From assembly GCA_017626145.1 (NCBI GenBank), contig JAGAJK010000079.1:1-42339 (forward strand): a DNA stretch of 42,339 nt. The letters run 5' to 3'. Positions 1 to 42,339 of the stretch are shown here, in pieces (position 1 is the first letter of the stretch; the number at the start of each line of letters is the position of its first letter). Origin of the DNA: Clostridia bacterium (GTDB taxonomy: Bacteria > Bacillota > Clostridia > RGIG6154). A program made the position numbers and the translations under genes. The notes under the pieces were generated by a model, which worked only from the letters and a program-made list of their open reading frames with translations, did no database searches and was not told where the DNA came from.

Positions 1-323
1 ATAATATCTGCCGCCGAGCCGTTAACGGAAATGAAGGCACTTACAAGATTGTTTGTGTTAACATATTCAACGGGGTGGTCCTTTGCAACAAAAAACGCGC
101 TTCCTTTTTTCAAAGGATGGCTTTTACCGTTACATTTAACAAGTCCTTCACCGTCCAGCACAAACAAAATCTGATGAAAATAAACTCCTACGGGACGTGA
201 CATTGTTTCCTGCGGATATTTCGGGCAGGCACTTCTGAAAAAAATCGGAATTTCTTCAGATTCGTTATGAGTGTTATTATAGATTATAAGATTATTTCGT
301 GATTCAGGGTCGTAGCTCAGCAA
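1..323 (-). CDS. AraC-type regulator, N-terminal part (runs off the window)
   Basis: Open reading frame that enters at the left edge; only about the first 107 residues are visible. I start it at TTG (323-321) because a strong AGGAGGT lies 8 nt upstream (332-338); there is no nearby ATG. The visible part is a cupin-like sugar-sensing domain with a HQILFVLDGEG stretch and HPLKKGSAFF followed by HPVEYVN. It is clearly paralogous to the N-terminus of the AraC protein at 7091-7900 (shared pattern RPxGV..HQI.F.LDG.G..KC.GK...LKKG.AF...PVEY.NT). The helix-turn-helix part would lie outside the window, so the AraC call rests on this paralogy. It is divergent from the GH2 gene at 487, the same arrangement as its paralogue, and probably controls it. 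Confidence 0.8.
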   Translation of the reverse strand, partial: MLSYDPESRNNLIIYNNTHNESEEIPIFFRSACPKYPQETMSRPVGVYFHQILFVLDGEGLVKCNGKSHPLKKGSAFFVAKDHPVEYVNTNNLVSAFISVNGSAADI

Positions 324-371
324 AAAATACACCTCCTGCAAGATATTCATATAAATATGTAATAGAATATA

Positions 372-400
372 TTTACAAATCTGAAAATTCGTTTTATAAT
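372..400 (+). promoter_or_regulatory. Sigma-A type promoter for the first GH2 gene
   Basis: TTTACA (372-377), 17-nt spacer, TATAAT (395-400). Transcription would start near 407, about 80 nt before the GH2 start codon. The rest of the 324-486 divergent gap is AT-rich. Confidence 0.6.
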
Positions 401-414
401 ACAATTAAATTGTA
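400..414. promoter_or_regulatory. Perfect palindrome at the promoter start site (candidate operator)
   Basis: TACAATT-A-AATTGTA is a perfect 7+1+7 inverted repeat that begins at the last base of the -10 box and covers the expected transcription start. That position suits a repressor or activator site. AT-rich sequence makes chance palindromes fairly common, so this is tentative. Confidence 0.3.
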
Positions 415-486
415 GCATATAATTTATATAAAATCAATAAACAAAAACAAAATAATTATAAAAACAGGAAAGGATTGGAAAAAGAT

Positions 487-2862
487 ATGATTAAAAAGTG
501 CATATCAAAGGACTGGAAATTCACCGAGTATTTCGGCTACGATGAATTTGTATATGGCTGGGAGACTGCCGAATATAAAAAAGTAGACTTGCCTCACGAT
601 TATCTTATAAGCAAAAAAAGAGAGTTTATGCAGGGCGGTGAATGTACAGGTTATTATCCTGCAATCAGAAGTAAATATGTAAAATATCTTAATTTTGAAA
701 AAAACAAGCATTATGTATTAGACCTTGACGGTGCTTATATGTGTGCGCATATTTTCTTTAACGAGGGGCACCTGGCACTTCATCCATACGGTTACACACC
801 GTTTTTGGTTGATTTAACACCTCATATTGCGCCAAATGTAACAAACAAGCTTGCAATTACAGTAAATCCTCTTCCGGATACTTCAAGATGGTACACAGGA
901 AATGGTATTTACCGTGACGTTTTCCTCTGGGAGGGCGGATTTGTTCGAATTGAACCCAGAGATATGTTCGTTTCAACTCTTGAAGCAAACGAAAACGAAG
1001 CAACACTTCGTTTAAAATACAAGGTTTCCGCAGATGAAGATGCAAAGGCAAAAATCTGCTTTGCCGTTATAAATGCAGAAGGCAAAACTGTAGCAAAAGG
1101 CGAAAATGAATTTGATGTTGCAGTGGGAGAAAATGAAAAAATTGATACATTAAAGGTTGAAAATCCATTACTTTGGGATATGGACAACCCCAATTTATAT
1201 ACCTTAAAAACAGAAATTTTTATAAAGGGCGAGCTTGTTGACACAACAGAAACAACTTTTGGTATCAGAACCTTGGTTGTTGATGTAAATAAAGGACTTC
1301 TTCTTAACGGGAAAGCTGTTAAATTGATGGGTGGATGTATTCACCACGACCACGGCGTTTTAGGTTCGGCGGCGTTCCCTGCGGCAGAAGAAAGAAAGGT
1401 AAGACGTCTTAAGGAAGCGGGATACAACGCAATAAGAGCGGCTCATAACCCTGTTTCCCTCGCAATGCTTGAAGCTTGCGACAGATTGGGTATGGTAGTT
1501 ATGGAAGAAGCTTTCGACTGCTGGAACAAGCCAAAGTTAAACGTTAATGACTATAACTTATTCTTCTCCGACTGGTGCCTCAGGGATGCTGAATATATGG
1601 TTCTTCGTGACAGAAACCATCCTTGCGTATTTAGTTATTCAATCGGTAACGAAATCCGTGAGGTTGACGGACTGAGCGACGCTAACAAATGGTCAAAGGC
1701 TATTTGCGAAACTATAAAGAAGTTTGACGATACACGCTTTACAACAGCAGGTATACAGCGTCTTTGCTCAATCGTTCATCCTGAGAAGGACGACCCTGAG
1801 GACTATAAGCAGTATATTGACCGAAAGCACGGTCACACAAAAATCGAACAGATTGCAGAGGCTTGCAGCGGTTTTGAAGACCCACTTGATGTTCCCGGCT
1901 TTAACTACTACTATGAAGATTATGAAAACGAAAGAAAAAGAAACCCCAAAAAGGCTATGTGGGGCTCGGAAACACATACACTTACTCTTTACGACCAGTG
2001 GAAAGAGGTAATGAGACTTGACTATGTTTTCGGTGACTTCGGTTGGACAGCTATTGATAACATCGGCGAGGTTGGACACGGAAAAGGTATCTGGTGTACA
2101 GCGGAAGAATTCAACAAAAACAAATCAGTATATCCATGGAGAACCTGCTACCAGGGTGACCTTGACTTATGCGGCTTCAGACTTCCTAAGTCATATTTCA
2201 GAGAAGCTGTATGGCACGCAAACAGAACACCCCGAATTTTCGTAACAAAGCCTGAGCATATGAATCTTGAATATCATTGTACAGAGTGGGGCTGGCAGGA
2301 CGTATATGAAACATGGACCTTTGAGGATAAGTATGTAGGTTCACCTGTTAAGGTCGAAACCTATACTGATGCTGACGAAATTATCTGGATTTTAAACGGC
2401 AGAGAAATCGGAAGAAGTGTTCCGTTTAAAGCGATTGCGTCACTGGAGACAGTTTACGAAAAGGGCGAACTTACTGCGGTAAGCATTAAAGACGGAAAAG
2501 AAGTAAACAGATATACACTGACAACTGCCAATGTTGCATCAAAAATTGTTGTAACTCCCGAAAAGAGCTGGCTTATGGCTGACAACCGTGACCTTTGCTA
2601 TTTCGATATTACCATTACAGACAATGACGGCAGACTTATAGCCGACGACGGAAGCGAAATAAGCTGTGAGGTTGAGGGCGGTACATTCATGGGCATTTAC
2701 AGCGGTGACCCTTGCAACGAAGACCAGTATACCTCAAACAAATGCCACGTTTACAGAGGCAGAGCACTTGCAATAGTAAGAGCAGATAAAAGAGGCGAGG
2801 TTTCAATAAAGGTTAATGCAGAAAACCTTATTTCAGGGGAAGCAAAAGTTGATGCAAGATAA
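487..2862 (+). CDS. Glycoside hydrolase family 2 (beta-galactosidase/glucuronidase-like), cytoplasmic
   Basis: Retaining exo-beta-glycosidase of family GH2, about 791 aa. Order: jelly-roll sugar-binding domain (about 1-155), Ig-like domain (about 160-265), TIM barrel (about 270-560), DUF4982-like domain (about 610-680, with YTDADEIIWILNG) and a C-terminal Ig-like domain ending with ALAIVRADKRGEVSI. The acid/base is Glu389 in SIGNE and the nucleophile Glu495 in MWGSET. No signal peptide, so it acts on imported oligosaccharides. I use the ATG at 487, not the TTG at 475: the SD-like GGAAAGGA (467-474) abuts that TTG, and the paralogue at 8051 starts at the same residues (MIKKCISK). The phosphoesterase follows 33 nt downstream. 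Substrate cannot be read from sequence; galactoside or glucuronide are equally plausible. Confidence 0.93.
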   Translation: MIKKCISKDWKFTEYFGYDEFVYGWETAEYKKVDLPHDYLISKKREFMQGGECTGYYPAIRSKYVKYLNFEKNKHYVLDLDGAYMCAHIFFNEGHLALHPYGYTPFLVDLTPHIAPNVTNKLAITVNPLPDTSRWYTGNGIYRDVFLWEGGFVRIEPRDMFVSTLEANENEATLRLKYKVSADEDAKAKICFAVINAEGKTVAKGENEFDVAVGENEKIDTLKVENPLLWDMDNPNLYTLKTEIFIKGELVDTTETTFGIRTLVVDVNKGLLLNGKAVKLMGGCIHHDHGVLGSAAFPAAEERKVRRLKEAGYNAIRAAHNPVSLAMLEACDRLGMVVMEEAFDCWNKPKLNVNDYNLFFSDWCLRDAEYMVLRDRNHPCVFSYSIGNEIREVDGLSDANKWSKAICETIKKFDDTRFTTAGIQRLCSIVHPEKDDPEDYKQYIDRKHGHTKIEQIAEACSGFEDPLDVPGFNYYYEDYENERKRNPKKAMWGSETHTLTLYDQWKEVMRLDYVFGDFGWTAIDNIGEVGHGKGIWCTAEEFNKNKSVYPWRTCYQGDLDLCGFRLPKSYFREAVWHANRTPRIFVTKPEHMNLEYHCTEWGWQDVYETWTFEDKYVGSPVKVETYTDADEIIWILNGREIGRSVPFKAIASLETVYEKGELTAVSIKDGKEVNRYTLTTANVASKIVVTPEKSWLMADNRDLCYFDITITDNDGRLIADDGSEISCEVEGGTFMGIYSGDPCNEDQYTSNKCHVYRGRALAIVRADKRGEVSIKVNAENLISGEAKVDAR

Positions 2863-2895
2863 TAAGTAAAAAGCAAAAGAAAGCTGGTTTAGAAT

Positions 2896-4047
2896 ATGAA
2901 AGATGTTATACAGAGAAATGTTATGGCAGAGCAGTATATTTGTGCCGCAAAAAAGACCTTCAGAAGCGGAGCTCATGTACATTGTGATTCCAAATCCAAA
3001 ATGATGATAGGGCATATTACCGATATGCACAGCGATACAATACGTTTTAACAATGCAATGGAGCTTTTTGAATACTACAAGCCTGACTGCGTTGTTCATA
3101 CAGGGGATAATACATACTGGAATATGACGGAGGATTACCATTATATGCCTCTTGCATTTGCGGAGTCTTCTATTCCTGCGTACCTTTGCGTAGGTAATCA
3201 CGATACTTTTATGGATGCACCTAATACAATTCTTCCCCGTCACGAGTGCGGTGTGCTTCTTCGTAATCAGAACGGCGTTTCCTTAACCAATGAATTTCTT
3301 CATCAGGCTTACGTTGAGGATATGAAAAACGTTAAGGGCGATGAGGACAGAGCTTGTTATTTCTATGTGGATTTTGAAAAGTTTGGCATTCGTCTTATAG
3401 TGTTAAATGACTACGATTATTTCCACGAAGAACCTATTATAAGAAATAAATATTCAATTTCGGAAAAACAGATAAACTGGTTTGTTAATGTTTTAAAGGA
3501 TGCCACCGAAAAAGGTTACGGCGTTATTGTTGCTGACCACGAGGGCCCCGGTGAGGTTGAAATGGGAACAAATAAATTCTGTCAGAAGGAAGTATGTATG
3601 CCCTGGGGTGTGCCTAAATTTATAGGTCCTGAGGCAGAGGTGCTTTGTGATATAATTAATGCTTACAAGCACGCAGGAAGCCTGGATGAAGAATATTACT
3701 ATGAATCAACAAACCAAAAGGTTAAGGTAAGCTGTAGCTTTGAAAAAGAAGGAGAATTTATTGCATACCTTGCAGGGCACAGACATTCCGATTTAGTAGG
3801 ATATCTGAAAAAATATCCCGATCAGCTGTCGCTGCAGATGAACATTTCAGGCTGTAATTTAATAACATATCAGAACGAGCTTGGAGAAACTGCTTCCGAC
3901 CTGGCAAGAATTCCCGGTACTGTATCCGAGGACTGCATTAACTTCTATATAATTGACAGAGAAAACAAAGAAATTACGTTGGTTCGTGCAGGTGCTTGTG
4001 TAACTGACAGACTGGAACAGAGATTATTTGAAAGACTTTCTTACTAA
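2896..4047 (+). CDS. Calcineurin-like metallophosphoesterase
   Basis: 383-aa protein with the full two-metal phosphoesterase motif series: D43-x-H45 in HITDMHSD, GD (70-71) in HTGDN, GNHD (100-103), DH (214-215) and GHRH (294-297). It should hydrolyse a phosphomono- or diester; the substrate is unknown. There is no signal peptide, so it is cytoplasmic. The start region has no convincing Shine-Dalgarno, and an internal ATG at 2923 is possible; the first motif lies after either. It sits 33 nt after the GH2 gene and before a DUF4838 gene, which ties it to glycan use, perhaps removal of phosphate substituents from oligosaccharides (inference). Confidence 0.85.
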   Translation: MKDVIQRNVMAEQYICAAKKTFRSGAHVHCDSKSKMMIGHITDMHSDTIRFNNAMELFEYYKPDCVVHTGDNTYWNMTEDYHYMPLAFAESSIPAYLCVGNHDTFMDAPNTILPRHECGVLLRNQNGVSLTNEFLHQAYVEDMKNVKGDEDRACYFYVDFEKFGIRLIVLNDYDYFHEEPIIRNKYSISEKQINWFVNVLKDATEKGYGVIVADHEGPGEVEMGTNKFCQKEVCMPWGVPKFIGPEAEVLCDIINAYKHAGSLDEEYYYESTNQKVKVSCSFEKEGEFIAYLAGHRHSDLVGYLKKYPDQLSLQMNISGCNLITYQNELGETASDLARIPGTVSEDCINFYIIDRENKEITLVRAGACVTDRLEQRLFERLSY

Positions 4048-4138
4048 ATTGTGAAGATAAGTCAAAAATTAGGTAACTTTGTTTCTGTACTAAAACACAA
4101 GTCTATGTTATTATAGTGGCGTTAAGGAGTGATAAGCT

Positions 4139-6145
4139 ATGAAGATAAATAAATTCGGCAGCAGCCGTGCAATAGATTTTGCGTGTGATGAATTAAAATG
4201 CTATCTTGAAAGAATTGATAATTCTTTAAATATTGAAATCGTTTCGGAAAAGTGTAACGATGGATGTCTTAATGTAGGTATCTGTGATTGCTTTGAAAAT
4301 CTTCTTCCAAAGGTTGAGGATAAGTCAATTGACGATGCAATTTATATTGATGTTAAGGGAAAATCGGGTACAATTACCGCAACAAACCCACATTCTGTAT
4401 TAATTGCAGTTTACAGATATTTAAAGGAGTTGGGAGTAACCTTCATCCGTCCGGGTAAGGAGAATGAGGTTCTTCCGGTTTTAAAGCTTGAAGAAACATC
4501 GGTTTATGTTAAAGAGGCGGCATCGTATCGTCACAGAGAGGTTTGCATTGAAGGTGCTTGCTCATATGAACACGTATGCGATATGATTGACTGGATTCCC
4601 AAGGTTGGAATGAACGGATATTTTACTCAGTTTGTACGTCCCGACGGCTTCTTTAAGGTATGGTACGAGCACGAGGGTAACGACTACCTTGAAAAGGAAT
4701 ATAAAACGGGTGAGGATTACGCAAAAATTCTTACTGACCTTGAAGAAGAAATTCAGAAGAGAGATTTACTTTATTCTGTTGTCGGACATTCCTGGCAGGC
4801 AGAATGTATCGGTCTTGACGGTTCGTACTGGCACAAGGTTGATGAGCCTACAGACCCTGAAGTTATCGAATGCTTAGCAGAGGTTAACGGGGAAAGAAAA
4901 TTATTCGGCGGTGTTCCCGTTAACACAAACCTTTGTTACTCAAATCCAAAGGTTCAGCATAAAATGACAGATTTTATGATTGACCTGGCAAAGAAAAAGC
5001 CGTTTACAAAATACCTTGTTTTCTGGCTTGCTGATGCTGTAGGAAACGAATGCAGCTGTGAAGAATGCAGAAAAGGAAGCTTTGTTGACTACTATATTCA
5101 GATGATTAATATGCTTGACGAAAAGCTGACAAAGGAAAATATGGATACAAAGATTGTTCCTATCGTTATGTGGAAATACCTTCCCGACAAGGAAAAAATC
5201 AAGAAACCCGACAGATGCTCAATGATGTATGCCCCTATTCACAGAGATTTCTCTGAAAAGTACCCCTCTTTAATTGACGAGGAATATTTAAAGGGTGCAA
5301 TAACAAAAATTGATGACCCTGAAAATACTGACCTTAACATAGTTTTAAAGCCTACAGAAAATAATGTAGGACTTCTTAAAACCTGGCAGGAAATTTTTGG
5401 CGGTGACTATTTATTCTACGACTATCAGATGATTTGGTTCCATTATATGGACCCGTCGTATATGTTCTGCTCCGAGGTTATTTATGAAGATATGAAAAAT
5501 CTTCACGTTATGGGGATTAACGGTTTAAGCTCCTGTCAGGGACAGAGAGTATTTCTGCCCACAGTTCTTCCTATGGCAACAATGGCACAAACACTTTGGA
5601 ACAAGGATACAGATTATGAAGCATTTAAAGTAAAAACCTTAACCGACGAATACGGTGAGGACGGCGTTAAGGTAGGAGAATTACTTGAAAAAATAGCAAT
5701 TCCCGAAATGACACGAATGATGTCGGGCCCTGATGCTCTTGACTGGGAAAAAACAAAGGGCGAGGAAACAATTAATTTAATTAAGTCACGCTATCCGTTT
5801 ATAGATGAACTTGAAGAATTAATTAATGAAAATCTTAAAAAGGATTTTCCCGATGCAATAAAGCTGTCCTGGAATTACTTAAAATTCTATCCGCAGATTG
5901 CAAGATACTATATGGATGTATGGACATCGGCATTCGGTGAAGCAGATTTGGAAAAGACAAGAAAAATCGCAGTTGAAATGGTGGAATATGTAATGAAAAA
6001 TGAAAAGGATATTCACAAGGTTTTCGACGGCTGTCTTTTCAGAAGAAGAATTTACAACTTCTTCAACACTCACAGACTTCCCGGTATTGTACTTGGTCTT
6101 GACGATACTGAAGAAGAATTTAACGACAAGAGTAATAACACTTAA
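4139..6145 (+). CDS. DUF4838 domain protein, putative glycoside hydrolase
   Basis: 668-aa cytoplasmic protein. The N-terminal part (about 1-120), with a GVTFIRPG stretch, resembles the small alpha/beta domain that precedes the barrel in GH20/GH67-type enzymes. The central region (about 130-400) looks like a DUF4838 domain, with YFTQFVRPDG, an aromatic-rich HSWQAECIG stretch and a C-x-C-x-x-C motif (CSCEEC, near 303-309). The C-terminal third is helical. No catalytic pair can be assigned with confidence. The start has AAGGAG (4124-4129) 9 nt upstream. A 92-nt gap separates it from the phosphoesterase gene, so it may be cotranscribed or have a weak promoter of its own. A bidirectional terminator follows. 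Confidence 0.75.
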   Translation: MKINKFGSSRAIDFACDELKCYLERIDNSLNIEIVSEKCNDGCLNVGICDCFENLLPKVEDKSIDDAIYIDVKGKSGTITATNPHSVLIAVYRYLKELGVTFIRPGKENEVLPVLKLEETSVYVKEAASYRHREVCIEGACSYEHVCDMIDWIPKVGMNGYFTQFVRPDGFFKVWYEHEGNDYLEKEYKTGEDYAKILTDLEEEIQKRDLLYSVVGHSWQAECIGLDGSYWHKVDEPTDPEVIECLAEVNGERKLFGGVPVNTNLCYSNPKVQHKMTDFMIDLAKKKPFTKYLVFWLADAVGNECSCEECRKGSFVDYYIQMINMLDEKLTKENMDTKIVPIVMWKYLPDKEKIKKPDRCSMMYAPIHRDFSEKYPSLIDEEYLKGAITKIDDPENTDLNIVLKPTENNVGLLKTWQEIFGGDYLFYDYQMIWFHYMDPSYMFCSEVIYEDMKNLHVMGINGLSSCQGQRVFLPTVLPMATMAQTLWNKDTDYEAFKVKTLTDEYGEDGVKVGELLEKIAIPEMTRMMSGPDALDWEKTKGEETINLIKSRYPFIDELEELINENLKKDFPDAIKLSWNYLKFYPQIARYYMDVWTSAFGEADLEKTRKIAVEMVEYVMKNEKDIHKVFDGCLFRRRIYNFFNTHRLPGIVLGLDDTEEEFNDKSNNT

Positions 6146-6148
6146 AAG

Positions 6149-6187
6149 ATATTAAAAACAACCTTCTTTGAGGGTTGTTTTTAATAT
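6149..6187. terminator. Bidirectional intrinsic terminator
   Basis: 15-bp stem (6149-6163 with 6173-6187) and 9-nt loop; the inner part pairs AAAAACAACC with GGTTGTTTTT, giving a U-run on both strands. It lies between the convergent DUF4838 and AraC genes. Confidence 0.85.
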
Positions 6188-6206
6188 TTATTGGTACAGC
6201 TTTGTT

Positions 6207-6971
6207 TTAAAGCTTTTTATAGTGGTTAGGTGTGTATCCCGTTATCTTTTTAAATACATTGGTAAAGTACGCAGGAGAATTAAAGCCTGTCAGGGAAGAA
6301 ATTTCCGTTACCGATTTGTCTGTGGTTTTTAAGTAAGCACAGGCATTTTTTATTTTTATGCCGTTTAAATAGTCAATTAATGTGATGCTCATAGCATTTT
6401 TGAACATTCTGCAAAGATGATATTTGGAAATAAAAAAATTAGATGCAATCTGTTCAATGCTTTCGATTTCTGCATAATTTTTGTTTATATATTCTATAAT
6501 TTTACTTATACGTTCATCCTCGTTTGCCTCACTATCACCGCTGTCGGCAAGCTCACAAAGAAGGTCGGCAAGCTTTAAGGCGATAAGCGTTTCATCCGTA
6601 ATTTCGTAAATTGCGTTTAATTTATTTACAATTATATCCCTGTTTTTCTCCGATGGGGTTATTATAATACGTTCAAAGCAGCTAAGGATTTTATCAAGAG
6701 CTTTACCGGAAAAGGTCTTTTGCATAAATTCCTTTGAAAAGCCTATTAAGGTTCGTGTTCCGTAGCTGCCTCCCGTACGGTGTAATTTATATGGAGAAAT
6801 TAAAACAAAGCTTCCCGATGCTATGGAAAACACCTTGTCCTCAACAAAATATTCCCTGCTTCCTGCCTCAAGATAATAAACCTCGTAGGTATTGTGGTAG
6901 TGCATTGTCGGCATTTTAAGATTCCAGGATTGTCTTTCTATAAAGAAATCATTTGTTTTTTCAAGTATCAT
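6207..6971 (-). CDS. AraC-family transcriptional regulator
   Basis: 254 aa. N-terminal cupin-type ligand domain (about 1-100; HYHNTYEVYYLEAG, then SFVLISPYKLHR) and C-terminal double helix-turn-helix (about 155-254; YINKNYAEIESIEQIA, then FNSPAYFTNVFKKITGYTP). These are hallmarks of AraC sugar-responsive activators. The ATG has GAGGTG upstream. It is convergent with the DUF4838 gene and lies downstream of another AraC gene on the same strand, separated by about 120 nt that contain a TTTGCA/TGCAAA inverted repeat. The effector is unknown but is probably a sugar from the local pathway. Confidence 0.92.
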   Translation of the reverse strand: MILEKTNDFFIERQSWNLKMPTMHYHNTYEVYYLEAGSREYFVEDKVFSIASGSFVLISPYKLHRTGGSYGTRTLIGFSKEFMQKTFSGKALDKILSCFERIIITPSEKNRDIIVNKLNAIYEITDETLIALKLADLLCELADSGDSEANEDERISKIIEYINKNYAEIESIEQIASNFFISKYHLCRMFKNAMSITLIDYLNGIKIKNACAYLKTTDKSVTEISSLTGFNSPAYFTNVFKKITGYTPNHYKKL

Positions 6972-7032
6972 AACAACACCTCAGTCAATATTTTATAACA
7001 AAATTCATCTTTTTTCAATATTCATTTTAAAA

Positions 7033-7053
7033 TTTGCAATAAATTGATGCAAA
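7033..7053. promoter_or_regulatory. Inverted repeat upstream of AraC gene (candidate operator)
   Basis: TTTGCA and TGCAAA arms separated by 9 nt, about 60 nt before the AraC start at 6971. The spacing of about 1.5 helical turns between arm centres would suit a dimeric regulator. An outer ACAAAAT/ATTTTGT pair (about 6998-7066) flanks it. Function is inferred only from position and symmetry. Confidence 0.3.
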
Positions 7054-7090
7054 AAACAGATTTTGTTGCTATGTCGAGGGATTTTTCTTA

Positions 7091-7900
7091 CTAATTTGCA
7101 GACATATTTTTAAATTCTGAAGGATTTTTGCCAAACTTTTCCTTGTAAGCACGACAAAAGTAGCTTACATCGTTAAATCCGCTTAAAATAGCGGTATCCT
7201 TTATCATTATTTCGTGATTTGATAATAAAAGATTGTGGGCATAATTTAATCGTAAATTGATTATGTATTCAAATATTGTACAGTTCATTTTGCTTTTAAA
7301 TTCCAAAGACAATTTTGTAACCGAAACGCATCTTACTTTGGCAATCTGGGAAAGTGTAAGCTTTTGAGTAAAGTTTTTTTCTATGAAAAGAAGAGTTTCT
7401 TCAAATTTGGTCAGCTTGCTGTTGTGGTATTCAAAAAAGTCGACAAACAGAGAATAGGTCATTGCGGACAGCGTACCTTCATACTTGCGTGTGTAATAAT
7501 GGTCAATTAACTGTTTTATACCCGATATAAATTTTTCTTCGCCTATATAATCGTAGTACAAAAATCCGTTACAGGGGAAGCAGGTAATTAAATCATCCAG
7601 AGCAGGACCGAAGGCTGTTAAAAAGGCAGTAATAAGCCCTCCTGTATTTATATATTCCACAGGTACATTCAAACCGGTATAAAAAGCACAGCCTTTTTTA
7701 AGCTCGTATACTTTACCGCCGCACTTTAATATGCCTTTTCCATCTAAAATAAACATAATCTGATGATAGTACGAAACACCCTGAGGTCTTCTTACGGTTT
7801 CCTGCACATACTTGTCGCAGGCGGCGTGAAAATATATCGGAAGATTTTTGAAATTTTCCGATAATCTGTTAAATGTTATTCTGTGTTTGGGTATGTTCAC
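7091..7900 (-). CDS. AraC-family transcriptional regulator (paralogue of the left-edge gene)
   Basis: About 269 aa: cupin-type domain (about 10-130; HQIMFILDGKG, KKGCAF, PVEYINTGG) and C-terminal helix-turn-helix pair (about 165-265; ending FGKNPSEFKNMSAN). I use GTG at 7900, because the GAGGTG (7907-7912) sits 6 nt upstream of it; an upstream in-frame GTG at 7909 overlaps that ribosome site and is unlikely. It is divergent from the second GH2 gene with a 150-nt promoter region between them, so it is the likely regulator of that gene. It is more similar to the left-edge AraC protein than to the other AraC proteins here. Confidence 0.9.
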   Translation of the reverse strand: MNIPKHRITFNRLSENFKNLPIYFHAACDKYVQETVRRPQGVSYYHQIMFILDGKGILKCGGKVYELKKGCAFYTGLNVPVEYINTGGLITAFLTAFGPALDDLITCFPCNGFLYYDYIGEEKFISGIKQLIDHYYTRKYEGTLSAMTYSLFVDFFEYHNSKLTKFEETLLFIEKNFTQKLTLSQIAKVRCVSVTKLSLEFKSKMNCTIFEYIINLRLNYAHNLLLSNHEIMIKDTAILSGFNDVSYFCRAYKEKFGKNPSEFKNMSAN

Positions 7901-7954
7901 GAAAAACACCTCTTAAATGTGAAAGATTTTCCAATTAATTTTAAATATTTTCTA

Positions 7955-7983
7955 TTTACTTGTATTAAGTATATAGCTATAAT
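7955..7983 (+). promoter_or_regulatory. Sigma-A type promoter for the second GH2 gene
   Basis: TTTACT (7955-7960), 17-nt spacer, TATAAT (7978-7983). Nearly the same -35/-10 pair as the promoter of the paralogous GH2 at 372-400. A TATAGCTATA palindrome overlaps the -10 box. Confidence 0.55.
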
Positions 7984-8050
7984 TAAAGTATAACACGAAA
8001 ATATAAAAAATACAAATAAATAATTTATTCATAGCGGGAGATTTTAAGAG

Positions 8051-10417
8051 ATGATAAAAAAATGCATTTCAAAGGAATGGAAATTTACCGAATATGTGGA
8101 GGTTTCGGAATTTGCAAAAGGATATGAAAGTCACGAATACGAAGATATAGACCTGCCTCACGATTATGCAATAAAAAAAGACAGAAGTCCTGATGTTCAG
8201 GGCGGCAGACATAACGGTTTTTATCTTACGGCAAGAGGTAAATATATAAAATACTTGCATTTTGATAAAAAATCTCATTATATAATTGATTTTGACGGTG
8301 CGTATATGAATACGCAGGTGTTTTTAAATGAGCATTATATTGCGTCCCATCCTTACGGCTACACTCCGTTTCTTGTTGATATTACCGATTACATAATTGA
8401 GAATATAACCAATAAGCTTGTGGTTACCACAAATCCGTTTCCCGAATCCTCAAGATGGTATTCAGGAAATGGTATATACAGGGATGTATTTCTTTGGGAA
8501 GGCGGAGATATCCGCATAGAGCCGTGGGATATGTTTGTTTCAACACAGAGCATAACCGAAAAAAAAGCAAAATTAAAATTGAAATATACGATAAGTGCAG
8601 ATAATTCTGCGGATATAAAAATTTGTTTTAATATAACGCAAAAGGGTATGGATGTAAAAAAAGAGGAGCATACTCTGCACGTTGAAGAGGGCAGGAATGA
8701 GAAAGAGCTTATTGTTGAAATTAAGAATCCTGTTCTCTGGGATGTTGACACACCTGAATTGTACACACTTAAAACAGAAATTTTTGAAAACGATGTTCTT
8801 GTTGATACATCATTTAACGATTTCGGAATACGAATTGTCGAGGTTGATGCAAAAAAGGGAATGTTTCTTAACGGAAAGCCAATAAAGCTCCGTGGCGGTT
8901 GCATTCATCACGATCACGGTGCTTTGGGAACAGCGGCATATCCTGCAGCTGAGGAAAGAAAAATATGCCTTTTGAAGAATGCAGGCTTTAATGCACTCAG
9001 AATGGCACATAATCCTCCGTCACTTGCGTTTTTAGAGTGTTGTGACCGTATGGGAATGATAGTTATGGAGGAGGCTTTTGATGTATGGAACAAGCCTAAA
9101 ATAGGATTTGATTATCATCTGTACTTTGAGGACTGGTGCGAAAGGGATATTTCGTATATGGTTCTGCGTGACAGAAATCACCCTTGCATTTTCAGCTATT
9201 CCATAGGAAATGAAATTAAAGAGCTTGACGGAACAAACGGAGCAGAAAAATACTCAAAGCTTCTTACAAAAACTGTGAAAAAATATGATGATACAAGATT
9301 CGTAACATCAGGGCTTGAAAGAGGACTTACAAGACATGATGCCGAACGCTGTGACCCCGATGACTATAAGGAGTACATAAATAAAAAATACGGACACGAT
9401 ATTTCGGACACAAAAACAATAAGCAGGATTACAGAGGCTTTTGAGGATAATCTTGATATTCCCGGCTATCAGTATTACTACAAATACTATCGTGAAGAAA
9501 ATAAGTGTCATCCAAACCGTGCTATGTGGGGATCTGAGACCTGCTCTCTGCCTTTTTACGACCAATGGCAGGAGGTTGTGGAAAACGACTTTCTGATGGG
9601 TGATTTTTGCTGGACGGCATTTGACAATATGGGTGAAATAGGCTGGGGAAAGGGACAATGGAGCAGAGATTTCTGCAGAGCAGAATATCCCTGGAGATAT
9701 TGCTATCAGGGCGACCTTGATGCCTGCGGCAACAGACGTGCAAAATCTTATTTCAGACAGGCGGTATGGTTTGAAAATACCGTTCCGAGAATTTTTGTTA
9801 CACATCCCGAACATTTCGGCGAGGAATATGTGGGAACAAACTGGAGCTGGAACGGAGTATGTGAAAGCTGGACCTATGATGACAGATATATCGGAAGACC
9901 GGTAAAGGTTGAAACCTATACAGATGCTGAAAGGGTTGAATGGTACATAAACGGAAGCAAAGCAGGAGAAAGTGTGCCTGTTAAAGGAATTGCAACTCTG
10001 GTTACTGTTTACGAAAAAGGCTGTATAACAGCGGTTACGTATAAGGGAAATAATGAAACGGGCAGATATACACTTTATACCACAGGCGAGGCGAGTGTTA
10101 TAGATGTGTTGCCTGAGCGGACGGAATTTAAAGCGGACAGACGTGATTTATGTTATTTTGACATTAAAATTCAGGACAAGGAAGGCAGAGTCGTTACAGA
10201 TGCAGAGCATAAATTAGACTGCATTGTACAAAACGGGGAGCTTTTAGGTTTGTTCAGCGGGAATCCGGCAAATGATGATAAATATACCTCCAACAGCTGC
10301 CACGCTTATAAAGGCTGTGCTGTTGCGGTTGTACGCACAGACAATCCGGGAATTGTTAAAATAAACGTGTATTCAGAAAATCTGGCGTCGGGGTATGCTC
10401 AGGTGGTGGCTGAATAA
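8051..10417 (+). CDS. Glycoside hydrolase family 2, paralogue of the gene at 487
   Basis: 788-aa cytoplasmic GH2 enzyme collinear with the first one over its whole length: jelly roll, Ig-like domain, TIM barrel, DUF4982-like domain and C-terminal Ig-like domain. The acid/base is Glu388 (SIGNE) and the nucleophile Glu496 (MWGSET). GGGAGA lies upstream of the ATG. Conservation is strongest around the active site (IHHDHG, AHNP, RDRNHPC) and weaker in the linker after about residue 430, which suggests related but not identical substrates. It ends 31 nt before a convergent AraC gene, with no evident terminator between them. Confidence 0.93.
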   Translation: MIKKCISKEWKFTEYVEVSEFAKGYESHEYEDIDLPHDYAIKKDRSPDVQGGRHNGFYLTARGKYIKYLHFDKKSHYIIDFDGAYMNTQVFLNEHYIASHPYGYTPFLVDITDYIIENITNKLVVTTNPFPESSRWYSGNGIYRDVFLWEGGDIRIEPWDMFVSTQSITEKKAKLKLKYTISADNSADIKICFNITQKGMDVKKEEHTLHVEEGRNEKELIVEIKNPVLWDVDTPELYTLKTEIFENDVLVDTSFNDFGIRIVEVDAKKGMFLNGKPIKLRGGCIHHDHGALGTAAYPAAEERKICLLKNAGFNALRMAHNPPSLAFLECCDRMGMIVMEEAFDVWNKPKIGFDYHLYFEDWCERDISYMVLRDRNHPCIFSYSIGNEIKELDGTNGAEKYSKLLTKTVKKYDDTRFVTSGLERGLTRHDAERCDPDDYKEYINKKYGHDISDTKTISRITEAFEDNLDIPGYQYYYKYYREENKCHPNRAMWGSETCSLPFYDQWQEVVENDFLMGDFCWTAFDNMGEIGWGKGQWSRDFCRAEYPWRYCYQGDLDACGNRRAKSYFRQAVWFENTVPRIFVTHPEHFGEEYVGTNWSWNGVCESWTYDDRYIGRPVKVETYTDAERVEWYINGSKAGESVPVKGIATLVTVYEKGCITAVTYKGNNETGRYTLYTTGEASVIDVLPERTEFKADRRDLCYFDIKIQDKEGRVVTDAEHKLDCIVQNGELLGLFSGNPANDDKYTSNSCHAYKGCAVAVVRTDNPGIVKINVYSENLASGYAQVVAE

Positions 10418-10448
10418 ATGTGCAAATTTGTTTTTACGGAGCAAAAAA

Positions 10449-11246
10449 TCAGCCTGCAGACATATTTTTAAACTCTGTAGGAGTTTTGCCGGTATGATTT
10501 TTAAAGCAACGGCTGAAGGTGTTTAGTGAGCTGTAGCCTGCAAGGTGGGCAATTTCTGTAATACTCTTTTTTGTTGTACGAAGCTCCTTTTCGGCAAAGT
10601 CACAACGGACGGAATTTAAGTATGTTTTAAAAGGAATCTTAAGCTGGTCGCAGAAAAGATGTGCAATATATGACGGAGAGTATCCGAATTTTTTGGCTAT
10701 GAAATTTATCGTAAGAGGCTCTGCAAAATTATCATTTATATAGGACGTAATAAGTGAAGGCAGATTGATATCGCTATAACCATTTTTGGTAGTATAGCTA
10801 AGGCTTGCAAGCAGAAGTGACAAAATTATATATGCCCAGCCGATAAGCTCTGCGGAGTTTTGCGTTTCTGTTATTTTGCGGCAGGCAAGGGCAAGCTTTT
10901 CGGAGGTGTCGTTTGCAGGTATAAACGGATTTATTGGGTATGAGTTAATAATTTCGGGAAAGGTTTCAGAAAGAAAATTAAGGTTACACATTACCGAAAT
11001 GCTTTCCGTTTCAGGGCAGTCTTCGCCCTCGTAAGGAAGATACTCGTGAACAGTATTCGGGAAAATAACAGCGGCGTCGCCTGCTTTTAATTCGTACACA
11101 GTATCACCGATTTTTACAAGCTGTATACCATAAAAGCAGTAAGCAAGCTCAATAAATCCGTGAAAATGTGTTTTAAAAGGATATGACTGATATTTGTGCA
11201 TTACAAAAACCTTCTGCGGCTGATTCTCAAAATACGGTCTGTTCAT
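10449..11246 (-). CDS. AraC-family transcriptional regulator
   Basis: 265 aa. N-terminal cupin with HFHGFIELAYCFYG and GDAAVIFPNTVHEY (about 25-75), a middle helical region, and C-terminal helix-turn-helix pair (about 165-265; SSLNTFSRCFKNHTGKTP, ending FKNMSAG before TGA). AGGAGG precedes the ATG. It is divergent from the GH3 gene that opens the large operon, so it is the natural candidate for its regulator. The C-terminal tail is almost the same as that of the AraC protein at 7091. Confidence 0.92.
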   Translation of the reverse strand: MNRPYFENQPQKVFVMHKYQSYPFKTHFHGFIELAYCFYGIQLVKIGDTVYELKAGDAAVIFPNTVHEYLPYEGEDCPETESISVMCNLNFLSETFPEIINSYPINPFIPANDTSEKLALACRKITETQNSAELIGWAYIILSLLLASLSYTTKNGYSDINLPSLITSYINDNFAEPLTINFIAKKFGYSPSYIAHLFCDQLKIPFKTYLNSVRCDFAEKELRTTKKSITEIAHLAGYSSLNTFSRCFKNHTGKTPTEFKNMSAG

Positions 11247-11266
11247 TATCTTCGCCTCCTAAGGAT

Positions 11267-11295
11267 ATTATAACTGCACTTTCGTAAAAAGTAAA
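11267..11295 (-). promoter_or_regulatory. Promoter of the AraC gene 10449-11246
   Basis: On the minus strand TTTACT (11295-11290), 17-nt spacer, TATAAT (11272-11267). The expected start near 11260 leaves only about 14 nt of leader, essentially just the AGGAGG. Confidence 0.65.
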
Positions 11296-11336
11296 CATAA
11301 AAAACATATTTTGATGAATATTTTGCACAATTTTGC

Positions 11337-11364
11337 TTGTGTCAGCGTTCATATGTGGTATAAT
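11337..11364 (+). promoter_or_regulatory. Extended -10 promoter of the large GH3-SLH operon
   Basis: TATAAT (11359-11364) preceded by TGG gives an extended -10; a weak -35 TTGTGT (11337-11342) is 16 nt upstream. A weak -35 with an extended -10 fits activator control, and the divergent AraC gene is adjacent. GGAGGT follows before the GH3 ATG. Confidence 0.6.
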
Positions 11365-11388
11365 TAATTTGGAGGTAGTATATTTAAA

Positions 11389-13686
11389 ATGGATAAATGG
11401 ACAAGAATTAACTATCAGACCTGTATGCCACTGGGTGATAACAACAGCCAATTGACAGGCTGTAACAGACATATTCAGCTTTCACGACAGGCGGCACAGG
11501 AAGGAATAGTTTTACTTAAAAATAAAGATAATATTCTGCCGCTTAAAAAGGGCAGTAAGATAGCTATATTCGGAAAAGCACAGATTGACTATGTTAAAGG
11601 TGGCGGCGGAAGCGGCGATGTATTTTGCGAATATGTCCGTAATATTTATGACGGACTTAAAATGAAGTCAGATGTTGAAGTGTTTGACAAGCTTTCGTTT
11701 TTCTACAAGTGTTATGTTGAGGACGCATATAAAGCAGGCGAGCAAAACGGAATGTTTGATGAGGCTGAAATTCCGGGTGAGCTTCTTAATGATGCAAAGA
11801 GCTTTACCGATACGGCAATTATTACAATAAACCGTTATTCGGCAGAAAATTCAGACCGCAAGAATGACGGAACCGATACATATTTTGGTTTAAGTGAAAA
11901 AGAAAAGCAAATGGTAAAGCTTGTTTGCGAAAGCTTTGAAAATGTAATTGTATTAATTAATGCAGGTGCTATGATTGACACTTCATGGTTTGCAAACGAT
12001 GATAAAATCAAAGCTGCTCTTATGATATGGCAGGGCGGAATGGAAGGCGGACTTGCAACTGCCGACATTTTGGTGGGCGAAGTTAATCCGTCAGGTAAAC
12101 TGGCAGATACCTGTGCAGGAAATTTAGAGGACTACCCTTCATCGGAAGGCTTTTATGAATCTGATGATTATGTAAAATATACAGAAGATATTTTTGTAGG
12201 ATACAGATACTTTGAAACAATCCCGGGTAGGAAAGAATGTGTCGTTTACCCCTTCGGCTACGGACTTTCCTACACCGAATTTGAAATAAAAAACTGCGAA
12301 GCAAACAAGGTTGGCGAAAAAATCGTTGTTTGCGTTGACGTTGAAAATGTGGGTAAAGTAAGCGGCAAAGAGGTTGTTCAGGTGTATTTCAGTGCACCCT
12401 GCGGCAAGATTACAAAGCCGGCTATGAATTTGTGCGCTTTTGCAAAAACAAAGCTGCTTGAGGCAGGAGAAACCCAGAGTCTTATGATGGCTTTCGAAAT
12501 TAATGATATGGCATCCTTTGACGATATGGGTGATGTTTGCAAAAATGCATACGTGCTTGAAAAGGGCGAATATAAAATATACGTGGGAACCTCGGTAAGA
12601 GATACAACCGAGCTTACATATAAATATATAATGGAAGAAACTAAGATCTTAAGCCGTCACGAGGAATATTGTGCACCCGAAAGCTTAGGAAAAAGACTCA
12701 CCGCAACAGGTGAATACAGAGAAGTTCCCAACGAAAAGATTGAACGAAAAACCTTTAAAAACAAATATATTTGCGAAGAGAAAATACCTGCAGATGCAGA
12801 GAATATAAAAAAGCTTATATCTGTTGCAAACGGTGAAACTTCTCTTGACGAATTTATTTCACAGCTAACCAACCAACAGCTTATGGGTCTTTTATTCGGT
12901 AAAAAGAACAGAGGTATTGCAAATACAGGCGGTATCGGCGGACTTAAGGAATACGGCATTCCGTCGGTAATGACGGCAGACGGACCTGCAGGAGTAAGAC
13001 TTGCTGTAGGTATCGGAGTAAAGACAACCGCATTTCCTGTTGCAACAATGCTTGCCTGTACCTGGAACACGGAAATTGTTGAAAAAATCGGTGTAGCGGG
13101 AGCCAATGAAATGAAAGAAAACAATATGTTCATATGGCTTACACCTGCACTTAATATACACAGAAGTCCTCTTTGCGGAAGAAACTTTGAGTATTATTCC
13201 GAAGACCCGTTTGTGGCAGGAAAGATGGCTTCGGCTATGGTTCGTGGTATTCAGTCTCAGGGCGTTGCCGCAACACCAAAGCATTTTGCTTGTAATAACA
13301 AGGAAACCAACAGAATGGATTCAGATTCTGTGGTTTCACAAAGAGCATTAAGAGAAATATACATAAAGGGCTTTGAAATATGTATAAAGGAAGCACGTCC
13401 TAAGCTTATTATGACATCTTATAATAAGTTAAACGGAACCTACACCTCTGAAAACGCAGAGCTTTTGGAAGGAATATTAAGAGGTGAATGGGGCTACAAG
13501 GGAGCGGTAACTACCGACTGGTACAACCACGCAAATCATAAGAGTGAGGTTATGGCAGGAAATGATGTTAAAATGCCTTGCCTTAAGGAAGATAATGAAT
13601 ATATAACTACAGTTGAAGGTATTGACAGAAACAAGATAGCATCCTGCGTAAAACGAATACTTGAAATGATACTGTGGTTTGAATAG
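11389..13686 (+). CDS. Glycoside hydrolase family 3 beta-glycosidase, domain order permuted
   Basis: 765-aa cytoplasmic beta-glucosidase/xylosidase-type enzyme. The domain order is inverted compared with most GH3 enzymes: the C-domain sandwich comes first (about 25-300; VLLKNKDNILPL, KGGGGSGD), then a fibronectin-III-like domain (about 310-400), then the catalytic TIM barrel (about 500-765; TADGPAGVR, KHFACNN). The nucleophile is Asp710 in TTDW. Such inverted GH3 enzymes are known from Ruminococcus albus and Butyrivibrio. The ATG has GGAGGT upstream. It is the first gene of the long operon; the isomerase gene starts 14 nt later. Confidence 0.93.
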   Translation: MDKWTRINYQTCMPLGDNNSQLTGCNRHIQLSRQAAQEGIVLLKNKDNILPLKKGSKIAIFGKAQIDYVKGGGGSGDVFCEYVRNIYDGLKMKSDVEVFDKLSFFYKCYVEDAYKAGEQNGMFDEAEIPGELLNDAKSFTDTAIITINRYSAENSDRKNDGTDTYFGLSEKEKQMVKLVCESFENVIVLINAGAMIDTSWFANDDKIKAALMIWQGGMEGGLATADILVGEVNPSGKLADTCAGNLEDYPSSEGFYESDDYVKYTEDIFVGYRYFETIPGRKECVVYPFGYGLSYTEFEIKNCEANKVGEKIVVCVDVENVGKVSGKEVVQVYFSAPCGKITKPAMNLCAFAKTKLLEAGETQSLMMAFEINDMASFDDMGDVCKNAYVLEKGEYKIYVGTSVRDTTELTYKYIMEETKILSRHEEYCAPESLGKRLTATGEYREVPNEKIERKTFKNKYICEEKIPADAENIKKLISVANGETSLDEFISQLTNQQLMGLLFGKKNRGIANTGGIGGLKEYGIPSVMTADGPAGVRLAVGIGVKTTAFPVATMLACTWNTEIVEKIGVAGANEMKENNMFIWLTPALNIHRSPLCGRNFEYYSEDPFVAGKMASAMVRGIQSQGVAATPKHFACNNKETNRMDSDSVVSQRALREIYIKGFEICIKEARPKLIMTSYNKLNGTYTSENAELLEGILRGEWGYKGAVTTDWYNHANHKSEVMAGNDVKMPCLKEDNEYITTVEGIDRNKIASCVKRILEMILWFE

Positions 13687-13700
13687 AAAGGGCGGTAAAG

Positions 13701-14618
13701 GTGAGTAAAAAGTTAGTTGCAATAACAGGCGGCGGACTTCAGAGAGATTTAGGTGACTTTGAAGCTTTGAAATTTATTAAAAGCATCGGCGCAGACGGTG
13801 TGGATTTCAGCCTGATGTCAAGAATTAATGACTACCGTAATCCGGATTCCATTTACAGCAAAAGCGACGATGAAATTATAGATTATTACACAAAGCTTAA
13901 AAAGCACGCAGACGATTTAGGTCTTGCAATATGTCACACTCACGGCAGACTTGACGGTTTTTACGATGATGAAGAAGAAAATGAGGCACAGAATAAAAAC
14001 GCAAGAATCGATTGCCTTATAACAAGCATATTAAAAGCACCTGTTTGTGTTATACATGGTGTAAACTCAATAAAAATGGGTATTGAATGCGAACCGCAGA
14101 GAATGCGTGACCTTAATTTTGAAATGTTTAACAAATTTCTGGTTCACGCAAAGAAATATAATATACAGATAGCAACCGAAACCTTTGGTGATGCACTTTT
14201 GTGGGACGAATGTGATTTCTTCGGCAATATGGATGAATTCTTAAAGTCCTACAACAGAATAGCCGCAGTCGGTGACAACAAAAAATATTTTTCTGTATGT
14301 ATGGATACAGGTCACACAAACAAAGCATCAAGATACAGAAACAATCCAACTCCGGGTGATGCAATAAGAATGTTGGGTGATAAAATTTCGGTGCTTCATC
14401 TTCACGATAATGATACCTTTACAGACCAGCACAAGATTCCTATGACAGGTTGCATCGACTGGAACGATGTGTTTGATGCATTGGATGAAATAGGCTTTGA
14501 GGGTTATTACAATTTAGAGCTTTTCCTTCACCATTTTGGTCAGAATTTCAAAAAGGAAACAGCGGAGTTTGCGATTAAGGTTATGAGAAATATGTTAGAC
14601 ACCCGTTACGGTGCGTAA
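13701..14618 (+). CDS. Sugar phosphate isomerase/epimerase-like TIM barrel protein
   Basis: 305-aa protein of the AP-endonuclease-2-like (xylose isomerase-like) TIM barrel family. Likely metal ligands are in ATETFGD, CMDTGHTN, HLHDND and YNLELFLHH. Members isomerise or epimerise sugars or sugar acids and their phosphates; the exact substrate is open. It starts with GTG, with AAAGGGCGG (13687-13695) upstream, 14 nt after the GH3 stop. It probably channels the released monosaccharide into central metabolism. Confidence 0.85.
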   Translation: MSKKLVAITGGGLQRDLGDFEALKFIKSIGADGVDFSLMSRINDYRNPDSIYSKSDDEIIDYYTKLKKHADDLGLAICHTHGRLDGFYDDEEENEAQNKNARIDCLITSILKAPVCVIHGVNSIKMGIECEPQRMRDLNFEMFNKFLVHAKKYNIQIATETFGDALLWDECDFFGNMDEFLKSYNRIAAVGDNKKYFSVCMDTGHTNKASRYRNNPTPGDAIRMLGDKISVLHLHDNDTFTDQHKIPMTGCIDWNDVFDALDEIGFEGYYNLELFLHHFGQNFKKETAEFAIKVMRNMLDTRYGA

Positions 14619-14643
14619 GTTATAAATAAAAGGAGTGGTAAAT

Positions 14644-15495
14644 ATGGCAATTACATCGGACTGGCATATTCATACAAAGCATAGCTGCGACGGTGCCTGT
14701 ATGGAGTACGAGGCATTGGTTAAGGATGCAAAGGAGCTTGGAATTAAGGATTATGGCGTAAGCGACCATTATCACAGCCGCCTTCAGGAGCCTGATATTA
14801 AAGCATCAAGAGAAGATTATGAAAAAACACTCGAAAAGTACCCCGAGCTTAAAGGACATTTCCATTTTGGTTTGGAATTGTCTGTAATGTCGGACTGGGA
14901 AATTGAAAAGATTGCAAAAGGCGATTATACTGAACCACCACTTTGGGGAATACGTATGGGAGGCCCTGAAAATAATGCTCCTGTATACGATATTACTGAC
15001 GAATTTATAGAAAAGTATAAAATTGAGTACATTATCGGCGGTGTTCACTGGCTTTTATACTGTAAATCCGACAAGGAATCTATAATTAAGGAACAGCACA
15101 AGCAGTATATGTTTTGTGCAAGCAACCCTAAAACAGATATACTTGCCCACTATTTGTGGTTCAATCCTATGGACCTTAAAAGATGGCCTGAAATGGAAGA
15201 CCCCTGCAAGTATCACTTAGAAATTTCCGAAACAATGAGAAATGAGCTTGTTTGTGCACTTAAGGAAAACAATGTTGCATTTGAAATAAGCAGCGGTTTA
15301 TTTATGAAGGAACACCCGACCACACTTTTAGATGAATATTTTGGTTGGGTTTCCGATATGCAGAGAAGCGGAGTTGTACTTTCAATGGGTAGCGACAGCC
15401 ACGCAGAAAATTTACGTAACTATTGTAATTACGATAAGGTTGAAGAAATGCTCAAGCATTATAAAATAGATTCTTCTAAGTTTTTCTGTCTTTAA
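14644..15495 (+). CDS. PHP-domain phosphoesterase (histidinol-phosphatase-like)
   Basis: 283-aa PHP superfamily protein. Metal-binding motifs in order: HIHTKHSCD at the N-terminus, SDHYH, GLELSV, GGVHW, HYLWF and a C-terminal GSDSH. These fit a multinuclear phosphatase fold like HisJ. A role in histidine synthesis is unlikely in this operon; dephosphorylation of a sugar phosphate is more plausible (inference). I use ATG at 14644 with AGGAG at 14631-14635; the in-frame GTG at 14635 lies inside that site. It follows the isomerase by 25 nt. Confidence 0.83.
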   Translation: MAITSDWHIHTKHSCDGACMEYEALVKDAKELGIKDYGVSDHYHSRLQEPDIKASREDYEKTLEKYPELKGHFHFGLELSVMSDWEIEKIAKGDYTEPPLWGIRMGGPENNAPVYDITDEFIEKYKIEYIIGGVHWLLYCKSDKESIIKEQHKQYMFCASNPKTDILAHYLWFNPMDLKRWPEMEDPCKYHLEISETMRNELVCALKENNVAFEISSGLFMKEHPTTLLDEYFGWVSDMQRSGVVLSMGSDSHAENLRNYCNYDKVEEMLKHYKIDSSKFFCL

Positions 15496-15551
15496 TTAAG
15501 ACATAAAATTAACAGTTAACGAAAATTTGTAATAAAAAAGGAGGAAAAGAA

Positions 15552-18500
15552 ATGAAAAGAGTAACAGCACTAATGATAGCTTTAATACTTGTTTTGTCTT
15601 GCTTTGTATCTGTTAGTGCGGCAAGCAGTATCACACTGCCTGATTTGATTTCAAACAATATGCTCATTCAATGTGATGCTCCCATTAAGCTTTGGGGCTA
15701 CGGCGGAACAAGTGGTGAGCAGCTCGTTGTCATTTTTGAGGACGAGGAAGGGGAAGAGGTTAATTCAGGTCAGACGGTGATTGGTGATGAAGGGTTTAAT
15801 ATCACACTTCCTGCAATGGAAGCAGGCGGTCCCTACACCATAAGATTTTTAGGAAGCGACGGAGGAAAACTTGCCAGCGTAAACAACGTTTTAATAGGTG
15901 ATTTGTTCCTTCATGGCGGACAGAGTAATATGGCGTACCAGATTAACAAGACACCTATTGATATCGCTGAACGTGTAACACCTAAAAACACCAACGGACA
16001 GATAAGAGTGTTCGTAAACAGTTCCGCAAAATCCGAGTATGAAATGGATATGAAGGGTCAGTGGATAATCGCAGATGAAAACTTATCCGATTATTCGGCG
16101 GTAGGCTACGGAGCACTTGAAAAAATTTACGACTATATAAAAACACCTGTCGGAGGTATTTGTTCTGCTGTAGGCGGTGCCGGAATGGGTAAATTTTCAT
16201 CACGCAATGAAGATTTATTCCAAACCAGACTCGCACCTGCACTTCAGTTCAATTTAAAGGGTGTTATGTGGTATCAGGGTGAGACAGATGCCGTGTACAG
16301 AAGCACAAGCGATGAGTTTGTTGAAAAGTACAAGCAGCTTATTTCACTTGTTCGTGAGGAAAATAAAAACGAAAAGCTTCCGTTTTTACTTGTTCAGCAT
16401 CAGCCAAGCCCCTGGAAAGAGATTAAGTCAGATAATGTAAATTACCGTATTACAGACTTTTCAGACTTAAGAATCGGTATTGCAAATGCCTGCGAGGTAA
16501 TAGAAAATACAGATATGGCTGTTGCAGTTGATTTATCTGTTGCAAAATATATGAACAGAGGTCAGGAGCCTATTCATCCGTATATGAAGAAGCCACTTGC
16601 CGACAGACTTGGTTTGCTCGCTCTTGATGTAATATATGGTGAAGATGTGCAGGGTAAGAGCCCCTCTTACACAGGCTACAGCATTGACGGAAACAAATTA
16701 AAGGTAACTGTAAAGGATGCCTACGACGGACTTAAAACTGCTGATGGAAGTGAAGCTGCAGGATTTATGGTAGCAGGTGCCGATGGTGTATATTATGAAG
16801 CATCGGCAACTCTTTCGGGAAATGAAATTATCATTTCAAGTGATAAGGTAAGCAGTCCCGTTTCTGCATCATACGGATACGAAAAGCACAGATATCCTTA
16901 TACAGATATTGAAAACGAAGAGGATTTAAAGACTGCGCCAACAACTCCTGAGCTTCCTGCCAACGTTGTAAACAGCGCAAATCTTCCGCTTGCGGCTTTT
17001 GATACAACTCAGAGCCTTGGCGAAACTTATTCAAATTCAGGTTCTGAAGAAACCGATAATTCAGTTCAAATGCCCGACATCGTTCCTGTAACCGGTTCAA
17101 GCGACAAAACAATTTTGTATGTTGCAACCGACGGTAGTGACTCAAATAACGGTTCAATAAATTCACCTTTTGCTACTATCGTAAAGGCAAGAGATACGAT
17201 CAAACAGATGAAGCTTAAGGGAACCATTGGTAAAGACGGTGCCGTTGTTTATGTTCGTGGCGGAAAATATCAGATTTTAAAGCAGATTGACTTTACAAAA
17301 GAGGATTCAGGTACTAAGGATGCTCCTATTACATACAGAGCATATCCGGGTGAACAGGTTGATTTTGTAGGCGGTATAGATATTGCCTTTGATCAGTTCA
17401 AGCCTGTAACCGATACAAATATTCTTTCAAAGCTTGTTGACGAAACAGCAAAATCAAAGCTTGTTTCCATAAACTTAAAGGATTTGGGTCTTGAAGAAAT
17501 ACCTCTTCCCGAATTAATCGGTCAGTATTCCTATACATACGGTATGGCAGAATTGTACGACCATCCCAAGCCTACATATGCGGCGGCAGAATTAATGGTA
17601 AACGGTCAGATTCAGACTCTTGCAAGATACCCAAATGACGGCTTTATGGAAATAAGTGATATTGTGCATGAGGGTGCAATCCCACGTAACTGGGCAGACG
17701 ATAAAAAGGAATCTGCAGACTATGTAAAGCCTGAGGACAGATTTAACGACCCATTTACCATTGTTATTGACGACGATCGTCTTCAGCACTGGGAAGGCGT
17801 TGAGGATATGATTATTTACGGAAGATTCTACGTTGCATGGGCAGACCAGTCTGTTTACGTTGCAAATGTTGATCCCGTAAAGAAAACTATCACTTCAACA
17901 CATCCGTCCTGCTACGGTATAACCATAGGTCAGCCTGTATATGTATTCAACCTTATCGAAGAAATTGATATGCCGGGAGAATACTATATAGATAAAAACA
18001 GCGGTGAGCTTTATTACTACCCTGTTAAAGGTACTATAGAAGAGGTTAAGCTTACAACATTGACAGACCCAATGTTTGCTTTCGGCGACTGTGAATATAT
18101 CAACCTCAAGGACTTCCACTTAAGCTTTATGAGAGGCGGAGCAATCAGTTTTAACGGAAGCCGTAACTGCGAGGTTGAAGGTGTTGATATTGAATATACA
18201 GGTAAAATGGCAATCAACGGTGAAAATTCTTACAATTGCCGTGTTGCCAACAGCTATATTCATAACGTAAACGGCGGTATATTATTTTCCTGCGGCGACA
18301 GAGCTACATTAACACCGGGTAATATCGTTATTGAAAATAACGAATTCTTCGAGTGTGACAGAATTCAGAAGGCGTACATGAGAGCCTGCGAGGTTAAGGG
18401 TGTAGGAAACATCATAAGATTTAACAAGATGCACGGCTCGGAGCAGACTATAACGGGCTACACCGGTAATAACCATCATTTCTGTTATAACGAAATCTAC

Positions 18501-19616
18501 GATGCGGTATTAAATGCCGACGATATGGGTGCTTTCTATAACGGCAGAAATATTACATCACGAGGAAACAAGATGTACTTTAACTATTTCCATGATTTAG
18601 GACCTAAGATTTCAGTAGGTAACCACGGTGTTCAGGCGGTATACTTTGATGACTTTCAGAGCTGGTCCCACGTTGCGGGAAATATTTTCGAAAACATCAA
18701 GGGCAGAGTTTTTGCCTGTGCAGGAAGCCATAATGTATTTACAAACAACATTTTCATAAATGCAGGCGATATAGGCTCCTTTGGCCGTTCCTACGATTAC
18801 GGCGGCGGTAATGCTGCATGGTATGCAGGTTTATGGGCATCACTGGAGGAGGTTCCTTATACAAGTGATATATGGCTCGAGCAGTATCCTGAAATTGCAG
18901 AGGTTGTAGATGACAAGGGTCAGCTTGATGTTTGCAGAAACATTCGTGTTACCGATAACATTTTAATTGATACAGAAGATCCTGAAATTAAGGGTGAGGT
19001 TTCCGCAACCTTTACATATGACCGTAACCTTGTATATGATGACCCCGGTTTTGTTGATATGGAAAACAGAAATTATCTCTTAAAGCCTGATGCACAGATA
19101 TTTAAGGATAACCCTTCTTTTCAGCCAATACCTTTCACAAGAATAGGTATGTACACAGACAGAGCAAAAATGCGTGTAATGGATTCGGGCGTGTTTATGG
19201 TTGATTCACCTTATGCGTTTATCGGCGGAGAAAAGACGGAAAAATCAGGCATTGTAATTGAAAATGAAGTACCTTATGTGTCACTTAGAACACTTGCAGC
19301 AATCGTAGGTGCGGAGGTTTCCTTCGATGCCGAAACAAATGAAATCAAGGTTTCAACAGAATCAAAGATTGTTACATTTAAAGATGGCGAAACTGAAAAG
19401 CTTCAGGTAAATCAGAAAGAAAATGTTCTTTTAAAGCCTGTAGTAAACATAAATGATTCAAATTACTTGTCATTATATGATTTTGCCAAGATATTTGATA
19501 TGTATGTGCTTAATTTTGATAATATCTACGTTCTTGCTGAAATGGAAAACTTACTTGATGAAAATGCGGATGCGGAACTTATCAGATATTACAAGGATGA
19601 GTTAACGATATATTAA
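15552..19616 (+). CDS. Secreted SGNH esterase / beta-helix / amine-oxidase-N-like multidomain protein
   Basis: 1354-aa exported protein. Signal peptide 1-23 (cleavage after SVSA). Residues about 30-440 form a sialate O-acetylesterase-like SGNH domain, with nucleophile Ser125 in GGQSNM, a WYQGE block at 240-244 and catalytic-type His in IHPYMK near 341. From about 521 a right-handed beta-helix begins (ILYVATDGSDSNNGS, then ARYPNDGF and GAIPRNW), of the kind in pectate-lyase-like and GH141-like enzymes. The C-terminus (about 1215-1345; YVSLRTLAAIVGAEVSFD) is a copper-amine-oxidase-N-like domain, often a wall-associated module. AGGAGG precedes the ATG. Likely role: deacetylate and cleave an acetylated plant or mucosal polysaccharide outside the cell. 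Substrate not determinable. Confidence 0.85.
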   Translation: MKRVTALMIALILVLSCFVSVSAASSITLPDLISNNMLIQCDAPIKLWGYGGTSGEQLVVIFEDEEGEEVNSGQTVIGDEGFNITLPAMEAGGPYTIRFLGSDGGKLASVNNVLIGDLFLHGGQSNMAYQINKTPIDIAERVTPKNTNGQIRVFVNSSAKSEYEMDMKGQWIIADENLSDYSAVGYGALEKIYDYIKTPVGGICSAVGGAGMGKFSSRNEDLFQTRLAPALQFNLKGVMWYQGETDAVYRSTSDEFVEKYKQLISLVREENKNEKLPFLLVQHQPSPWKEIKSDNVNYRITDFSDLRIGIANACEVIENTDMAVAVDLSVAKYMNRGQEPIHPYMKKPLADRLGLLALDVIYGEDVQGKSPSYTGYSIDGNKLKVTVKDAYDGLKTADGSEAAGFMVAGADGVYYEASATLSGNEIIISSDKVSSPVSASYGYEKHRYPYTDIENEEDLKTAPTTPELPANVVNSANLPLAAFDTTQSLGETYSNSGSEETDNSVQMPDIVPVTGSSDKTILYVATDGSDSNNGSINSPFATIVKARDTIKQMKLKGTIGKDGAVVYVRGGKYQILKQIDFTKEDSGTKDAPITYRAYPGEQVDFVGGIDIAFDQFKPVTDTNILSKLVDETAKSKLVSINLKDLGLEEIPLPELIGQYSYTYGMAELYDHPKPTYAAAELMVNGQIQTLARYPNDGFMEISDIVHEGAIPRNWADDKKESADYVKPEDRFNDPFTIVIDDDRLQHWEGVEDMIIYGRFYVAWADQSVYVANVDPVKKTITSTHPSCYGITIGQPVYVFNLIEEIDMPGEYYIDKNSGELYYYPVKGTIEEVKLTTLTDPMFAFGDCEYINLKDFHLSFMRGGAISFNGSRNCEVEGVDIEYTGKMAINGENSYNCRVANSYIHNVNGGILFSCGDRATLTPGNIVIENNEFFECDRIQKAYMRACEVKGVGNIIRFNKMHGSEQTITGYTGNNHHFCYNEIYDAVLNADDMGAFYNGRNITSRGNKMYFNYFHDLGPKISVGNHGVQAVYFDDFQSWSHVAGNIFENIKGRVFACAGSHNVFTNNIFINAGDIGSFGRSYDYGGGNAAWYAGLWASLEEVPYTSDIWLEQYPEIAEVVDDKGQLDVCRNIRVTDNILIDTEDPEIKGEVSATFTYDRNLVYDDPGFVDMENRNYLLKPDAQIFKDNPSFQPIPFTRIGMYTDRAKMRVMDSGVFMVDSPYAFIGGEKTEKSGIVIENEVPYVSLRTLAAIVGAEVSFDAETNEIKVSTESKIVTFKDGETEKLQVNQKENVLLKPVVNINDSNYLSLYDFAKIFDMYVLNFDNIYVLAEMENLLDENADAELIRYYKDELTIY

Positions 19617-19631
19617 GAAGGGGAATGAAAA

Positions 19632-22600
19632 ATGTTGAAAAAAAGTATTAGTATTTTAGTAGTAATTTGCATGTTACTTACTTGTGTTCCTGCTTTAAGC
19701 TTTGCTTCCGAAGCAGAGGTAAGTAAATGCGATATGCCAATGGGCGAAGTTTTAAATGCCCGGTTTTTCGAAGGTAATACCTGCGGTTTTGAGCTTTTAA
19801 ATGCACAAACAGGTGCGGCTGTTACAACAGTGCCTGAAAGTGAAGGCTCTGAAAATTATGTGCTTAAATATACCGCAACCAAGCATAATGACGGTGCAAC
19901 AAGTGTTAATGGCGGTGCTGAACACATTGCCATTAAAGTAAACGGTGATGAAGGTATTAAATTTGTTGACGGAAGAAACATCATCATTGAAACAAAGTTC
20001 AAGAAAACTGCTGAAACAGCAAGATTGTATTTTAAATACAACATTAATCCTAAGGATAATTATAAGGAAGAAACAGCAAACTTGTTTACAATTCTTTCAA
20101 TCTGGCATGACGGTGTAGTTAAATATGCAAACGGCACCAGCACAGGAGATAACACACAGGTTGCAATGGCTAATTCTTCGCTTGCAGGCTACGGAACAAG
20201 CTGGGTTACTTCAAAAACAGTAATTAAGGGTGCATCCTTACTTGCAGATATTTATTTATACGGTGAAGACGGAACTTTAATAGAAACAATCGAAAATGCA
20301 AGCCTTAAGCAACCATCAGGCAGAACATCACTTGATCCTTCAGAAGCTCTTTATATTGAAGAAGCAACACATTTAAAGACACTTTCATTCAGAGGAAGAA
20401 AAGATGCAACTGATGTTTTAGTTGATTATGTTAAGGTTTCTGTAGAGGAAGAAGCAAAGGTAAATGCACCTGCAGTTATGCCTCTTTCAGGAAAATTTGA
20501 TGTAAATTTCGATGCAGTAACAGTTATTTCAAATGTTGCAGACTATTTTAAGCTTTACAATGAAGACGGCACTTTGGTTGAAGATGCAGAATTAACAGTT
20601 AATGGTAATAAGCTTACATTTGATTTAGGGTCTGTTCAGGCAGAAGGTGCAAAGTACGTTTTAAAGGTTGACAAAGCTTCTCTTGCCGACTATGGATATG
20701 TTTTTGAAGATGAAACAACAGATTATGAAATTACTGCATCAGCGTACTACGTAAATGCAGATTTCGGTGCCGGCGACAACGGCGGCTTTGAACTTCTTAA
20801 CAATCTTGAAGCAACAAGCATTTCAACAGAACCGATTGCAGAAAATTCAGAAAATTATGTTCTTAAATATTCTGCTGCAAACCACACATTAAACGGTACC
20901 TTAGCACAGGGTGGCGACGAACATATCGTAGTTAAGGTAAACGGTGACGCAGGTATTGAATACAAGGAAAATCAGAACATTGTAGTAGAAGCAAGATTTA
21001 AAAAGAATTCCGAAAACGGAAGAGTTTACTTCAAGCACAACATCAAGGTTAACGAAGCAAACGAAGAAGGCTACAACCTGTTCTCAATTGCGGCAATTTT
21101 CAACGGTACATCAGACGGTGTAAGATACCCATCAGGCTTCTCTGCAGTATCAGGTGTTGAAAATCTTCAGGTTAGTATGACAAAGCTTTCAGGCTATTCT
21201 GCAGGCTACGATGACAAGTACCTTACAGTTAAGGCTGTTATAAAGGGCAATACACACAAGGCAGACCTTTATTTCTACGATGAAAACGGCGAAAATGAAA
21301 CAATAATTGAAAATGCAGAGCTTGGTATTCCTACAGGCAGAGAAAACAACGTAAACGATACACACTTAAAGACATTGGCATTCAGAACAAGAAATGCGGC
21401 AACAGATGTTTATGTTGACTATGTAAAGGTATCCGTAACACAGGAAGCTGAAGTTAATGTTCCTGCAATCATGTCTCTTAATGGTGAGTTCAATGTTAAA
21501 TTCGTTGCAGAAGATACACCTGAAAATATCGGTGAATACTTCGAAATTTACAACTCATTAAACGAGCTTGTTGGCTTTAGCACAGTATCAGAAGATGACA
21601 CCGTTTCATTTAAGCTTGAAAAAGCTCCCGCTGAAGGTGAAAAATTCACAGTAAGAGTTAATAAGGAAGCTCTCGGTTTCCTCGGCTATAACTTTGCAGA
21701 CGAAGCAACCGATTATTCTGTTAAAGCAACAAAATATATAATTAACGATAATTTCGGTGAAAACGACTTAAACGGCTGGGCACTTAAAACAAGCACATTC
21801 GGTACATTAGGTACAGAATTAATTGCAGATAACAACTATGCTTTAAAGCTTGGTCTTGTAAATTCAGGATATATCTGGCAGGATAACAACTATGCATACA
21901 AAGCATTTGACGATATAGCATACGAAGAAGGAACAGATATTGTAATTAAAACAAAATTCAAGTACACAGATGATAACAAGGGTACAGCAGATGCACCAAA
22001 CACAACATGTGCAAGAACATACTTTAAATTTAACGTTCCCGAAACAGAAGTATACGGTAAGAACGTATTCAGTTTCTTTGAAGTAAAGGCTGATAACGGT
22101 TTTGCAATTGCAGACGGTAACAGCACAACTGCAACAGGAGAGTTTACAACAGAATATACATCAGGCAGCTACAAGGATGATAACAAAGCAAATGTTGAAA
22201 ATATGTGGTTTGACGTAACAATCAAAATCCACGGAACAACACAGACAGCATCAATCTATGTAACAGATGAAAACAAAAACGTAGTAGTAGACGCTGCTGC
22301 AGCAGACCTTACTCAGGATGCAACATATACAGATTTTGCAACGGATGCACTTAAAAACCTTGCATTCAGATTAAGACACGATTTATCTACAGTATTGGTT
22401 GACTACGTTAAGGTTTACAAGGAAAAACCCGTGAACTTTACAGTTCCCGAAATTATAGCTCTTGACGGTGAACTTGATGTTGCATTTGATATGGAAAATG
22501 TAACAGAAGAAATCGCCGATTGCTTCAAGCTTTACGATGATGCAGGTAATGTTGCAGAATCAACAGTCAGCGGAAATAAAATCAGCTATGCATTGGGTCA

Positions 22601-24761
22601 GCAGACTGAAGGCACAAAGTATGTTTTAAATGTTGACACAGATGCCCTTGCAAATATGGGCTACGCAATTAAGGGCATTGAAGATGAATATGAAATAACA
22701 GCTTCAGCTTACTACGTAAATGCAAACTTCGGTGCAAACGATAACGGCGGCTTTGAACTTCTTAATAACCTTGAAGCATCAAGCATTTCAACAGAAGCAA
22801 TTGAAGAGAATTCAGAAAACTATGTTCTTAAGTATCAAGCGGCAAACCATACATTAAACGGTACTTTAGCTCAGGGTGGCGACGAACATATCGTAGTTAA
22901 GGTAAACGGAGACGCAGGTATTGAATACAAGGAAAATCAGGACATCATAGTAGAGGCAAGATTTAAAAAGAATTCTGAAAGCGGAAGAGTTTACTTCAAG
23001 CACAACATCAAGGTTAACGAAGCAAACGAAGAAGGCTACAACCTGTTCTCAATTGCAGCAATTTTCAACGGCACATCAGACGGTGTAAGATATCCTGAAA
23101 AATTCTCAGCTGTAGCAGGTGTTGAAAATCTTCAGGTTGGTATGGCAAAGGTTACAGGCTACGCAACCGGCTATAATGACAAGTACCTTACAGTTAAGGC
23201 TGTTATAAAGGGTAACACACATAAAGCTGACCTTTATTTCTACGATGAAAACGGCGAAAACGAAACAATTATTAAGGATGCAGAGCTTGGTATTCCTACA
23301 GGCAGAGAAAACAACGTAAACGATACACACTTAAAGACATTGGCATTCAGAACAAGAAATGCGGCAACAGATGTTTATGTTGACTATGTAAAGGTATACA
23401 AGCAGACATCAATCAGTCTTGACTTTGACGGTAAGATTATCGACAAGAACGGAAATATGTACATCTGGGCAGATGCAGACACACTTGATATAATTTATCC
23501 ACACATTCAGCTTGTTGACAGCGAAAACAAGGAAGTTGAAATTGCAACTGAGATAATGGGTGACGGTTCTGTTAAGATTGACCCTATAGACGCACTTGAA
23601 ATCGGCACATACACATTAAAGGTTGACACAAAGGCTCTTGAAGCTTATGCAATTGATGAATCAGAAATTACAGTAGATGTAAGAGACAATACTCTTTCTT
23701 ACAGCGAAAGCTTTGAAGATGACCACGAATGGGTACTTAATACCTTCTCGATGGGGGAAGCAACAGATGCAGCACAGACAGTAGAAAAAGAAGGCGAAAA
23801 CAGCTTCCTCCGTGTTAGCCTTACAAAGCAGAAATCAATGAAGAACGGCGTTACAACCGCTTACAAATTCGGTGATAACGGCTTTGTTATGGACAGTGAC
23901 GGCTACACAGTAATTGAAGCAAAGCTTCGTACAAATTCAAATAGTTTCAGAAAATACTTTAAGTTCAACACAGATTACGATAACGGCTTCTTTGCAAACA
24001 CAAGAACATTATTTGCACTTGATTACCCCGAAGCAGGCAAAATCAGCTACTTTGCATTAAGACAGAACATAAAGAGCGAAAACGCATCTGCATATTATCA
24101 GGGTGCAGGAACAGCGTTGGAAGAATATGCTTTCGATAAGTGGTACACAGTAAGAGCAGTTTTCGACAACAAGGAACGCACAGGAAAATACTATATGCTT
24201 GACGAAAACGGTAAAGTTGTTGCAGAATCAGAAAAAATCAGTATGAATGATTCTGAACCTCAGGACTTCACTGAATATGGTGCAGCTAACTGGTATAACT
24301 TTGCTGACCACAACATTACAGACCGTGAACAGCTTCGTTACATTGATGAGCTTGCATTTGTTTTAAGAAACACACCAACACTTACAGAGGCAGAAACACT
24401 TGATATCGATGACGTTAAGCTTTACAATACAAAATCTCTTGAAGGTATTGTAGCAGATAAAGCAACACTCGGCTTAAAGAAAGACGGTGTTGATTTTGAA
24501 GGCGACCTTGTGGCAGGAACATATTATCCAAAGGCTGATATAGAGCTTGCTTCAAGCAAAGACCTTACACTTATTGCTGTTCTTTACAATGGCGATACAA
24601 TCGAAAATATGGTAGCATATCCGTTTAATGGTTCAACAGGCGAAGTTGTTGCAGACAAAGCATTGGTAATTGACGATGCAACAGACTGCAAAATTAAATT
24701 ATTCCTCTGGAATTCACTTGAAGGTATGGCTCCTGTTTGCGGATCGTTGGAATTTCATTGA
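19632..24761 (+). CDS. Giant secreted lectin-like repeat protein, ends at in-frame TGA before a beta-helix
   Basis: 1709 aa to the TGA. Signal peptide about 1-26. Then five concanavalin/LamG-like jelly-roll modules (about 35-275, 369-600, 703-935, 1024-1255, 1352-1600), mostly separated by Ig-like (SbsA/Big-type) domains ending YVLKVD or similar. Modules 2 and 4 are almost identical. Each jelly roll ends with a ThL-KTLxFR then VDYVKV strand. The tail (about 1610-1709) resembles a clostridial domain ending FLWNSLEGMAPVC. Expected role: surface capture of polysaccharide. AAGGGG precedes the ATG, 15 nt after the previous gene. The reading frame continues past the TGA (24759-24761) directly into a beta-helix domain without a frame change; see the next feature. 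Confidence 0.85.
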   Translation: MLKKSISILVVICMLLTCVPALSFASEAEVSKCDMPMGEVLNARFFEGNTCGFELLNAQTGAAVTTVPESEGSENYVLKYTATKHNDGATSVNGGAEHIAIKVNGDEGIKFVDGRNIIIETKFKKTAETARLYFKYNINPKDNYKEETANLFTILSIWHDGVVKYANGTSTGDNTQVAMANSSLAGYGTSWVTSKTVIKGASLLADIYLYGEDGTLIETIENASLKQPSGRTSLDPSEALYIEEATHLKTLSFRGRKDATDVLVDYVKVSVEEEAKVNAPAVMPLSGKFDVNFDAVTVISNVADYFKLYNEDGTLVEDAELTVNGNKLTFDLGSVQAEGAKYVLKVDKASLADYGYVFEDETTDYEITASAYYVNADFGAGDNGGFELLNNLEATSISTEPIAENSENYVLKYSAANHTLNGTLAQGGDEHIVVKVNGDAGIEYKENQNIVVEARFKKNSENGRVYFKHNIKVNEANEEGYNLFSIAAIFNGTSDGVRYPSGFSAVSGVENLQVSMTKLSGYSAGYDDKYLTVKAVIKGNTHKADLYFYDENGENETIIENAELGIPTGRENNVNDTHLKTLAFRTRNAATDVYVDYVKVSVTQEAEVNVPAIMSLNGEFNVKFVAEDTPENIGEYFEIYNSLNELVGFSTVSEDDTVSFKLEKAPAEGEKFTVRVNKEALGFLGYNFADEATDYSVKATKYIINDNFGENDLNGWALKTSTFGTLGTELIADNNYALKLGLVNSGYIWQDNNYAYKAFDDIAYEEGTDIVIKTKFKYTDDNKGTADAPNTTCARTYFKFNVPETEVYGKNVFSFFEVKADNGFAIADGNSTTATGEFTTEYTSGSYKDDNKANVENMWFDVTIKIHGTTQTASIYVTDENKNVVVDAAAADLTQDATYTDFATDALKNLAFRLRHDLSTVLVDYVKVYKEKPVNFTVPEIIALDGELDVAFDMENVTEEIADCFKLYDDAGNVAESTVSGNKISYALGQQTEGTKYVLNVDTDALANMGYAIKGIEDEYEITASAYYVNANFGANDNGGFELLNNLEASSISTEAIEENSENYVLKYQAANHTLNGTLAQGGDEHIVVKVNGDAGIEYKENQDIIVEARFKKNSESGRVYFKHNIKVNEANEEGYNLFSIAAIFNGTSDGVRYPEKFSAVAGVENLQVGMAKVTGYATGYNDKYLTVKAVIKGNTHKADLYFYDENGENETIIKDAELGIPTGRENNVNDTHLKTLAFRTRNAATDVYVDYVKVYKQTSISLDFDGKIIDKNGNMYIWADADTLDIIYPHIQLVDSENKEVEIATEIMGDGSVKIDPIDALEIGTYTLKVDTKALEAYAIDESEITVDVRDNTLSYSESFEDDHEWVLNTFSMGEATDAAQTVEKEGENSFLRVSLTKQKSMKNGVTTAYKFGDNGFVMDSDGYTVIEAKLRTNSNSFRKYFKFNTDYDNGFFANTRTLFALDYPEAGKISYFALRQNIKSENASAYYQGAGTALEEYAFDKWYTVRAVFDNKERTGKYYMLDENGKVVAESEKISMNDSEPQDFTEYGAANWYNFADHNITDREQLRYIDELAFVLRNTPTLTEAETLDIDDVKLYNTKSLEGIVADKATLGLKKDGVDFEGDLVAGTYYPKADIELASSKDLTLIAVLYNGDTIENMVAYPFNGSTGEVVADKALVIDDATDCKIKLFLWNSLEGMAPVCGSLEFH
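20736..21431 (+). repeat. Long internal direct repeat, copy 1
   Basis: About 696 bp encoding lectin-like module 2. It recurs at 22701-23396 with very high identity and no visible indel (constant offset 1965 bp, 655 codons). The module between the copies is divergent. Confidence 0.9.
22701..23396 (+). repeat. Long internal direct repeat, copy 2
   Basis: Encodes lectin-like module 4. Differences from copy 1 are scattered, mostly synonymous or conservative, with clusters at the start and near 23096-23170. Suggests recent duplication or gene conversion. Confidence 0.9.
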
Positions 24762-26909
24762 CTGAACAGGGGAAGCTTCAAAGTTTATGTTGACTCCGAA
24801 AGCGGTAGCGATACCGCTTCGGGTCTTTCCCCGGAAGAAGCTTTAAAATCTGTTGAGGCGGCATATAACAAAGTTAATAATACCATCAACAGTGAAGAAA
24901 TTTACGACGCTGAAATACTTTTAATGGAAGGAACATATTCTCCCGTTACTTTAAGTAATGACAGCGATGTTAATATAACACTTTCTTCATACAACGGTGA
25001 AAATGCAAGAATTATGGGAGCGACAGCTCTTTCTCTAAAGGATGCAAAGGCGGTTACAGATTCGAAGATTCTTGGCAGACTTTCCGATACAAATGCACAA
25101 AGCAAGCTTTACTGCATAGATATTTCTCATCTTAAGGATTCTCTTCCCGGACTTTCACTTCCCGGTGCATACAATCTTAAAAGTGCATTTGCCAAATACG
25201 GTTCAAGATTTGGCGTAACGTATCCTTATATAACAACAACCTGCGAAGTATTTTTCGAAAATGATATTATGACGAATGCAAGATATCCTAATGACGGATA
25301 TTTGAATACAAATACATTTGCGGTAAATTATATAGGCGCAATCCCACGAAACTGGGAGGATGACTATAAGAATAAGGATGTATACGTTCCCGACGAGGTT
25401 GACGAAAACGGAAAATACCTTCGTGATATAACAGATGGCTTTAAACTCGGCTACAACGATGAAAGAGCAGATAACTGGACAAATGCCCCCGATGCACTTA
25501 TGTTCGGTTACTGGGGTAACGGTTGGGCGACACAGACCGTTCCCGTGAAAAGCATTGACGTACAAAACAACGTGCTTACATCACTTCATCCGAGTAATTA
25601 CGGCGTTTCAGACAGTATGAGATTCTATATATATAATCTCCTTGAAGAAATCGATACAGAGGGAGAATACTATATAGACAGAGAAAATTATAAATTATAT
25701 TTCTACCGTTCGGCAGAAATGACAGACGATAAGAATATTTATATTTCTCTTTCCGACAGTCCGCTTGTTAAAATAAACAAGTCAAAAAATATTACGGTTA
25801 AGGATATTACATTAACTGCATCAAGAGGAAATGGTATTGCGGTTAACAATTCAAGTAATATTAACATTTTAAACTGTAGTATTTTAAACACAGCAAATAA
25901 TGCTGTTTCTATGGACTATGTAACCGATTGCACAATTGACGGTTGCACAATTAAAGACGTAAACGGCGGTATAATTGTTTCTCACGCAGGAGATGTTAAA
26001 ACTCTTACTGAGGGCAGAAACGTAATAAGCAATAACACAATTTCAAGATTCGCAAGAATCAATAAAACTTATAAATACGCCGCTAACGTAAACGGTGTAG
26101 GAAATAAGATAATACATAATAAAATAAGTGATACCGAGCATACGGCAATCGGCTTTGGCGGTTGTAACAATGAAATATCTTATAACGATATTTCCAACGT
26201 ATGTCAGGAGGTTAACGACGCAAGTGCCATCTATGTCGGCAGAAGCTGGATTAACAGAGGCAATATTATAAAGCATAATTACATTCACGACATTTATCCC
26301 GATGAAGCTGTAGCAGAGTCTTCACCCTGCTCAGGTATATACTTTGACGACCATTATGCCGACGGTAATGTTTACGGTAACATATTTGTCAACATTTCAG
26401 GCTATGGCGTAAAGCTTCACGGCGGACGTGAAATAAATGTAGAGAATAATATTTTTGTTAACTGCAGTAAGAATTCTGCATATTTCAACAACTACGGTGC
26501 AAATTACAGCTATTATCTTGAAGAGGCAGGCGGAGACGAAGAGGTTGCAATGGCAAATTATGCCGTTAAGTTCTTAAACCAGGAAAACTCCCTTAATAAC
26601 GCTCTTTCAACCTATGACGATGCTGTATGGAGCGAACGCTTCCCTGAATTCTGGTCTATGGCAAAAACCAATCCTACAGAATTCAGAAAGCAAAGCTATA
26701 ACACTTATTTAAACAATATCGAATTAAATTCAGAACTTTTTGTTCACAGATATTATTACGACAAGCAGGACTTAACAACTGAGGATGCGTACTCGGCAAC
26801 CTCGGAGGATTTCGTTGATTACGAAGGCGGCAACTTTAATTTAACTGATGCCGCAAAAGCTAAATTTACGGAATTTATTCCTGTAGATTTCTTGGCAATT
26901 AAGAAATAA
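24762..26909 (+). CDS. Right-handed beta-helix protein without its own start; same frame as upstream gene
   Basis: The frame is open from the codon after the TGA at 24759 (715 codons). The first ATG is at 24924, but the domain clearly begins earlier: FKVYVDSESGSDTASG, encoded at about 24777-24824, matches the YVATDGSDSNNGS opening of the beta-helix in the 15552 gene. There is no in-frame ATG, GTG or TTG between 24762 and 24923, no Shine-Dalgarno before 24924 and no signal peptide. Shared blocks with the 15552 protein include ARYPNDGY, GAIPRNW and EYYIDRE, so this is a paralogous lyase/hydrolase-type helix. It is either the lost C-terminus of a 2425-residue lectin-enzyme or is made by readthrough. 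A start at 24924 would give 661 aa lacking the first strands and export signal. Confidence 0.75.
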   Translation: MNRGSFKVYVDSESGSDTASGLSPEEALKSVEAAYNKVNNTINSEEIYDAEILLMEGTYSPVTLSNDSDVNITLSSYNGENARIMGATALSLKDAKAVTDSKILGRLSDTNAQSKLYCIDISHLKDSLPGLSLPGAYNLKSAFAKYGSRFGVTYPYITTTCEVFFENDIMTNARYPNDGYLNTNTFAVNYIGAIPRNWEDDYKNKDVYVPDEVDENGKYLRDITDGFKLGYNDERADNWTNAPDALMFGYWGNGWATQTVPVKSIDVQNNVLTSLHPSNYGVSDSMRFYIYNLLEEIDTEGEYYIDRENYKLYFYRSAEMTDDKNIYISLSDSPLVKINKSKNITVKDITLTASRGNGIAVNNSSNINILNCSILNTANNAVSMDYVTDCTIDGCTIKDVNGGIIVSHAGDVKTLTEGRNVISNNTISRFARINKTYKYAANVNGVGNKIIHNKISDTEHTAIGFGGCNNEISYNDISNVCQEVNDASAIYVGRSWINRGNIIKHNYIHDIYPDEAVAESSPCSGIYFDDHYADGNVYGNIFVNISGYGVKLHGGREINVENNIFVNCSKNSAYFNNYGANYSYYLEEAGGDEEVAMANYAVKFLNQENSLNNALSTYDDAVWSERFPEFWSMAKTNPTEFRKQSYNTYLNNIELNSELFVHRYYYDKQDLTTEDAYSATSEDFVDYEGGNFNLTDAAKAKFTEFIPVDFLAIKK
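24800..24819 (+). promoter_or_regulatory. GNRA-loop hairpin just after the in-frame TGA
   Basis: AAGCGGTA pairs perfectly with TACCGCTT around a GCGA tetraloop. It lies 38 nt after the TGA, inside the coding frame of the beta-helix. It could modulate readthrough or be chance; no function is proven. Confidence 0.3.
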
Positions 26910-26937
26910 ATTTACAGAAAGGAAGGTCAGGTATAAG

Positions 26938-29900
26938 GTGGGTAAAAAAATTATAAGCATTATTATAACAGCTTGCTTGATTTTATCCTGTTTTGCAACC
27001 GTATCTTTTGCCTCGGCTCAAGTGCAGTACGAAAAGCCTCAGGGTGTGATACTTAATGCACAGTTTGCCGAAGGCAACAATGGCGGTTTTGAGCTTCTGA
27101 GTGCAAAAACGGGTGCGGCTGTTACAACAGTACCTGAAAGCGAAGGCTCTGACAATTATGTGCTTAAATATACTGCAACTAACCACTCGGCAGGCGCAAC
27201 CTCCGCTAACGGTGGTGCAGAACATATCGAGGTTAAGGTAGGCGGAGAACAGGGCATTGAATTTGTTGAAGGCAGAAACATTATAATTGAAACAAAATTC
27301 AGAAAAACAAATGCCGCAACAAGAGTATACCTTAAGTACAATATGTACCCGAAGGATAACTACAAGGAAGAAACAGCTAACTTGTATTCACTTGTAGCTC
27401 TCTGGCACGACGGAGGAGTAAGATACGCAAACGGCTCAAGCGGTACAGGCTCAAATCTTGACCAGGTTTCAATGAAGGTGTCTGAACTTGAGTGTGGCAC
27501 AGACTATCTTACTGCAAAAATAGTAATTAAGGGCACATCACTTCTTGCAGATGTATATTTAACTGACGAAGAAGGAAATACACAGACTATTGAAAATGTA
27601 AGCTTAAAACAGCCTGTAGACAGAACCTCTTTAGACCCGTCAGATGCCATGTACATAAAAGAGGCTACACACTTAAAAACGCTTTCATTCAGAACGAGAA
27701 GCGGCGGAACCACATCAGCAACAGATGTAATAGTTGATTATTTAAAGGTTACACAGGAGCTGACATACACATCAACTCTTGATAAGAACATTGTAGGCGA
27801 AGACGAGAATATAGTTGTATCTATGGTAACAGATGCTACCGATTTAGATGACGTTTCGGCATTTTACGACCTTTATACAGCTGAAGGACAGCTTGTTGCA
27901 TCTGAAAAAAGCTTTGATAAAGCAACAAAGAAGCTTACGATTAATCCTGCAGAAAATCTGATTGCAGGTAACAATTATGTAGTTAAGGTAGATAACGCAG
28001 GACTTTTGTCTGAACTTAATTATGTATATGATACGGAATCGGAAGAGCTTTCTTTAAGCATTGTTTCCTGCAAGGCGGAAAATGTTTTAATTGACGGCAG
28101 ACTTATTGACGGAGAAATAATTGAAGGTACATATAAATACGTTTCTTCCTTTGACAAAACAGGTGAAACCTATGCTTGGTATGCTGCACCGTCAATAGAC
28201 GGGCCCTGGACTGTAATTGACGGACAAACTTCTTCTTCAATTGAAGCAAGCACAGCTCTTGCAAACGGACAGTACCTTAAAATGTCGGTAATACCGCAGT
28301 CACAAATTGGTGCAGGTATAGAAGCATTTTCTAATATTCTTTGTCCCGAAGCGGCACCTGTGGCAGATAATTTAAGACTTGCAGAGGGCAATAAGTTTAT
28401 AGGAGACACCTTGGTTGCTGAATATGACTATTTTGATGCAAACGGTGACGAAGATAACGGCACAGTTATTAAATGGTATATAGGCAACACAGCAGAATCA
28501 AATGAATATGAAATGATTTCGCAGTCAGGCAGCTTAAGACTTCTTGACGAATACGAAGGAAAATATATCAGATTCTCTGTTACTCCTAAAAATGAAATAG
28601 ATAACGGTGATGAATGTGTTGAGGTATTCGGCAATCCATTCGGACCTGTAAGTAATTATTTAACAGGCTCAAACCTTTTCTCAGACCCGGGATTTGAAAC
28701 AGGTACAACCGAGGGAATAAAAGGCTCAACCTTCCCTGCAGAATTATTTGAAATTGTAACAAAAACAGATGATTCTGACGGACGTGTTTATTCGGGTGAT
28801 TATTCATTGTACGTAGGCCCAAGACCTGAAAACTATTCCACATGGGGAAAGAATGTCAATTATGTACCGGGTAAAACATATCTTCTTTCAGGTATGGTTA
28901 AATCCGTAACAGATGCAAGCATAAATGACTACGAAGGCTATGGCGGTGTAGCTGATTCCATTTTACGTCCTTTCAGAGATGAAGAAAAGGTAACAATCAA
29001 CAACGAAACATGGACAAGAGTAACTTTAACCGTTGTTACAAACGAAACCGCAAGCTCAGGTACCTTCGGACTTCTTACATTCAGCGGTCAGGGTAAGCAG
29101 GCGGTTTATGTAGACGATATGTATTTCGGTGAGCTTAAGATAACAGATATCATTACTGAAGAAATTCAGCCTACTGTTATTCCTGAAAAGGAAAACATTG
29201 TAATAAGAGTTTTCAAGGATAAGATGTTAAATCAGTTTGGCACAACAACAGGTCTTGAACATGAAGATGCCGACGTTGAGGTGTTGCAGGGCAAAGGCGT
29301 TGAGATTGATAACAACAACTGCGTTGTTATTACTCCCGAGGCAGTTGCAGGTGAAGTTGTTTTAAGAGTTTCATGTACTCCTGAGACAACAACAGCACCG
29401 TATTTCTCAAAGGAAGTAAAATTCACATTGCTTCCTAACACCAACGTAACACCTTCAGTTAAAAATGTTGTTGCAAGCGGAACTGTAGCAACAGGCGAAG
29501 TTTTATCTGTAAATTACGACTACCATCAGGTAGAAAACAAATTGAATGCATCAACCTTTAAGTGGTTTTATCAGGATACACCTACAGGCACAGCAACATA
29601 TATTCCAAACGCAACAGCAAGCACTTATACTGTAGCATCAGCTTATGCAGATAAGTTTATAGGCTGTGAGGTTACTCCTGCAACCAATGATGGATTAACA
29701 GGCAATCCGGTGCGTTCAAATATTCTCGTAAAAGCGGTTGCACCTTATGCAACAAAGCTTGAAGTAACAGGTAAGTTCAGCGTTGGAGAAACTGTTACCG
29801 GTAAATATATATTCGGTGATTATAACAATGATACCGAAGGTGTATCAACCTATTCGTGGTTTATGAGTGATACTCTTGACGGAAGATATGTTCCACTTTC

Positions 29901-31020
29901 AGGTGAAACCAACAAAACTCTCGTTTTAACAGAAGAAATGGTAGGAAAGTATCTGAAATTTGCTGTAGTTCCTACATCAAACACCCGGCCTTATGCAGGT
30001 GAAATGGTATTTTCACAGCCTTATGCAGGTCCTGCAAAGCCGGAAGCAAGAAATATTACAATTAGCAATAACGGTTCTTTATATGTAGGATCGTACGATT
30101 ATTTCCATCAGCACGGCTTTAAGGAAAAGAATACAAAGTATGAGTGGTTTGTTGACGGTATTTTAGTATCAACAAGTGCTCAGTATGAGGTGAATTTCGA
30201 AGGCGCTAAAACCGTTACCTTTAAGGTTACTCCCGGTTGCGAAGGTAATCCTTCCACAGGAAATGCGGTTATGGCATCATATACAATTACCGGCAATCTG
30301 CCACAAGGCGGAGGCACCGTCAGCGGCGGTGGTTTCGGGGGAGGTGGACTCTCCGGTGGCGGCTTCGGCGGTGGCAGTGGCGGTGTTGCAGGCGGAACTT
30401 CAGGCGGCAATACGTCAGGATTTACTTCCGGTGTTCAGAGCATTAACGATGCAGAAGGAATTACCCCTGAGGTAAAGCCTGCAACAGATATTGATTCTCA
30501 CTGGTCAAAGAGCTATATGGAAGAAATGTCAAAAAGAGGAATTATGACTCCTGATAATGAGGGTAAATATAACCCTGATGAAATTGTCGGAAGAGGGGAT
30601 ATGATTAAATATCTCTTTAAAGCTCTTAAGCTTACCGAAAGCGAGTACACAGGCGAATTCAGCGACGTAAAGGCTGAAGACGAATTTGCAGGAATGCTTC
30701 AGACTATGGTAAATAACGGAACAATCAGTAAGTATGATACTTTCAGACCAAATGACGGTATTTCAAGAGAAGAGCTTTGTAAGGTTTTATACATTTCCCT
30801 TGACAACGCAGGAAAGCTTGAAAGTGCTGCAGAAAACAAGATTTCTGCATTTGCGGACTATTCAAGTATTTCTGACTGGGCAAAGGAATATGTAAACGCA
30901 ATTTATCAGAACGGCATTATGATTGGTGTATCGGAAACTTTGTTTGCACCTGCTGAAAACGTAACGAAGGCACAGGTTGCAACACTTCTTACAAGAATCT
31001 TAAATATTATAGAGAGGTAG
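26938..31020 (+). CDS. SLH-anchored lectin/Ig/CBM surface protein
   Basis: 1360-aa cell-surface protein. Signal peptide about 1-25. A lectin-like module (about 35-275) is closely related to module 1 of the 19632 protein. Several Ig-like domains of about 85-95 aa follow (pattern TYAWYAAPSIDGPWTVI; repeated near 390, 475, 830, 930 and 1020). A CBM4/9-like domain (about 575-730; LFSDPGFETG to YVDDMYFG) and a Gly/Ser linker (about 1122-1160) come before three SLH repeats (about 1180-1357; HWSKSYMEEMSKRGI, WAKEYVNAIYQNGIM). The SLH repeats should anchor it to pyruvylated wall polymer. It starts at GTG with AAAGGAAGG upstream. It may be the wall-bound scaffold for its unanchored neighbours (inference). 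Confidence 0.9.
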   Translation: MGKKIISIIITACLILSCFATVSFASAQVQYEKPQGVILNAQFAEGNNGGFELLSAKTGAAVTTVPESEGSDNYVLKYTATNHSAGATSANGGAEHIEVKVGGEQGIEFVEGRNIIIETKFRKTNAATRVYLKYNMYPKDNYKEETANLYSLVALWHDGGVRYANGSSGTGSNLDQVSMKVSELECGTDYLTAKIVIKGTSLLADVYLTDEEGNTQTIENVSLKQPVDRTSLDPSDAMYIKEATHLKTLSFRTRSGGTTSATDVIVDYLKVTQELTYTSTLDKNIVGEDENIVVSMVTDATDLDDVSAFYDLYTAEGQLVASEKSFDKATKKLTINPAENLIAGNNYVVKVDNAGLLSELNYVYDTESEELSLSIVSCKAENVLIDGRLIDGEIIEGTYKYVSSFDKTGETYAWYAAPSIDGPWTVIDGQTSSSIEASTALANGQYLKMSVIPQSQIGAGIEAFSNILCPEAAPVADNLRLAEGNKFIGDTLVAEYDYFDANGDEDNGTVIKWYIGNTAESNEYEMISQSGSLRLLDEYEGKYIRFSVTPKNEIDNGDECVEVFGNPFGPVSNYLTGSNLFSDPGFETGTTEGIKGSTFPAELFEIVTKTDDSDGRVYSGDYSLYVGPRPENYSTWGKNVNYVPGKTYLLSGMVKSVTDASINDYEGYGGVADSILRPFRDEEKVTINNETWTRVTLTVVTNETASSGTFGLLTFSGQGKQAVYVDDMYFGELKITDIITEEIQPTVIPEKENIVIRVFKDKMLNQFGTTTGLEHEDADVEVLQGKGVEIDNNNCVVITPEAVAGEVVLRVSCTPETTTAPYFSKEVKFTLLPNTNVTPSVKNVVASGTVATGEVLSVNYDYHQVENKLNASTFKWFYQDTPTGTATYIPNATASTYTVASAYADKFIGCEVTPATNDGLTGNPVRSNILVKAVAPYATKLEVTGKFSVGETVTGKYIFGDYNNDTEGVSTYSWFMSDTLDGRYVPLSGETNKTLVLTEEMVGKYLKFAVVPTSNTRPYAGEMVFSQPYAGPAKPEARNITISNNGSLYVGSYDYFHQHGFKEKNTKYEWFVDGILVSTSAQYEVNFEGAKTVTFKVTPGCEGNPSTGNAVMASYTITGNLPQGGGTVSGGGFGGGGLSGGGFGGGSGGVAGGTSGGNTSGFTSGVQSINDAEGITPEVKPATDIDSHWSKSYMEEMSKRGIMTPDNEGKYNPDEIVGRGDMIKYLFKALKLTESEYTGEFSDVKAEDEFAGMLQTMVNNGTISKYDTFRPNDGISREELCKVLYISLDNAGKLESAAENKISAFADYSSISDWAKEYVNAIYQNGIMIGVSETLFAPAENVTKAQVATLLTRILNIIER

Positions 31021-31028
31021 GGTATATT

Positions 31029-33656
31029 ATGAAAAATTTAAAAAAGGCTCTTTGCCTTGTTATCGTTTTTGTAATTATGTTATCCTCTCTTGAGGTTTTT
31101 GCAGAAACACAGTATTTCAATCCATATGAGTATATGGACAGCATATTCCAGTTTGACGTAGGCGAATTTGTCGATAACAAAAAGACAGAGGATACAGGTA
31201 CTACGGTAAGCGAATATGACGAATATATTAACCTTTTAAAAGCATTCGGTATATGGGACGAATCTGACAAATCTGCGAATGCACTTTTAACAAAGACGGA
31301 ATTTAACGTTATGGTTGCAAGAGCAAGACTTGGCGTTGACAATCCTCTTGAGAATGTGTATGTAAAAGAAGCAAGTGATGACCTCGTTACATATTCAGAA
31401 GTCTTAAAGTTTTTACTTGAAGGTCTCGGTTACTATCATCAGTGCGGTGAATTCAATTATACCGACGAAGCTTTGCTTGTTGTATCAACAAGAATAAAGC
31501 TTATTGATAAGGATACTGAGATTGCTGATGTGAACGAAAGCATCAAGCGAGGAGAATTTGCAAAAATCCTTTGCACGGCATTGCAAACAGATTTATGCGA
31601 AAAGCAGTATACTTACGGCGGTTACAGCTACGTTGTTGCCGAAAATAAGAATCTTTTAAATTCAATTCACGGTATATACGATGTAAGCGGTTTTGTAAAT
31701 GCAGTTCCCGGAATTGCAGTATACGGTAACGGCGATGTAAGAGACAGCTACTTTGAAATCAACAGAGTAGAGCTTTTTGCAGGTGAAGTTAATGTACGTG
31801 ATTATTTTGCAAAGCAGGTAAATGCATATGCAAAAAAAGATGCAGTTACGGGTATGTACAGTCTTATCTACATTACCGAAAATACTGAATTTTCATCACT
31901 GGAAATTGATTTTTCAGATATAACTGATATTGACAGTCTTTATTTAAGATACAGCGACGAAAATGAAGAAGAGCAGGAAATTAATATATCGACACTTAAG
32001 AATATCATTCAGAACGGTGATAAGCTTGCTAAATTAACTGATATGGTGCCATATTCATCGAATGACGGTAAAATCATACTCACATCAACAGAAGATGAAG
32101 AGGTTTACGATACAGCCGTTATCTGGGATTACACATTCTTCCAGGTGCAGTCAAACTCAAAAATCAACAACAGAATTTATATCGGCAGAAACTTAAAGTA
32201 TAACAATTTACCGTATGTTGAAATGGACGATAAGAATACAATTATTGTATATATCGACGATATAAAATCTGACTGGCAGACTGTTCCTATCGGTGCAAGC
32301 GTAAGAATGGTACGCTCCTCTGACGGAAAGTATACAGAGATATATGCTTATACCAAGAATTCTGTTTCGGGAACTGTATCGGAAAGCTATGATAATACTG
32401 TAAAAATAGGTAACAAGTATTATGAAATTTCTCAGGACTTACTAAGCTATATGGAATTGTGCAAAAATGACCTCACAATTACAGGTAGTGACAGACTTGA
32501 AAGTATCACGGTAGGTTCAACGGGAACATTCTATACTTTCAAAAATTATGTTATCGGTTTTTCAGTAACAGGTGATTATTCCTACGCATTTTTAAGAAGT
32601 GTAAGACTTGAAAAAACCTCCATCGACCCGGGTGCATCACTCAGAATGTTCACCCAGGATAACGAATGGCAGATTTACGAATTAAACGATAAGCTTATTT
32701 TAGACGGCAAACCCGGTGTTAAGGACAGCGACGTTGTTGAATTGGTTAAGGCAAATCCTGAGATAATAAATGAGCTTATAAGATATCAGATTAACTCGGA
32801 AAATAAGATAATCGCTCTTGATACAATTGTTAATTCGGCGTACGAGGTTAATGATATAACAAGAATCAAGCACGACTACAGCTTTTCAGGAAAGCTTGAC
32901 TGGACAAAATCTTACTTAGGCTCAAGCATTAAGTACAGAATTGAAGAACAGACAATGTGGTTTAAGATTCCTGAAGATTTGTCGGATGAAGACCTTTATC
33001 AGGTAACAAATACAGGTACAATTCCGACAAACACAGCAATCAATCTTGAATTGTATTCTGCTGACGATTTCTATATATCAAGAATAGGTATTGCTCCCGG
33101 AGGAGTATCGGGTACACCGACAGGTAACTTAACGTTTGTATATATCGAGAAAATCACAAGCATTCTTCTTGACCCCGAAACCGAGAAGATTGGTTACAAG
33201 ATTCAGTGCTCAGAGTTTAAAAACCTGCGTTCAAGAGCAAACGGAACAATAAGAGACCGTACCTTTACCGTATCTGAAGCTACATACAGAAGTATGGATT
33301 TAAAGGTGGGAGATTTCATTAAATTGACTGAAAATGCAACTGTTCTTGAGGGCGGGCAGACTGTATTGAGAGATGCAAAGGTTTTACCGACTGATGATGT
33401 AATTGATACTGCAACAAGCTCATATATGGGCTACGGAACTATCACAAAGATAGATTATTTGAACGCATATATTTTAATTGAATGCGTAAATAACGGTGAA
33501 GTGAAGGAAATAGTTTCAATTCCGAGAGCAAAAGGTCATATAAACACCCAAACTCACACAGTTGAGAATCTTGAAATTTCAGACCTTAACGTAGGCGACA
33601 GAATATGTTTCTTTGACCTTTCGGGTAATACATCCTGGTTATTTACAAGTAACTGA
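31029..33656 (+). CDS. Exported protein with SLH-like N-terminus, function unknown
   Basis: 875 aa. Signal peptide about 1-25 (ending EVFA). Residues about 55-190 hold two degenerate SLH-like repeats (LLKAFGIWDE, then RGEFAKILCTAL). The remaining 680 residues are predominantly beta-strand-like with no catalytic motif I recognise; recurring short strands (VSGTVSESYDNTVKIGN; GYGTITKIDY with ILIECV) suggest small barrel-like subdomains. It starts 8 nt after the SLH protein and is the last gene of the operon; its stop is doubled (TGA TAA). A structural S-layer-associated role is likely, and the two SLH-type proteins may function together. Specific function unknown. Confidence 0.75.
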   Translation: MKNLKKALCLVIVFVIMLSSLEVFAETQYFNPYEYMDSIFQFDVGEFVDNKKTEDTGTTVSEYDEYINLLKAFGIWDESDKSANALLTKTEFNVMVARARLGVDNPLENVYVKEASDDLVTYSEVLKFLLEGLGYYHQCGEFNYTDEALLVVSTRIKLIDKDTEIADVNESIKRGEFAKILCTALQTDLCEKQYTYGGYSYVVAENKNLLNSIHGIYDVSGFVNAVPGIAVYGNGDVRDSYFEINRVELFAGEVNVRDYFAKQVNAYAKKDAVTGMYSLIYITENTEFSSLEIDFSDITDIDSLYLRYSDENEEEQEINISTLKNIIQNGDKLAKLTDMVPYSSNDGKIILTSTEDEEVYDTAVIWDYTFFQVQSNSKINNRIYIGRNLKYNNLPYVEMDDKNTIIVYIDDIKSDWQTVPIGASVRMVRSSDGKYTEIYAYTKNSVSGTVSESYDNTVKIGNKYYEISQDLLSYMELCKNDLTITGSDRLESITVGSTGTFYTFKNYVIGFSVTGDYSYAFLRSVRLEKTSIDPGASLRMFTQDNEWQIYELNDKLILDGKPGVKDSDVVELVKANPEIINELIRYQINSENKIIALDTIVNSAYEVNDITRIKHDYSFSGKLDWTKSYLGSSIKYRIEEQTMWFKIPEDLSDEDLYQVTNTGTIPTNTAINLELYSADDFYISRIGIAPGGVSGTPTGNLTFVYIEKITSILLDPETEKIGYKIQCSEFKNLRSRANGTIRDRTFTVSEATYRSMDLKVGDFIKLTENATVLEGGQTVLRDAKVLPTDDVIDTATSSYMGYGTITKIDYLNAYILIECVNNGEVKEIVSIPRAKGHINTQTHTVENLEISDLNVGDRICFFDLSGNTSWLFTSN

Positions 33657-33663
33657 TAAAGTA

Positions 33664-33808
33664 AAAAAGGATGTCTCGATAGTTCACATTTGCAGAATAA
33701 ATATCCATTTTGCAGGGGATGACCCGATATATGGGGAGCGGATAAAATCAATCCGCCCCCATATTTTAATATTTATACATATGTAATATTTATTGAGACA
33801 GCCTCTTT
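33664..33808. repeat. Imperfect inverted repeat enclosing a terminator
   Basis: Arms 33664-33681 and 33791-33808 pair over 18 positions with two mismatches and one G-T; the core is TGTCTCGATA against TATTGAGACA. They enclose the terminator at 33729-33767. Such GGCTGTCTCA-type ends are seen in small non-coding repeats, so this 145-bp block could be a MITE-like relic or a compound terminator. No target-site duplication is obvious. Confidence 0.4.
33729..33767 (+). terminator. Intrinsic terminator of the large operon
   Basis: GC-rich stem ATATGGGG(A)GCGGAT with ATCCGCCCCCATAT, one bulged A, 7-nt loop, followed by TTT. It lies 73 nt after the last gene. Confidence 0.7.
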
Positions 33809-33835
33809 GAAGCTTATATAAGGTGAAAAAAATAC

Positions 33836-33879
33836 AAAGGAGCTGCAGCAAAACGAAATCATTTTGCTGCAGCTCCTTT
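33836..33879 (-). terminator. Strong terminator of the V-ATPase operon
   Basis: Perfect 18-bp stem (33836-33853 with 33862-33879), 8-nt loop, followed on the minus strand by GTATTTTTTT. It lies 52 nt after the ntpK stop. Confidence 0.9.
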
Positions 33880-33931
33880 AGGGTGGACGGAAAATAGTGC
33901 ATTTTGCTACACCCTCTTGTTGTTTGTATTA

Positions 33932-34357
33932 TTATCCTAATGCTACCATACTGAAAACGAGTGCGAACAATGCAACGGTTTCGCAAAGACCTACAACTGT
34001 GATGTACTGTGAGAAACCTTTGCCTGTTTCAGCTAAAGCATCTGCACCTGCGGCACCTGCTTTTCCCTGAAAAACTGCAGAAAGTGCCATTGCAAGACCT
34101 GAAGCAATACCAAGACCTATTAAAAATGCAGGGTCAGCATTTGAATTTTTCATCTGCTGCATTAAAAGGAAGCCGTAAATTGTCTGTGTAAGGGGAGCAC
34201 CTGCAAAAACTGTAAGAATGAAAGGTGCTGCCTTATTGCTCATATAACACTTTTTCCATGCTCCGATTGAAGCCTGACCTGCAATACCGATACCAATAGC
34301 AGAGCCTGTTGCGGCAATGCCCATTGTTAAAGCTGTTCCCAATAATCCTAAATTCAT
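33932..34357 (-). CDS. ntpK: V-type ATP synthase subunit K (c-ring proteolipid)
   Basis: 141-aa membrane protein with four transmembrane helices in two hairpins, forming the rotor ring. I start at ATG 34357 because GGAG sits 6 nt upstream; upstream in-frame ATGs at 34369 and 34390 give longer, less likely products. The ion-binding Glu126 is in CETVALF of the last helix; the first hairpin carries Thr57-Gln58 (PLTQTIYGF) and the second Gln97 (FQGK). These match the Na+ ligands of Enterococcus hirae NtpK (T64, Q65, Q110, E139), so Na+ coupling is predicted. It is the last gene of the operon, separated from ntpI by 190 nt of hairpins. Confidence 0.92.
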   Translation of the reverse strand: MNLGLLGTALTMGIAATGSAIGIGIAGQASIGAWKKCYMSNKAAPFILTVFAGAPLTQTIYGFLLMQQMKNSNADPAFLIGLGIASGLAMALSAVFQGKAGAAGADALAETGKGFSQYITVVGLCETVALFALVFSMVALG

Positions 34358-34412
34358 AGTAATCTCCATTCCGCCGCCATACGTCGGCAAAAATATAAAT
34401 AGTAATTAAAGT

Positions 34413-34445
34413 TCTCTTATCCGTATGGCAAGGAATGATAAGAGA
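34413..34445 (-). promoter_or_regulatory. Intercistronic hairpin, ntpI-ntpK gap (nearest ntpK)
   Basis: TCTCTTATC pairs with GATAAGAGA, 15-nt loop. No U-run follows on the minus strand, so it is not a standard terminator. Confidence 0.6.
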
Positions 34446-34452
34446 TTAGTGT

Positions 34453-34498
34453 GCCCATGTGCGTTTCTTTGCGTATGCAAAGAAAAAATCGCACGGGC
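34453..34498 (-). promoter_or_regulatory. Intercistronic hairpin, ntpI-ntpK gap (middle)
   Basis: Two-part stem: an inner perfect 9-bp TTTCTTTGC/GCAAAGAAA with GTAT loop, and an outer GCCC..GTGCG/CGCACGGGC with small bulges. No U-run follows. Confidence 0.65.
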
Positions 34499-34514
34499 TG
34501 ATTAAATTTGCGTG

Positions 34515-34547
34515 GAAATAACGTGAAAGTAACTTTCGCGTTATTTC
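34515..34547 (-). promoter_or_regulatory. Intercistronic hairpin, ntpI-ntpK gap (next to ntpI stop)
   Basis: Near-perfect 15-bp stem (GAAATAACG.. with ..CGTTATTTC, one G-T pair) and TAA triloop, beginning 4 nt after the ntpI stop. It may protect the upstream or downstream mRNA from exonucleases. Confidence 0.65.
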
Positions 34548-34551
34548 TCCT

Positions 34552-36471
34552 TTAATCAATTTGTTCTTTAAATGGTTTAAATTTATGTCCACTCCACGAC
34601 ATATCCAGATGCGAGGAGAATTCTAAGGTGTTAAGTCTTATTCCGTGTACGATAACCGACAGAATATTAAGTATCATATTAAGTCCGTGACCGAACACTA
34701 AAAGAATTATGGCAAGTATCATAAACATAAAGTTTCCTAAAAGCGGACCTGCCAGTTCATTTACTGTAGCAGAAATTGCGGCTCCTGCAAGACCTACAGC
34801 CCAGAGACGTATATACGAAACAATGTCCGAAAATACGTTTACCACTCCAAGTAATACCGATACAATGTTGGTAAGACTTGAGAGTATTGCCTTTACAATG
34901 CTTCCCTCGTAGTTTGAAAATACAAAGCTTAGGAGGAAGCCGACACCTATTAATATTATGGCAACTGTCCCTACAGGAACGCCGCCTATTACAAGTCCGA
35001 AGCTGAACACCTGTGCGTTAACAACCAGGCTCAGTACCAGGTAATAGATACCAACAAGCTGTAATATTGCACCCACGTCACCAAGCATTTTAACAGAACG
35101 TATATTTCTTGCAATGCCCTTTATATGAGCGACTGTAAGCTGTATCAACGCCAGCGTGAAACACAGTATCTGCAGATTCTGTGCGGTGGTAAGTCCAACT
35201 GTGCCGTTTGTCCAGAACGGATACCATATTTTGTCGGCATACACATTTGAAATTACCGGTACAGATAAGCTTTTCAGCCATTGCGGCAACTGTTCGGGTG
35301 ACAAACCGAACCACGTGCAGGTAAGTGTGCCCCACACAATTGTTGAAAGTCCGAAAAGTCCCACAAGCAGAAAAGTAGGTTCAACCGGCTTTTTGTTAAC
35401 AATTGATTTTATTATAGGTAACGCCGCAACTGCACAAATCAAAAGACCGTATCCGCCGTCACCGAAAATAATTCCGAAGAATATGAGAATAAATGCTAAA
35501 AACCAACCTGAAATGTCATACTCAAAATATCCCGGAACAGTTCCCAGAAAGTCTGTTAAAGGATAAATAAGACTTACAAACTTATTATTTTTAAGCTTGG
35601 TAGGAACGTTATCCTCAGGTGTCGGTTCTTCTGTTACAAGTCCCCAGCAATTTTTAATTGCCGTTTCTTTAAGCTTTTCAAGATTCTCTGTTTCAATATA
35701 GCCTTTGAAATATGCAACCGAAACGGATTTTTCGCTTTCAGGTGACAGATTTTCATCCTCCATACCTGTAGCATAGGTTTCAAATTCTATTTCCTTTGCA
35801 GCAGCCTTTATTGCATTTTTAAGGCTTTCTGTGTAGCAGACGTATGACGAAATCTGTGAATTAATTTCCTCAATACGGGTATTGATTTCATCAATTCTCT
35901 TTCTCATTTTATCTGTAGATAACTCAGGCAACGTGAAGCGGTAACTACTTAAGGAGAAAAGTGTTTCTTCATCCTCTGTACCCGATTTAAGAAGCATAAA
36001 CTTAACTGAAGCCTTATTTTTGTCTATTGCTACGGTTTTTACGTCGTCAGGTAAAGCCTCGTATTCCTTTTTCGGCATCTCGTAGAATTCTGCCTCATAG
36101 CCTTTTGAGGTTAATTCTGAGATTGAATCAGGGTCAATCTCACCCCAGCTTTTAAGTCTGTCAAGCTCCGAATCAAGTGCAATTCTTTCTGCAAGGCATT
36201 GTTTTTTCTCTTCTTCAAGAGCTAAAACTGTAGTTGCTGTTGATAAAGCTATCGAAGTATCAATTTCCTTTTGCTTTACCTTTTTATCTTTTCCTATTGT
36301 GAAAACTGCACTTTCAAGTAAAGTTACTTGCTCGCTTAACTTAGTGAGCTTTTCGCCTGAGCCTTCTGTGATTTCAACGTGCATAACGCCAAGCCTGCGA
36401 AGCTTTTCAAGCGTTTCCTGTTTTTTGTCTCCCATAATTATGAGGGATACTTTTTTCATAGGCACTATCAT
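34552..36471 (-). CDS. ntpI: V-type ATP synthase subunit I (membrane stator, a-subunit)
   Basis: 639 aa. The N-terminal half (about 1-310) is cytoplasmic and helical with coiled-coil stretches (about 85-130 and 190-235); the C-terminal half has about seven to eight transmembrane helices. The stator arginine is in SYIRLWAVGLAG, and a second conserved Arg/Glu block is HGIRLNTLEF near the C-terminus. It forms the ion half-channels against the K ring. The ATG overlaps the TGA of ntpD (ATGA), indicating translational coupling. An internal ATG at 36459 is a possible alternative start. Confidence 0.92.
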   Translation of the reverse strand: MIVPMKKVSLIIMGDKKQETLEKLRRLGVMHVEITEGSGEKLTKLSEQVTLLESAVFTIGKDKKVKQKEIDTSIALSTATTVLALEEEKKQCLAERIALDSELDRLKSWGEIDPDSISELTSKGYEAEFYEMPKKEYEALPDDVKTVAIDKNKASVKFMLLKSGTEDEETLFSLSSYRFTLPELSTDKMRKRIDEINTRIEEINSQISSYVCYTESLKNAIKAAAKEIEFETYATGMEDENLSPESEKSVSVAYFKGYIETENLEKLKETAIKNCWGLVTEEPTPEDNVPTKLKNNKFVSLIYPLTDFLGTVPGYFEYDISGWFLAFILIFFGIIFGDGGYGLLICAVAALPIIKSIVNKKPVEPTFLLVGLFGLSTIVWGTLTCTWFGLSPEQLPQWLKSLSVPVISNVYADKIWYPFWTNGTVGLTTAQNLQILCFTLALIQLTVAHIKGIARNIRSVKMLGDVGAILQLVGIYYLVLSLVVNAQVFSFGLVIGGVPVGTVAIILIGVGFLLSFVFSNYEGSIVKAILSSLTNIVSVLLGVVNVFSDIVSYIRLWAVGLAGAAISATVNELAGPLLGNFMFMILAIILLVFGHGLNMILNILSVIVHGIRLNTLEFSSHLDMSWSGHKFKPFKEQID

Positions 36472-37100
36472 AATGAATAAACCTCCTTTGCGGAAGATTC
36501 GGCATTACGAAGAGCTATCTTTCGTTTTGATATTTTTGAACGCACTACAGCGCTTACCTGCTGGTCTGCCATATATATAGATATTTTTCTGATATTTTCC
36601 TCTGTTTCGGGGATTTTAACCTTTTCAAACAGATTTACTCTTTGTGAGGTGGACAAAAGCTCTTTTTCGAGAAGTCTGACCTGTTCGTCAAGAACCTCAG
36701 CCTCCAGGTCAAGAGACATTGCCTTTTCCATATGATTTGCGGCTATATCCACCCAAAGTGGGGTTTCGTACAAATCATAATCTCCTCTTGAAAAGTCTGC
36801 TCCCTCAAATGTAGGAATATCAACGCCGGCGATGTTTCCTTTACCTTTACGGATATTGCTGACCTTTATTATTCCTTCGGGGAAAGCCTCCTTTTCGCTG
36901 AAAACGGCAATCCAGTCATTAAAGCCCTTTTCAAGGTCTTCTCTTGCTTTTCTTACCGCTTTTGCATTAGCTTCAATTGTACGGATTTCCGACTGAAGCT
37001 GTTGCTTTTTAAGTGTCAGAGTAGGCAAATATCTGCGGTACATCTTGAGTGCGTCCTTTTGTACCTTTAACTCATTTTTAGTTAGCTTGATTTTTGCCAA
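36468..37100 (-). CDS. ntpD: V-type ATP synthase subunit D (central stalk)
   Basis: 210 aa, long N- and C-terminal helices as in the rotating central shaft (LTKNELKVQKDALKMY at the start, RVNLFEKVKIPETEENI near 160-180). It starts at TTG with AGGAGG (37109-37114) 8 nt upstream, and that ribosome site overlaps the ntpB stop. No separate subunit F gene, its usual partner, is present. Confidence 0.9.
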   Translation of the reverse strand: MAKIKLTKNELKVQKDALKMYRRYLPTLTLKKQQLQSEIRTIEANAKAVRKAREDLEKGFNDWIAVFSEKEAFPEGIIKVSNIRKGKGNIAGVDIPTFEGADFSRGDYDLYETPLWVDIAANHMEKAMSLDLEAEVLDEQVRLLEKELLSTSQRVNLFEKVKIPETEENIRKISIYMADQQVSAVVRSKISKRKIALRNAESSAKEVYSL

Positions 37101-37113
37101 AATTCAGTCCTCC

Positions 37114-38415
37114 TTACCTTTCAGGCCAAAATTCATCAGTAAGGTCTGACTTAATTCCGGTTTCATCACTCTGGAAGCATTCAGCTAAAATTTCCCAGCC
37201 TAAATCAAGAGCTTCTTCAAGGGACAAGTTAACCGATAAATCCATTAATCTGCTTTCGAAAAGCTCGCCGTATCTTAACAGCTTTTCGTCCCAACGGTTC
37301 ATTGAAAAGCCCATATTTTTCTTTTCAAGAGTTTCCTTATATGATGAATACAAACGTATCATAGCATCCATAAGTGCTCTGTGGTCTTTTCTTGTTTTAC
37401 CGTTTACGTTTTGCTTAAGACGGGAAAGCGAACCAAAGGGTTCAATTCTTCCGCCCTTAAGGTAATACTGACCTTCAGTAATATAACCTGTGTTATCGGG
37501 AACAGGATGAGTTACGTCGTCACCGGGCATTGTGGTAACTGCCAGAACAGTAACTGAGCCTGAGTTATCAAAGTCAACAGCCTTTTCGTAACGTGAAGCA
37601 AGCTGAGAATAAAGGTCACCGGGATAACCACGGTTAGAAGGAACCTGTTCCTGAGTAATTGCGATTTCCTTCATAGCATCGGCAAAGTTTGTCATATCGG
37701 TAAGAAGCACCAATACGTCTTTATCCTGCAGAGCAAACTGCTCTGCTACTGCAAGTGCCATATCGGGAATCATCATACATTCAACTGTAGGGTCAGATGC
37801 AGTATGAATGAACATAACTGTTTTGCTGAGCGCTCCGCCTTTGGAAAGCTCTTCTTTAAAGTACAGAAAATCGTCGTATTTAAGACCCATACCGCCAAGT
37901 ACGATTACATCCGCTTCCGCCTGCATTGCAATACGTGCAAGAAGCTGGTTATAAGGTTCACCTGAAATTGAGAAAATAGGCAATTTCTGTGAAACAACCA
38001 ATGTGTTGAACATATCAATCATAGGGATGTTTGTTCTCATCATACGGTTAGCCAAGATACGTTTTGTAGGATTAACCGATGGTCCGCCGATTGGTTTCAT
38101 ATTATCAGTAAGAGCGGGGCCGTTATCTCTTGGGTCGCCGGAGCCGTTAAAGATACGTCCAAGTAAATCCTCGCTGAAGGAAACCCTCATTTCGTGACCA
38201 AGGAAACGAACCTCGTCACCTGTGGAAACACCCTGACCGCCGGCAAATACCTGCAGAGAAACAACATCTCCGTCAATCTTGTTAACCTGTGCTAAAGATT
38301 TACCAAAGCGTGTGTTAATCTGTGCAAGCTCCTTGTACTGAACACCGTCTGCACGAACGGTGATAACGTTACCGGTGATAGATTCTATTTTGTTATAAAC
38401 TTTATTCATTCTCAT
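37114..38415 (-). CDS. ntpB: V-type ATP synthase subunit B (regulatory, non-catalytic)
   Basis: 433 aa. It has the typical B-subunit N-terminal barrel and nucleotide-fold domain, but where a P-loop would be it has [12 protein letters not shown], so it is non-catalytic. Other family blocks: [44 protein letters not shown]. It alternates with subunit A in the A3B3 head. Its ATG overlaps the ntpA stop by 4 nt. Confidence 0.95.
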
Positions 38416-40181
38416 TCACCGTCCTTTAATAAGCTTTCTGCATATGCAGTTAATTTGCCGTTGCCTTCGAGATAAAGAGCATCAATTTCAGCCTCTGTCT
38501 TTTTGAAGGCGTCGCTTTCAAATTCATTATAGTTCCAGTCGATAAATTTCTGACGCATACGGTTTATAAAGCTACGCGCGTCATCTTTATTGTCTACGTC
38601 ATAATCACTGCCGAGTACATATACAAGCTTGTCTGTAACATAATTCTGACGGCTTTTTGAGCAGTTGGCGTCAACAAGGTCGAAGGAGTTCTGCTGAAGA
38701 TAAACAGCATCAAGCATTTCCGACTTAAGGTAAGTTGTGTAATCTTCAAGTGTTGTACCCTCTTCACCGACAACCTTCATCATAGAATCGATTTCGCTGC
38801 CGTGGATTAATATATCCCTGCAGAATTCCGACTTTTTACTGTCGATAACACTTTTATACTTTGACCAGGAAATAAGTGGATCAATTGCAGGATATTTTCT
38901 TGCATCTGAACGCTCACGGGAAAGACCGTGGAAAGCACCGACAACCTTTAAGGTTGCCTGTGTTACAGGCTCTTCAAAGTTACCGCCTGCAGGAGAAACT
39001 GTTCCGCCGATTGTAACAGAGCCTTTGCTTCCGTCAGGAAGACGAACATAGCCTGCTCTTTCATAAAATGCCGCAATGTAGGATTCTAAATATGCAGGGA
39101 AAGCTTCTTCGCCGGGAATTTCTTCAAGTCTTCCCGACATTTCACGAAGAGCCTGCGCCCAACGTGATGTTGAGTCTGCAAGAAGCAGTACGTTAAGCCC
39201 CATCTGGCGGTAATACTCTGCCAAAGTTACCGATGTGTAAACCGAAGCTTCACGGGATGCAACCGGCATTGAGGATGTATTACATATAATAATGGTACGC
39301 TCCATAAGAGAACGTCCTGTTTTCGGGTCAGTAAGCTCAGGGAACTCGGTAAGAGTTTCAACTACTTCACCTGCACGTTCACCGCAGGCTGCGATAATAA
39401 CGATATCCACATCCGCGTATTTTGACGTTGTGTGCTGTAATACGGTTTTACCTGCACCGAAAGGTCCCGGTGTACAGTAAGTACCGCCCTTTGCTACAGG
39501 GAAGAAGGAGTCGATAAGGCGAACCTTTGTTTCCATTGTTTCAACAGGTGCAAGTCTTTCGCTATAGCATTTAACTGCACGCTTAACAGGCCACTTGAAG
39601 GACATTGATACGTTGATTTCACGGCCTCTGTCATCGGTTACAACTGCAACAGTTTCTTTAACTGTGTATTCGCCTTTTGAAACAATTGATTTAACTGTGT
39701 AATTGCCAAGTAAATAAAATGGTATAAAAATCTTATGTGTAAAAGGTCCTTCGGGAACAGTACCTATATATTCACCTGCACGAAGAACGTCGCCAACCTT
39801 TGCAGTTGGTGTGAATTCCCATTTTTTCTCAACATTGAGTCCGTCGGCATAAATTCCGCGTTCTAAAAACCAGCCTGCCTGCTCTGCAAGGATGGGAAGC
39901 GGATTCTGAAGTCCATCATAAACCTGTCCAAGCAAGCCCGGTCCGAGATCAGCAGAGAGCATATCTCCCGTAAATTCAACAATATCGCCGCATCTGATAC
40001 CATCGGTCATTTCATAAACCTGTATCTGTGCTACGTTGCCTCTTATACGTATAACCTCGCTTTTAAGCGCAATATCGCCTACCTTAACAAAGCATATTTC
40101 GTTCATGGAAACATTGCCGTCAAATTCTACCGACACCAGGTTTCCGTTTATGCTTACAACTTTTCCTTTATTTTCGGTCAT
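38412..40181 (-). CDS. ntpA: V-type ATP synthase subunit A (catalytic)
   Basis: 589 aa, the ATP-hydrolysing or synthesising subunit. Walker A is GPFGAGKT (239-246, Lys245). The bulge (non-homologous) region is about 110-190, and [20 protein letters not shown] and GEEAFPAYL are conserved blocks. The [14 protein letters not shown] stretch after Walker A is the form I associate with spirochaete and Bacteroidetes-type enzymes, whereas Enterococcus has YVGCGERGNEM. The ATG overlaps the preceding gene's TAA. Confidence 0.96.
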
Positions 40182-40735
40182 TATATTGCCTCCAACCTGT
40201 CTCCATTCAAAATGGAGCTGTAAATATTTTTGTATGCTTTTTCTCCTGCTTCTGTATCAAACTGTCTTATGCGGAGAATGAGCTTTAATTTAAGTCCGTA
40301 ATAGAATATATAATCCGTTGAAAAACTGTCCATAGGTCTTAAAGATTCAAGTATTTCCAAACGATAGCGGTTTAAATATTTTTCCGCATCCATAGGGGTA
40401 GCTTCTTCTATTGCCGTACCTGCCGCCTTGATGTACTCTGCAGGTAAAATGCGGTTTTGAGTATCAAAGGGCTTTTTTAATTTTTCTGCTCTTACCTTAC
40501 CTAAAGCAAAACGTAGGTTCCGTTCACTTTCATTCCAGGAATCTATTAAAGCAGAGCCTGAATTTTCGTGATTCTTCGGTGGGGAAAGTGTGAGCTTTTT
40601 CATTTCATTAAGTAGCTTTTTGCTTAAAAAACGTTCACACAGCTCCGTAAAGCGTTCCTCTGTTATAGGCATTGGAGCATTTTCACTTATTCCGTCCAGC
40701 GACGGAAGCTGTGAAATAAAATAATATTCAGCCAT
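40181..40735 (-). CDS. DUF2764 family protein of V-ATPase operon
   Basis: About 184 aa. The MAEYYFISQLPSL opening is typical of DUF2764 proteins encoded between subunits E and A in spirochaete and Bacteroidetes V-ATPase operons. It is thought to stand in for the missing C-type (socket) subunit, though that is inference. I start at ATG 40735 for its family-typical N-terminus; an upstream in-frame ATG-equivalent at 40774 adds 13 unlikely residues. The only Shine-Dalgarno (AAAGG) is about 13 nt away. Mostly helical; no membrane segment. Confidence 0.8.
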   Translation of the reverse strand: MAEYYFISQLPSLDGISENAPMPITEERFTELCERFLSKKLLNEMKKLTLSPPKNHENSGSALIDSWNESERNLRFALGKVRAEKLKKPFDTQNRILPAEYIKAAGTAIEEATPMDAEKYLNRYRLEILESLRPMDSFSTDYIFYYGLKLKLILRIRQFDTEAGEKAYKNIYSSILNGDRLEAI

Positions 40736-40820
40736 AATAATTTCATAGCCTTTCTGTCCGCAAATAGTAACCAAAATATATTTCCTTGCCTGCGAACTGA
40801 CAAAGTATAATAAAAATACA

Positions 40821-41429
40821 TTACTCTGCTTCTTTTAAAAGCTGTGTAACCTTGGGACTAAGATAATTTGAAAGCATATCCACAACAGCTTCTGCAGAAT
40901 AGTCGTAGTACGCACTTCCGTTGTTTACAGAAATACGGAAACCGCCGTCAAAATTATCGTTTGACTTAAGAGTGATACCCTTTAACATTTTTTCCTTAAG
41001 TGATGCAAGTAATGCATCCTCAAGCTTGTTTAAGTCGTTGGTGTTTAAAATTACTGCAATATCTTCGGCATCGGGATTTTCTGCCCATTTTTCAACAATG
41101 CTGATGATTAATTTTCCGAGCTCGTCGGAGGAATATACAGCATTGATTTTTTCACCTGTAACAGCTTTAAGCTCTTTTGAAACGCTTTCTCTGAAAGAAA
41201 TCAAAAGGTTACGTCCTGCCTGGGTAATTGCTTCCTCGCTTGATTTTGTCATTCGCTCATTTTCAGCTTTGGCGTCGGCAATAAGCTTGTCTGCCTGCAC
41301 TTTTGCATCGGAAACTATTTTTTCAGCTTCCGCCTTTGCAGCATCAACAATTGCTTTAGCTTCAGTTTCTGCTGCCGAAACGCCGTCCTTTTTAATCTGC
41401 TCAATAAGCTCCCGGAGTTGTACTTCCAT
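40821..41429 (-). CDS. ntpE: V-type ATP synthase subunit E (peripheral stalk)
   Basis: 202 aa. A long N-terminal coiled coil (about 1-75) of Ala/Glu/Lys repeats (AAKAEAEKIVSDAKVQADK) is followed by a globular domain (about 100-200; DGGFRISVNNG, VVDMLSNYL). It forms the peripheral stator stalk; its usual partner G/H is not encoded here. First gene of the operon; AGGAG precedes the ATG. Confidence 0.88.
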   Translation of the reverse strand: MEVQLRELIEQIKKDGVSAAETEAKAIVDAAKAEAEKIVSDAKVQADKLIADAKAENERMTKSSEEAITQAGRNLLISFRESVSKELKAVTGEKINAVYSSDELGKLIISIVEKWAENPDAEDIAVILNTNDLNKLEDALLASLKEKMLKGITLKSNDNFDGGFRISVNNGSAYYDYSAEAVVDMLSNYLSPKVTQLLKEAE

Positions 41430-41461
41430 AATCTTATCTCCTTTTTTAAAATTTGTCTGTT

Positions 41462-41505
41462 AAAAACAAAAGGGATCCAAAGTCCTCTACAGTCAGCTGG
41501 TTCCC
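41462..41505 (-). promoter_or_regulatory. Hairpin plus U-tract in the V-ATPase leader (possible attenuator)
   Basis: On the minus strand GGGAACCA pairs with TGGATCCC (one A-A mismatch) around an 18-nt loop, followed by TTTTGTTTTT (41471-41462). It lies within the ~95-nt leader before ntpE and looks like an intrinsic terminator, so it could attenuate the operon. Confidence 0.45.
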
Positions 41506-41532
41506 TTAATACTACTATATCCAATTTTTTCT

Positions 41533-41561
41533 ATTATATCACGTTGATTAAACCATGTCAA
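41533..41561 (-). promoter_or_regulatory. Perfect consensus promoter of the V-ATPase operon
   Basis: Minus strand TTGACA (41561-41556), 17-nt spacer, TATAAT (41538-41533): 12 of 12 consensus bases. Expected start near 41526. Confidence 0.9.
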
Positions 41562-41759
41562 GAATTAATTAAAAATTGTTAAATCGCGATAAACTTTTGT
41601 TAACAACGAATATATTTTTGGTTGTTTCGAACAGAAAAATGTTATTTTTCACCTGTTTGTTTTTGCACAGATATTTGGTGTTTTATTTGCGAATTGCCGA
41701 ATAATGTTATTTTTTTAAAATAAAAGAATATTTCGGAATATAATGGATAATATTTAGGA
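41562..41759. other. AT-rich divergent intergenic region
   Basis: The gap 41430-41820 between ntpE and the AraC gene holds the V-ATPase promoter and leader on one side and the AraC promoter on the other. This middle part is AT-rich with no open reading frame of note. It contains a repeated AATGTTATTTTT (about 41639 and 41703) of unknown meaning. Confidence 0.5.
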
Positions 41760-41788
41760 TTTACACAGAAATAATTATTACTTATAAT
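41760..41788 (+). promoter_or_regulatory. Promoter of the right-edge AraC gene
   Basis: TTTACA (41760-41765), 17-nt spacer, TATAAT (41783-41788), about 32 nt before the start codon. Confidence 0.65.
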
Positions 41789-41820
41789 TATGATATAGAG
41801 CTATTGGGGATGATTATATT

Positions 41821-42339
41821 ATGAAGTCATATTTAAAGCATAAAATATTAAATCTTATAGATATAAAGGAGCTTACGGCAGTAGAATATCTTGACTTTGA
41901 AGGTAAATACAAAGGCTACCTTGATAAGCACGATTTCTGGGAGCTTTGCTTTGTTGAAAAAGGTGAGGTTAAGCTTACTGTTGAAGAGGAAACAAAAACT
42001 GTTGCAGAGAGCACACTTATTTTAATTCCGCCTGATAAAAGCCATACTTATTATTCCGAAACGGGTAAAGATAACAAAGCCTTTGTTGTGTGCTTTCAAT
42101 GTCTGTCACAGGCACTTAATCCTCTTGCGGAAATAAAGTTTGAATTGAATTCTGAAAATCACAACTGTATGAAAAAGATTATTTCGGAAAGTCTTGCCAC
42201 ATTCCGTATGAACGAAAATGAGCTTCTTGAAGTTACAGACAATCCTGCAATCGGCGGTCAGCAGATGATTATACTGCATCTTGAGTGCCTTCTTATAAAT
42301 CTTTTACGACTTCTGGCATCAAAGGAAAAATCGGATATA
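41821..42339 (+). CDS. AraC-type regulator, N-terminal part (runs off the window)
   Basis: 173 codons are visible from ATG 41821, with GGGGAT upstream. The N-terminal cupin-type domain (about 20-105) has DFWELCFVEKGEVKLTV and STLILIPPDKSHTYY, the sensor-domain pattern of AraC regulators; the following region is helical (ILHLECLLINLLRLLA). The helix-turn-helix domain would lie beyond the edge, so the family call is by the sensor domain only. Divergent from the V-ATPase operon but probably unrelated to it; its targets should lie to the right. Confidence 0.75.
   Translation, partial: MKSYLKHKILNLIDIKELTAVEYLDFEGKYKGYLDKHDFWELCFVEKGEVKLTVEEETKTVAESTLILIPPDKSHTYYSETGKDNKAFVVCFQCLSQALNPLAEIKFELNSENHNCMKKIISESLATFRMNENELLEVTDNPAIGGQQMIILHLECLLINLLRLLASKEKSDI

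Follow-up and report, generated by a model that had tools for sequence, protein, structure and literature searches.

Viruses and animals provide well-known cases of programmed stop-codon readthrough in which the 3′ signal is structured. In bacteria, programmed stop-codon readthrough is very rarely reported, and our search of the literature (open-access papers) yielded no case of bacterial chromosomal readthrough of such a form. The type II readthrough signals of alphaviruses, tobraviruses and coltiviruses consist of UGA-CGG or UGA-CUA together with an extended 3′ stem-loop (PMC3542737). In E. coli, UGA is the leakiest stop codon, with tryptophan as the main residue inserted (PMC11126739). Programmed −1 frameshifting is described in bacteria for insertion sequences and dnaX, and measurements in E. 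coli place C_CCU_UUU among the motifs prone to frameshifting (PMC4066793).

Here we describe a locus in a Clostridia bacterium whose genome is available as a draft assembly of 98 contigs, rated 95% complete. The whole stretch of DNA analyzed, referred to as the window (contig C52), comprises 42,339 nt. It carries a gene for a secreted lectin that ends with TGA and whose reading frame stays open far beyond this stop; paralogues of this gene lie on contigs C29 and C8 of the same assembly. Judging from the sequence comparisons and structure predictions reported below, we consider it likely that programmed readthrough of the UGA gives rise to a minor secreted lectin-glycosidase of 2425 aa. The features of the locus are as follows.

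15552..19616, + strand: preceding gene, a secreted SASA esterase joined to a beta-helix with no intervening stop (context and negative control)
19632..24761, + strand: ORF of a secreted multi-domain lectin (1709 aa) with a signal peptide, four jelly-roll repeats (aligned) with Ig-like spacers, a C-terminal 'FLWNSLEGMAPV' domain and a TGA end
24759..24761, + strand: in-frame TGA, the proposed readthrough site, in the context CAT TGA CTG; conserved in the paralogues C29 and C8
24762..26909, + strand: post-stop frame of 715 codons, followed by TAA at 26907; right-handed beta-helix related to GH141 (BT_1002, PDB 5mqp) and to PDB 9rx2
24769..24832, + strand: proposed 3′ stimulatory RNA, with an outer stem GGGGAAG (24769-24775)/TTTCCCC (24826-24832), 8 nt past the TGA, around an inner 14-bp hairpin
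24792..24825, + strand: inner hairpin GAC-CCGAA-GCGGTA/TACCGC-TTCGG-GTC with a GCGA loop, common to the alternative folds
24924..24926, + strand: first in-frame ATG, an unlikely start without Shine-Dalgarno sequence and without signal peptide, inside the fold
26938..31020, + strand: next gene of the apparent operon, a secreted protein with S-layer homology domains (context)

The locus shares with viral type II signals the UGA-C, a stable extended structure about 8 nt past the stop and a C-terminal enzyme extension. The UGA lies inside an otherwise continuous coding frame, and the 3′ stem-loop at this distance forms, in the window, in one of two competing folds, as an alternative outer stem competes with the one listed above. 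The triplet right after the UGA is CUG in the window and CUU in C29 and C8, not CGG or CUA; the first two bases match CUA, while the third is G (window) or U (C29, C8) and not A. The window case also differs in being bacterial and chromosomal, in concerning secreted proteins and in occurring in several paralogues within one genome. While the window element appears, by analogy, to work like a type II signal, we do not file it as a member because of the deviating triplet. The natural leakiness of UGA in E. coli represents background error (PMC11126739), whereas context and structure look selected here.

GH2 and GH3 enzymes are encoded upstream of these genes, and the neighbouring genes are consistent with a glycan-degradation locus. 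The assignment of the lectin part relies on a ConA-like jelly-roll model and on matches, both of them weak, and its fold model is of low confidence. The sequences of jelly-roll repeats 2 and 4 (window 20721-23475) look nearly identical, which suggests a recent internal duplication.

A preliminary description of this DNA had stated that the lectin ORF ends at 24759-24761 and that the same frame remains open for 715 codons, which the ORF coordinates confirmed. It had also pointed to 54 codons without any ATG, GTG or TTG. Indeed, the earliest of these codons in frame past the TGA is the ATG at 24924 (codon 55), and no Shine-Dalgarno sequence was found ahead of it. A start at this ATG had been expected to remove the opening strands of the domain; when the post-stop region was modelled (mean pLDDT 84.5), a strand (residues 5-10), a helix (31-44) and a second strand (49-54) all preceded it, so that initiation there would damage the domain. 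A separate start or promoter for the beta-helix was rejected: there is no usable start, and promoter-like matches in the region were near chance level.

The post-stop region matched the Pfam family Beta_helix (E 2.3e-16) and, marginally, GH141_M (E 0.03). A profile of the region matched PDB 9rx2 (E 7e-58) and the GH141 enzyme BT_1002 (PDB 5mqp, E 2.8e-28), which was also the best fold match of the model (E 6e-20). From profile and fold, the region is predicted to be a beta-helix catalytic domain homologous to BT_1002, at 14-16% identity to GH141. It shares with GH141 the right-handed beta-helix and differs in being a proposed readthrough extension of a lectin, in this low identity and in its putative activity. 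Beta-helix homologues with a signal peptide of their own, which the preliminary description had named as evidence against a fused product, do occur in other species (L091 and L092), but these are stand-alone proteins without the lectin part.

To place the TGA in its genomic background, we surveyed 1.79 of the 2.78 Mb of the same genome, covering 1,137 ORFs with a length of 200 aa or more. These ended with TAA (802), TGA (227) or TAG (108), in agreement with the earlier statement that TGA is a normal stop elsewhere. Only three genes, the one in the window and those on C29 and C8, ran for about 700 codons in frame past the stop without a usable start. The remaining continuations of several hundred codons had their own start codon within a few codons, like ordinary next genes. 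The argument previously made from the TGA-C context holds: of 175 long ORFs that end in TGA, only 4 have CT right behind it, and three of these are the genes of the window, C29 and C8. For further continuations of the frameshift type, a scan gave no convincing case, although its start-codon filter also missed the gene on C75 described below.

A whole-genome junction search returned four places that cover the border between lectin and beta-helix, namely the window, C29, C8 and C82. The window, C29 and C8 carry one TGA each at the junction (C29:22704 and C8:14400 for the paralogues), and C82 carries none. All three stops fall into one alignment column, in the contexts CAT TGA CTG (window), GAT TGA CTT (C29) and CAT TGA CTT (C8); C82 is fused by a sense codon and reads ACA CTT at the corresponding site. 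The search for the junction was extended to genomes of the class (391), the order (6) and the phylum (398), none of them a relative of the same genus. It was found only in the bacterium's own genome, and the comparison is thus one of paralogues within one draft assembly, in which C29 and C8 are not independent of each other. Single-stop matches in two other genomes (G326, G361) had the stop at the normal end of the lectin domain. A scan of genome contigs returned distant beta-helix genes only.

A fifth gene of this kind (C75:18617, L036, minus strand) has C_CCT_TTT directly before a TGA at the border. In the −1 frame the sequence goes on as 'PF-LTLAQAQNYIRS', in keeping with the domain, and a shift would restore the beta-helix exactly. 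The heptamer follows the X_XXY_YYZ pattern in the zero frame; the spacer TGACA (5 nt, within the 5-9 nt typical of such sites) separates it from a 10-bp stem, CTGGCGCAAG/CTTGCGTCAG, and GGAG lies 10 nt upstream of it. Heptamer, short spacer, long stem and upstream GGAG are shared with programmed −1 frameshifting in insertion sequences and dnaX (PMC4066793), from which the window gene differs in staying in frame. It is possible that C75 instead suffered a one-base deletion in the T run, and we are less sure of frameshifting in this candidate than of readthrough in the window, C29 and C8.

RNA stability was scanned in 90-nt windows along each of the five genes, with synonymous shuffles that keep the protein sequence. 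The stretch just past the border was at or near the top in all five: between 0 and 5 of 618-835 overlapping windows were as stable, mostly those at the border. Compared to the synonymous shuffles, z was −4.2 in the window gene, −4.1 in C29, −3.6 in C8, −2.7 in C82 and −5.0 in C75. Eight control beta-helix genes without such a border gave no structure signal at the corresponding place, and at most 0.1% of 2,816 random internal coding windows were equally stable. In dinucleotide shuffles the window structure was only modestly unusual (z −1.8). Strong post-stop structure is also predicted for C29 and C8, with a stem start less clear than in the window; their hairpin reads TACAGGGGAG-AAAGA-CTCCCCTGTA. 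C82 keeps it with one double change, and covariation of the C29/C8/C82 hairpin was not significant. A search with the 100-nt C29 element in 60 relatives recovered it only in C8 and, weakly, C82 of the same genome, and Rfam gave no match in the window.

Strong hairpins also follow 40 of 699 ordinary stops in the genome, where they are probably terminators. That hairpins after stops are common here, and that C82 has its hairpin at the corresponding place without a stop, would suit an explanation in which the RNA pauses translation or assists folding between the domains, or is what remains of a terminator, the stops being secondary and readthrough slight. We regard this as unlikely. A terminator scan of the junction found no terminator-like site and no T-run, and if the RNA served as a pause only, one would hardly expect three of five genes to have a stop, and a fourth to have a frameshift site, at one border. 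Such an element would also leave the maintained downstream frame unexplained, which readthrough accounts for.

Evidence for this maintenance, and for selection on the RNA itself, came from substitution rates. Between C29 and C8, dS was 1.13 before the stop and 1.36 after the element, compared to 0.06 in the first 24 codons past the TGA. The near-identical block extends from the TGA to codon 23, with which pairing in the hairpin ends; synonymous codons were identical at 22 of 22 comparable sites in codons 1-23 versus 59% elsewhere. This pattern argues that the C29/C8 element is constrained as RNA. The block could also stem from gene conversion, but gene conversion would not predict boundaries that coincide with the stop and the hairpin. 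In the post-stop region, dN/dS was 0.16-0.35 in all computable comparisons (0.23-0.31 for the window against its paralogues), with no internal stop or frameshift, as would be expected of a region that evolves as a working protein. The TGA probably predates the divergence of C29 and C8 (dS about 1.4). In that case the downstream frame stayed under selection once the stop had arisen, unless the block was copied later.

These data bear on the view that the genes are pseudogenes, in which independent nonsense mutations cut off the enzyme and the downstream part is decaying. An in-frame stop without a following start is what this view predicts, and the assembly does contain another, apparently broken gene at C75:53876-54772, the C-terminal half of a beta-helix gene with no recognisable N-terminal half. 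However, three of the five sister genes share stop codon, CT context and codon position, their post-stop frames of 715 (window), 685 and 698 codons are intact and show the low dN/dS given above, and the probable common origin of the TGA in C29 and C8 does not fit independent mutations. We therefore judge decay to be quite improbable.

Synthesis of the beta-helix as a separate protein, through termination and reinitiation or an unrecognised start, appears very unlikely. C29 and C8 offer a GTG three codons past the TGA and the window a CTG directly past it, but none of these sites has a Shine-Dalgarno sequence, and the window lacks any conventional start codon over the stretch noted above. The enzyme would furthermore be made without a signal peptide, whereas its stand-alone relatives L091 and L092 have one. 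An assembly or sequencing error at 24759, for which one could cite the draft state of the assembly, is extremely improbable, as three contigs agree in the stop and its position, and a conserved element follows it. Of the three options offered in the preliminary description, programmed readthrough is thus supported, while a fresh nonsense mutation and a sequence error became unlikely, because TGA-CT recurs in two paralogues, is followed by RNA structure and precedes a region under purifying selection. The paralogues, the RNA element and the frameshift sibling, which lay outside the preliminary description, make up the strongest evidence.

Two other ways of decoding the UGA were tried and rejected. 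For selenocysteine, no SelB or tRNA-Sec was found above family cut-offs in the assembly, which is rated 95% complete. Against a reassigned UGA or a suppressor tRNA, TGA is a common stop (227 of 1,137 ORFs), prfB is present and no UCA anticodon occurred among the tRNAs scanned (part of 50 matches).

The readthrough that we infer, including its efficiency, the inserted residue and its purpose, could proceed as follows. For most ribosomes translation would end at the UGA, and the product would be the secreted lectin of 1709 aa. A minority would be slowed by the stable downstream RNA structure and, in the weak UGA-CU context, a near-cognate tRNA, most likely tRNA-Trp, would be placed at the UGA, with tryptophan probably inserted. 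Continuation in frame would then yield the 2425-aa secreted protein, which would carry the GH141-like beta-helix enzyme and use the signal peptide of the lectin. The biological purpose may be to keep lectin and lectin-enzyme in a certain proportion, either constant or varying with conditions.

With moderate confidence, and on sequence grounds, we further propose that a recoding module is located at a fixed domain border of this secreted glycan-binding family. Its mechanisms would be interchangeable (UGA readthrough in three genes, −1 frameshifting in one and plain fusion in one), and it would set the share of lectin that carries the glycosidase, possibly via growth conditions that alter UGA leakiness. 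Automated gene prediction would treat the lectin as complete, and the enzyme would be overlooked or annotated as a truncated protein that is not secreted. Should the proposal be confirmed, the locus would allow one to study in a natural bacterial setting how RNA structure overrides RF2, and would be a case of a glycan-degrading bacterium that tunes binding against cutting from one gene.

The gene for RF2 itself, prfB, was located on C14 (about 38935-40051), with prfA directly downstream. It is arranged in the customary way for +1 frameshifting (AGGG...CTT stop C), with TAG instead of TGA as the zero-frame stop. TAG should not be recognised by RF2. If this TAG is real, RF2 would no longer exert feedback by way of UGA, and the leakiness of UGA could be affected. 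Among the tRNA genes, a degenerate copy of tRNA-Trp(CCA) was observed at C82:5792-5860, directly upstream of the intact tRNA-Trp; it still reads CCA.
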